Source of the DNA: Hemibagrus wyckioides
Lineage: Eukaryota; Chordata; Actinopteri; Siluriformes; Bagridae
NCBI RefSeq assembly: GCF_019097595.1
Contig: NC_080714.1
Span: forward strand, 8,077,759 to 8,141,758
Direction: 5' to 3'
DNA: 64,000 bases
The notes beneath the pieces are model-generated. The model saw nothing but the letters and a program-made list of their open reading frames with translations, was not told the origin of the DNA and did not search any database. The position numbers and the translations under genes were made by a program. Below, in pieces: positions 1 through 64,000 of the stretch. Each line of letters opens with the position of its first letter. Within the stretch, counting starts at the first letter, position 1.

Positions 1-959
1 AGAGCAGTAACATGTTATGGAGCAAGTGTACTAGCTTAATTGGGAGATTGCTGTGGAAAGAGGAAGAAACGCTGCGACAGGGTCTCTCCAGCGAACTAAG
101 CACACCAGGCACTTTCTTTTGAGTAAGTCTGCAACCAAATCAAGCTAACGACACTCCGAAAAAGATGAATAAGAAAATGCACGCGTTCCTTCAAAGTGCT
201 GACGGAAATGATGTGACTTTGCTGCAATCTGGACCCATTTCTTGTGCGTTCCCATGTGTGTGCTGTCATTCATCAAATAAACAGCAGTGTGCCATCCAGC
301 AGTGACTTAGCCTGCTACTTAATTAGCTTGGTAATTTAATGGAGATTATATATGCGCAGCAGGAAATTCTTCTAAGTGCTGAAAACTTCAGTTCGAAAAT
401 CACCCTTGATGTTATTTGGATATGGTTCATAGCTAGGAAAATCTTGAGTGAAGCAACAAATTCTTGTGTGAGTCTGTTATCGAGAGTCACTTGTGGATGT
501 CATGCCCACGAAATTGCGATACGCTACTGATTTTGTGCAGGTTTCCACAGGTTCTGACCCCAAATGTGTCCATTTTTAAGAGAAAAATCATTCAAGAAAG
601 TGGATTTCAACATCAGCATTAACCTTTATTTTACAGAAATGGGATAATGTCATTGTCTATTCTGTGTCTCTTAGTTTAGTTAAAATCGTTAATAATAATT
701 TCTGGTGAATTCATTTCTAAACCTTTGACACAACAGTGAATTAAAAATGAGCTGCCTTCTTGAACCAATTTTTGAAAGATGTGTGTAAGGTTTACAATTT
801 ATTTCTAAAGCAACAGCTGGATGAAAAATTAAAGGGGAAAAAAAATCTACTCTTAACATAGTAAGGTGAAGTTTAAGAACAGCTACAACACACTTCAGTT
901 CCCTGAAACAGTACTAAAGGGATGAATACAAATCTTCCAGAAGATTCCCTTAGCTGGTG
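1..959. other. Non-coding, nothing recognised
   Basis: AT-rich single-copy-looking sequence with stops in all frames. I see no exon, repeat or RNA gene in it. Confidence 0.5.
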
Positions 960-1135
960 TTATAATGATGGTGGTAGAGAGTGCTGTATAACACTCTGCT
1001 CCAAAATCTCCCATAGGTGTTCATTTGGGTTGAGAACCGCTGGCTGGGAAGGAAATAACATATGATTTACCTCAATTTCCTTCTCATTAAACTATTCAGA
1101 GAGCCCAGATTCCAACAGCACAACAGAGCCAACAG
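960..1135 (-). mobile_element. Degenerate Tc1-like transposon fragment
   Basis: The stretch around 1000-1130 (caaaatctcccataggtgtt, later acataacatatgattyac-like and cacaacagagcc) resembles reverse-strand transposase sequence of teleost Tc1 elements. No terminal repeats or open frame remain. The family is recalled from memory, so the call is tentative. Confidence 0.4.
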
Positions 1136-1540
1136 TGTAACCTTTACATAGCGTATATCTGTGTAGATTTTGCTTGATTTTAGTTAAAGCCCCACGCTAA
1201 CTGATTACAGTTGAAGCGTCACACTACGATGAAGCTTAACATTTGTTTTGCAAATGTCAATAAGGAGTGGTTTGATTTTTTATTACTAGTCTGCTGGGTG
1301 ACAAATATGTTAGATCTGCTTGCTCCTAGTGGCTGGGACTCTGATTTTTCCACCTCTGTGTATATAATGCATTCAACAAAAGGTAGTTGTTTGTAATTCC
1401 TGACCTCCAACCTGTAAAACCAGAAGAAAACCCCATCAGGCTGTCTACAGGGTAATTGGGATGGGACTTCAAGTTCAGCATCAGCAGTAAACAAAAAAGC
1501 AAACAAACGAGATGTTTTGCTGAATATACAAAAAAAAACC

Positions 1541-1633
1541 AACAATACAATACAATACAGTACAATACAATACAATACAATACAATACAATACAATACAA
1601 TACAATACAATACAATACAATACAATACAATAT
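1541..1633. repeat. (AATAC)n pentanucleotide microsatellite
   Basis: About 18 tandem copies of a 5-bp unit with one interruption (cagtacaa near 1559). Five is prime to three, so all frames stay open through the array and spell CIVLY-type or IQYNT-type repeats; these are not proteins. The array ends just before a SINE insertion. Confidence 0.95.
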
Positions 1634-1636
1634 ATT

Positions 1637-2002
1637 ATTTCCATGTAACAGGCAGCACAGTGGCTTAGTGCTTAGCACTGTTGCCTCACAGCAAGAAGGT
1701 CCTGGGTTTGAATCCCAGGTTTGAACAGGCAGGGTCCTTTCTGTGTGGAGTTTGCATGTTCTCCCCGTGCCTGTGTGGGTTTACTCCAGGTACTCTGGTT
1801 TCCTCCCACAGCCCAAAAACATGTACATTAGGTTGATTGGTGATTCTAAATTGCCCATAGGAGTGTGTGTTTGTGGTTGTCTGTCTATATGTGGCCCTGT
1901 GATGGACTGGTGTACCCCTGCCTTTTGCCCAATGTGTGCTGGGATCCAGCAATTAGGAATAAAGAGGGTATAGACAATGGATGGATGGATTTCCATGTAA
2001 CA
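1637..2002 (+). mobile_element. tRNA-derived SINE, mermaid/DANA type, with perfect target-site duplication
   Basis: The element runs 1651-1988, from ggcagcacagtggcttag to an (ATGG)n tail. Its head carries pol III-type boxes: A-box-like tggcttagtgctt and B-box-like gggtttgaatccc. The body has the tggagtttgcatgttctcc and tttcctcccacag blocks typical of this teleost SINE family. A 14-bp sequence, atttccatgtaaca, lies immediately on both sides (1637-1650 and 1989-2002), which is direct evidence of LINE-mediated insertion. It looks like one of the younger SINE copies in the window. Confidence 0.85.
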
Positions 2003-2183
2003 TTGATGTACAGGTCACAGTCCATGTTTTTTTCCACTTAGTAGCTTCAGTGCACAGTGGTCACAAGGTCCATAATGAGCTAGCCTGATTCCTGTCACAT
2101 GATGTTTAAAATAAATAATAAAATAATGTATACCAATGTTGTGTTTTGCATTTTTTTATCATTAGTAAAATTTTTCAAAATTT

Positions 2184-2445
2184 ATTCTGACATCTGACCT
2201 AGCCTTCTGGTGGTCCAGTGGCAGGATCATGTGCTCTCGGGTTCGAGTCCCATGCAGGGAGCTAACCCAGCCTCTGAGGCGCTCAACTCCCAGTGCTGGT
2301 CCCAAGCCTGGACAAAATGGGAGGGTTGTGTCAGGAAGGGCATGCGGGGTAAAAGCCTGTGACAAATCAAAGCATGCGGACAGAACGATCGGCTGTGGAG
2401 AACCTGAACAGGGAGCAGCCGAAAGAACAACATTCTGACACCTGA
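2184..2445 (+). mobile_element. Second tRNA-derived SINE family with near-perfect target-site duplication
   Basis: The head has a tRNA-like promoter (tggtccagtggcagg and gggttcgagtccc). The body (gtgctggtcccaagcctgg, gtgtcaggaagggcatgcgg) and the end (gggagcagccgaaaga) match a widespread teleost SINE different from the mermaid type. Flanks attctgacatctga (2184-2197) and attctgacacctga (2432-2445) are a 14-bp duplication with one mismatch, so this insertion is slightly older than the one at 1637. Confidence 0.8.
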
Positions 2446-3559
2446 ATATATGTGTTGAACTTAAACAGCACTCTTGTCTCATCAGACCCTTATTCATCAA
2501 CTCCTTATATATTCCAATCAACAACATATTTTGCAGTGTGACTTCAGGCAATCATGGGCCTAAAGAGTGCATGAAATAGGGTGAGGCTAAACAATTATTC
2601 ACATGCCACTATGTGTTTCACTAGAATATTAAACTAGAAATGTATAATTTGGCCCTTTTTCTTTTCTGCTGTTAGCAGCACACGTAAGGTTGTTTATCTC
2701 CACAAGAAGGGTCATGTGGCCATCCATACCTGAAGTAAAAGAATCACTACACTCAGTCAGCTGTAAGCGCTCTCTTTAGTCCGCTTGAGTGATTTGAGAT
2801 ATCATATGTACAGCATCTTGCTTGACAGAGAGACATCTATGGATTTATTTTTCAGTCCATTAACAATGTATGGCATAGAAAAGTACAGTAGCACTGAATG
2901 GCAGCTCATGTCCTGGGATTTAGACGGTAGGCTTGCTTTAAAGGGATTATCTAACGATCCATGCTCTTTCTTCATACTATACTACATACTTTTATAACAT
3001 TCTAATAGTGTGTGTGTGTGTGTTATAATCTGTAATTGCATCCCTATGTCGTGTACCAGGCTGTCCTGGTGTCATCACCTCTGCTTGCTTTTCAGCTCCT
3101 CTTTCCTCATAATCTCTTCAACTTCCTTCCCAACTTCCTCTGCTATCCCCTGGATCATTCACCTAAATATTGACTAACGCAATAAGGCCAGGAATAGCAC
3201 AGATACTGTGTTTGGCCATATCGGAGTTCATAGTTTCTTCACCAGCTAGAGGTGAACAGAGCCTGGAGGAGAAAAAGAAAGACATGGTGAAGAGAGGAAG
3301 GACAAAGGAATCTTGTGTCTGTCTGTATTTTCTGATGGATACTCTGCATCACACACACACACACACACGCAGCCAATCATATGTCAGTGGCTTGAGGTGG
3401 TTTCTGCTGTTTGGACAAATTCTTTGTCCTGAGATGCTTTCCTGCTCACCACCATGGTAAAGAGTGATTATTCTTTAAAAGCTGTTATCATAATTTGCCT
3501 GTCAAATGAGCTTTTCCTCTGACCTCTCTCAACAAGGAATCAACGCTGACTCTTAATTT
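2446..3559. other. Non-coding, with short dinucleotide runs
   Basis: No exon recognised. It contains a short (GT)n at about 3008-3022 and a (CA)n at about 3351-3369. Confidence 0.5.
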
Positions 3560-3728
3560 CAGTGTTCTCTGTAAACTCTACAGTATCAGCAGTTTCTGAA
3601 ATACTCAAACCAGTATATCTGGCCCCAACAACACTGCCACTGTCAAAGTCACTCATATTTATTTCTGCATTCGGTTTGATGCGTTGCATGAAACAATAGT
3701 GTTCCTAATAAAGTGGTCAGTGAGTGTA
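3560..3728. mobile_element. Terminal fragment of a non-autonomous DNA transposon
   Basis: It contains cagtttctgaaatactcaaa and ends gttcctaataaagtggtcag followed by tgagtgtaag. The same two blocks occur in the same order in 16280-17153, so both are copies of one dispersed family. The left end is missing. Confidence 0.55.
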
Positions 3729-6080
3729 AGTGTATACAGAGATTGTCATGCAAAGATTTCCTAATAAAGCTTATATGGATTTAAACATTCAGTGAAAATG
3801 TGATATATTTTTAGACTAAGTTATCATACTGTTCAAAATGTTTAACCTTAGCACTATAGCTCTGTCTTCCTGCGTTCATGTAACTCAAACGAATATAGAA
3901 ATACCATTGTGTTTTCAAACGAAACACGCCACTTATTGCCGTTTGTCTTCTGCCGTGTAAAGGTCTCTGGCTTATAAAAGCGCTTTGTTCATGAGTCGAG
4001 CCGATTCACGGCGATGCTTTGCGGTGTCATGGGAGTTAAATGCACTCTCCGCTCTTGAAGGTGTAAATCAAGGACTGGGCTGTGAGTATCAGCACTTCAT
4101 CATCGACTGTTCTTTTCTTAGCCGTGGTCCCTGTAGGACAAAAGGAGTCATGGGGCTGTATTCAGAGTTGAGTATAGCGGGAAGTGATGCTTCAGTCCTG
4201 AAATTGTTCATGTAGTCGATTTCAGGTGGCTGGAGTCTCAGTTACACCTTTTTATCTTTAAATTATTGTGATGATTACAATCAGGACTATTGATATAGCA
4301 ATATATCAACAATAGACAAGACTCTTGCTAGATTCAAAGCTTGCTATTGTCTTGTATCGTATTTTTAAATTGTAATTTTTTGTATTTAATGGTATTACAT
4401 GTATTTATGTTCTTTTTCCTTCCTTCCTAAAGGCATGTTTTTGTTTTTAAAGGTGAGGTAGAGGTGCTATTAATAAAAAAAAAAACAGTGTCTGCCAAAA
4501 ACAGAGGCTTGAATAACCAAGAGAATCAGCTTAAACAGGTCTGCGTTTCTTAATACATATTGTAATAACTTTGGAACCCTGAAGAATATTAAATGACGTA
4601 GACCTGACACTGTGATCACTGTGGTGGTTTGTCCTTTTATATAAGATCATGGGTTTATATATCTGTATACTGCAGCTTGAGCCTTCATATGTGAATCGGT
4701 GGGGAAATGATAAGGCAGCACATTGTGCTGAGGTGTGTTATAGATTAGTCTGTGTAAAAGAAAGGCTCTGCCATGGCGAGGAGTGAGCTGGAGGGCTGCG
4801 AGCGAGAGACTCTCGGTGCCGCAGTAATTGTCTCTCTCTTCCCTTTTGTATGGCAGTGAATGAAATGCCAGGAACGGTGATGCGGCCTGGCCTCCAGGAG
4901 CGTACGCTGTTGTTTTTTTTGTTGTTGTGGCATCACAACATGTCAATTTTTTTAATATACGTTACATGAAAAATACTGTACATGTTTTGCTTCGAGTCAA
5001 ACTAGCTCTGGCAATTTGACACATTTCATTTCCTGTCAGTGGAAAAGCCTTGCATCTGGCATGTTGTTGTACACAACCTTTCCTTTATCGCACTTCTGGG
5101 AAGACAAGTGACTTGTGCACTCTCTCTCTCTCTCTCTCTCTCTCTCTGGAAGAAGATGACAACAGACAACAAATTCCTAAATTGCTTTTCACACAGTTCA
5201 GCAAAATTCTTTATTATAGAAATCTTGTAATTCTCCACATCATTTTTTCCCCACTCCTATTCTCTACTACAGCCTCTTTGCTGGAAATAAATCCAGATTT
5301 TCAAATATTAGCCTCATTATGTAAATTTGTACAATGCAAAAAATGTTCTGGCTGTTTATCAAGGTCATTTTATCTAGAACCTTCCAGTGAGAGAAGAATT
5401 TGGGGTCTGGATTAAATTCATTCAGTTCATGTGACCAAACAAGTAAACAAACTAGAAACTTTAAAAAGTCAATAATTAACTAAATTTAATATTTTATCTG
5501 TTTTCAGATATGTATTAATATGAAGTAAGTACAGTGTTAAGTTAGAACCAAGGGCATGAGAAGTTTGCCCAAAGCACACACCTATCTGTATGAGCATAAT
5601 TGCAGTCATATGAAATTCTAACAATGTGTAATGTATTCTATTGAATTCTATTCTAAGTGGTTGATAACGACTTTACAAACGCATTAAGAGCGTTAAGAAT
5701 AAAAAATGAAACCGCCCTTTTTCACACCTGCTATTATCATGGGGACTGTATTCTCATTTGCAATATTCAAATGACTTCATTTTAGCATTGCAATTACGCC
5801 TGGAATTCAAATTGCACAGTGAATCCTTGTACAGATCAGCTTTCACCCTGTCAGTGGGGATTTGCATTGTACAAGGTGAGAAAGTGTCTATAATTACACA
5901 GGGTCCCTGAGCAGGGGTTGTTGAGGAGAGGACACTGTCTAATCAGAATACAGATTAACAGTGTTGTGACACTGTGTCCATATGTGAACTCTGGGTCCAC
6001 TCCACACATCCTCAGAATAAATTGATTTGTCGCTTGTGTATTGACTGAAGATTGTTATGTCACTGAAAATGGGAATGAAA
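3729..6080. other. Non-coding stretch
   Basis: No convincing exon. A (CT)n run at about 5119-5148 and short A/T runs are the only structured pieces. Several small open frames (for example 3985-4215) have no splice context or recognisable product. Confidence 0.45.
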
Positions 6081-6254
6081 TAATTAAGCCATGATCATGA
6101 TTTACTAACATGAGGGAATGAGATAACGAAGCTGTGGCTACAATCTAGTAAATTGAAAGTATGAGATACCAAAAGCGTGGGCACAATAATGCCATGGCAA
6201 TATCATGAGGGAACGTGATGACCATCACCAATGAAAGCCAAAAAAAAGATAAAT
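6081..6254. repeat. Degenerate outer copies of the 42-bp minisatellite
   Basis: Decayed relatives of the repeat (ttaagccatgatcatgattt, gagataacgaagctgtggct) lead into the uniform array. They suggest an old array whose centre was later homogenised. Confidence 0.7.
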
Positions 6255-7745
6255 AAGCTATGACCATGACAAAATAAAGCCAAAATGGGATAACTAAGCC
6301 ATGATCATGACCAATTAAAGACAAAAATGGGATAACTAAGCCATGATCATGACCAATTAAAGACAAAAATGGGATAACTAAGACATGATCATGACCAATT
6401 AAAGACAAAAATGGGATAACTAAGACATGATCATGACCAATTAAAGACAAAAATGGGATAACTAAGCCATGATCATGACCAATTAAAGACAAAAATGGGA
6501 TAACTAAGCCATGATCATGACCAATTAAAGACAAAAATGGGATAACTAAGCCATGATCATGACCAATTAAAGACAAAAATGGGATAACTAAGCCATGATC
6601 ATGACCAATTAAAGACAAAAATGGGATAACTAAGCCATGATCATGACCAATTAAAGACAAAAATGGGATAACTAAGACATGATCATGACCAATTAAAGAC
6701 AAAAATGGGATAACTAAGACATGATCATGACCAATTAAAGACAAAAATGGGATAACTAAGACATGATCATGACCAATTAAAGACAAAAATGGGATAACTA
6801 AGCCATGATCATGACCAATTAAAGCCAAAAATGGGATAACTAAGCCATGATCATGACCAATTAAAGACAAAAATGGGATAACTAAGCCATGATCATGACC
6901 AATTAAAGACAAAAATGGGATAACTAAGCCATGATCATGACCAATTAAAGCCAAAAATGGGATAACTAAGACATGATCATGACCAATTAAAGACAAAAAT
7001 GGGATAACTAAGCCATGATCATGACCAATTAAAGACAAAAATGGGATAACTAAGCCATGATCATGACCAATTAAAGACAAAAATGGGATAACTAAGACAT
7101 GATCATGACCAATTAAAGCCAAAAATGGGATAACTAAGCCATGATCATGACCAATTAAAGACAAAAATGGGATAACTAAGCCATGATCATGACCAATTAA
7201 AGCCAAAAATGGGATAACTAAGCCATGATCATGACCAATTAAAGCCAAAAATGGGATAACTAAGCCATGATCATGACCAATTAAAGCCAAAAATGGGATA
7301 ACTAAGCCATGATCATGACCAATTAAAGCCAAAAATGGGATAACTAAGCCATGATCATGACCAATTAAAGCCAAAAATGGGATAACTAAGCCATGATCAT
7401 GACCAATTAAAGCCAAAAATGGGATAACTAAGCCATGATCATGACCAATTAAAGCCAAAAATGGGATAACTAAGCCATGATCATGACCAATTAAAGCCAA
7501 AAATGGGATAACTAAGCCATGATCATGACCAATTAAAGCCAAAAATGGGATAACTAAGACATGATCATGACCAATTAAAGCCAAAAATGGGATAACTAAG
7601 ACATGATCATGACCAATTAAAGACAAAAATGGGATAACTAAGACATGATCATGACCAATTAAAGCCAAAAATGGGATAACTAAGACATGATCATGACCAA
7701 TTAAAGACAAAAATGGGATAACTAAGCCATGGCTATGACCAAGTA
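6255..7745. repeat. 42-bp minisatellite, about 35 near-identical units
   Basis: The unit begins atgggataactaagccatga and ends accaattaaagacaaaa. Two positions vary: taag[c/a]catg and aaag[a/c]cAAA. The aaagcc form dominates about 7085-7620 and the aaagac form dominates the left half, so variants are clustered. Each unit contains the perfect 10-bp palindrome CATGATCATG. Because 42 is a multiple of three, the minus strand stays open for 1.5 kb as a 14-residue repeat, LIGHDHGLVIPFLS with V/G and S/A variants. Confidence 0.97.
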
Positions 7746-8110
7746 AAACAAAAGTTCACAGTGTTTATGCTGAGGCTATTACCTAGTAAAGAGAAATAAC
7801 AAGATAACTTAATAACTAAAGATGACCAAGTAAAAATAGTAAAAAACTAGTAAAAAAAAAAAAGGAAATATACAAGATAACAAAACTTTGGCCATAGGTT
7901 AGTAGCATGAGGAATGAGATAACTAAGCCCTGGCCATGACCATGTATAGTGAAAAATAAGATCAATAATAAAAATAGAGACAATAATCATTAGCCATGAC
8001 CTAATAAAGTGTAAAAATGAGATAACTAAGCCTCGACTATTACCAAGTAAAGTGAAAGAATGAGATAACTAAGCTATGGCTATAGTAAAGTAAAAGGATG
8101 TGATAGCTAG
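7746..8110. repeat. Degenerate right flank of the 42-bp minisatellite
   Basis: Divergent units (gagataactaagcctcgact, taactaagctatggctatag) continue past the uniform array with indels. This mirrors the decayed left flank. Confidence 0.7.
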
Positions 8111-9024
8111 ACCTGGGTTCAGTTCTCCCTTGCCTATTTCAGTTAAAATGTAAACACTAGTAGAGTATAATTATATACTTTATTATACTGTACATAACAT
8201 CTATTTTTCTAGAATAGTTTTTTGCATAAGCCTTTCTGTTTGGAGACACAAAACAATGCTCATGCCTTATTAAGGTGTGTATCATGCCTTATTAAGATGA
8301 AGAATAACTATCTCACTCCCTTGTGCTACAGAGTAATGGCTGTGCATTATTTTTCTTTAATAAATTCCCCAACAGAACTCTGTACTATACAGGTGACCTT
8401 CTAGGGGGAAAAAAAAGGATGGCAGAGCATTTTATCTAGACACCCATGAGTGGTTCGACTCTAAAAGATTCAACTCTTTAAAAGCTAAACACGCCATTGC
8501 TATATTATTCATTCACTCAAGAGCCACACACTGAATTCTGCATTGATTTTTTTTTTTACATTTTTTCCCTTGTCAGCCAAACTTAGTATCTCGAGGCTAT
8601 ACGGACATTAATGCAGCACATTTTTCTTACACAATCCCGAGTGAGCTTCGTCTTCTGTGTTGTGAAATGCATTGGCTGCTGTGTATCTCTCAGATTTATT
8701 TTTCTGTTTATATGTCGGGAGGGAAAAAATACAGTACAACCATATTTCAGTCACTTTCCTAGCGAGAATGCGTTACGTAAAATTGTAGACGACAGCAGGA
8801 GAAACTGTGTCTGAGGCAATAAAGCAAGAGATTTAACTTTCTCGTTTGATCTCGGCAGTGGTCGACGCTAGTCACGTTGAAAAACTTCGGTAACACTTTC
8901 TGTGAAGCCCATAAAACTGTCATAATGCATTATAGGGCAGTTCTTAGTAATATGTAATCATGTGATCCAAACATCACAAGATTTATAACTGATAATGGCT
9001 TGTGAATAATATATAAATGTCTGT
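8111..9024. other. Non-coding, nothing recognised
   Basis: No repeat family or exon recognised; the small open frames show no family resemblance. Confidence 0.45.
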
Positions 9025-9025
9025 A

Positions 9026-9098
<73 letters not shown>
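9025..9098. repeat. (ATT)n trinucleotide microsatellite
   Basis: About 24 uninterrupted ATT units. Flanking sequence to 9975 is AT-rich and non-coding as far as I can see. Confidence 0.97.
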
Positions 9099-9100
<2 letters not shown>

Positions 9101-9975
9101 ATTTGTTAGGGTTTAGAAAAGTGACTAAAATGAGGCATTTGCAGATTTATAATGATTTTTGTGACAAGACTAGAAATAATTAACTTTTTTGTTGTTATAT
9201 TAAATGTGATAAGTAGCTGAAATGTAATGTAACAATTGATGATTATTGTGTTATTTATTTAGAACACGATCACATGATGCATGGTATGGCAATTTTCTAG
9301 AAAATAGACAACACAAATGATTTAGTAGCTGCAATCTTGATAGGGCTATATGACTCCTAATATACGTGATATACATAAACATTACTAGAGGTTTATACAA
9401 ACAATCAACTGACATATAGATGACTTTTATCAGGTTGATATCATTTTAATCATGTCTCATGCACTCATTTGTCATGTGGCTGAAGAACGATACACAAAAT
9501 CATGCAGACGCAGGTCAAGAGCTACAGTTAATGTTCATATCAAACATCAGAATGAAGGAAAACTTGTGATCTTAGTGACTTTAACCAAGGCGTGGCTGTT
9601 GTTCATGGTTTGAGTTTTTCTCGGAGCACATTAACACGAGTGCAACTTATTTCCTGAGTCCAGAAAACAATAAAGAGGCTTATAATTAGATATAGCATAT
9701 AATGCTGACAAATCTGAGGCTGAAGCACTAGTTTGAAAATATACTTGCAATTAACGTTTAGATATCTTTTAGCTTACAAGACAAATAGGACAGAGGAAAA
9801 TGATGATACAGTGAGGAATGCACTTTATCACTAAAATAGAGACGATTGTTATGACATTATTATTATTGAGTCAAGTTAAAGGCACTTATTGAAACAAGTT
9901 TAAATGTTTATTTATTCATGATGGACATGTACAGGTGTTATGTAGCATTATAAACACCAGCAAATATTTCATCAG

Positions 9976-10200
9976 TTATCTTTATTTGTCACATATACAT
10001 TACTGCACAGTGAAATTCTTTCTTCACAAATCCCATCCTTGGGGTTTGGGGTCAGAGCACAGGGTCAGCCATGATACAGAGCCGCTGGAGCAGGTTGGGT
10101 TGAGGGCCTTGCTCAAGGACAGCTTGGTGGTGCTGAGGCTTGAACGCCGATCTTCCAGTCAACGACCCAGCGCCTTAACCACTTGAGCTACCACCGTCCC
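9976..10200 (-). mobile_element. tRNA-derived SINE (minus strand), family B copy 1
   Basis: Read on the minus strand, it starts with a tRNA-like head (ggtagctcaagtggttaagg then a B-box-like gttcaagcc). It ends with a tail containing gaatttcactgtgcagtaat and gtgacaaataaag. Two other copies with the same head, body and tail lie at 28166-28394 and 47502-47740, which defines it as a dispersed family independently of any database. Confidence 0.8.
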
Positions 10201-11569
10201 CATCAGCCTTCACATTAAATTGCTGGGATCCGGTTTCCTTCAAAACGTATTAAACGATGCATAGATATTTTGTTAATGCATTATGTCAACCATGACACAC
10301 AAATGGGTGGAATTTGTTGATTTTGCAAGTGCCTGGCCCCCTTAATTGCTTCTAGTAGTTTTGTTTATGCTGTAAGGATGTGATAAAGAATATTACTTCT
10401 TGTTTATCAGCAGATTCATTAAAGGCTAAGCATTTAAGACCTACTGGATCTGAAGTAATAATGGACTAATTGTCTCATGGTATGACTGCCAGGCTTTTCC
10501 TCTCACCTTTTTAGAACTTTAATCATGGGAAGGTCTATTTAATCATGGAAATGATTTTTTGGAAAGCAATATGGTGATATGGTAATATGCTGGGAGTATA
10601 GCTGTTGGCTTTAAACACCAGCTGGCAGCAGATCTCAAGATAACTCACGCCAGACATTTTACACGATGTTCTGTGTCTGGAGAGAGAGAAAGACAGACAG
10701 ACAGGGACGAATGAGGTTTAGCCGAGGAATCAGAGATCAGGGTGACTTTTTTTTGTTTCATTAATTTTCAGTGACAGTTGTAACAGTTACACAAGAGAGT
10801 ACAGTCCAAGTGAAGAGCGTATTAAACAAAATGTGACACAAATTGTAGTGACAGTCACTGAACTAATCAAAAGGACAGGAAAAAGCAGAAAACAGCCCTG
10901 AGATTCAAAATACCAGGACTAGAAATAAGAAAGGGCTCGTAATATTGTATAGTAAAGCAGGCAAGACTTCGCAAAGAGTAACTGGAAACTAGTGTTTATT
11001 CGGTTTCTGAATGAGGAATGGATTGGATTTGGCTATCAAGTGACGTGTATGCTAATTTACTGGTTACCATAGTAATAACATTTATCAGTAAGTGATGCAA
11101 CTAGCATTCAATATAAATGTTCTTGCCACTAAAAGGAAACATTCTTAAGGCATTTCTGCCTTAAACTTTTCACACACCTTTATCTGATCAGCAACATTTA
11201 CATCTCGTTCATGTCGCTATAAGATGCTATATGTGTAAACATAGCATCCTGTCTATCAGATCTTACACACTTGCATCTGTTCCATTGATGGAAACACTTC
11301 TAACTGTATCAAACTCCTGGCCTGGATTTCATACACTTTGGATTAATCCCTCAAGCCCTGCTTCAAGATATCGTACCCTGTTGAGAAAGTTTCACTCTTT
11401 AAACTGATAATAAATCTCTTTTTAATAACAATTATGTAATGCTTATGTCTACACTGCACGGCTATAAATAATTATAATTATATATAATTAGAAACTGGTG
11501 CCAATGGACAAGGATTCACCCTATTTTAAAAGACATAAATGTGTCATGGTGGAGGAGTTTGTCCCTGAG
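10201..11569. other. Non-coding, nothing recognised
   Basis: AT-rich sequence without a supported exon or known repeat. Confidence 0.45.
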
Positions 11570-11705
11570 ATCCTCAATGTCTGGAGTTTCACATGATCTG
11601 TCCATATGAATGCATCCCATCCAGGGTGTATTCCTGCCTCCTGCCCAGTGATACTCAGAATCTGTTACTCTGATCAGGATTGAGTAATCACTGAAGATGA
11701 ATGTA
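11570..11705 (+). mobile_element. 3' fragment of a mermaid-like SINE
   Basis: The block tgcatcccatccagggtgta-ttcctgcc...gatgaatgtatg matches the 3' part and ATGAATG-type tail of fish SINEs. The promoter head is gone. Confidence 0.5.
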
Positions 11706-11962
11706 TGAAGCCATCAGAACCAGCATATAACATCAAGCATAAAGAGAACTGACACCATGCACAAATCTTACGTCTAGAACCGACTCAGTTCTGAATATGT
11801 CGCTTTGTCACTTCACACAAGCGTTTGAGACAAATCTCTTTACACTCGATTTCCTCTTCCTACACTGAGATTTTTTGAACATTCTTGTTTATCTTTTTTT
11901 TTTTTTTCTCCAAGCCATTTCAGGCTTCTGTGATGAAAGGAAAGCAAAAATGATACACTGTA

Positions 11963-12266
11963 ATTCCATCCATCCCTCCATCCGTCCATCCATCCCTCCA
12001 TCCCTCCCTCCATCTCTCCATCCATCCATCCATTCACTTTCTTTACTACTTATCCTAGTAATCCTGGATTGGGTACAAACCTATCACAGGGCACAATCTC
12101 GCTCTCTCTCTCTCACACACACACACACATACAAAAACACACACACCTACACACCCATTCCAGACAAATTACTGATGCCAATCATCTCACCATGCATGTC
12201 TGTGAACTGGGGAAGGAAACCCTAGGACCCAGAGGAAACCCCCGAAGCATGGGGAGAACATGCAAT
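11963..12266 (-). mobile_element. Mermaid/DANA-type SINE, minus strand, with expanded tail and internal CA tract
   Basis: On the minus strand the body gcatgttctccccatgcttc and ggtttcc...tccc is followed by an expanded (ATGG)n tail, seen here as tccatcca/tccctcca at 11967-12034. A (CT)n-(CA)n microsatellite at about 12100-12150 has grown inside the element. The head is truncated near 12266. Confidence 0.75.
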
Positions 12267-12555
12267 TATCATTGTTAAATATATATTTATATTATTATTA
12301 TTATTTGTGGCCCCTGACACCTGATAAACATCTAATTGCTCCAAACAAATCCTAAAATCTACAAATAATTTGTTCTATCCATCATTTTAAATGGATTTTC
12401 TGTGGATAAAGCATCTAGGAACACAAGCAGCACATATAGCTCCTTTTATCTCTGGTGAATTCCAAGTGATTGAATCAGCAGATTCTTTTTACATTGATGC
12501 AGTGCTAACAAGATGTATGCTGTCCTTAATTTCCTGAAAAGGCACACACTGTGTT

Positions 12556-12556
<1 letters not shown>

Positions 12557-12596
<40 letters not shown>
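12557..12596. repeat. (GT)n microsatellite
   Basis: About 18 GT units in otherwise unremarkable non-coding sequence. Confidence 0.95.
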
Positions 12597-12900
12597 ATAT
12601 GTGTGGCTTTACTGTAAATTGGCCCTGGTGTCACTGAGAGTAAGCAATTACTGACAATACACAGTGGTGCCTGACTACAGGAAGGCCAGAGGGACCTCGA
12701 CTAATCTCCAAGTAGTGTTTGTGTGGTTTAAAGAACTGTTTCTGCTCTTCTACTCTGAGATCTATAACAAATCTATGAGGGTGAGAAAAATCTATTTATA
12801 CATACATCTAGCTATAGAGAACCAACATGTACTGCGCTGCTTTAACATTAAACATTAAACATTAAAATATTTTTTACTTATTTGTTTATTTTATTTCAAA

Positions 12901-12902
<2 letters not shown>

Positions 12903-12957
<55 letters not shown>
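12903..12957. repeat. (AT)n microsatellite
   Basis: About 27 uninterrupted AT units next to TTTA-rich sequence; self-complementary and cruciform-prone. Confidence 0.97.
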
Positions 12958-12960
<3 letters not shown>

Positions 12961-14278
12961 TATTTATTTATTTATTTTTTATTTGAACTTTCTAGGTAAG
13001 GTTTGTCTTGAAAAACATATAATGTGAAGTTTTAGAGATTTTACAGAATCAGAAGCATAAATACAAATCTCACATATTCACACAATTTATGCAAATTAGG
13101 CTAAAAATGAAGGACAGCATGAATATTAGACGCTTTCAGCATGATCACATGAATAAAAACTTTATTCTTCTCAGTGATGTTAAACATTTTCTGATGCTTA
13201 TAAAACAGCCAGTTTGTAAATGCCTAGCCCATATGTTTTAAAGGCAAAACTTTCCTATAGCTAAAAAAAAATAAATACTTGTATTAGCCTCTAAACACTT
13301 TACTTATCACCATCTGCGCTGCTCTCCCCCTTTTCTCCACCCTTTCCATCTTTTTCCAGCAAATTCAGCCATGCCTTAATTAAGCTTCTCTCTCTATCTT
13401 GCTTCACTTCTCTCGTTATTCTTGATAAGAACAAGGCCAGGGTTTATATTCAACTGCGGGAAGAATTTCACTCTTGCAGCACTTGTCCTCAGAAAGGAGT
13501 TAAGCGAGTGCCCCAGAGTTCCCCTGAAAAGTGAGACTCGACTCTTCATCTCGTGTTCAATTTCAGGCCTGAGATCACCGGGAGAGTGAAACAGTGCCCG
13601 GCTTCCACACGGCTTAAGTTCAGAGAAAGTCAACTCAGGCGAATATCCAGATAGAAGGCTGGGGCCATCAGTGTCCTTAAAGGGATATGCCTCAGGGCTG
13701 GTTTTGTGGAGCAATTTTCCGCATGCACTTCCGCATGACCTTATTTAGCTTAGTCTTACGCTTGTAAATATGTGCATCTGCTGTACCAGGTATAGTGTTA
13801 GGGAGGCATTCTATTTTAAAATTGAAATGACTTTTATTCACTGTTGACTCACAGCTGAAGAGTTTATTCATGTGTCATTATTCACGTGACTTGTAGTTTA
13901 CATAACAAATAAACAACCAGGCAGCCCATCTGTGCACAACCTGGCATCATGCATATATACATGCTCGAGTGAGTCTACCTTGCCAACCCGAGTGTTCGCC
14001 TGAGCCTGCTAAGTTTGCTTGCTAATGCACATAACAGGGGCTGGAATTGGGTTCTGTTACCTTTTTCCTGTTTTCAGTCATCCTAGTCAGTTCTCTCATC
14101 TTTGATTTTTCTACTCAGACTGGTGAGTATGTATAGGTTTCATTTGCTATATGTCATCTTCTTCTCTGCTCTTACCTGGATCTGCTAAAACACAGAAGAG
14201 GGATGGGAATTGTTTTCCCCCAAGTTAAGCCCTCCTTATTCTCATCACTAGTCACTAATTCCTGTGCATTCTGGAGTC
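12958..14278. other. Non-coding, nothing recognised
   Basis: No exon could be supported. The open frame at 13394-13714 (minus) has no recognisable domain. Confidence 0.4.
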
Positions 14279-14395
14279 ATTAAGCAGTTGAGGGTTAAGG
14301 GCTTTGCTCAAGGGCCTCGTAACTTGCCCACTGCTGGGAATTCAAAATTTGATCTTCCAGTCTGTAGTCTAATGCCTGACTGACTGCCCTTGCCA
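14279..14395 (-). mobile_element. Fragment of an L2-tailed tRNA SINE (minus strand)
   Basis: The phrase gggctttgctcaagggcc and a decayed B-box region match the bodies at 36229-36400 and 47284-47420. Both ends are lost. Confidence 0.5.
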
Positions 14396-16279
14396 TCTAA
14401 GATACCATATCTAAAACTAAAAAAGCTAGCATGTTTACCTCCATCATAGCAAATGCTGCAAGACCAGCTACCATGTCAACACAGCTTGGATCTAAAGTCC
14501 ACCAAAAAAAAAATCCCACAAGCCACAGACATGTCCCTAACATGGGAGGCCTGACCACCTTCCATTCGCCAAAGGTATGTGCCCAAAACAGCACCTCCAC
14601 CCCTTGTAGAGCAGGGGAAGGACTAGTGATGGGGCAATTTACTGCTGATTAGGCAGTAGTGAGTCAGAACAGAGTGTCCATTAGATCAATGGATCCTCCA
14701 ATTCTATAGTTGGTGCCTGGTGTTCTCAGGGATCAGGCCCTTGTGGATATCAGACCTCAACATCATTGCTGCAACACGTGTTCCCTCTTGGTCAGCGGCG
14801 TGATGAAAAAATTAATATCTCATAAGATCAGAATAAAGGCTTCTACTCTGTACAACATACACCAGTATTCATTCAATGAATACATTTGTGACTGAAGTAG
14901 CTGGGGAAACCATGCAGAATACAAATTCCAATCAGTCAACAGTGTTCACTGCCAAAAAAACCCTCACTGACTCTAAAGTCAAAGGTGTACTTACTGCCCA
15001 ATGACTGTATCTTTAAAGAACACTTCAGCAAAAATGCTAATTCCTTAATAATGTGTGCAAGCTTGCAGCCCTTATATAACCTAATCAAACTAACTCATTC
15101 TCAGGGCAATAATTGAGTGTTATCCATGTAAGCATGTTGTTTATTTCCTCCACTTCTGAAAGCATAATCAGTGGTTTCTAATGAGAAGTTGATGAAGACA
15201 AACGAGCACCAGGACTGAGCTGAAAAAGAAAAAAATCCCCAGTATTTGAGATGCAGTATGTTCTCTTCTCTTCAATATCCCAAATGTACTGTTTGTGTGT
15301 TATGAGAGACAGAGAGAGAAAATGATCTTGAACATCCCCCAGAGTTTCAATTACTTCTCACCTCTGTCAGAGTTGGAAATATTGCCCTGGGGCCAGAGGT
15401 GAGACCATAATGGTAATGAGGCCCAGGAGCAGTTGGATGAAAACACACACTGTGTCAATGAGCAGAAGTCAGAATTGAAGAAGAAAGGAAACTCCAAACA
15501 TGGAATTACACCGAGGAAATGCACATGTTTAAACCAGATCTAATTTTAGTTTCCTCGCTTTTTTAGAGATCTTTTGCACAAAACCAGGAGATATTTTGTA
15601 TATTGTCCAAATCCCCAGATACTCATTTTATACTGATTGCTGTTTCATCCATATGCTTTATCAGTTGATTATGATTCTTTTGTTTTGTTTTTGGGCTTAA
15701 AAGCAATTTTCCTTGAAAAGCTAATGATATGAAAGCTGTGCTCCAAAAGAAACAAAAAATAAACACCTAGAGGCAACAACACAAGTCTAAATAGCACAAA
15801 AAAGTCATTTCCATACTCCAAATGTGCCACCCTAAAACTCAGCCATGCACAGCACATTTCTGAATATGGATAATGGTCTCAGGCTTCAAAAGGAGCAAAA
15901 TCCAGCCATCAACCATATCACGCTTCAATCAAATTGTTCATTTGTAATTTGGGAATTTTTCATGAGGTTTGGTTGAGTATCTGTTGGAATTGCCACCCGG
16001 TCTATAATACAGTGTTGAAATCAGTAGTTAATTATGTGTACCAGACATTTTACATTACAGCAGATATAAACTGTTGTTTCCTCACCAGCCTCCTTTTTTT
16101 AGTCTAAAAAGATAAATAAAAAATAAAAACAAAACTTGCAGCTTGTCATGTTAAGAAAAAGCAAAAATTCTTCAAACTTAAATGTTTATCTCTTGGAGTT
16201 TTTCTCCCATATAAATCCTTGTTACTATAAAAATAAAAAGAGAATGGTTTACTTTGCTTTATTATAAACCTGGGGATTT
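14396..16279. other. Non-coding, nothing recognised
   Basis: No supported exon, RNA gene or repeat family. Confidence 0.4.
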
Positions 16280-17153
16280 TTCAGATCTTTCCTGCTGTGA
16301 ATCTCCTTCTACCATGTCGCAAAGGTATTCTATAGGACTCAGTTCTGGTGACTAGAAAGGACACTGAACTCATTGTCATGTTCGTGAAACCAGCTTGAGA
16401 TGGATTTTGCTTTGTGACATGATTGGGATTGTGAGATTGTGGCCATGAAGGGTTGCACATGATCAGCAACATTGATTGATATTAACAGGCCCAATAAAAC
16501 ATCCATCCCCACACCTCCACCAGCTTGGGACAAGGCAGGTTAGGTCCATGGTTTTTATGTTGTTGGTGTTCTGACCCTACCATCTCTGTGCCTCTGAAAT
16601 GAATCTTCCTCAGACCAGCCTAGGTTTTTTTAAGACTTTCTCATCTTTCAATTCTTGGCTGTGAAATAAAAACAGGAAATGGTCTGCGTCAAGGTTCAGC
16701 ATGTTATGCATTCTGAGACGCTTTTCTGTTTAGCACAATAGAACAGATTGGTTATCTGTGTTGCTATAGCCTGTCTGTCAATTCGACCCATTTTGGCCAT
16801 TGTCCTTTTATCCTCCCTCATCAATTTCCATCTGCAGAACTGCTGTTCGCTGGAAGTGCACCATTCTAAGGAAACTCTAGAGATTGTTGTGTGTGAAAAT
16901 CCCACGAAATCAGCAGTCTGAAATACTCAAACCAGCCCCATCTAGCACCAACAATCAATCCACAGTCACAATGACTGCAATCACGTTCTCCACTCCCCTC
17001 CAAATCTTTCTGGTTGATGTGAACATTGCCTGAAGCTGCAGGACCATATCTGCATGACTTTATTTATTGCATTGCTACCACATGATTGACTGATTAGATA
17101 ATTGCAAGAATGAGTAGGTGTACATGTTCCTAATAAAGTGCCAGGTGAGTGTA
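16280..17153 (-). mobile_element. Decayed DNA transposon, same family as 3560-3728
   Basis: It shares tctgaaatactcaaaccag and a right end tgttcctaataaagtgcc followed by aggtgagtgta with the copy at 3560-3728. The interior (for example gacccattttggccattgtc and catcaatttccatctgcaga) reads like decayed transposase sequence on the minus strand. It has many stops, so it is inactive. The left boundary is approximate. Confidence 0.6.
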
Positions 17154-18041
17154 GCTGTAATAGGATGTGCGAGGGGATCTTATCTATCATGATTAACAGG
17201 TAAAAAAAAGTCACACTGGGAAAAATATGATGCTTCATACAAAATAATCAGTCATTTGTTTCAGCAAAATATTTCAGCAATATGATCCGTATTAAATAAC
17301 AGGATTATTTAGGACCCATTCGAGTATAATTCGATTAAATGAATATTTTTTTCAGCATGATGGATGAAGTCACCATGGATGAAATAAATGTATCAGCACT
17401 GTCCAAAGCAAAGCCATTTTGCAGGTGTGTGAAGGTTGAGTATTGTGTTGCTTTCATTACACCGAGTTCCTGGTGCCTTTTGAGTGCTCCCTTCTGTGTA
17501 TTATGTAAAGAGGCAGATCTATTGAGTTGGGTTACATAAGCTTTTCCCTGGATAAGAATGGGCAACATCAGTTTGCCCTGTTAGTTACAGTTAAATTTGC
17601 ACACACAGCTTTGTACACGGATCAGGTGCATCCCGAACAGGATTAACATTGCGGTGTTGTGGTGTCCAGGCTGCGTCCTGGAGGAAAATCAGCACAGATT
17701 TGTGTTTCATGTTGGTGAATTTGTCAGTTCGATGACTTCAATGGTGATTGCATATATGGAAATTCATATCTATTGCTCATCTCTTGTTCTCTGGAGTATC
17801 TGATGTGTGTAATTAAGATTTAAATTCAGGTCAGTGCTCAACTCTGGGTTACTTTTGGGACACGTTGGTCTCAGGAGTACAAAAAGAGTCTTGTTATGTA
17901 AGGAGTGAAACATTCAGGGGCCTACTGTTTCTTAAAAAATATCAGGAAGATCAACGTCAGTGTGCTGTGATGCAGAATGAGTGTCAGAAATTTGTTTTGC
18001 AATTATGAAATTTTTATTTATTTCACACAATAGCACTCTGC
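17154..18041. other. Non-coding, nothing recognised
   Basis: Left flank of the Tc1 element; no exon recognised. Confidence 0.45.
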
Positions 18042-18049
18042 TATATATA

Positions 18050-19297
18050 CACTATATTGCCAAAAGTATTTGCTCACCTGCCTTGACTCGCATATGAACT
18101 TAAGTGACATCCCATTCCTAATCCATAGGGTTCAATATGACGTCGGTCCACCCTTTGCAGCTATAACAGCTTCAACTCTTCTGGGAAGGCTGTCCACAAG
18201 GTTTAGGAGTGTGTTTATGGGAATTTTTGACCATTCTTCCAGAAGCGCATTTGTGAGGTCACACACTGATGTTGGACGAGAAGGTCTGGCTCTCAGTCTC
18301 TGCTCTAATTCATCCCAAAGGTGTTCTATCGGGTTGAGGTCAGGACTCTGTGCAGGCCAGTCAAGTTCATCCACACCAGACTCTGTCATCCATGTCTTTA
18401 TGGACCTTGCTTTGTGCACTGGTGCACAGTCATGTTGGAAGAGGAAGGGGCCAGCTCCAAACTGTTCCCACAAAGTTGGGAGCATAGAATTGTCCAAAAT
18501 GTCTTGGTATGCTGAAGCATTCAGAGTTCCTTTCACTGGAACTAAGGGGCCAAGCCCAGTTCCTGAAAAACAACCGCACACCATAATCCCCCCTCCACCA
18601 AACTTTACACTTGGCACAATGCAGTCAGACAAGTACCGTTCTCCTGGCAACCGCCAAACCCAGACTCGTCCATCAGATTGCCAGATGGAGAAGCGCGATT
18701 CGTCACTCCAGAGAACGCGTCTCCACTGCTCTAGAGTCCAGTGGCGGCGCGCTTTACACCACTGCATCCGACGTTTTGCATTGCACTTGGTGATGTATGG
18801 CTTGGATGCAGCTGCTCGGCCATGGAAACCCATTCCATGAAGCTCTCTGCGCACTGTTCTTGAGCTAATCTGAAGGCCACATGAAGTTTGGAGGTCTGTA
18901 GCGATTGACTCTGCAGAAAGTTGGCGACCTCTTCGCACTATGCGCCTCAGCATCCGCTGACCCCGCTCCGTCAGTTTACGTGGCCTACCACTTCGTGGCT
19001 GAGTTGCTGTCGTTCCCAAACACTTCCACGTTCTTATAATACAGCTGACAGTTGACTGTGGAATATTTAGGAGCGAGGAAATTTCACGACTGGATTTGTT
19101 GCACAGGTGGCATCCTATCACAGTTCCACGCTGGAATTCACTGAGCTCCTGAGAGCGACCCATTCTTTCACAAATGTTTGTAAAAACAGTCTGCATGCCT
19201 AGGTGCTTGATTTTATACACCTGTGGCCATGGAAGTGATTGGAACACCTGATTCTGATTATTTGGATGGGTGAGCGAATACTTTTGGCAATATAGTG
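18050..19297 (-). mobile_element. Complete Tc1-family DNA transposon
   Basis: The element is about 1248 bp. Inverted ends at 18050-18078 and 19269-19297 are 29 bp each, starting cactatattgccaaaagtat, and differ at one base (T versus C before gctcacc). Both ends abut TATATA runs, so the TA target duplication is present but its exact base is ambiguous. It encodes one unbroken transposase on the minus strand (18132-19163). Lengths of element, ends and protein all fit Tc1. Closely similar elements are recalled from many teleosts, and transfer of Tc1 elements between teleosts and lampreys has been reported. Confidence 0.95.
18132..19163 (-). CDS. Tc1-family transposase, apparently intact (DD34E)
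   Basis: This is the cut-and-paste transposase that would bind the element's inverted ends and move it between TA sites in the nucleus. I start it at Met-Gly-Arg-Ser-Gln-Glu-Leu (19163), giving 343 residues, the usual Tc1 length. An in-frame Met 28 codons upstream would give 371, but its extra residues do not look like Tc1 protein. Visible parts in order are a paired-type helix-turn-helix N-terminus ([18 protein letters not shown]), a GRPR-like AT-hook (SGRPRKLT), a second helix-turn-helix ([14 protein letters not shown]) and a DDE catalytic core. The core residues are Asp in WSDESRF, Asp in FQHDCAPVH and Glu in NPIEHLWDE. Exactly 34 residues separate the second Asp from the Glu, the Tc1 DD34E spacing. 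A glycine-rich box ([12 protein letters not shown]) is also present. No frameshift or stop is seen. Activity is inferred, not shown. Confidence 0.95.
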
Positions 19298-20285
19298 TAT
19301 ATATATTCCATATTACTTACGTTGTAGCAGCTACAAAAACAGCCTTTCCATCGCAAACCTCAATTCTTTTCTTGATCAGAAAAAAATAAAAACATTGCAG
19401 CTTTCACTGTTTCAGAGAAAAAAGCAAAGCACAAGCTTCTCAAACCCACAAACTCCCTGTGGTGGAAAACATGACCTTTATAACTGCAACTGCGAATGCG
19501 GACGGTGAGACTCCTTCCTTCATCTTCCTAAATACAGCGTCGCCATTCAGTGATTATACGGAATGTTTTTATTTCATTAATAAATAACAGAATTTAAATT
19601 CTATTTATAGGCTTTGTTAACTATGTTGAGCGTCCAGTCTGCAGATTCAAGATTCAAGAATTCAACAGCACAAAAAAACAAACAAAGACAATCTCATGAG
19701 GAAGTGGACAATTAAAATGTATTTGAAACTAAATGCTATGTTCATTCCAGAAATATAGTATCACAGTCGTCTCAGTGGTCTATCAGCATCCCGCCAGGCT
19801 TCTCTGATAAAGTTTCATGTGTGTTTTATAGCTAGTGTCTGCCGTAGTGCCATCAATTTGGCTGTGTGGACCCATGCAACCCTGCGCCACATCAAGTATA
19901 AACCAGCCTTATTTTCTCTTGGCTATAAACTACATTCTCCCCTTTTTTTCATTTGTCTTGCATTTTTTTCTGTTCTCTCCCTGGATTTCATTTTTTGTTG
20001 CCCATTTATCATCCAGAAAGCCCTATTAGGCAGAAAGAAGACAGGGTTGAGTCTCTCTCTCTCTCTCTCTCTAACCCCAAAGATGTCCAGCGCCAATTCC
20101 AAATCAGACGCAGCTGTCCAAAACGGTTCTTCTTTTATTCTTCTCTTGATAACCGTAGCATGTGTTTATTGAGCTAAGAGAATAGAGGGGAGCAGTAATG
20201 CTACTATATTGAAAACTATTTGTTACAGTGCAGGTTTGTGTGTTGAATAGGTTTGCTGGTCACCTTTTGGTCCTGAGAGTGTGTG
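19298..20285. other. Non-coding with a CT run
   Basis: No supported exon. A (CT)n run lies at about 20051-20073. Confidence 0.45.
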
Positions 20286-20562
20286 CATAGCAAGAAGGTA
20301 CTGGGATCGAATCCCGTTCTTGTGTGGGTTTACTCCGGGTTCTTCGGTTTCCTCCCACAGTCCAAAATATGTACATTAGGTTGATTGGTAATTCTAAGTT
20401 GTAAGTGTGTGTGGCTGTCTGTCTATATGTGGCTCTGTGATGGACTGGCGACTTGTCCAGGGTGAAACCCCTGCCTTTTGGCCAGTGTGTGCTGGGATAG
20501 GCTCCAGCAGATCCCCCTGACCATAATTAGGAATAATGCAGGTATAGAAAATGGATGGATGT
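20286..20562 (+). mobile_element. Mermaid/DANA-type SINE, 5'-truncated
   Basis: It keeps the B-box-like ggatcgaatccc, the tttcctcccacagtcc block, gatggactggcgacttgtcc and the ATGGATGG tail. The first part of the tRNA-like head is missing. Compared with 1651-1988 it retains the 3' block gggataggctccagc that is deleted there. Confidence 0.8.
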
Positions 20563-20679
20563 TACTATTTATTCAGTCTTGAATCAAATATCAAATACTT
20601 TTACATTAGCTGAAGCTGTTACAGACATACCGGCATCTCTACTGATGATTCCCTTTAATACTATTGGTTTAATGTTTAT

Positions 20680-20745
20680 ATTTATTCATTTAACAGACAA
20701 TTTTATCTAAAGTGACTTACAAGTAAAGGGATATAACATGAATAC
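20680..20745 (-). mobile_element. L2-type SINE tail fragment
   Basis: Read in reverse, this matches the ggataag...ctgctaaatg tail seen at 34277-34445 and 36229-36400. Confidence 0.4.
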
Positions 20746-20770
20746 ACAAATACACACTTCAACACTACAT

Positions 20771-21261
20771 CTTTCTCACAACACACTTATTTAATTCACG
20801 ATTTTATTACTTTAATGGCATATTTACTTACTCCATTGCTTCATTACTTACCTCCATCCCATTCATACTCCACCACTTTCCTACTCGCTCCTCGCTTATT
20901 TATTTACAACTTCATTACTTACCTACTTGCACCACTTGAGTCTTATTGACTTATTCCATTCTTTCTCCATGGTTTTCTTACTCCGCTGCTTACTCAGTAA
21001 CATACTTTTATTAAACCTGACTACATCATTTGATCACTCTATTTCCATACAGGTTACTTTCTTACTCTATTACATACTCACACAATTATTTACTTTAATA
21101 CTCCATCATTTACTGAACTAACTTCATCCATTACTTATCTTATTACTTAATTATGCACTCTATATCATATTTATATGCTTACTTTTATACTCCATTGCTT
21201 ACTTTTATTAAACCTTACTACATCATTCGATCACTCTATTCCCATACAGTTTACTTTCTTA

Positions 21262-21311
<50 letters not shown>

Positions 21312-21331
21312 CATGTAAAATTACATTTTAC

Positions 21332-21368
<37 letters not shown>

Positions 21369-21880
21369 ACATTCATTATTTACTCCATTACTTTTTCTGC
21401 ATATATTTTATACTCCATTTCTTACTTATGCCATTATGTTCCCTATTTATCTTACTTCGTCCATAAGTTAATTACACATACCACCATTTTCATACTCCAT
21501 TTAAATTTTTATTTGATTATTGCCTTACATACATCTTATTAACAAATCCCATTTCTTACTCCATGACTTTATTACCAAATTAAACACCCGTGCCCTTACT
21601 TGCATTCATTCTCCTGATATTTTTTTTTTTCAATACTTACCCCATTGAATATATAATAAAAAATTTTATTCCACTGTTTATTTTTATTTATTCATTCATT
21701 TCTTACTAGCATTATTTATTACTTATATTATATTATTTATTACTTGCTTACTTACAATCCCCACATTGCTAACTAACATAATTTTTTATTTACTTACTCC
21801 TTTATTCATGGATATACTCCATTAACTTAGTCCATCACCATTATGGGTTTCCTCCAAACTTAATGACCATTAAGTTATTC
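20771..21880. repeat. G-poor degenerate TTACT/CCATT repeat block
   Basis: About 1.1 kb of + strand is nearly free of G and built from variants of ttactt, tccatt and cactcc. A block at 21004-21070 (acttttattaaacc...catttgatcactctat) recurs at about 21201-21267 with few changes, an offset of 197 bp, so part of the region arose by tandem duplication. An (AT)n at 21264-21307 and a (TATC)n at 21332-21369 sit inside it. No coding potential. Confidence 0.8.
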
Positions 21881-22654
21881 CTTTCCTTACATCCTACATA
21901 ACTTTCTTTCCTGGCTGAATGTATTGAGGGAGTAAGACTCGGATGAACTTGTAGACTAGATCTAAACTGCATAGAGAGAGATCCTGTCAATGTGCTTATT
22001 AAGACAAATAGCATACCAAGTAGACACCAAATGAGTAATTAAAATGGAGCAGAGCACTTCCATAATCCAAAATACTATTATTCACATTTCACAGAAGAAT
22101 CTTTTCCGAATGCAGCGTATACGGGGACCAGAGAGCGGCTGATTAAAATCTTTTGATTTCTTTTGAATTCATACAAATGGTTATATCGATTTCTAAAGAG
22201 TCTGAGTATAAGAACATTTGCGAAAATAGATAATGCAGTGCATTTCTTCCAAAATCATTTCCAAATCTTTTTCCCCCAAATCTGTCCAGTGCTATGACTT
22301 GATACACACACATATATATATAAAAGGAATAAAATGTGGAAATACGTCATGTCTCTGTCAGGCAGTTGTATACTGTAGCCTCTTTTAACATCACCTAACC
22401 CTGTGCTTGATTCACGTGTCTGATTACTGATCTGCCCTCCGGGTTGGTCTGCCCTGATTCTGTCAGTAAACCTGCACAAAGAGTTTATTGGCTTTTATTC
22501 ACATTCATATAAATGAAGTCATAAGAAAATGTACACCCATTAGCCCTGTATATAACCTCCTTGTCCTTCCTCTTAATGTTTTGTGTTGTGTGAAATTGGA
22601 ATTTGCAAATACGAGATATTTTTGAATGAAGAAATCAGCAATTGTGAGTCTGTG
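21881..22654. other. Non-coding, nothing recognised
   Basis: No exon or repeat family recognised. Confidence 0.45.
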
Positions 22655-23040
22655 CAAAAGTTTGTGGACACCTGACTATAACACTCCCATATATACTTCT
22701 TCTCCAAATGGTTGCTATAAAACTAGAAGCACATAACTGTTTAGAATGTCTCTTTATGTAGCATAACAAATTCTATTTGGTGTAACTAAGAGGTCCAAGA
22801 TGTTCCAGCATGACGATACCTTGTGCACAAAGTCCATGAGGTCATGGTTTGCCAAATTTGAAGTGGAATAACTTGTGTGTGTGAGCCCTGAACTGGAATG
22901 TCTACCTCCATCAGCGTCTGACCTTATTAATGCTCTTGTGGCTGAATGAACACAAATCCCACAAAAAGGCAATGCTCCAAACTCTAGTGGAAATCCTTCC
23001 CAGGAGTCCAGAGTGGATGATCTTGTTACAATAATGCATA
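22655..23040 (+). mobile_element. Tc1-type relic, 5' end kept
   Basis: It starts at the typical end tttgtggacacctgactata. It contains forward-strand transposase remnants: gatgttccagcatgacgata corresponds to the FQHD region, and aatgctcttgtggctgaatg to the C-terminus. Indels and stops break it, and the right inverted end is gone. A second relic of the same family is at 34665-34930. Confidence 0.65.
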
Positions 23041-25218
23041 GTGATGCCATCAACATAACATGCATATTTTATTCCATAATTGTCAGAACAGCTGCACAAC
23101 ATTTTTTGCATCTAAATCAAATTAAACCATGAGGTAATCGTGATGTTACGGTAAATTGAAACTGAGACACACACACAAAAAAAAAATGGGAGTCCCCAGC
23201 AGGGGCTCCTCCCTACAGCAGCACACGCCAACAGCATTGTTAATGTTGTCACTTCAATCCTTGCCAAATGGAGGAACTCCAGACTGTGCTCTAAGCACAC
23301 ACTAGCAACAAAACACCTGATTAATATGGGAACCCAGTGGTTGCAGAGCATTGTTCAAAAAAATAAATAAATAAATAAAACACTGGTGTTTTTTTCTCTA
23401 CTGGATCTTTGTTTAGCAGAAATGTCAAAATAGAAATTCAATCAGAGATTCATGGAGGGCAGCTAACTCAGGAAGCACATTCTATTAGAGTGAAGGTCTT
23501 TTAGGGTCAGACAATGAAAGGCAAGCTCAATTTATGTAATGGTTTCTGGGGAGCCGTCGGACATTGAGACAATATTAAATTTTGGAAGCAATAAGAAAAG
23601 ATGAAATTCAGTTTTTTTTGTGTGTGTATTATGTATCAATTTGCCATACAAAAATGGCTTTGTGTGGTCTGAACATATGTAGCGTCAAGTCCAAGTTCAA
23701 GAGACTTAGAGATAACGGTCTGGCTGATCTTTGTGTTACACCATTGGCTACATCTTTAATCACAATCCAATCTGTTCTATCAGAACCCTGCCATTCACCT
23801 GGATTATCAGCTCCTTTCTTTCCTCTTGCTGACATCTAACCTTCCTTTATCTGTGGTGGAACTGTCAAAGCCATGCAGATTCCCTGCCGAGCTAACGCCT
23901 CGACGGCTTCATCACAGACCAGAGTCTTGTATCAAATGGCACAGAGGGGTTCCTAATAAATGAAGAGAGGAATACAGAACAGAGAAGAGTCTTTATGGTG
24001 CTTTCGTTTTCTTCACATCTCTTTTTTTTTTTATTTCACTGTACAAGGAGCCGATACAGAATCCCTACGATCACAGTTCAGCAAAAGAAATCTAATTTTG
24101 AATTAATTACACCTTACACTCACAGTTACGTTTATGCATTATTCAGTCTCATTTTCTTTTGTCTATTGGTGCATAGATGTGCCAAGTGTGTGTGTGTGTG
24201 TTCAGTACAGGTTGTTTGCATTTCATTTGTCCATTATTTTTTTGCTATATATAACTGCAGTCCATCCCCTTTAAAAACCTCACCGCTGCCTATTATTTTA
24301 ATAAGATTCATATTGTATAACCTCATACTCACCTTTTTTTTCCCTTCACTGTAAATTACTTGTGGTTTGAAGGCTGATTTAAAATCAGCACGTGGAAATC
24401 TGCCCATATCCAGGACAGCTCCCTGCACATCCTGCACCTTTCTTCTCATCTGTCTCCTCTGACCTACTTTCTTTGATCCGAAGGAGGTTCCCCGAGGCTG
24501 CTTCAGAACCACGGACAGTTCCCGAGCCGTCGCTTTCCTCCATTACAGTTCGTTCGATTCTCCAGCCTCAGAGTCGAATATCGTCCGGCTCACTTCGTAT
24601 CAGCTGAGATTAGTGTGCCTCGCCAACTGGGAGCCTGTTTGTGGAGCTCCAAATATAGATCCTGTCGATAGAATCTACAGCAATAAAAGGTGGTTCGGGA
24701 TGTTCGCATCTAATCCGTGCCTGCTCAGATGACACAAATCAGTTACAGATGGTTCTGAAATACTTGTTTCAGTGGACAGTGACTGAGCTCCCTGTTTATC
24801 CTCAAAAACTGACATTTTAGATTTTGGACTAAACTTATTTTAACATGCTTTTACTATTATCAGTGCTGAAAGCTTTTTTTTCTGAGGGAAGCTAATGCAC
24901 TGCATCCTGGTGTTTTTAGCACACAATGGAAAGGTACATTAACACTCATCAGACTGCTTTAGCATATGGAAGTGCTTTTATTGTAAATCCATTGAGGATA
25001 TTGGGGATATTCCCAGCTGATACCAGAGCAATTTTTCTTCTTATAGGCTCTCAGTCAAATCTCTAAGCCCCACACACACACACGCACACACACACACACA
25101 CACACCCCACTTTGGCAGAGGCACTGGCTGGCACACCCATTCACTCCCCAATAAGCAAGATAGGTCTGAATAAAACATGAAAGACAGCCCTTGTTTAGAC
25201 AAATGTACCCATGCTTTC

Positions 25219-25259
<41 letters not shown>

Positions 25260-25416
25260 TCTCTGTGCCTCTTGTTTTCTTTCTCCTCCCCTACTCATCT
25301 CTGCTCACTTTCAGTTCTCTCAGCTTTTCCTTTCCTACCTTTCCCTTGGTGGTATAGAAAAAATGAGCGGCCAATTGCACACGTGGATGCAAAGCTTTCC
25401 CTAGAGTGTGGACCAC

Positions 25417-25420
<4 letters not shown>
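23041..25420. other. Non-coding upstream region with CA and CT microsatellites
   Basis: No supported exon. A (CA)n lies at about 25073-25104 and a (CT)n at about 25220-25257. The open frame at 24392-24607 is CpG-richer than its surroundings but has no recognisable domain or splice context. Confidence 0.45.
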
Positions 25421-25457
<37 letters not shown>

Positions 25458-25736
25458 AGAGAGAAAAATAGAGCAAGAGACACCCAGAGCCTGAGAAGCA
25501 AGAAGCAGAGAAAGAGGAAGAAAATCAACAAGAACTGACTAAGAGCGAAGGAGGGACAAAATAAAAAGGTATTAGTTGCTGTAACCCAGGTGGCTCAGCT
25601 TTGACATGACTCTCTGCCGCTCCACACAGCCACTCATCTGTTCATCTCGGAGATGCGCTCCCATTAAAGTGGCTCTGGAGTGCCATGCACCTCCATCCCC
25701 CTCCCACTAGCACATGGAGAGCCTTCTTCCTGGAAT
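25421..25736 (+). promoter_or_regulatory. plch2: Candidate promoter and 5' UTR region of plch2, with an overlapping upstream ORF
   Basis: A (GA)n tract at 25421-25455 is followed by purine-rich sequence and then GC-richer sequence leading into the exon 1 start codon. An upstream ATG at 25714 (poor context, C at -3) opens a 14-codon frame ending at 25758. It overlaps the main start at 25737 in a different frame, so it could lower initiation there if included in the mRNA. I see no clear TATA box. The transcription start is not visible in sequence alone. Confidence 0.35.
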
Positions 25737-25779
25737 ATGGAGGATTTTAGTAATATAAGGAGTCTCAGCCCAGAGGAAG
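25737..25779 (+). CDS. plch2: plch2 exon 1 (N-terminus)
   Basis: The ATG has A at -3 and G at +4, a strong context. It encodes MEDFSNIRSLSPEE plus one base, followed by the donor GTAAGC. The lone G joins the acceptor at 49727 to make Val15, continuing as VEKCMSLM. The human PLCH1 N-terminus, as I recall it, reads ...NLSPEKVERCMSVM, so the SLSPEE/V junction fits the PLC-eta family well. Intron 1 would be 23,947 bp, which is long but normal for a first intron. The main doubt is that a 14-codon exon is weak evidence on its own; the phase and the family match carry the call. Confidence 0.8.
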
Positions 25780-28165
25780 GTAAGCATACTTGACATTTTT
25801 TGGACACAACCTCAAGAGAAAAAGACTGAAATAAAGAGAAAGGAAAAATTGTTGGCTGTAAGTGAGTTCAGCTGGTTAGATTATTCCTAGGCATCCTCTC
25901 TATGGACTTACATAGCATTTATTTCTTTTCCCCTGTGACATTGCTGTGCTTCTCTTATTTGTCTCCTTGTGTGATAATGTTGTGTGCAAGAAGGCTGTTG
26001 TGTATACAGTGCGGAGGAGAAAGTATTGTGTTGGCTTTGTTTGGGGATGGAAGCTTAACACCATCCCACTCGGAGTGCGAGTGAGACAGGCTGCTCGTTA
26101 AAGTAGTTATTAAAGGAGTTTCCTATAGAATTAGGATGCTCTCTGTCTGAAGAGATGAAGCGGGTTTTAATGAAGTGTTTGGATTAAAAATATGCAAAAT
26201 ATGTTTTCATGCAATAGCAATTGGTGGAAATTAGAAGTTTATTGTTTTAGTTTATTCCACATGTTTTTCAAAGTGAGGACCAAGGACCCCCATGAGGCTG
26301 TGAAGCAAAGCCAGGGGTGTTTTTTTTTCCATAAATTACAATCCACATTGTAGATACTATTATATTTATTACTGAGTTGCAACTATTGAGTTATTAATCT
26401 GTTTGACTGCTTACTCATAAACTCAAACAAGTCAGATTGAGTTTCAGTTAAAATGTGGGAGAAAGATTCAAGAATAATAAAAATCACAGTAATAATCCAA
26501 AATATTTATACTGATTTCAGCCTATATTATTAATAATATTTTTTTATTTATTTATTTTATTTTATTTATTTATTTATTTTTTAAATATTTTTTAAATAGA
26601 TCATTTTATAACTAAATAATATCGATATATTTTAATATTAAGCAATTTTTTCATGAAAAAAATTCTTGCAATGTAAAAAAATAAGTCTTTGCAGTAGATG
26701 GAATCTAATATGTTCTCACTTACATTGAGGACGAATGCAGAATTCAACAAATGTTTTCCGCAAAAATGAAATCTTAAGACAAGAACCTCAAGAGTTTTCT
26801 TAAGAGTCTCTTCTCAAGAGAACACAATGGGGCGCTGCTCTTGACTTACCTCTCATGTGACATGTAATCTCAACATGGCCTGTTGGTAATAATCTGTGTA
26901 GTCTTGTAAGTACTCGGGCTTCCATGTGCACATGGTTCCCACTAAATATGCATAGGAAAGGTCATGTTTGGTGAGAAAAGGCGTTTTCTGTCAGATATTT
27001 ATTCTAAACTCTTAACACGTGAAAACGCTGGGGAAGATCAGACCGCTGTAAGAAAAAAGTCAAAGTATTTGTCATTAGGCTAACCACCGAATTTGGGTTT
27101 AGCACCAAATGTGTCTTAAGCAGCTTAACTCAACAGTCTAGTGCACAGTGCTACAATTTGTTGCCATGCTGACTGTTGTGAATTAACATCTGCTCATACT
27201 GGCCAGTGCAGACCTGTATGAAGTCCACTTCCATGGTGTACCATATCCTCCGATACTTCATTCTTAAATTTGAGAGTGCTTAGTGCAGGACCATAGTGTT
27301 ATAGTGATTTACTCACAGATAGATAGGATTTAGGGAGTTACATCTAGCCTAAAGAACACCTTTACGCCCTCGACTAGTGTATTCCTTTTATAAGTATATA
27401 AGAATGACAAAACATGATCCAATGCAGCGGTATATATAATATTTGCAATAAACAGTTCTCTTGCCATACAGTGTAGTATGTTTACTGTGAGCTTTGGTTG
27501 CTAAGAAACATAATAGTCATGCTGCATAATAGTCATGCTGTATAGAGCAATGACTTAAGTGTGATAGTTGTAGACTAAAACCTGGCCTATGAATGAGACA
27601 GTCACATGTGTGTGTATTGAAAGGATTTAAAACAGCTTCAAACCCAGCTCAGCCAATCCCATTGAAGAAATTGAACAACATGTTTTATGATATGCCTTTT
27701 AGCCTTTATTGAATAATCAGACAAAAATAGAGCCTGTACACATATAAATTTGCATTTCTAAACAACAAGGGATGTTCAGACTTCAGTAATAGGTTGGGTT
27801 GTTTTTTTTTTGCAGTACCTGACAAGATTACTCAGCATGCTGTTTTCATGTCTGGCATTAAATCCTGGCATCAGCCAATTAAATGAAAAAATGGTATTGA
27901 TCTGAATTTCTCATCGCTCCTTTAATTCCTGTCTTTCAAGATAACTAAGTGAAGGTGTGACAGCCCACCCATTAAAGCAGGTGTAAGGAAATGTGAGTCG
28001 AGATTTCTCTATTGATTTCTACAAGCCAGTGTTTTCCTCCAGGCGAAATACTGTATGTTTGCATGTAAACTAGTCAAGAATCAGCAAAAGGAAATACATC
28101 AATATGTGATTTGCACTATGTTTTAGGTCCTCTTCAGTTTTTCAGTCTGCAGATGCAGGATTTAG
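25780..28165. other. plch2 intron 1, left part, nothing recognised
   Basis: AT-rich intronic sequence with no clear repeat family or alternative exon. Confidence 0.45.
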
Positions 28166-28394
28166 CCTTTATTATTATCTGTCACATATACATTACTGCA
28201 CAGCGAAATTCTTTCTTCACATACCCCATCATTGGAGGCTGGGGTCAGAGCACAGGGTCAGCCATTATGCAGCCCCTCCTGGAGCAGGGTGGGTTCAGGG
28301 CCTTGATCAAGGGCCCAAGAAGGGCAGCTTGGCGGTGCTGGGGCTTGAACCCCATTGTCCGATCAACAACCCAGAGCCTTAACCACTTGAGCGG
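28166..28394 (-). mobile_element. tRNA-derived SINE family B copy 2 (minus strand)
   Basis: Same organisation as 9976-10200, with gtcacatatacattactgca tail sequence on the + strand and the aaccacttgag head at the right. It differs from copy 1 by scattered substitutions and a short insertion near 28310. Confidence 0.8.
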
Positions 28395-29779
28395 TTTTAT
28401 TTATTTTTTTTCCTAATATGAATCTGATGAATATTTCCTGACTGTGTGTCTGGATGGATTGTGTTTTAGTGACCTGCAGTGCTGAAAATCATAGTTCAGG
28501 TGAATGTTACTGACAATAACAGAAGTGAAACTCAGACAATAGTTAATTTTTGGCATCTTTAATCAGACACACATCCAATGTTATCTACATAAACACAGTT
28601 ACCAGTTACAAAACCCAGACTTAATAAATCTTTTGCCTCATCAATGTTTTATTTCTTTTTACTTTTTGTGAAGCACATTTTGTCTCGCAAGAACCAGCCA
28701 AACATCTTCACACTTTCCAAATCCTAATGCATCCAGTTATTATGGACACAATTAGTCTTCACAAACCCACAGAAAACCAGTTAAAAATAACTCTCTCCTA
28801 CATCCACATCCCTAAAAGTGACCAGGAAAACCTAAACAGCATTACTTTCTCCCCCATTTCCTTGCTCTCTTGCCAACTTCCTGTCAACATATGCTTTGGC
28901 ATGTTTTCAAATTGAACCTGAAGCACCTCCGCCACAATATACCTCTGATTACACCACCCTCACTATTCATTCCCGAGCACTGCATTGTATTTGATTTAAT
29001 TCTTTATTTTCGAGTGGCCTCCTGCACGGTGAGAAACCTTCAGCTTCAAACTGTGACACAGAGGCATTAAAACATCATGTAGACGGCAACGAATCGTTAA
29101 TATTACAGTTGAAATTGTTTTTGACCAATTTTTTCTCATTTTTTTGTTTTCTTCCCGGACAATGACGATGAATCATTTTCTGCAGTGAATGGAAGTGTCC
29201 ACAGATTTGATCGGTTTTGTAATCGTAACAATATTTCAGCTTTAGTCAGTTTTATAGTACAGCTTAGTCATAGCTATAGTGCAATCAGAATGATTCTGCC
29301 AAACAAGAAAGAAATGTGCTTGTATTAATAATCCACAGTGCACAAACCCATTCCAGTAAGAGCACAATAGGGCACGGGTAATCCGTTTTTCTTTGTACTT
29401 TTAAAGGTCTCAGGAAAACTGTAAGGCGTAAGAGTGCAAATATTCTATCTCAGGTACAAATCTGCCAAAATATTATTCAACTATAGAAAGAAAAGTGTTC
29501 ACGGTGTGATACCATTATACCACCAGAACTATTTTTCAAACAGGATTACAGTCAGTGCTGTGAGATTCAAGCAGCAGTACAGGTCAATTCTTTGGCCATA
29601 GAAACTGCTAGAATATTTTAAAACTTATGCTTGGTTAAGCAGATTGCTCTTGGCCTTCAGAAAGTACTTCTGCATTAAATGGGCTATTAGGGCTAAACTG
29701 CTGCTATCTTTCAAACTTATCCTTGCATTTAAAATATAAAAAATATTTCAGATGTCTTTAGTGGATTATTTTGGACTTT

Positions 29780-30056
29780 TGTTGATGTGGGGTCAGGGGT
29801 TCGATCCGCAAGTCTGTCCTCTGTGTGTGCATGGAGTTTTTTTTATGTTCTTCCAGAACTTTGAAGGTTTCCGCTAAGTATGCCAGTTTCCTCCTCCAGT
29901 CCAAAGATGCATTGCAGGCTGATTGGCATCTCTAAATTGTGTGTTTTGTGTGAGAGTGTGTGTGTGTGTGTGTGATGGATTGGCACCCAGTCCAGACTCC
30001 AGGTTGGCTGTGACTCTGGGTAGGATAAGCAGTACAGAAAATGTGTGGACGGATTA
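29780..30056 (+). mobile_element. Mermaid/DANA-type SINE, diverged
   Basis: It keeps gggttcgatccgcaagtc (B box), ttcctcctccagtccaaag and a gtgtggacgga-like remnant of the tail. A (GT)n expanded inside it at about 29955-29975. Confidence 0.6.
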
Positions 30057-30324
30057 TTTACTCTATCATACTGAACCTTCCCTAAAATGCCTTTTGAGGA
30101 GAAAGAGTTCAAAATATGCACACACACACACACACACACAAAATAAATGTATATTATTTTGGTTTAAATTAAAGGGTTTTCAATTTTTACCCAACATCTA
30201 CTTGAACCCAGTCAGGCCTTTAAGGTTATATACAACTTGGCCACTCCTTTTGGACTGTCCATGTAAATAACAAAACAAATTAAAGACAAATACGTAGAAA
30301 TAAAAAGCAGTGCTAAAATCTGAT

Positions 30325-30470
30325 CTGATAGCTTAGTGGTTAAGGTATTGGACTATTGATTAGTTTGAATCCAAGGTCCACCAAGATGCCACTGCTGGGC
30401 CCTGAGCAATGCCCTTAACCCTCAGTTGTATAAAATGTAAATTACTCTGGATAAGGGTTGATATTTGATG
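30325..30470 (+). mobile_element. L2-tailed tRNA SINE
   Basis: A-box-like gatagcttagtggttaag and B-box-like gtttgaatccaagg are followed by gccactgctgggccctgag and the tail ctctggataagggttga. The same order recurs at 34277-34445 and, reversed, at 36229-36400. Confidence 0.7.
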
Positions 30471-30717
30471 TTACCTTACATGTCATAGCATATAAAGAGA
30501 TGTATTTAACATGCAGGTCAGTTATATAAAGTGTGCAAACTTTCATTTTCATATCAGGAGTCAAACCCCAGATACCTGGAACCCTAACCACTAGACCATG
30601 TGGAATATTAGAATATTAGATCTCAAGATATAATGCATTGCTCAGCTGGAGTAGTTGTTAAATTATTGATCGTTATTAGAATGTTGATGCAGATATTTGA
30701 TTGGTTAAACAACAAAA

Positions 30718-30736
30718 CTAACCCTAACCCTAACCC
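30718..30736. repeat. Short interstitial telomere-like repeat
   Basis: Three tandem CCCTAA-type units. Too short to infer a chromosome fusion. Confidence 0.6.
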
Positions 30737-32321
30737 AACAAAATGTACTGCATTAAAAAAAAATTCTAAACAAAAACAATATAAACTACTTCTCTAAGAA
30801 TATTGTCGCACATGCTTCAAAGCCATTATTGGCTTTTATTAAACGAAAAAAGTGATAATCTTTAAAGAGCTTTGAAATAGTTTTATTTTATTGCAAATGG
30901 ATATTCTGGGTTACACCTTAATTTAATTTATTATCACATTTTCTCTCTCTCTGCTACATCATGTCCACATGATGAAACATAATACCCTGAAGGGACGTCA
31001 GCGGTGGCCTTGGATATCACCACATTAGCGTTTCAAACAGTATTCGATTATACAATCTGTAAGAAATGGGTCTGACTTTTTGCCTTCCTATTTATGTTCT
31101 GTTTTTATTGACAAGACCTGGCAACACTGAAGCTTACTTCATCCGAAATTCATTTTCCTGAAGCATATCTGAGACCAGCGACAGTATGCTGGAGAATACT
31201 AATGTGTAGATTGACAGCTCTGTTGCATTGCGAGACAATCTGCACTTCACGAAGTCAAGGAGAGTTTCAGCGCTTGTGGTCAGCACCACGCTGAGAGGTA
31301 GAAGAGGTGGTGATAAAGTGACTACGATCAAAAAGAATGAAAGTGGAAGGAACAGGAACGTTTGACAGCTCACTTCCAGTCAGATGCAAATTCGCTTAAG
31401 GAGCAGCTGCACTTTTGTGAAGTGCAACTCAATTACAACTTCTAGTGAGAAGATGGGGTTTAAAGATGCTAAAGGTTTAACAGTTAGCACTCCTCGTTAT
31501 ATACCCAGCTGAATGATTTAGAAACCTTGGCAGAAACATCACAGTGCAAAGTTAATGGAACATTTTAGAAGAAGAAAACATAAAAATTCTACAAGCTTGA
31601 ATCAGCTTAGACTGGGTTTTTTTTTTTTTTTTTTTTTTTGCCTGGAGCTAGTAGCCATAGCAAGGAATGAATGTTAATGCCTGCTAATTAGCTATATCAA
31701 AATATAGTGTTTGCTATTTGTACATATACATTAATATCTTTTTAAAAAGTATGAATGTCTATATTTAAGCACTGAAAATACACTATATATCAGGCCAAAT
31801 GATTCAAAATAGTTTATTGAGGCAATTGAGGGTGTTTTTTATCACACTAACTGCTGCTATGTTTCCCCTTACTTGCTAGCTGGATTAGCCATGTAGTGTT
31901 AAATGCTTTAATGAAACGTTACTTCATAAAGAAGTGTTGCGTGCTAGCCGCATTAGCCTTGTAGTGTCAGTGTAAATAAAAAAAAAAGGTCTATATTTAA
32001 CCTGAAATACTCTACAAACTGATATTTCAGGATGTCTAACTTTACCGAGGCAGGTATGGTAGAAATGACAGAGCTGCATTAGCCTTGTAGTGTCAGCGTA
32101 AATGTGACTCTGAAGACCACGATTGCCAAAACTCTTAGCTTTTTATGTACCTTTCAAACAGAAAGCATGGGTAAATTGTATAAATTTCCCTCTGCTCCAC
32201 TGCTGTAAGTGTCAAAACCTGCCCTGTTCATGCTAATCTGGTGCTCTGAGGCAGCCTTTTCTCCATGCTAAAACACACAAGTAGCTGTAATGGCTTGTGA
32301 GGGCTCCTCTCTCTCTCTCTT

Positions 32322-32366
<45 letters not shown>

Positions 32367-34276
32367 GTGGTATTTCATTAGCAAGACAGTGAAAGTAATT
32401 TGTCATGGACAACCATGTCATCGAAAGGTTAAGTCACACCACATCCAGAATGAGACACAGACTGCATCTGGTGTATTAGGATGGTACAACGAGGAGAGGA
32501 CTTAACCAAGGAATTATGCATCCAGACACGTAAACTTAGCCCTTGTGGAAATACTTGCGATGGCTTTTCTTTTTCAACAATGTCTGCCTCTTAATTACTT
32601 TGTATAGAAACTCATGGGCACATCAAAAGCTCTCATACCCGGGCTTAGGCTTCTACTTAATTCCTGTGTAACATGGTGTCCAGCTCAGGTATGTGAATTG
32701 TTGCGAGATTGGGAAGGTGCGTGACTCATTAAAGTTTCTCCTCCTACGGAGAACAGCTAGCGTTTCATTCCTTTAGTTTGAATCCATTTACTGTTTGACT
32801 CTGACAGAGAGACTCCTGGCTTAGAAGATGTTCTTTTTTGTCTCAGCATGTTCTTGTTCTTTGCGCTTGCATTTATATATATATCACGAACAGGAACGCT
32901 TGGAACTCGCTGCTGCAAATGCACCTTCCGAGGCCTGTACGTGTCCTGTTGCAGCTTTGTCAGAAAAAGCAGAGTGCTTCACGATACAAAGGAAAACTTG
33001 CATTAGAATATCCTTAGGAGTGTACGGATGCTGCAGAGTGCCTTAAAATGTAACAGTACACTAAGGCTGGGAATCCATTTATTAGAGAAGTACAAGTCAT
33101 AATTGGATTTAAAGCATTTTTTGGCACTAAAGGAAGTGTGAATGGAACAGACAGATCTAAATTCGGAATAAGATCACAGTTAAGAGTGTGTGTTCCTCAT
33201 TCTGGAGGCCATTATTCAATCATTTATGCTCAGAGACAAGCTGGCAATGTACAGTAGATCTGCGTTTAAGTGAATATTACTATCTAAATAGTATAGTCGG
33301 GTGTGTTATTTTTTTTTAACAAACAAGCTTGCTAATAAACAAAATGCGACGGATATTTGTTTCTGTTACTGTTATGAGTTATGAGGAAGGAAGATTTATG
33401 AGAGATAAGCTTCCTGTAAATGTTGATAGAAAGTAAGTGTGTGTGTGTGTGTTGTTTGTTAATGTGTACTGTATGCATGCAAGTGTGGATGCTGAGAGCT
33501 CTAGTCACAATGAGGCTTGTTCTGGGTGACACACTCGTACATTTTGACAGTCCACACAGCTTTCTCATGTTCCTGTGTATCTCTCACACACACACATACG
33601 AACACACACACTTTTACTGCACCAGTGTTAAACGACCCCCTGCAGAGTCACATTTAAGGCAGAGGGGTTAAATTAGATCAACTGACACTCTGCAGGTCTT
33701 TAATAAATACCAGGCAATTTACTGTGCCCTGGTCACACAGGGTCCAGATATTACACAGATAGTGCATTAGTCATCTTATTACACCAGCAGCAAGTGTTAC
33801 AGCGTGGACACACTAGTGAGTCAGTGTGCTAAAATGATTCATTGGCACTGTTTTGTCTTGAGCTGTATGGAAGGTATGGCTTCCCATATAATACTCCCAG
33901 GTGTTTTGTGGTTAGTCAGATAATTATTGGCATGATGTGGGCCATGTTTGGGTTCTGTGTCTGTATTGACTGTAAATGTTTCTGTAGTAGCTGGAAGAAT
34001 CTTGGAGAAGATTGAGGACATCAAAAGAAAGAAAATAGAACTGATATCTATATTTCCATCTATATTTAGGGATAGATTAAAACCAGGAATACAGGGGACA
34101 TATCCAAGGGCCCTAGAGCATAGATTTAGTCTAAAGGATTAGACCATTACGTCACATCACACACAAACCCTATCAGAGAATGAATGAAAGAGTTTATTTG
34201 CTGATGTTGAATTGCATTAATGAAAACATAAAATGGGCCGATAAATAGGCCAAAATGGCCAATGGGCCAATAAAGC
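30737..34276. other. plch2 intron 1, non-coding with T and CT runs
   Basis: It contains a poly-T at about 31618-31639 and a (CT)n at about 32309-32363. I found no exon I could support. An open frame at 31134-31373 (minus) has a hydrophobic N-terminus but no family resemblance. Confidence 0.45.
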
Positions 34277-34445
34277 TGATAGCAGAGTGGTTATGATGTT
34301 TGGAATGAAAGGTTGTGAGTTCAAATCCCAGGAATCACCAAGCTGCCACTGCTGGACTCTTGAGAAGGCAGTTAACACTAAACTGCTCAGTTGTATGAAG
34401 TGAAATAAATGTAATCTGTTCTGGATAAGGGCTTCTACTAAAGTT
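34277..34445 (+). mobile_element. L2-tailed tRNA SINE
   Basis: tRNA-like head gatagcagagtggttatga with B-box gagttcaaatccc, body ctgccactgctgga, and the tail tctggataagggcttctact typical of SINEs that borrow an L2-clade LINE 3' end. Confidence 0.75.
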
Positions 34446-34664
34446 TTGTGAATGACGTTCTGGCTATTGAGTCAGAGCTGGTTAAACACATTTTGGTGGA
34501 TGAGTTTGATGGAAAAAAGCTAGAAAAAGGCCACAGTAATTGAGTTGCAGTGTGGTATTGTGGGATGGTCTGCATAGTTGGCTGGAGAGAGGGTCCCTCT
34601 CCATAGGATTTACTAATCTGACCCTCTGAAGAAGGCTAAAACTTTCCTAAACTAATAAAATTAT

Positions 34665-34930
34665 TAATAGAACCATCACACCCATATATGCTTCTATCAC
34701 AAACTGTTGCCAAGTTGGAAACACAGAATTATCAAAATGTATTTGTGTGTTGTTGTGTTAAGATTTCCTTTTACTAGAAGTAAGGGGCCCAAATCTTTTC
34801 CAGCGTGACAATGCCCCTGTGAGGACAGTGAGGTCCATAAAAATATGGTTCACCAAGACCTCATCCTCACTGAAGACATTTGGGATAAATTGGAACACTG
34901 ACGTCAGCCATCATTTTGGAACTATATGTT
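34665..34930 (+). mobile_element. Tc1-type relic, same family as 22655-23040
   Basis: It contains caaactgttgccaagttgga, actagaagtaaggggcccaa and ttccagcgtgacaatgcccc, matching the transposase-derived blocks of this family. Both inverted ends are missing and the frame is broken. Confidence 0.65.
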
Positions 34931-35280
34931 TTATATATTGGGTGTCATATACTTGTGGCTGTATAGTATATACCGTATCTTGCATGGCTATTTTAAGCTT
35001 TCTGTATTAAGGTTTGATAAAACCAGCGTTGAGGCTGTCTGGGAGTTTACTTGCAGATGCAGAAGAACTGTTCCAAGTTCTCCAAGAAACCGGGAATAAG
35101 CAATTTCCTCAGAGACCTGAATGACAGCATATGGCAATTTATGCAGGGTTACATGCTCTCTAAATAAATAAATAAATAAAATACAAGAGTACCTTAGTAT
35201 CACATACAAAACACTCATGATCAGAGGGCATCCATGCTTGGTTATAAAACTTTTACCAAAAAAACTTTGCCTTTAAAGAG

Positions 35281-35326
35281 AGGCGTGTAGTTTTTCTTTA
35301 AGTTTTTCTTTAAGTTTTTCTTTATG
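35281..35326. repeat. Short tandem repeat of agtttttcttta
   Basis: About three and a half 12-bp units. Confidence 0.8.
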
Positions 35327-36228
35327 TTGCCTGTGAGGTGAAATGCAAAAGTAATTACAAGCCTCATTTTTCTCCATCCCTTCTGCTGAAATTACATAAG
35401 CCTTTTAGTTGCCTTTTAAGGAACAATATTGCAATTAACAGTTTTCTAAATGAAGCAGCATGCTGTAGGTCCCCAGGTTTGACCCTGAGCGGTGTGGAGT
35501 TTAAAATGTTCTCTTTCTGTTCACTTGGAGTTCCTGTTAGTTCTCTGATTTCTTCTGACCGCCTAAAAGCACAGCAGTAGTACGAAATTTGTGTGTACCT
35601 GGTGCATGGCATTGGACTGGTGTCCTAGTCAGACATACACAGTGTTCCTGATCACATGGCTCTAAAAAAGATACAAGCTGCTGAATATGAATGAACAAAT
35701 GAATGAATGAAGGTACCTTTGAAATGATCATTTTAGGTCTAGTACCAATGTTAACCAAATGAAATACAATCTGGGTCATTTAAATAGGCCAAATAAAAGC
35801 TCACGCTTCTGACACCTGTAGAACGTTCTGTTATTGTTCTGTTTTTTGGCCAGAACAAGAGTCGACTCGACAGAGGTACAGGATTAACTAAATCAGAAAT
35901 GTGCGAGCTCCCCTCCTTCCGCACTCGTCCACATGGGGAAAGTGTAGCAGCAGGACTCCCAGTCCTTTCCTCTGTGCCACCATCTGTTCTCTCAGCCTTT
36001 CGTTCACTCTGTACCGGAGGCTGCCCTCTCGGTGCCGCTCCTGACGTCTATGAACCAACAGGAACCTTCACTGTGAGCTCTCCCTCTGAGTGTGTGTATG
36101 TGTGATATATTTGTGTGTGTGCTCTAGAGTGTGGAGGTTTATTAGTCTGTTTGTTTCAAACGTCAGGTGGGGTGTAAAACTGAAAGATATATTCTTCCAG
36201 AAAGTGACCCAGCCAGTTGTCTTTTCTA

Positions 36229-36400
36229 TGATTTACATTTCTGGCATTTGGTAGACGCTCTTATCCAGAGCAGCTTACATTTTTATCTTATTTTATACAA
36301 ATGAGCAATTAAGGGCCTTGCTCAGGGGCCCAGCAGTGGCAGCTTGGTGGACCTGGGATTCGAACTCACAACCTTCCGATCAGTAGTCCAACACTGACTT
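36229..36400 (-). mobile_element. L2-tailed tRNA SINE (minus strand)
   Basis: On the + strand it starts with the reversed tail (ggtagacgctcttatccaga) and ends with the reversed B-box region (gggattcgaactcacaacc). It is the best-kept copy of this family in the window. Confidence 0.8.
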
Positions 36401-36849
36401 AAATAATGGAATCATTCCATTAGAATTTAATGACAGATAATAACAAATTCTAATAATAAAAAAAAGTGAAGCAAGACATTTCATATTTAACAAATAACAA
36501 ACCTGACCTGAATTACTGTTTAAACCCCAGAAGTATGGGTTAATTAATAATTTAGCCCTAGTTGCTAAATTCGTTGTACTTGACCCAACAGATGACCATG
36601 AACCTCTAGAAGCTGTGTTGTTCTGAGCGTTTTGAGAACCTCAAGAGAGGCAACAACCCAGTTTCCCTGAATTCTTGTCAGTTCAAAGGCACTAATGAAA
36701 TATTTCCTGCTGTTGTGTGTGTCTGATCCTTATAAGCGTTCATTGTCACCGTTGTAAACATAACTTCCTTCTTCCATGAGGAGAGTAGAGTGTCATGACG
36801 GTGTTGTTTCCAGGTGGACAGCCTTAAGCTTCTGAATTAAATATTTAAT

Positions 36850-37440
36850 ATTTTCCTTTTGCTGGTTCTACGTCACTCCCTTTTCATGCTACGTCTACAT
36901 CTCGCGGGTTCTGCATCACTCCTTTTTCATGCTACATCTACATCTCGCTTTTTCTACTTCACTCCCTTTTCATGCTACGTCTACGTTTCGCTTTTTCATC
37001 ACTCCCTTTCATGCTATGTCTGCGTCTCACTGGTTCTACGTCACTCCCGTTTTATGCTAAGTCTACATCTTGCTGGTTCTACATCACTCCTGTTTCATGC
37101 TATGTCTACGTCCCGTGGGATCTAAGTCACGCCATGTTTCATGCTCTGTCTATGTCTCACTGGTTCTACATCACTCCCTTTTCATGCCATGTCTACGTTT
37201 CGCCTTTTCTACGTCACTCCCATTTCATGCTACGTCTACATTTCGCTGTTTCTATTTCACTCCCTTTTCATGCTACGTCTACATCTCGCTGGTTCTACGT
37301 CACTCCTGTTTCATGCTACGTCTACATCTCGCTGGTTCTACGTCACTCCTGTTTCATGCTACGTCTACATCTCGCTGGTTCTACGTCACTCCTGTTTCAT
37401 GCTACGTCTACATCTCGCTGGTTCTACGTCACTCCCGTTG
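36850..37440. repeat. 43-bp minisatellite, about 14 units
   Basis: The unit is gctacgtctacatctcgctg then gttctacgtcactcctgtttcat. The last four units (about 37270-37440) are identical; the left units are diverged and vary in length. Since 43 is not a multiple of three, all + frames stay open and give overlapping 88-157 residue reading frames with the same Ser/Phe/His-rich 43-residue period; these are artefacts. Seven units contain CTACGTCACT, a CREB/ATF-like core. It lies in plch2 intron 1, about 4.3 kb upstream of the candidate alternative first exon. Confidence 0.95.
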
Positions 37441-39446
37441 CATAGAAAACCATATCAGATTAAAATAATGCTTCAAAAACTCATAGTGATCATCCTTTAA
37501 GACTCTTTCATTATTCTATTATTCTATTATCAATTCAAACTTTAATGCAACTGAAGACGTCTACTGTTAGAATAAGTTTAGTTTACTTTCAGGTTGTGAC
37601 GCTACACCATGAGGGGAAAGTGCTAGAAGGGTGAATACTTATACAGACTCCATATTCTGCAAAGCCAGCTGCAGTGTCACCGTCTGATTTTCTGTATGTA
37701 TTATCCTAGCATTATCCGTAAAGCTGGAACCCCCATAGTGAAGGCAAGTGTAGGATGAAGGAGTGAGCTACATAAAAGCTCAGCACACTTGCCTTAACGT
37801 TTCAAGCTATTTAATCACTGGACCATGCCACTAGTTAAATCCCGAATGGCTCATTACTCCTTTTATACTTTATAAGGCTGGGTTTGTCAAACCTTTTGTA
37901 ACCAGGGACCCCTTAAACTGTAAAATAAATTCCACAGATCCCCTCAGTACAGATTTATTTCCTTTCATGTCTAGAATAAAATTTTGTCTATTTGTTAGAT
38001 TAGAGCTTTTCCACCTACAGCACATGTCCATGCTGACGTCAATTATATTCCTACTTGTTTTTGGAGTTGGAGTTTGGATTGAACCCCAAACATTTCAAGG
38101 CCAAAAGAAGTCAATAATAAGTATAATAACGTTCTTAATGGTAGTTAGTGACCAAAAAAAAGAGGTAAGAGTAAGCTGTAACAGAAAACAAATCAGACTG
38201 GGTTTTCAACTTGGAACCAACTTTGTATGATGTGGAATAATGTACAAAATCTATATACTACATAATCTATATACATTTCATTTTTGGATTAAAACCTTGA
38301 AAAAAAACAAACCTTTGCTTGTAAGGATAAAGTAGCTATAGAAAATGACTGACTGATGGAATGAATGAATGTTTGCTTATTAATAAACCAAATCAGCAGC
38401 AGTTTTTGCACACTACCACTAAAAACACTAAATACAGTTATTCTTAGTAAAAAGAAAAAAAAAACTTCCCAGGCTACATCTCTTGTTTCCACACAAGAGT
38501 AAAGATAATTTTCACTAACAGCAGTAATTATTTTTGTACAAAGCCACCCACAAGTGCAGAACCTGAGTCAAGCGTTCACTCGTGGGTGGCTTTCTAGTTT
38601 CGGGCCAATACACCAAGAAAATTGCCATAGAAGTCTTAGGATGTGTTTAGTCTCGTGCTTAGTGCACAAAAGATGCTGCTGACAAAATGTTTCTCCTGAT
38701 TTTTTTGCAGCCTGACTCCTGTGATTCAGTGGTTAACAGTCTTTCCTGCTATATATGTACAAGATCGTTAATAAAGATATGACAGAAGGCTAGGATATTT
38801 AAATGAATCCAAATAAGTAAGCTTCATGTCAGACACATGTTCCTGTGTTTCTGGGGCTGTTTAGGATCCACACAATTTGTTCATCTTAAGGCTTGAATAT
38901 TTCATACATAGTAGCAATGATGGAAATGGCCTGGAAGCTGTCATGGTGCCAGTGGGATTTGTCCCACTGTCTTGCTTCATCTCCGCCTAAAGAGAGCGAT
39001 GCAGCAGGGCTTTAATCCTGTAATCTGTCCAGCTCTTTTGCTTCCTCATCTGTACAACCAGCTCAAAGAGATCAGCTTCCAAAGCTTTCACAATAATGCC
39101 ACCATTTAATCCATCATGCTAATGGATCACTCCTGGATCGCTTACTGAACCTCTGCCATAATTTGTCACTGTGAGTCTAACGTTTGTCATCTCTACTATT
39201 TCTACATTGAACATTAAACATCAAACGGTAAACAATATACGTTTTTAATGAGCTAACGGGAAAACCAGAAATATTCTCCCTTATGGTTAAGATTATTGAA
39301 TTTTCTCTCGAATTAATTATCAGTATAACCTCTACTAGGATAAATTTCCTCCTGACATCAGAGCAGAACCCACTTTTCAGAGGAAAAATAATAATGCTGC
39401 ATCAACCAATGCTACAAACATATATATTTTATATGTTTGACATTTC
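37441..39446. other. plch2 intron 1, nothing recognised
   Basis: No supported exon or repeat. Confidence 0.4.
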
Positions 39447-39840
39447 GCTAGAGGCATGGACTCCACTAGATCCTTGAAGGTGTGTTGTGGTATCTGGAAC
39501 CAAGATGTTTGGTTCAGATTCTTTAACTCCTGGAAGTTGTGAGGTGGAGCCTTTCATGGCCTCCATTAAATCATACTTTTGATAGATACTGACCACTGCA
39601 GACCGGGAACACCCCAGTTTTGGAGATGCTCTGATCCAGTCGTCTAGCCATCACAATTTGGCCCTTGTCAAACTCACTCAAATCCTTACGCTTGCCCATT
39701 TTTCCTGCTTCTGACACATCAACTTTGAGGACAAAATCTTCACTTACTGCCTAATATATCCCACCCACTAACAGGTGCCATGATGAGGAGATAATCAGTA
39801 TTATTCACTTCACCTGTCACTGCTCATAATGTTATATACA
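39447..39840 (-). mobile_element. Tc1-type relic related to 56279-56788
   Basis: From 39582 to about 39835 it matches the right part of 56279-56788 closely (tagatactgaccactgcaga, gacacatcaactttgaggac, ccactaacaggtgccatgat). Its right inverted end is decayed. The left part (tagaggcatggactccacta) extends into transposon sequence that the other copy has deleted. Confidence 0.7.
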
Positions 39841-41389
39841 GTATAGCTCTATAATAGAAAGCACTGTATCAACATCAGCAGAAAAATCCTTGTTGACGGA
39901 TCGCGTCCAGTGCCGACGTGCTATTATTCCAGTACGTGGAGCTGACTTGCTTGTTACCATGTGCAAACAACCTTTGATGAAGCAGCCATTTAATGCAAGG
40001 TGATTACCGAAGATTTGTTTTTCAACTTTCGCAGGGTTCTTAATTTGACAAGCAAATGTCAACCTGAAGTGGAAATGTTTATTCATAAACATCCTATCTT
40101 GATGGACGGAGCACAGCCCGCCGTAATGAAAAATCCATTTCTGTGTCAGCGCGGCTTTAATAAACGAACTTTGCAAATTGATCTTCCCCATCAAATCATC
40201 TACGTGGTACACGAAACGTATCCGGCTTTTTCAAATATGCTTTCCGCAATAAAACGAAGAAAAAGGTAGTCGAGAAATAATGAGAAAACGGGATGCTGCG
40301 CTCCACGCTGCCGTGATTCTTTTAAGGCAGAATTAATTTCGATTTTTTTTTTTTTTTTTTTGTGAGCTGACAAGAGGACACCCTGTACTACACAAGCTAT
40401 TTTTGGCATTGTTTCAATTAACGCCAGTGCAGCTTCCTCCTCCTCATCCTCCTCCTCCTCCTCCTCGGTAAGCTTTCTTTCTCGCTGTTCTTCTCAGCGG
40501 TCCTCGGGGTGAGCTGCACTTACCTGCTCTTACTTCAGCCGGATGGTGAGACTGATAGAAGGCATTGTGGCATGAGAAGCCCTCTCTGAGCCTTTTATCC
40601 ATGTCCTTTGTACACCAGCAGACAGGCTCCAGCTATTGTCACATCTTTGATTTTTTTTTCTTTTCTTTTTTTTTTAGAATTACTTAGCCATGAACAGAAT
40701 CTTAGATCCTTAGTTTCCTTTGTATGTAAGACCTTTCTGTCTTTTCGTTTCAAAGCCTCAGTCTCATATTTATGTGAAGTATATTTTTGCCCCTCTTGTA
40801 TTGCTCTTTCTCTTGCAGATCTGCAGGTCTCTCCTGCAATGCTTACTCTCGTTTTTCTGAGATAAAATGCAGATTTTTTAAAAAAAATAAAAAGCCTGTA
40901 TGGAAAAAAATCTCTGCAAAAGTTTTTACACAGGTGGAAGAAGTGGGACGGAAACTGATGTTTCTGCGTATTTGGAGAATTTCTGATCAACAAAAGACTT
41001 TGTCTGTATGTTTACTTACAAACATTCCTTTTAATAGCACAACAATCCAAGTACCGTTGTTTTGAATTATTAATGAACAGCATGTCGTACTTTTTAACTG
41101 TTTGTAATTTCATTTAATGTTGTGGAACCCAACAAATCTTAGCCCTGGTTCAAGAATTGAAACGTGTTCCTTTTTTTCACCCTAGTCGTTTTACACGGTC
41201 TTCAAGGAAGTAATTGATGGAAAGACAATTTAATTCAGTTTTCTGTTCTGTTTTTTACAAATATTAGCAAAAAAAAACCTTGAATGGAAAACCAACAATT
41301 CACCCCACCACCCCCCATCCCTCTTGTTGCTACTATGCACAGTAGTCCACATAAATCCCTTAACCCTGGATTACACCCGAGAGAGGATT

Positions 41390-41715
41390 TAGGATCTCTG
41401 ACACGTCACACACTTACTTGTTAGCGTCACTACGCTAAACCGTCTTTACGATAACGATCAGGGAGCCGCACCATACAGACCGTATCATTTTGAACAGAAA
41501 CTGAACTGATTAATGCCTTCTTTTGTGACTTTGGGAATGGAAATGAATGCTTGCGTCCGTGAACTGGAAGATTTCCTGTAAATCTGTCTGTAGCTTAGTT
41601 TGTTTGAAAGACATCTTTCACTTCTGATACGCTTGTTCTTTTAAAATCATCCACAACGAAAGAGACGGGGGTAGGAAGAGTGTGAGACACACCCCAGGTC
41701 TGAGTCTCCGGAGAC
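41390..41715 (+). promoter_or_regulatory. plch2: Candidate internal promoter region for the alternative first exon
   Basis: This stretch has more CpG than its surroundings and several cAMP-element-like half sites (gacacgtcac, agcgtcac). It directly precedes the open exon at 41716. No TATA box is evident. The call depends on that exon being real. Confidence 0.25.
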
Positions 41716-41950
41716 ATGAGCGCATTTTTTTATACCAACATGGTGGTGGATCCTGTTTATTCGTTAGTCGTTACGCCTGGGTCCAGACCTGCGCCAGTAT
41801 CACAGCTGGCATCCTCACAGTTCCAGGACTCGGCTGCCGCTTCCTCTTTCTCAAAGAAACTAAACAAACTCAGCCTTTCTGTCTTTCTAGAGAGCTTCTG
41901 TGTACACCATCCCTTCATGACAAGCGCCAACTGGACGCTAGGAGGGTTTG
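41716..41950 (+). CDS. plch2: Candidate alternative first exon of plch2
   Basis: An ATG (G at -3) opens 78 codons that run to a good donor, TTTG|GTAAGA, leaving one spare base. That is the same phase as exon 1, so splicing to 49727 gives ...WTLGGF then Val-Glu-Lys-Cys-Met. The peptide begins MSAFFYTNMVVDPVYSLVV and is Ser/Ala-rich with one Lys-rich stretch; I do not recognise it as a known domain. Mammalian PLCH2 is known to have alternative N-termini, which makes a second promoter plausible. In its favour are codon composition, phase and donor together. Against it is the lack of a recognised homologue. Another frame is also open here but ends in the wrong phase. Confidence 0.5.
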
Positions 41951-42282
41951 GTAAGAGTCGCAAATTTGCTCAAATTTATTTCTGTCAGGAATTGCAAACA
42001 TCGCCATATGATCTGTTATCTGAGGCCAGATTTTATCCAACTGTCAAATCAGATCATTGTTGGTTATTTTCCTATTTATCAAAATGTGCTAGAGTGGAGT
42101 GTAATTCATATCGTACATTTAGATAAATGAGCTTGTCTTATGATGTCATTCCAGATCTACAGTAACAGTAATAAATTAAACAAAGCATTAATATATGTCG
42201 TTATCTAACAAAGATTGACAGCTAATTATAGATATGAAGGTTTTTGTTTTTTTTTTGATAAGGAGATATTAATTGCATTGTC

Positions 42283-42605
42283 ATGGTGGCTTAGTAGTTT
42301 GTCTCACACCTCCAGGGTTGAGGGTTTGATTTCTGCCTCCGCCCCTCTGTGTGTGGGGTATCCATCTTCTCCCTGTGCTTTAGGGGTTGCCTCTGGTTTC
42401 CTCTCCCAGTCCAAAGACATGTTTCATAGGCTGTTCGCAGTCTCTAAATTGTCTGGATTTGTTTGTGTTTGAGTGTGTATGTGATTCTGCCCTTGCCATG
42501 GGGTTCAGGGTGTCCTGCCTTGTGCCCTGAGTCTCCTGGAATAGGCTCCAGGTTCCCTGTGACCCTGTGTAGGATAAGTGGTAGAGAAAATGGATGGATA
42601 GATAG
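42283..42605 (+). mobile_element. Mermaid/DANA-type SINE
   Basis: Head tggtggcttagtagtttg, body ggtttcctctcccagtccaa and gtcctgccttgtgccctgag, end aatggatggatagata. It lies about 330 bp after the candidate alternative exon. Confidence 0.75.
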
Positions 42606-44581
42606 ACTTTCATGGAAGGTCCAGTGTCAGCACTCGAGTCTTTAGGACAGAACTTCACTTCATTTTCTTGTCTTATTAACTTCAAGGGAGAAAAAGAGAC
42701 TGCTGAGGAAATACAGAACAGCTCCGACTGAGAAAATGTTCAACCCGCAATTTATTATCAAAATCAAAAACTAAAAGTGTAATCGTTGGCCAATTGCTGT
42801 GGTAATAAATGGAATAAAAGTTAAATAAATGGTAATGTTGGCCAATTGCTGTGATAATAAATACACTCTGCCGCATCACACCATCTCATTGGTGATTATT
42901 TACCGATAACTGCACACACTCGGGTGTTTTCTTTAAGTATATCAATTTTTGTTATTTAATTACTTCACTAATCCATCACTTCAAAATTCTGAAATGAGGT
43001 TAGATGTGAAAGTTGTTACATGAGATGGTGTCTTTGCTCTTTCTGTTCCAGTCTTCCTGCTCCTGTTTTTCATCCTTTGCTTTTAGAGCCATCACTAAGC
43101 AAATGTTTCCTAAGGACATGTAAATTTATTGCAGCTTCTGCTGATTCATCAGTCTCATAAGACAAACAGCTTTCTTCTATTTTACAACATCGTCTTTCAA
43201 AGTCCTCCTTCCTCGATCGAAGAGCCGACTTCTAACACGCAAAAATCACCTAACAGCCTAGTCGGCATTTGGACATGAGACAATCTCTTTAAGATTAAAT
43301 CTCAACCAGAGCCTGGTGACACGCATCGAGTAGACATCCAGAAGGCATGTGAGCTCAAACCTCATTTCCCTTCAACAAGCTTAAACAGCAGCGTCACACA
43401 TTCGTTTGACCTCCTTTGTGATTCCATCCATTTCTCATCTCGAGACAGCTGCATCACCCACAATATTGAGCTGACGCTTAAAGAAATATGAAACCTTGCC
43501 AGGATTTATGTGTGTAGTCGGATCCACATGTCTTAGAGCCGCTTTAGATCATCTGTTATTCAAGACCGTTTTTTTTTTTTTTCTATCAAACTATATTTCA
43601 CAAACATTAGAAATGTCATTGCGTAGTGTGAATGTCAGCCAAAGTGTATTTTTATATTGTCATGATGACGGATATCATGTTGATTTTCGGATCTTTGAAT
43701 AAAATAATGAACATCACACCAGAAGGTTTATTTTCTTCAAAAGATAAACTGTGGCCGCTATAAGTATGATACTATTATATACTATCATTATTATATTATA
43801 ATACAGTTACTTGTGAATGCTTCATTGGTGAATAGAGAAAGAAGGAAAGCAAGAGACAGGCACTACTGCACTGCATCTTGTTGCAAGCTGGAGGACATGA
43901 AGCCGTAATTGGGCTTTACAGTGCCATTTAGCGCTTCTAACAGAACATTTATATATGCAAGAGATTGTTGTAGAACAAGATTAGGTGCCCTTTCTCGCAG
44001 TGCATTTCATTTTTTTCCGATTTATTAGAATCTGATTTACTGCTAATCTGAACCTGGTTTCCACAGCAACCAATTTGGAGCCAGTGGCGGGAGTCTTGGT
44101 GGGAAAAGGTTCATCTGACTCATATACGTAGAGTATATAGATTATTGGATTCGTCTCATAACTCGTAACTTTTGAGCAATGCAAACGCAACATCACGCAT
44201 TGTGTCTTGTTTCGACCCTCAGGACATCATTCCTATAAATAGGAATCATCTCGACTCAGATTTGATAAAGCAGTGTTTCCTCTGAGTACTCTTTGTAGCT
44301 GCCGGTGTGAATGGACTTGTCTGGTGCAATTAAAATCTAACAAGCTCAACGCTTTTTCAGAGGTCCCTGACAAGTTGTAAGACGGTATATTGCATTGCGT
44401 AATGGGTGGCTAATTTGATCATGTAGAGCTGCAGTAGCATTTTTTTTTTTTTAGCCTGTAGTGCAAAATGGACGTGAGCAAATCTGTCCATTCGACATGG
44501 AGTGAATTTATTTACTTAGTCTTGGTTTGGGTGCTATGATGTGTAAAGGGATGCATTTTAAGGTATACAAGCATTCTGATA
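42606..44581. other. plch2 intron 1, nothing recognised
   Basis: A short imperfect duplication of ttggccaattgctgtggtaa occurs at about 42788 and 42838. No exon supported. Confidence 0.45.
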
Positions 44582-44909
44582 CACTACCAGTCAAAAGTTT
44601 GGACACACCTTCTAATTCAGTGTTTTTTGTTTAGTGACTTATTTTCTACATTCTTGAACAATATTGGAGATTTCAGAAGTTCATTTAGAGTCACCAGCCT
44701 CAGAAATCACCAATTAACAGCACCTCAGATTAGAGGCGTTATGAAGGCTTTACAGAGCATCAGTAGCAGACATATCTCAATATCAACTGTTCAAAGGACA
44801 TTATTGTGGATTTCGGCCGCCTTCAGCATTGTTTTACAATGTAGAAAGAAATAAACATCAGGAAAGACCATGGAATTAGAAGATGTGTCCAAACGTTTGA
44901 CTGGTAGTG
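44582..44909 (+). mobile_element. Internally deleted Tc1-type element with both inverted ends
   Basis: Inverted ends of about 36 bp start cactaccagtcaaaagtttg on the left. The reverse complement of the right end is nearly the same. TA flanks both sides. The interior keeps a fossil of the transposase N-terminus (LRNHQLTAP and SSRHISISTVQRTL), corresponding to the paired-type DNA-binding domain; the catalytic core is deleted. It cannot move by itself, but its ends might be mobilised by a matching transposase. Confidence 0.85.
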
Positions 44910-45665
44910 TATATTCAATCATTTTTAGAGTTTTTCAGTACTGACAAAAAAAACAGAAGCTCATTCACATATGTCTAGTGTCAATAAATGTTTGTATGGT
45001 TACATAGATTTAAATGCATGTGTATAGAGGAAGGACAAATTTGTAGTAGACAAAACACAGGCAGTCGGTTCGAGCTGATTTTCAACACCATATTGTCCAT
45101 AAAGTCCATCTATCACAGTCACTATTAAATTGGCCTTCACTATCAAAGGCTTTAGACATAGCCTCCAGCAATCTTCCTCCTACTGTATATGAAAGTTCAG
45201 CATTCCTGCTTAGCACAGCTTATGATCTGAAAAATAGCTTACATCTCCTGCGCGGTAACCATAGTAACAGCAACTGTACGCTCAGTTTTCCATCGGATGA
45301 GGTTCCCATGGTGATGCATGCCGTGTGCATGTGCATGTTTCGGTGTCTTGCCGCGTCCTGTTATTGGTTTGTTGCCTGATTGTGGTCACCGATTCTGTGT
45401 TTAGATCTGATGTCATTTTAGGTACTTTCTAGTGCCACGTTTTCCCTGTTAATACGTACCTAATTTCTAATTTCTTGTGTCTGCTTGTGCTTTTAGATTC
45501 TTGGATTTACCCGAATAAAGCATGTAGAATTTACACACTTGCAGCCTGCCTCTCGCTGCACATCAAATATCAAATACCATAGAAATTGATCGATGAATGA
45601 AAGACAAATCCTTTGGCCATGTGTTATTGTTGCACACAATAATCACGTCTATGGTGCATCGAAGT

Positions 45666-45688
45666 AAAAAAAAAAAAAAAAAAAAAAA
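45666..45688. repeat. Poly-A tract
   Basis: About 23 A residues, with no recognisable retroelement body upstream. Confidence 0.8.
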
Positions 45689-46745
45689 GTGGTGTCTGGA
45701 GGCGCAGACAAGATAAACTGACACTGTCTATTTCACAGGATGTAACAGATGTAGTAAAGACAAACACAGACGTTTCCTCCTTGCATCATACTCTACAGTA
45801 TAGTCATGTCATTTAAACATTTGTTTAATAGAACTGCAATTCATTTTCAATATAAATGTTTTTCTAAGGAGCAGGAAATGTGTCTGTGATCATCAGACAT
45901 TCACTACATATGAGGTTGAAAACAAACAAAAAAATTTTTAATCCTAGATTAATCCTTTAAAACATTTATGATTTGCTGTCTGGACTCCTAACATGGAGAT
46001 CCATGCAGTGAGATTCATTTCCACATGAATTTCACAGGCGATATTTTATTGCAGCATGCTTTGCTTTCTCACTGGCCAAATATTAAACCTCAGTAACATC
46101 TCATTAGGACAGAATGGTTTACAGTGCTGCCTTCAAAATGGAGCCAAAACAAGGACCTGCTTTCTAATAGACAGCAGTTTTGGCATTCTGTTGAATAATG
46201 TTGATTTTATAACCACTTGACACGTTTGAGTTGAAGAACGTGGATGTCTGACTTGACTAGCAAGTTAACACAAGGTTCCCTCCGCACTCTCTGCACTGTG
46301 GGCACAGGTTGGCATCCATGAGTTTTTTAATAGCGCAGGAGACATAATGTCACTCACCCATAATCCCACACAACAAGGATTAATTTTAGAATGTTTTCTG
46401 CTGCTTTTGCATGTTAAAAAAAAATGTGCCTAGAGTCTTGAATAATAAAACAGCAAAGAACAGCAGATGAGTTCAATCAACCTTTTTTTTTTTTCCTTTA
46501 CTTTTGAGAGGATCCTCAGACACGGCTTCATCCATGAAATAACACTAGAACCACTATTTTTGGTTTTGATTGTAGTATTTCTGACACAGGTCTCTGTTAT
46601 TTGCCTGTGAAAAGTACTCAACAGTAAGTACAGCGATTTGGATTTTATGAATCGCAAGTTTATGATGCATACAAATGAAAATTGTGAACATATTTGCCGT
46701 TTATCTTGTGATTAAATTCACAGTCTATGTACTTGCTGCTTTTAA

Positions 46746-46748
<3 letters not shown>

Positions 46749-46804
<56 letters not shown>
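46749..46804. repeat. (AT)n microsatellite
   Basis: About 27 AT units in plch2 intron 1. Confidence 0.97.
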
Positions 46805-46807
<3 letters not shown>

Positions 46808-47283
46808 TGGTGAAACACATAGCTGACACAAAAAAAAAAACAGGTAATTAATGCTGCAAATGCAATCACAGTGAAACTATGCACATAAAAATAATCTATA
46901 ATCTCATTAAAAAAAAGATGTGAGGTAATGAGGCTGTATTGACTGACTCTAATGATTCACACGTCCCATAACGTTGTAACGGCTCACAGATGTTCTATGA
47001 AATACATACAAAATGTAAAGAATATATTTGCAACTGGCTTCACCTTTGAGAGGAAATTAGCTCCGTGAGAAAAAGTAAAAGCTTGCCCAGTCCTGTGGAA
47101 AAAAAGTGGTCATTTGTGGCACTTAGTTGTAGTTAGCTACGTGCATTTAATTGATTTAACAAATTATCCTGTTCTATCAAATTTCCTATTGTAGTACATC
47201 CTGTATATACCCTAGACAAAACGGTGTATGTGAACATTTCAAGATGGTTAAACAAAAGTACCATAAAACATGATTAACACCCT

Positions 47284-47420
47284 TACTTTTACTTCATTTT
47301 TATACAACTGAGTAACTAAGGGTTATGGTCTTGCTCAAGGGCCCAGTGGTGGACCTGGGATTCAAACACACACCCTTGCAAGCAGCAATCCAACAACATG
47401 ATAACTACCACTTCCGAGTT
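47284..47420 (-). mobile_element. L2-tailed tRNA SINE fragment (minus strand)
   Basis: ggtcttgctcaagggcccag and gacctgggattcaaacac match 36229-36400; the LINE-like tail is missing. Confidence 0.65.
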
Positions 47421-47501
47421 ACCACCACCACAGTCCTTGCAATGACAATTGGTATTAAAGAGTAGAAATAATTAATGATTTAACAGTGTGTAGAAGAAGC
47501 C

Positions 47502-47740
47502 TTTATTATCACCACACTTACATTACAGTACAGTGGAATACATTTCTTTGCATATCCCAGCTGAGGAAGTTAGGATCAGAGCACAGGGGCAGCTATGATA
47601 CAGTACAGCACCCCTGGAGCAGGAAGGGTTGAAGGCCTTGCTCAATTGCCCAACAGTGGCAGCTTGGCAGTGCTGGGGCTTGAACCCCAACCTTCCAAGC
47701 AACAACCCAAACCCTTAACCACTTGAGCCACCACTGTGCT
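47502..47740 (-). mobile_element. tRNA-derived SINE family B copy 3 (minus strand)
   Basis: Same head (aaccacttgagccaccact on the + strand) and tail as the copies at 9976 and 28166. It lies 80 bp after another SINE of a different family in the same orientation. Confidence 0.8.
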
Positions 47741-48009
47741 GAGAGTATGTGTTCTGTCATCATCACACAGAAATAAGATTAGGTTTGAGATATTTCTGTC
47801 ACAGCATGGTGTAAACAGGAGGGTTGTATCATGGCTGTGTCAGATTTGATTTTGCTCACACACCTCAGTCATTATGTGCAGTTGTGTGCTACAGTTACAG
47901 CGTTATGGTTCATTGCATCACTGTGAAGCGCAATAAGTTTAAACCCACTTACCCACATGAAATTTTGTTTTGTCAATAAGAAATAATTATAAGAGTTTTT
48001 ACTAGCTGT

Positions 48010-48445
48010 TAAACCTTCCTTAGATACAAATTATGCATATTCCCGGCACCAGGAGTACTGACTTGTCCATCTTGTGAGTACACTTCAGCTTCACCGTAAT
48101 TGCTTTGCCGTGGAAACTGACATTTCACGCTGCAGGAAGTCATTATGCATGTACAAATGAGTAGCAGGTCTTTAATTTGTGTGCTCCTTAATGCACCTTT
48201 TCCCTTCTCCAATCTGTCGTTGTTATCTGCAATGTTTGCATTTGGAGTTGGCAATCCATTTGGCAGGGCAGTTTCATTTGCTGCATTGTGCCTGTCAGAA
48301 GGGCAGTCCTTAATTATTAATGGCAGACTGCTGCTTGAACATGGCACAGTACTGGAGGAGATGCTAGATACTTTACTGATCAAGCAGAGTGTGAGCGAAC
48401 GTATCACTTTGAACAGCTTGGTCAGTTCTACACTACGGATCAATT
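48010..48445. other. Unexplained complex intronic stretch
   Basis: High-complexity sequence between SINEs, open on both strands for 300-435 bases, containing an AT-rich core (cttaattattaatggcagac). It matches none of the repeats found here. It may be a regulatory element or chance open sequence. Confidence 0.2.
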
Positions 48446-48957
48446 AGCCATAGTCAATAAGCCAATCAGAAATTTACCGCCTAATGCAACTAACCTCACT
48501 TTGTACTTAAAATGTGTGAGCAGCCGTAGTGGTGTTCTCAAGATGAATCGTTTCTCAGTCATCTTAATTAAAGCTGAACAGCCATTTGGATTGAGTTTAT
48601 GGAAATGGCTAACAGAGTATAAGCACCTGCGGTTAAACACCTGATGGATGGAAATTTGGATTGGGTTGTGGGTTGTGAGTGGCCAAAGGGATTTTGAATT
48701 ACCTCTACAAGCTTGGAGACTGAGTTTGATTTATACCTCCGTGTAGAATATTACAAACTATATTAATAGCTCTGTGCATGTGGAATGCTTTCTTTAATTC
48801 ATACCATGTTTCAGATCTAGAGATTGAGCTGTTTATGGCTAAACACTGATTTTGTAGCTCAGCATCTTTTGAGTTGATTTTGGTTTGAGTCAATATATTA
48901 TTTTATATTATATTATAATATATCCGTATATGGAAATCCATCAATTTCTGCTTCTTC

Positions 48958-49195
48958 CGTGCATGCATGGAGTTTGCATGTAATTTCTGAGATTTTATGG
49001 TTTCCTCCTTAAGTCCAAAGACATGAGCTGTAGGCTGATTGGCCTTTCTAAAAGGGCTGTAGTGTTTGAATGGGTGTGTGATTGTACCCTGTGATGGGTT
49101 GGCAGCCTGTCAGTGTCCCAAGTACCTTGGGATAAACTCCAGGTTCCTGACCTTGTGTAGTATAAGCAGTACAGAAAATAAATGGATTGATATCC
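48958..49195 (+). mobile_element. Mermaid/DANA-type SINE, diverged
   Basis: It keeps tgcatggagtttgcatgtaa, ggtttcctccttaagtccaa and accctgtgatgggttggcag, with a tail remnant aaataaatggattga. The tRNA-like head is lost. Confidence 0.65.
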
Positions 49196-49726
49196 ATATA
49201 TGGTCAAGTTATAACCTCCTGGCAGAGGCAACCAGGTTTCTACCCAAGATCAGCAAAACAACACTAAAGCATTAATAATCCTTTATATTCTACAAAAGGT
49301 TTAGGGGCTTTTTTGTCAAACATGCCAATGAGTTCTGCCTTGCCAAAAGTGTGATTTTGATCTCGTCAAACCGCAACACATGACACCAGTTGGTGAATTT
49401 CGCCTTCTGCATTTTACAGCATGTTGTAATTGAGATGGAGGGATCAGTATCATTCTGCATCATTTCCCTGCTATTGATTTGTGTGGGGGTGTTTTTAAAT
49501 ATACTTTTTTTGACTGTTTGCATTTTCTTTGCATGGTAATTCTATGTGGCAATCATTAAGACCATACAAGCCACTACAGAGAATAATAACCACAGAATAA
49601 CACTGCAACTAATACGATATTTTCGATAGCAATTGGAGCATGCATGAGCATAAATGTATTTTTTCCTGTTTGACAAGTCTGGCTAAAATCTATCCTCCTT
49701 GTTTGTTTTCCCTTTGTTTCTGTCAG

Positions 49727-49873
49727 TGGAGAAATGCATGAGCTTGATGCAGACAGGGACACAGATGGTGAAACTAAGAGGTGGTTCAAAGGGACTGGTA
49801 CGGTACTTTTTCGTGGACGAGCACAAGTCCTGCATCCGATGGAGACCCTCCAGGAAGAATGAGAGGGCGAAAA
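49727..49873 (+). CDS. plch2: plch2 exon 2 (PH domain, N-terminal half)
   Basis: Acceptor TTTCTGTCAG and donor AAA A|GTAAGT; phase 1 in and 1 out. It encodes residues 15-63 (VEKCMSLMQTGTQMVKL... to ...WRPSRKNERAK), the first strands of the pleckstrin-homology domain that helps anchor PLC-eta at the plasma membrane. The conserved signature is CMS-MQ-GTQM-KL, G-KGLVR, DEH and RWRPSRK. Wording at several positions (VKLRG, SCIRWRPSRKN) fits PLCH2 better than PLCH1 as I recall them. The exon is downstream of the 24-kb first intron and can accept either first exon. Confidence 0.95.
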
Positions 49874-51218
49874 GTAAGTTTCTCTTTCTGCTTTCTCATT
49901 GGGGCTCATTTATTCAGCCACCCTGTTAGTTTACTCAGTTTATTTAACTCTGTTAATTCTCTTAATTCTGTTAACTCTATCTGTGCCTCAACCCTGAGAC
50001 TCTAGGACTAACTAATAACTGCATATTGTATTGTATACGAACATTTCCATTTTACTTTATACACTATCCTTGAACCGGTTCTATGTTTGACTAAACTGTA
50101 TCAAGACGCATAAATCTTCTTAATTCAAATTAAAAACTTTTCTCTATTCAAATTACTTTTGTTCACTATACGTAATGTATACTGTATATGTAAAATACTC
50201 TAAAACAGAATTGATCTTAGTATTTCCATCATTATTATACCTCTAAATATAAAAGGTCGTTTGGCATCTTGTGTTCTCTTCTTCTCATATACAGTGCACT
50301 AGTATATTAATAATAATTTGTGTGCATTAGTGAAATTAGTTAAAGTTATAAGAGCTATAAACAAACACAAGCTGTTTCTTTTCCCTCTCTTGAAATTTGT
50401 AAAATATATATTTTCTATAAAAGCAGCTTTTTAAAAACATCTCTGTACTAATGGTTTCGTTAAAAACCACACAGAAGCGTTTACAACGCTGTGACAGAGC
50501 ACAAGGTGAGGAAAATTTCCGAAATGAATCAGCTCCTTAAGTCTCCTCAATAATTCATCAGCCGTAACTGGAAAGGGTTCAGCCGCTTTAAAGAGCCAAA
50601 TGTTTCCTCATGAGTTTACGGATCTAACCTGGGTGAGAATACAAAGCGAGGTTTGTTCTGGAAAGACAAACAAGTGTCACAGCAACAATTTCAGACAATC
50701 AGTCATGACGCTGCATATCAAAGATGGCTTCAGTTATTCAACAGGCTTCGTCCATACCAGCGCAGCCTGAGGTCACTTTCCCACCACATGATATCCAGGA
50801 GGTATGTTTTTATACAGTGTGCTGATCTCATTTTCACACTTCACGCACCTTCATATCACACACATGATACACCTGGTTAGGATTCAGTATCGTCACTGAC
50901 AGAATAACAAGGATTATGATAAGTGAACGTTTTACAAGCACCATCTGTGATTTCGCAAAGCTCCTCTTGTCATTCACAACCGGCAGCTTTGTGTTTCCAC
51001 CAATTCCAGCATGAGGAAACGTGAAGCGTGAGAGCTCCGGCTGTAGGAGAGTGGAGTGGAGTGGAGTGTGCAGTAACACAGCTGCTTTAATGCTGTAGCT
51101 GCTGCACAGCTTTTACTCTGTAACTGTACTTTTATATTCACTCACACACTTCACTCCTGTTTCTGCTCAACAACTGTTATTGTACTGTTTCCTTTACTAA
51201 TGACCACATTTCCATACC

Positions 51219-51219
51219 T

Positions 51220-51297
<78 letters not shown>

Positions 51298-51342
51298 TTA
51301 ATGGAGAACTTTAAAACTTTTCTTTCTTTCTTCTGGAGATTT

Positions 51343-51386
<44 letters not shown>

Positions 51387-51551
51387 TTTCTTTCTGTCCT
51401 TCCTTCCTTCCTCCGTACCTCCCTCCATCTCTTCCTTCCTTGTTCCTGATTGGAGGAAGGATACAACAATCCTTTTTAATAGACATATTTTCAAATATTT
51501 CCTTCCTTCCTTCCTTCCTTCCTTCCTTCCATCCTTAATGGAGATTTAATT

Positions 51552-51599
<48 letters not shown>

Positions 51600-51812
51600 T
51601 TTCTTTCTGTCCTTCCTTCCTTCCTTCCTCCGTACCTCCCTCCATCTCTTCCTTCCTTGTTCCTGATTGGAGGAAGGATACAACAATCCTTTTTAATAGA
51701 CATATTTTCAAATATTTCCTTTCTTTCTTCCTTCCTTCCTTCCTTCCTTCCTTCCTTCCTTCCTTCCTTCCTTCGTTCCTTCCTTTCTTCCTTCCTTAAT
51801 GGAGATTTAATT

Positions 51813-51896
<84 letters not shown>

Positions 51897-51942
51897 TCCT
51901 TCTTTCTTTCTTTCTTTCTTTCTTTCTCTTCATCTCTAATTG
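51219..51942. repeat. Long TTTC/TTCC pyrimidine tract with a 217-bp internal duplication
   Basis: Roughly 720 bases of almost pure pyrimidine on the + strand. A unique island (ctccgtacctccctccatct through a run ending caaatatttcc) occurs at 51411 and again at 51628, a 217-bp offset, so a larger unit was duplicated. It lies in intron 2 and ends about 77 bp before the exon 3 acceptor. All frames on both strands are open and give Ser/Phe/Leu or Lys/Glu repeats; these are not genes. Confidence 0.95.
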
Positions 51943-52019
51943 TCCTCCTCAGTCTGCTCTGTTCCACCCCTCACACCACACATGCATGTGTCACATCCTC
52001 TGCTCTCTGTCGTTTGCAG

Positions 52020-52263
52020 TCTCCATCGACTTGATTCGTGAGGTGCGTGAGGGGAAGCAGTCAGAGATCTTCCAGCGCTATGCAGACGGCAGCTTCGACC
52101 CCAACTGCTGCTTCAGCATCTACTACGGTGAACATATGGAGTCGCTGGATTTGGTCTCGGGAACAGGCGAGGAGGCGCGCACCTGGATTACTGGTCTTAA
52201 GTACCTTATGGCAGGCATCAGCGATGAGGACAGTCTGGCCAAACGCCAGCGCACCCGGGACCA
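52020..52263 (+). CDS. plch2: plch2 exon 3 (PH domain, C-terminal half)
   Basis: Acceptor CGTTTGCAG. It encodes residues 64-144, including SIDLIREV, the family block FDPNCCFSIYYG, MESLDLVSG, EEARTWITGLKYLMAG and ISDEDSLAKRQRTRD. These finish the PH domain and start the linker to the EF-hands. The exon ends GAC CA with no GT. What follows is ATATCCTT, a U12-type AT-AC donor; read straight through, the frame meets a stop after Tyr-Pro-Ser. FDPNCCFSIY is a strong PLCH2-type match. Confidence 0.96.
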
Positions 52264-52980
52264 ATATCCTTCCTAATGGAAAGCTGTATCAGGGACACTG
52301 AGCTTGATCCCAGAAATGTGTTTTGATATTGGCTTTAAAAAAGGTGCAAATTTCAGGAGAATTCATGTGAAATATGTATCTGTTTAATAAGTGACTGAAA
52401 ATGAAGACATTATTTAGAATAAACAGATATTGTGTCCTAAATAGATACAAATAGGAGACATGCTATTCATTCATCTGTTCATACCAGATAATTCAAAAGG
52501 CATACACACAGTAATAGCATAAATCCAAAACAGCAGGTAAAAACATGATTCATACAGGAGCAAGACAGGATAATCAGAGACTATCTGAGTCAAAGTCCAA
52601 AGAAAGGCTTACTAACATCAAGGAGCACTGAAACTAAGCGTGCTCATATGGTGGCCATATTTGTTGCGGCGAAACAGGAGCCATGACGTTACGTGCTGTG
52701 ACACAAACACGCTACCACGAAGTCAGTGCATCTTTTAGTGACCTAGCAACACATTTTAATCAATTCACTTTCTTTTTGAGTAACCCTGCCTTTATTTAAG
52801 CTCAAACTTCTATTTTGTGTGTGTGTGTGTTGTATCTAATTTGTATAGTGGACTAACTGTCATTATTCAGATTTTCTTATAATATACCATCTGACTCAAC
52901 AGCTGTGTGTTTGTAGTGTACTGTAGCGTATATTTTCTGTCTCTGTTTACGATGTTCTTCTCCTTAACTGCATGCGTCAC
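52264..52980 (+). other. plch2: U12-type AT-AC intron of plch2 (intron 3)
   Basis: The intron starts ATATCCTT (52264-52271), the U12 donor core. It ends CAC, with terminal AC at 52979-52980. TCCTTAAC at 52961-52968 matches the U12 branch-site consensus, with the likely branch A (52967) 13 bases from the 3' end. Splicing CA|G restores Gln145 and gives DQWLKQTF, the sequence expected in PLC-eta; no GT-AG alternative does this. It would be removed by the minor spliceosome. The intron is 717 bp with one (GT)n at about 52816-52830. Confidence 0.95.
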
Positions 52981-53110
52981 GTGGCTGAAGCAGACTTTCA
53001 CAGAAGCTGACAAGAACGGAGACGGCAGCCTGAGCATCAGCGAGGTTCTACAGCTTCTGCATAAGCTCAATGTCAACTTACCCAGGCAGAAAGTAAAGCA
53101 GATGTTCAAG
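52981..53110 (+). CDS. plch2: plch2 exon 4 (first EF-hand)
   Basis: Residues 145-188, from QWLKQTFTEAD to KVKQMFK, then donor AAG|GTAAAG (phase 0). It carries a canonical 12-residue EF-hand loop, DKNGDGSLSISE (residues 155-166), with Asp at positions 1 and 5 (155 and 159), Asn at 3 and Glu at 12, so Ca2+ binding is likely. The following helix EVLQLLHKLNVNLPRQ is characteristic of PLC-eta2. The exon enters from the AT-AC intron. Confidence 0.96.
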
Positions 53111-53383
53111 GTAAAGCACATCTGGGGAGCAATTAAGGCGGTTGCTTAGCATTCATCGACTGTAGATTTAGTGCATTGCTTTGTAAGAGTATGTCATTTA
53201 TTTGTCTTTTTAGAGTTTAGTGTGTCTTGTAAAACTGGGAGGAAAACTGTACTGTTAATGACATATATTACCACCAATCCATATGTGGTAGGTATAGCTC
53301 GTATATACAGCACATATTTGCAATAAACCATTGCTCGACTGGCAAAGGCTTGTATTTCTCTCTGTCTCTCTCTGTCTCTCTGT

Positions 53384-53425
<42 letters not shown>

Positions 53426-53472
53426 ATGGTATACTGCTGTTCCCAAAAACAATTTCCCAGCCAGGCCAGATT

Positions 53473-53505
<33 letters not shown>

Positions 53506-53884
53506 GTATGTGGTTGAGATCTCACCTCAGCCGTTTGTAGGTCGCTAAGCTTCACAGTCCATCAGGACCCACCCCATCTGCTGTAAATGAACACAGATGG
53601 CCAACACTGTAAGAGAGAATAAAGCACACCAATCTGGCCTTGTGTGTGTGTGTGTGTGTGTGTGTGTCGTAGGAGAGGTTTTAATCTTGATTCTTTTAAG
53701 TGAAGTGCTACATCTATAGAAGCCTGAACAGTTTATCCATCATTTTCTTGGAATAAAGGAATAAAGGTGTATTAATCTTTGCCTTTAGGTCATTGCTTGT
53801 TGTCCAGGCTGATAGTGGATTAAGTCACAACTCTAAATGAACTTTTAATTAAGTTAAATTAAGGAGAGGAAAATTGTGTTATTG

Positions 53885-53919
<35 letters not shown>

Positions 53920-54061
53920 AATAACCCCTATATTATCATAAAAATAACCCTGGAGGATTTTTTTGTTTAGAAAAGCTAAACCGTTGATTACAAATGTGAA
54001 ATAATTCAATTAATTGAAAATTACAAAAACAATAATAAACTATAATAATTACCTCTGAATC

Positions 54062-54115
<54 letters not shown>

Positions 54116-56278
54116 TATAGTGTATTAATTATTCACTACAACTGTTGATTATTATTATTATTATTATTATTATAAGTAACCCCTAAATGAACTTTGAATT
54201 GTAATTTTTTTTAATTGACTCCTCCATATATGAATTAAGTGACTACTTGTGACTACTCGCTACTGTATCTACTGAATCTATACTGTTGAACGTCTTATAC
54301 TGATTTATAACCGCTCCCTGCAGGGGTTATTTCTGCTACAAGCATAAAGAATGACTTCTAGAAGAAAAAAGAAAAAGAAAAACCCAAGAAGAATTAGTGT
54401 GAATGTTTCCCTCCTGCTCTGGTGTTCAGAGTGTTGATGACCTGTTTTCACACTCTGATACTCAGCAGTTGACGATCATGTTCTCATGGCCTTGCTCACT
54501 CACTCATTCCCTCTGCTTGGGTTTGCATCTCAACGCTTTCTTCTCAAGTTTTCACAACAAGCATGAAGTAGAATCCCAGACTTTTGGGCTTTTGTCATTA
54601 TTTGTGTAAAATGGAGATACCTTGTAGCACCTTGTAGCACAGGCTTTGTTGTTTCTTCACCCCAACATTCTGTACTATAGCTGTTTGCACAGTTTAGGAT
54701 TAATAGTTAATAAAGGTTTAAAATATCAAACATGGTGGTGAATGAGCAACTTTCTGAGGGTCTGGGAAATCTTAAAGAACGTACAGACACATGTACAGAA
54801 ATCAATGCTTGGTAATAACATTAGCAATCAACGAGCTTTCACACGTTGCAAAGATGAATCAATGCCACAGTCAATTCATTAGGATAATATAGCAGCGTTT
54901 TCATTTTGTGTTTATTGACTTAAACAGGCGTCACACTGCCTGTATAACAACGAACTATTCACACAAAATTTCTTTACTGTGAAATAAAGGCTGGAAATGT
55001 AGCTATCTAATCAATATCAAATAATTAAAATCCAGTACATTAACTAGCTCAGGTTTCTGCAATTCCCCTGCCAAGAAACCAATTAGAAAGCTGATTTTTC
55101 TCCAATACTTGATGGCGAAAAACAGATTTTCTTTTCTGTTTGCTGTTAACGGCTTGTTTCTAGTGCGTTAAATGAAGTGTTCGAAATCCTCACGAGTCAA
55201 TTATACATGTAAAGCTCATGTGATTGGGCTGGAGATGGCTGCCTCATGGAGCTTTCCAGCTTCTGCTGTTCTTTACTCAGGAGCTGTGTTTCTCATCCAG
55301 TCAAATGTGCTTTAGTAAAAAATTAAACAGCTGAGATTTTACATTCTCCCCTCATTCACTGTGCTGAAAAATGATTCGACCAGCTAAGGGGGCTGATCTT
55401 CTAATTAGAGAGGGCGAGCAATATCGATAAATGCGACGTAAGAACCTCATTTTCGATCAATATATCTATAGAAAGAGGTCTATAGCAGGTCATTCGCAGG
55501 CAAATTGTTGATGGTGATGAAGGCAACACTGGCTTCTAGTGACTCTGGTGAATATTTAGAACAATCCAGTAATAGGCAATTGACAGTCAATAGCATACAG
55601 TCATCCAGCATCCAGCTTGTTTTAAGCAGCTTTAGTCATATATTTGTTGAAATGTGCTTTTATAAAGCAGGTGTGTTTCTCCGCCGTCAGCGCTGCACAC
55701 ACAGAAGAGCTAATATCGTTAACCAGGTTTGCCAGGTTTCAGCAAAATTTTCAGCCCACGCAAAATTCAGGCAGTGGAAAAAGGAAACACATTTTTCTTC
55801 TTTTTTCTCAGCATTTACGTGGGAAACAAGGTCACCGTGGCGCATGTTTCAGACGTACAAACATTATCCACTCTATCAACCCTCTCTCCAGCTTCCATTC
55901 TTTGTAATATATGTCGAAATAAAAGAGGTTCTGTACGTCATACTGCAGGCACGCTGTCAACACTTACAATTTGTCTTTGTTTGCAGAAATTAATCCCAAT
56001 TATTTGCTATAAAACAAGACTGCAGTGGCTTTTGAGTGAATAAATAAATAAATATCTGTCATTAACCTGTCCTCCTCCAGAGAGGCATTAGGATTCTTAC
56101 CACAATAGCCCTCTATTTGCCCTTTTGTGCAGTTCACATTCTTAACCACTTGATAGAAATTCAGTAGGGGCACTGAGCGAACTACCCCAAAATTAAGAAA
56201 GGCAGGCAAATCAATAAAACACTGGTTTATATCTGTCAATTTTTTTATCGCTGGTCAGATGGAGTCATTTAAATTATA
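53111..56278. other. plch2 intron 4, left part: microsatellites
   Basis: It holds (CT)n at about 53357-53423, (GT)n at about 53472-53499 and 53641-53667, (ATT)n at 53884-53919, an oppositely written (AAT)n at 54061-54112 and (ATT)n again at 54148-54174. The last two are inverted relative to each other and could pair. No exon was found between 53110 and 56945. Confidence 0.8.
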
Positions 56279-56788
56279 CACCGATCAGGCATAACATTAT
56301 GGCCACATGCCTAATATTGTGTTGGTTCCCTTTTCGCTGCCAAAACAGCCCTCACCCGTCATGCACTGTGTATTCTAACACCTTTTTATCGCAACCAGCA
56401 TTAACTTCTTCAGCAGTTTGAGCAACAGTAGCTCGTCTGTTAGATCGGATCACACGGGCCAGCCTTCGGTCCCCACGTGCACCAGTGAGCCTTGGCCGCC
56501 CATGACCCTGTCACCGGTTCACCACTGTTCCTTCCTTGGACCATATCCTTTTGATAGATACTGACCACTGCAGACCGGGAACGTCTAGCCGTCACAATAT
56601 GGCCCTTGTCAAACTCCCTCAAATCCTTACGCTTGTCCATTTTTCCTGCTTCTAACACATCAACTTTGAAGACAAAATGTTCACTTGCTGCCTAATATAT
56701 CCCACCCACTAACAGGTGCCATGATGAGGAGATCATCAGTGTTATTCACTTCACCTGTCAGTGGTCATAATGTTATGCCTGATTGGTG
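56279..56788 (-). mobile_element. Internally deleted Tc1-type element with both inverted ends
   Basis: The 28-bp ends start caccgatcaggcataacatt on the left, and the right end (56761-56788) is its inverted match with two differences; TA lies on both sides. The minus strand keeps transposase pieces: MDKRKDLREFDKGHIV and [11 protein letters not shown], the N-terminal DNA-binding region of a Tc1-type protein, then an incomplete remainder. It cannot move without help. A related, end-less copy is at 39447-39840. It sits 156 bp before exon 5. Confidence 0.9.
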
Positions 56789-56944
56789 TATACTGTGAAT
56801 GCTATGAAGATTAACATTTATTTACTGTGATCTCTTCAGGTTCAACATTTGAGGCGGACTCAAACAAACGAATAAATAAATGTTCCTGAATGAATAAATT
56901 GATTTGTTTCATATTTGTTTCGCCTTGTGTATTATTTCCTACAG

Positions 56945-57115
56945 GAAGCAGATACAGATGATAACCAGGGCACTTTGGGCTTTGACGAGTTCTGCTCCTT
57001 CTACAAGATGATGTCGACACGGCGAGACCTGTACCTGCTGATGCTCACCTACAGCAACCATAAAGACCACCTAGACACGGACGACCTGGCACGCTTCCTC
57101 GAAATTGAACAAAAG
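56945..57115 (+). CDS. plch2: plch2 exon 5 (second EF-hand and following helices)
   Basis: Exactly 57 codons, phase 0 on both sides (acceptor CCTACAG, donor AAAAG|GTGACG), residues 189-245. The start EADTDDNQGTLGFDEF (residues 189-204) is the second EF-hand. Its loop has NQG where NG would be usual, one residue longer than canonical, as in other PLC-eta proteins. FYKMMSTRRDLYLLMLTYSN and the HKDHL block follow and are close to PLCH2. Confidence 0.97.
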
Positions 57116-59259
57116 GTGACGAATTATAGGGTTTTTGAGATATGTTTATAGCTGAACATCTGTTTTCAGAAGAGTTCAAGAGTTTACATCAGGCAGACAT
57201 GTGGATAGTAATGACGCATAGATACAGCACTAGAAGGTGTTCATATTTCCCCATATTTTCATCTAATGTGCATCTCCTGGGCTCTTTCCCAAACTCAGGC
57301 CTGTAATTTGATCAGCTCAGTGATGAATATGCAGCTCGACTCTCGCCTGCTAATGGGTCCAAAGGCTTTTCTTTTCTTTTTTTTTTAAATGACACTTATC
57401 TGGAAGCCTTATTTTTTTCTTGCTTGGTTGCTTTGCTTCCTTTTTCTCTCTCCCACACAAACACACACCCCAAAGATCATCTAGGTTACAGCAGCCTCCA
57501 ACATATTATTACTATTATTCAGACTTTTTGGCATAGGCGTAATTTACACTGGTGACATGCCCCTTTGCTTAATATTGTCCCTACTATTTCCTGAAGATGT
57601 AGACTCTAGAAATCTCCGAACATCACTTACTAATAAGTGCCTTCGGTTACCACCTGTAATTTGACACATAAATCCGTCCTCTTTGTCTATTGGATTTATT
57701 CCTTTTTTTATAATGCCATGCATTGCTCTCGATGAAACGGAGGTTGAGGGTGCTTTCACGTGTGTAGAGTTTCGATTTTAATCAAACCCTGGTGTTTTTC
57801 CTCTTCACCGCAGTTCATTTAAAAAGATGAGAACACAGCAATCACACCAATATGACCAGTCCGTGAGTGAGGTCTTCTCAGTCAGATTCTAACTTCCAAA
57901 GATAGTCTGATTGCAGTGAGAAAGCAGTTCAACCCTAAATCAACCGCACTGATGAGCCGAAATGATTCTGTGTATGTTGTGTTGAAGGATCTTTATGTAG
58001 ATGCGAGCAGTTAAACTTAGCCAAGAGCCATAATATGAGCCAATAGACGGGGAAAAAAACACTCTAGCTGTAAAGTAATGTGAAGTATTTTTAAAATCTG
58101 GATCCAAATGGGAACAAAAACAAAAGAAAATTAACAATGAACTGAAAGAGAAAACTAAATCCAGATGCTGCTCTTCTTTTGTTTCTTTTATTATGGGCCA
58201 TGTGAAATCAAACCAAACTGGATTTATTCAGCATGAAAGCAGATAGTTGTGTATAAATTCAGGCTCGGATCTATTGTTTCTAATCCAATCATAATGTAAA
58301 ATCTTCGTAATTTACTACAAATTATTCTGTCAGACCACATGACCCATGGGATTTAGTGTATTCCATGTTGGGAGCTCCAATCTGGCAACCCAGAGGTATA
58401 AAATATCATTATAGCTATCACAGCATTTAAAAAGGGGCAATGTAAATTCATAACCTGATCTCATTTATTAAAGGATTTATAAAGCCAATGATTTGAAAGT
58501 TGAAAATACAGTCTGTAAGTGAAATTCAAATATTGGCAAGAAAATAAAATGAATCAGGATTGTTTCTTGCGTCAGAAAAAATCTAATATCATGGAAATAT
58601 TTATTAGTAGCTTCAAGCATGCGATTTCGTTCTCTTCTCAAAACATCCTGTTTGGAATGAAATTCTTATGTGACACACACACACACAAGTCCCAGTCTAT
58701 GTTAACTGCATGAGGATTTATCTCTAGGCTTGAGAAAACAGGATTAAAATAAAAATTAAATTTAGGCATGATTTCTTTCTTTTTTTTTGCTTTTTCAGAA
58801 AGCCTTACCAGGCCTCCACATCAGCAGTAGCTCATGTCTTAGCCTCCACCCGCTACCTCAGCTCAGTATTAGTGTACTGATGGCTAATTTGTCTCAATTT
58901 CTGAAGTGAATGAAGAACTAAATTAGCCGAACTTTGCTTGTAGCTGCAAGCTAGCAAACATTGGCAGTGATGCACACCATGTACCACTAAATTAACACTC
59001 ATCCCTGCTGTGTTGGATGTGGTCTGATGCTGATGGGATGGGATGGAAATCTGATTGACTAATAAAACCAATTTAAGACCCAGCTGTTGGCTAAACCAGC
59101 CTGATTCCAGAACGATCCATTTACATGTGATGGCGTTTCTCAATGGGATTAGGTGCATTCAGGCTGTTTTGTTTTCCATACTTTGTTCACATGAAGTACA
59201 AATCTACTGATTGTAAAGAACTTCCTTATTTTCATCTCACATATTTGTATTTATTTCAG
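57116..59259. other. plch2 intron 5, nothing recognised
   Basis: Ordinary intronic sequence with short A/T and CA runs; no further exon or well-preserved repeat seen. Confidence 0.5.
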
Positions 59260-59353
59260 ATGGTACGAGTCACAAAAGAGCATTGCCTTGAAATCGTCGC
59301 CAAGTTTGAACCTTGTCCTGAAAACCAGAAGCAGGGGGTTCTAGGTATTGACG
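59260..59353 (+). CDS. plch2: plch2 exon 6 (EF-hand region to X-domain linker)
   Basis: Acceptor TTATTTCAG, donor GAC G|GTAAGA; residues 246-276 plus one base. It encodes MVRVTKEHCLEIVAKF, FEPCPENQKQG and LGIDG; FEPCPEN and the LGI(D/E)G block at the junction are PLCH2-like. Reading past the donor gives an in-frame stop, so the splice is needed. Confidence 0.95.
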
Positions 59354-60132
59354 GTAAGATGAGGTCTGGTTTCTTCCTCAGAGAGCATTTTAATAACGTA
59401 GATGATCACAAAGTCAGCTAACGAAGAAAATGAGCTACTCAGGATTTACAAAATGTAATTTAGGTCTCTATATTAGGCCGAACTGCCTCGCCTAGTCCGA
59501 CTCTAAATGAAAAACTTTATTTTGTGAATCCACTCGTCTGTAATGAGCTCTGTGGAGATGATTAACTGTTGTTTTCTAAGTGTGACTTAATTGAAATTTT
59601 CATCAACTGAGTCCTCGTGGACCTAACATCTACCTGCCCTACATATTTTAGTGTTTTCTGGCTCCCCAAACACCTGACTTTACCAAATACAGACAATAAA
59701 CTGTAGATTAGATCATATACAGTAGATTATAAACAGGCCATGTCTGACTTCCAAATATTAAAGTGCAGCAATTCTTTCGAACCTGGACTTCTTTTGGTTC
59801 CACTTGTCTGTCACATTTTATACAATAATATTGTAACTGAATATAAATACATTATACAGATTGAACAAATAATGTTTTCTAAACAGTTATAGTTACAGAC
59901 ATGAATAAGTGTGCTGTTTGTGTTCGCTTTATTGAATTCAAATTAAATTCTGCCGACTTCATTTCAAAATAAAACTAGGTGTCTAGCATTTTTCTACACA
60001 AACTGGCCTAAAATTCACAAAAAAATTGGGCTGTACGAAAAATAATAATTAATTTTATTTTAATAATTATTTAATTATTATTAATTATGAAATATTATTT
60101 TTATTAAATATCAGTGTTTAAGTACGTTTAAC

Positions 60133-60133
<1 letters not shown>

Positions 60134-60214
<81 letters not shown>
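60134..60214. repeat. (ATT)n trinucleotide microsatellite
   Basis: About 26 uninterrupted units in plch2 intron 6, 511 bp before exon 7. The rest of this intron (59354-60725) is AT-rich and shows nothing else. Confidence 0.97.
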
Positions 60215-60725
60215 TTAAGAAAATCTGCCCAGAAAATCATTTGACTCACAGCAGCACTGTGTCCCATCTTTATAGTAAATTTTAATAGTATGTCCTGATC
60301 TTTTTAGAAAAGAAATCCCCAAACTAAAACAATATGATGACATTATAATGTGGCTAGAAACAAAAGTTCCCTGATCTTAAAAAGACGGTGGTTGTTCTAA
60401 AAGCTTACTCAGAAATTACATAGCAATAGATGAATTAGATTTTTTTTTTTTAAATATGATAAAATTAGAAGGATTAGAAAGATCCACTGGACATCTGCTT
60501 GAGACCAGTTATGACTTTGGAAGATAGGGAATGAGGGAAATTTTCAGAAAGTTTAGGAGTTGAATAAAGTTTTGCTCTGCAGTTTCAAATTTATATATTA
60601 CAGAAATTCGAAAAATACTACTGGTCTAGACCACACCCACTTCCTGTTCCGGTTTATCTGTCCTTTAACGTGTATTGAGGTGGGCATGTGTATGAATCAG
60701 CTCACCTCTTAATTCTACTCTTTAG

Positions 60726-60929
60726 GTTTCACAAATTACATGCGAAGTCCAGCTGGAGACATCTTTAATCCCGAACACTATGAAGTGAACCAGGACATGA
60801 CTCAGCCTCTGTGCAAGTACTTTATCGCCTCCTCACATAACACCTACCTGATGGGGGACCAGCTGATGTCTCAGTCCAGGGTGGACATGTACTCATGGGT
60901 CCTGCAAGCAGGCTGCAGATGTGTGGAAG
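60726..60929 (+). CDS. plch2: plch2 exon 7 (catalytic X domain, first part)
   Basis: Residues 277-344, [17 protein letters not shown] through GCRCVE. It contains the PLC signature IASSHNTYL with catalytic His314 and Ca2+-ligand Asn315, then [13 protein letters not shown] and the Ca2+-ligand Glu344 as the last full codon before donor G|GTCAGT. These match His311, Asn312 and Glu341 of PLC-delta1 at +3. PLC-eta hydrolyses phosphatidylinositol 4,5-bisphosphate to inositol trisphosphate and diacylglycerol at the inner plasma membrane, mainly in neural tissue in mammals. Confidence 0.98.
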
Positions 60930-60997
60930 GTCAGTTTAAGTTAGGGTATAAACGGTAAGGCATCAGTGCACTTCGGTCTGATTTCATTTTCTGATAC

Positions 60998-61400
60998 GGT
61001 GGAGTGCATAAGTATTCAACCCCCTTGAACTTTCCCCATGTTTTGTAATGTGACAACTTGGAATTGAAATGGACTGAAGTGTGATATGTCATGAATCTTC
61101 ACAAAATAGCCCATAACACTATACTGTAAGGGGTGTGTGTGTGTGGGGGGGTATTATTTGGCCCCATAATTTGTTAGAGAAAATATGTTAACAAATAGCA
61201 TCAGGAAGAGCAAGAAGCTATCACATGCTCTTGAAAAAAAGATATATCTGTTATTGATATAGAGAGAACTCCGACTCTGCCTTCCACTAAAAATAAGTGA
61301 CCGGTTAAAGACAGAAAAGTGACCAAATGGCTAAGGGTAACTTTCAAAACACACTGAAGCATGTTGGTGGTAGAATCATTGATCAGCAGTAATCAGTATT
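60998..61400 (+). mobile_element. Tc1-type relic, left end recognisable
   Basis: It begins acggtggagtgcataagtat and tcaacccccttgaactttcc, the end of another common teleost Tc1 family. The later part (for example gcatgttggtggtagaatca) is probably its decayed interior. No open frame; the right boundary is uncertain. Confidence 0.5.
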
Positions 61401-61568
61401 GTCAGCAGATCTCTGGATCTTTCTCTTTAGCTCTTTCAGAGTTACACTTGGAGTCTTGGAGTCAAGTCACAGTACATAAATGTTGAAGAGATAAATATGC
61501 TATTGAGGCAATTTAACAATTTAATCTGAATGCTGACTGTACTGTAAACTACGTGTGGTTTTTTCCAG

Positions 61569-61689
61569 TGGACTGTTGGGATGGACAAGATGGAGAACCA
61601 ATCGTCCACCATGGCTATACTCTAACATCCAAAATCCTGTTTAAGGATGTGATTGAAACCATCAACAAATATGCGTTTGTCAAGAACCC
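61569..61689 (+). CDS. plch2: plch2 exon 8 (catalytic X domain, second part)
   Basis: Residues 345-384 plus two bases (acceptor TTTTCCAG, donor CC|GTAAGT). It encodes [20 protein letters not shown] and then [20 protein letters not shown]. Asp346 and catalytic His359 correspond to Asp343 and His356 of PLC-delta1. The Val codon is split with exon 7. IETINKYAF fits PLCH2. Confidence 0.98.
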
Positions 61690-62163
61690 GTAAGTCTAAG
61701 CAGAGTTTCTCACCTTTAGATCTCTAATCAGACACTGTGTTGAAAACTGTACTTACTTGGTATGCATTCGTTAGTGTAAACAGTGTGTAGGTGTGTGTGT
61801 GTAGACACACGTCCTGACATTTCATTAGCTCCAGCATAGCTAAAGTTGATAATCCCATTAAGATGCATACACTGTCACATCCGGGAGCTTTTTGTAAACA
61901 GAACACTATTAGATATATATTTTTAGACATTTCTTAGCATCTACACCATGTCACTTCTGGATCTTCTTGTCGTGGGACTGTTCAACATATTTCAACATGA
62001 ACTGACCTTTAACGTTTTTGCTTATGCAGAATGTTAAGATATTTCATCATTTAGCACCACCACAAATTTTTTTTCCCATTTAGTTTTTACCCAGAGCCAA
62101 ATCCTGTTATTTAGGTATTGCATGACAATTGCCAGCTAATATATATTTTTTTTCTGTCTTCAG

Positions 62164-62335
62164 GTACCCAGTGATCTTGTCCATAGAGAACCACTGCAGT
62201 GTTCCTCAGCAGAAGAAGATGGCTCAGTATCTGGTGGAAATCTTGGGGGAGCAGTTGGACTTGTCATCAGTCAAAGCCGACGAATCAGGACTTCTACCAT
62301 CTCCCGATTCCCTCAAAGGCAAAATTCTTGTCAAG
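62164..62335 (+). CDS. plch2: plch2 exon 9 (catalytic X domain, end)
   Basis: Residues 385-442, starting Pro-Tyr-Pro-Val-Ile-Leu-Ser-Ile-Glu-Asn-His and ending KGKILVK. Glu393 matches the Ca2+-ligand Glu390 of PLC-delta1, so all six residues I checked are in place. The acceptor is GTCTTCAG. The donor, AAG|GTCAAC, is weak; beyond it the frame runs into poly-pyrimidine, so the exon must end here or nearby. The X-Y linker, Y domain and C2 domain are outside the window. Confidence 0.95.
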
Positions 62336-64000
62336 GTCAACTTTTTTCTTTTTTGTCTCACTGTCGTTCAAGAGCAGGAACGGTAACGGTCAAAATGGTG
62401 CTACCACCACCATGTGTTCTCAGGGCAATCAAACAGCATCAGGTTTCAGCCCAATGTACTGCTTTGAGCCAATAAAAAATGTTATTCTTTGCCAATGAAC
62501 TGAAAACGTGAAAGTAATAACAATAAAAAGAAAAACAGGAAAGATTGGAGACAGTGGTATCTTCATTAGAGCAGATGGTTTAGACTTGGAAATTTCTAGA
62601 GGACCATTGTACAAGGACATCTAGTTCGCAAGACATTAGGTTGGGAAAAAAGTGTACATCAGGACAGAAGACAAAACACTGAGCTAGAATTTTGTTTTCA
62701 TGCACCGAGCTTGTGGCAAAAAGAAGACCACATGCATTAACATGAACATGCAGCATTGTGTGATGCATTCATTCATTCATTCATTCATTCATTTATTCAG
62801 TCATCATTAGGTGATAATCACCACGCCCATTCGGAATCGGAATCAGCAAAAGGAAATTATATAATAGTGCAGTATAATAGTGTATAAAAGTGAACCAGTG
62901 CAAATGCTAAAGTTACAAATGCTACATTCAGGATGGACGGAAACATTAACTTAGTGTACCAGATGCGACGCTCACAGTTTGAGGTCGGAAGGTCAGATAA
63001 GGTGCAGGTGCAGTATGGCTGTGTGAGTCATGTTCTGGGGTATCAACATAAATACAAATACAGATATGGATAACTGTAGCATGTCATTGCATTTCACACC
63101 GAATCTATACACAATCTCAACTCTCATTTGAGGCTCCATGTCTTTTATTCCCCAGACAAAATTCTGTAGTATCTTCAGTGAGGCTCTTACATTTCCAGCT
63201 TCCTTCCTCTTTCCCTACCACATGACTCCACGTAGCAGCAGATGGCAAACCAACAAGAAATCAGGCCACAGGAGTGATAGTGTAGTTTAACACAGAGCCG
63301 GTACTATAATTGGAAGCTGGCCGGCACCAGCCATCGGAGAGTTGGCCGAAAAGTGGGTCAGCGAGGAGTATTGACAAATTGCTGGGTGCTGGCAATGGGT
63401 CAATAAGCAACTCTCCAGCTGCGGTCTAAAACCCACAGCTCTTTTTTTCTGAGTTGCTTTCCAGAGGCTTCAGCTTGAGCCAGATTTGCATTCACTTGCA
63501 TTTTCATTCATGTGCAAGCATTATGACATTAATTGCCTCACTATATTCAATAGCAATCTTATTTCCACTCAATTTGGCATCCAGTAGATACTCTGCTTGC
63601 CAAGAAGCCTGAATGACCAGGAATGTGTTGTGATATTATCTACTATACTGGTGCCCTCCACATCATCTATTACCAAATCCTTGGGCCGTGTGACACAAAT
63701 TAGCCTAAATTTCCAGTTTCTTCGCAGTCTAAAGATGCCAAATTTGGTGGCACAAAACAAGGCAGGATTCTTGCGATAAATATAAAGCTTATCAGTGAGC
63801 TTGATGTGCACAGTGCGACTCGAAATACAGTGGTGTAATGAAAAGGGGGAGAAAAAAATCATGCACCGTTATCACTCAAACCTGGCAAGCCTTTACCTTG
63901 TTAAACATTTCAGAATCGATTGCTTTCGACACAAGCAGCCTTCTGACACTCTGCCAAATTGATTGTTGCTCTTTAATACCGGTATCCATCACCTCCCTGT
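62336..64000. other. plch2 intron 9, partial
   Basis: No further plch2 exon was found (the expected next residues Gly-Lys-Lys-Leu are absent). It contains (ATTC)n at about 62767-62794 and an unrecognised open frame at 63569-63862 on the minus strand. Confidence 0.6.

Follow-up and report, generated by a model that had tools for sequence, protein, structure and literature searches.

A plch2 intron with AT-AC termini and minor-spliceosome signals at a site shared among PLC-delta and PLC-eta genes

Which spliceosome removes an intron that begins with AT and ends with AC? The question is raised by plch2, a PLC-eta2 gene in the 64,000-nt stretch of Hemibagrus wyckioides DNA analysed here (the window), where such an intron separates exons 3 and 4. 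A sequence-only reading had called this interval, 52264-52980, a U12-type AT-AC intron, and its signals and reading frame are as that reading described. We put at roughly 97% the probability that this interval is a minor (U12-type) intron of the A-type (AT-AN) class, lying at an old phase-2 site of the PLC-eta2 gene where the PH domain gives way to the first EF-hand.

Boundaries and splicing signals of the plch2 intron

Direct reading places the intron at 52264-52980 on the forward strand (717 nt, phase 2). Exon 3 closes with ...CGGGACCA at 52263, the last two bases being the CA of a Gln codon. The intron opens with ATATCCTTCCTA at 52264 and runs to ...TTCTCCTTAACTGCATGCGTCAC at 52980 (closing sequence TCCTTAACTGCATGCGTCAC, terminal AC at 52979-52980), and exon 4 starts from 52981 with GTGGCTGAAG. 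An AT start and an AN end place the intron in the A-type class.

The U12 5' splice-site consensus is close to [AG]TATCCTTT, and the ATATCCTTCC at 52264-52273 agrees with it. The branch-site consensus is close to TTCCTTAAC, about 10-15 nt before the intron 3' end; the plch2 intron carries CTCCTTAAC, with one mismatch at the first base. Within this match, TCCTTAAC occupies 52961-52968, and its second A (52967), the likely branch A, lies 13 nt before 52980, the distance given in the sequence-only reading. The intron thus resembles A-type minor introns in its ATATCCTT start, in the placement of TCCTTAAC, in its AC terminus and in being a U12 intron among GT-AG introns. It differs in having C rather than the consensus T immediately 5' of TCCTTAAC and in following CCTT with CC rather than TT; against the consensus it is otherwise typical.

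From the branch site to the 3' end, a stretch that includes TGCATGCGTCAC, the intron lacks a pyrimidine run; a pyrimidine-rich stretch lies upstream of the branch site, at about 52932-52965. This upstream stretch speaks for removal by the major spliceosome, and passages of PMC6717393 and PMC2831892 show that U2-type AT-AC introns exist. However, the sodium channel U2-type AT-AC introns described in part of PMC2831892 have G at position +5, whereas the +5 base of ATATCCTT in plch2 is C. A U12 branch site so placed, 13 nt short of the intron end and with no pyrimidine run in between, also argues against removal by the major spliceosome, which we consider very improbable.

Joining 52263 to 52981 gives RTRDQWLKQTFTEADKNGDG and restores RTRDQWLKQTF. 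The joined reading is RTRDQWLKQTFTEADKNGDGSL; in Pfam it matches PH_12 upstream of the junction and an EF-hand from the junction on. A retained intron reads RDQYPS and then meets a stop codon at 52274-52276 (ORF 51800-52276). We also tested 2968 GT/GC-AG pairs (donors 52100-52980, acceptors up to 53059, introns of at least 60 nt); 91 are open in frame, those listed use donors at or before 52251, and no tested join keeps RTRDQ. Across the pairs tested, no GT/GC-AG reading takes the place of the AT-AC splice.

The plch2 gene model

The gene lies on the forward strand and appears to continue beyond the end of the window. Its likely coding exon 1 (41917-41950, MTSANWTLGGF-, donor GTAAGA) was placed by a match to the N-terminus of the Hemibagrus guttatus protein P0011. 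Exon 2 (49727-49873, GT donor) encodes part of the PH domain and exon 3 (52020-52263) its end, with RTRDQ as the final residues. Exon 4 (52981-53110, GT donor) encodes the first EF-hand (WLKQTFTEADKNGDG...) and exon 5 (56945-57115) belongs to the EF-hand region; exon 5, like exons 6 (59260-59353), 7 (60726-60929) and 8 (61569-61689), has GT-AG flanks. What we take, from knowledge of the family, to be the catalytic X domain starts in exon 7 and extends through exons 8 and 9 (62164-62335). Other introns between exons 2 and 9 are GT-AG (6 of 7).

The exons are open in a single frame across a 428-residue model. Matches to Pfam PH_12 and EF-hand_7, together with close database proteins named eta-2 (for example P0018 and P0025), identify the product as PLC-eta2, in agreement with the earlier assignment to the PH/EF junction of a PLC-eta gene. 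P0011 matched 66% of the query, with 99% identity over that part. An NCBIfam calcium-binding match to the model scored 24.9 bits against a cut-off of 120 and was rejected as an echo of the EF-hand. An Rfam scan of the window returned nothing above threshold.

Just 5' of exon 3, at about 51200-51930, are long TTTC/TTCC simple-repeat tracts with repeated blocks. On the reverse strand, 18135-19316 holds an open frame of 394 residues from stop to stop, presumably a Tc1/mariner-like transposase by its motif. A second reverse-strand fragment, at 56440-56691 in plch2 intron 3, is assumed to be Tc1-like on the same kind of ground and contains ATATCCTTTT at 56543. This U12-like start, sitting in an apparent Tc1-type transposon remnant, was set aside as a chance occurrence.

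The homologous site in paralogs of the same genome

We searched the genome with plch2 exons 3-4, read the loci found and spliced them in frame. The sequence-only reading had suggested an ancestral site and a comparison among plch1, plch2 and other PLC genes; in that comparison a phase-2 U12 5' splice site lies at the homologous codon in all six PLC-delta/eta genes found, plch2 included. The termini are AT-AC in two genes (plch2, 717 nt, and the PLC-delta gene on C2, 1794 nt), AT-AA in one (plch1, locus L024, C4:27764300-27770000; ATATCCTTTA ... CCCTTAACCCCGAGCGAAA, 5215 nt) and GT-AG in three (the PLC-delta genes on C6, C23 and C20, of 153, 135 and 121 nt). An ATATCC start is common to plch2, plch1 and one PLC-delta gene. 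The C23 and C20 copies have weak branch sites (CCTTAC). For the C20 and C2 copies the best PDB match is PLC-delta 1. The AT-AA intron of plch1 is of a rare non-canonical minor-intron type.

These paralogs bear on the possibility that plch2 is a defective copy whose AT start arose by damage to a GT donor. Nothing specific was seen in favour of that reading; the single open frame of the model and the recurrence of ATATCC in plch1 and a PLC-delta gene argue against it, and it is the least probable of the alternatives considered here. The presence of the same phase-2 U12 site in plch1, in four PLC-delta genes and in PLCH1- and PLCH2-type database ORFs (below) supports a U12-type intron at an ancestral position, which, from these sequences, would most simply predate the split between eta and delta. 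In a 10-row paralog tree the four PLC-delta copies group together (support 98/98) and the deep forks are weak; we therefore propose no sequence of subtype changes linking delta and eta.

Other PLC relatives differ at this position. Three genes that read through the site without an intron are presumably PLCL, a name that we give them from their long uninterrupted exons. Two PLC-gamma genes (L033 and L034) have an intron at the same codon and in the same phase as plch2, after two bases of the codon before W. In contrast to plch2, these introns have donors GTCTGTACT and GTACGTTCA, GT-AG termini and no U12 start, and are U2-like, of the major class. Intron class at one ancestral position thus likely differs in PLC-gamma, as far as the sequences indicate.

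The 5' splice site in database proteins

The searched database contains many ORFs predicted from unspliced contigs and can thus serve as genomic evidence. At a U12 start, such ORFs read from RDQ into YP because CA|[AG]TATCC encodes Gln-Tyr-Pro; the YP reading requires TA[TC]CC directly after the Gln codon and leaves A and G indistinguishable as the first intron base. In a protein search 314 proteins passed the threshold, and our counts come from the 120 of them that were listed. An RT[RH]DQ-type end runs into YP at the same codon in 116 of these 120, of which 103 have a PLCH2-type end (T[RK]DQ) and 13 a PLCH1-type end (THDQ). The four exceptions among the matches listed are P0023, P0069, P0081 and P0090.

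Both protein searches together gave 148 YP rows among the matches listed. In 132 of them the codon of the next residue can begin with T (intron +7); of the others, 8 have a residue that excludes T at +7 and 8 stop at YP. As a control we read the end of the next exon, a U2-type site. Here the read-through residue is V (GTN) in 74 of the 75 rows with the motif, which is absent in 20 of 95. The branch-site codings FLN and SLT (corresponding to TTCCTTAAC and TCCTTAAC) are visible in many database rows.

Chance expectation

The two U12 motifs occur within 5 kb of each other somewhere in 64 kb in 12 of 120 sequences simulated with the window's dinucleotide transitions. Within the window, both strands together hold 5 copies of [AG]TATCCTT (5.1 expected). 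At one given base, the probability is 4.4e-5 for [AG]TATCCTT and 2.0e-5 for TCCTTAAC. A genome-wide search (790 Mb) with the tight pattern ATATCCTT-N20-40-TCCTTAAC, which the 717-nt plch2 intron itself cannot match, gave 8 matches and 7 in the reversed control, and thus no signal. Loose co-occurrence of the motifs is within chance. Their location is beyond chance, because the site recurs at the same codon in paralogs and in other species and the per-base probabilities are low.

If the gene used a conventional GT-AG intron bounded elsewhere, or skipped an exon here, the AT-AC match would be a coincidence. The simulated co-occurrence is compatible with this, and several annotated database proteins do use such joins. 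However, RTRDQ is lost in each of the 91 open GT/GC-AG joins listed. The 5' site is also present in six paralogs of this genome (plch2 counted) and in 116 of the 120 database proteins listed, and proteins from short spliced contigs retain DQW. We regard a GT-AG structure as even less probable than a U2-type AT-AC intron.

Spliced and misjoined proteins

Those short contigs come from a second protein search, whose length filter favours fragments. Among its 88 proteins, 21 are spliced to W[LMV]KxTF and 32 run into YP; the exon-3 end is missing from 34, and one (P0217) has a shifted join. The spliced proteins include the mouse PLCH2 isoform P0224 and nine from raw contigs of at most 1922 nt with several exons. 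These nine most likely derive from spliced RNA, since such contigs would be too short for an unspliced gene with exons spaced as they are here.

Annotated entries from NCBI, UniRef or nr make up 24 of the 32 YP rows, and they end in, run through or misjoin at the intron. This supports the earlier expectation that gene finders would truncate the protein or skip an exon at this point. The site thus marks a place where public PLC-eta gene models are often wrong.

Apparent variation at the 3' end

In ORFs that read out of the intron into exon 4, the codon before that of W consists of the final two intron bases and a G. Its residue reports the intron end: T stands for AC, M for AT, K for AA and R for AG, although R could also reflect CG. 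The exon-4 pattern was found in 125 rows among 303 proteins compared. We set aside 15 rows in which M is the first residue, because this M might be a GTG or TTG start, and left out three misjoined models (P0238, P0271 and P0290). The 107 rows kept have T in 53, K in 32, M in 19 and R in 3; at least 14 of the 107 are annotated entries rather than raw ORFs, including one of the three R rows (P0258). As read from these residues, the penultimate A is kept and the final intron base drifts among AC, AT, AA and AG ends at a conserved site. Both intron ends fall within one ORF in 12 cases (T in 7, K in 4, M in 1).

The residue varies with the type of exon. PLCH1-type rows most often have T, as do those whose exon reads TFTEAD or TFSEAD; K also appears in 5 of the 20 TFSEAD rows. 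The land-vertebrate-type exon (TFDEADKNGD) occurs in 49 rows, most of them with K (25) or M (11); another 9 are among those set aside for a first-residue M. AC is thus the end in most fish-type plch2 rows, AT and AA are found in land-vertebrate-type PLCH2, and AG in few rows. In P0003 and P0004, K occurs together with a YPW form, which is also found in named mammals (P0064, P0092 and P0271). Most rows bear no species name; since K goes with YPW and YPW occurs in named mammals, the AA end would be present in mammals.

Three mammal-type PLCH2 proteins (P0069, P0081 and P0090) join exons 3 and 4 one or four bases off and out of frame (RDQVAEADV, RDHKVAEADI). These joins could be genuine slippage at an AT-AA end or an artefact. 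Given these proteins, the precision of the junction may vary elsewhere.

Minor-spliceosome machinery and proposed splicing

The genome encodes the four minor-spliceosome snRNAs, with matches above the Rfam gathering score at two loci for U12, two for U6atac, one for U11 and one for U4atac. A CCDC84/CENATAC relative also occurs; its match is split into pieces, as the introns of such a gene would lead one to expect. The genome's U12 snRNA can form an 8-base pairing with TCCTT(A)ACT in which the branch A is bulged. This pairing is not significant, being reached by 309 of 2000 shuffles, since wobble pairs were permitted and both sequences are of low complexity.

What is established about the minor spliceosome suggests how the intron would be removed. 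U11/U12 would bind ATATCCTT at the 5' splice site as well as TCCTTAAC at the branch site, after which U6atac would replace U11. The branch A at 52967 would then attack 52264, and in this species the exons would be joined at 52263/52981. CENATAC is probably needed for the plch2 intron, because the intron is AT-AN. If splicing failed, translation would meet a stop three codons into the intron, yielding the PH part only, or the RNA would be degraded.

Relation to known minor introns

U12DB, MIDB and a 2001 scan of the human genome probably list the site. The searched literature on PLCH1 or PLCH2 with minor or U12 introns, together with the portion of the wider phospholipase C literature consulted, yielded no site-level description. 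The link that the sequence-only reading drew between the PLC family and U12 introns is in print: according to an excerpt of PMC6865273, minor-intron genes make up 60% of phospholipase C genes. Sections of PMC6717393, PMC8280824 and PMC10639083 put AT-AC at about 22-26% of mammalian U12 introns, so that the earlier description of AT-AC as a small minority among U12 introns is an overstatement. Passages of PMC10639083 also place AT-AA first and AT-AT second in frequency among non-canonical minor-intron ends in animals, and cite a figure of 91% for human minor introns conserved in zebrafish.

Part of PMC2603472 names a PLC-delta intron that is U12-type with GT/AG ends. It belongs to the same gene family as the plch2 intron; in the genome analysed here, the four PLC-delta genes found carry a U12 5' splice site at the homologous codon and in the same phase. 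Three of these four copies differ from plch2 in being GT-AG and 121-153 nt long, compared with AT-AC and 717 nt. Subtype switching and U12-to-U2 conversion are described in passages of PMC2831892. The plch2 intron is thus a well-conserved example of an established class, and its gene family is one in which minor introns are known to be frequent. What is added here is the same-site series in one genome and the last-base drift among database ORFs.

Excerpts of PMC8280824 define AT-AN introns and describe their dependence on CENATAC as a class effect in human cells. Speculatively, and with rather low probability, the AT-AN junction may be a slow, CENATAC-dependent control point, at which the 5' site is fixed and the final base is free to drift. 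Retention or one-base slippage would then produce, in some lineages, PH-only, catalytically dead PLC-eta messages; the drift in this proposal comes from the ORFs, and the rest is hypothetical. At this one site, one genome holds AT-AC, AT-AA and GT-AG introns of U12 type, U2-like introns in PLC-gamma and no intron in the PLCL-like genes. In such a same-site series, gene family and position stay constant, so that subtype switching and CENATAC specificity can be compared.
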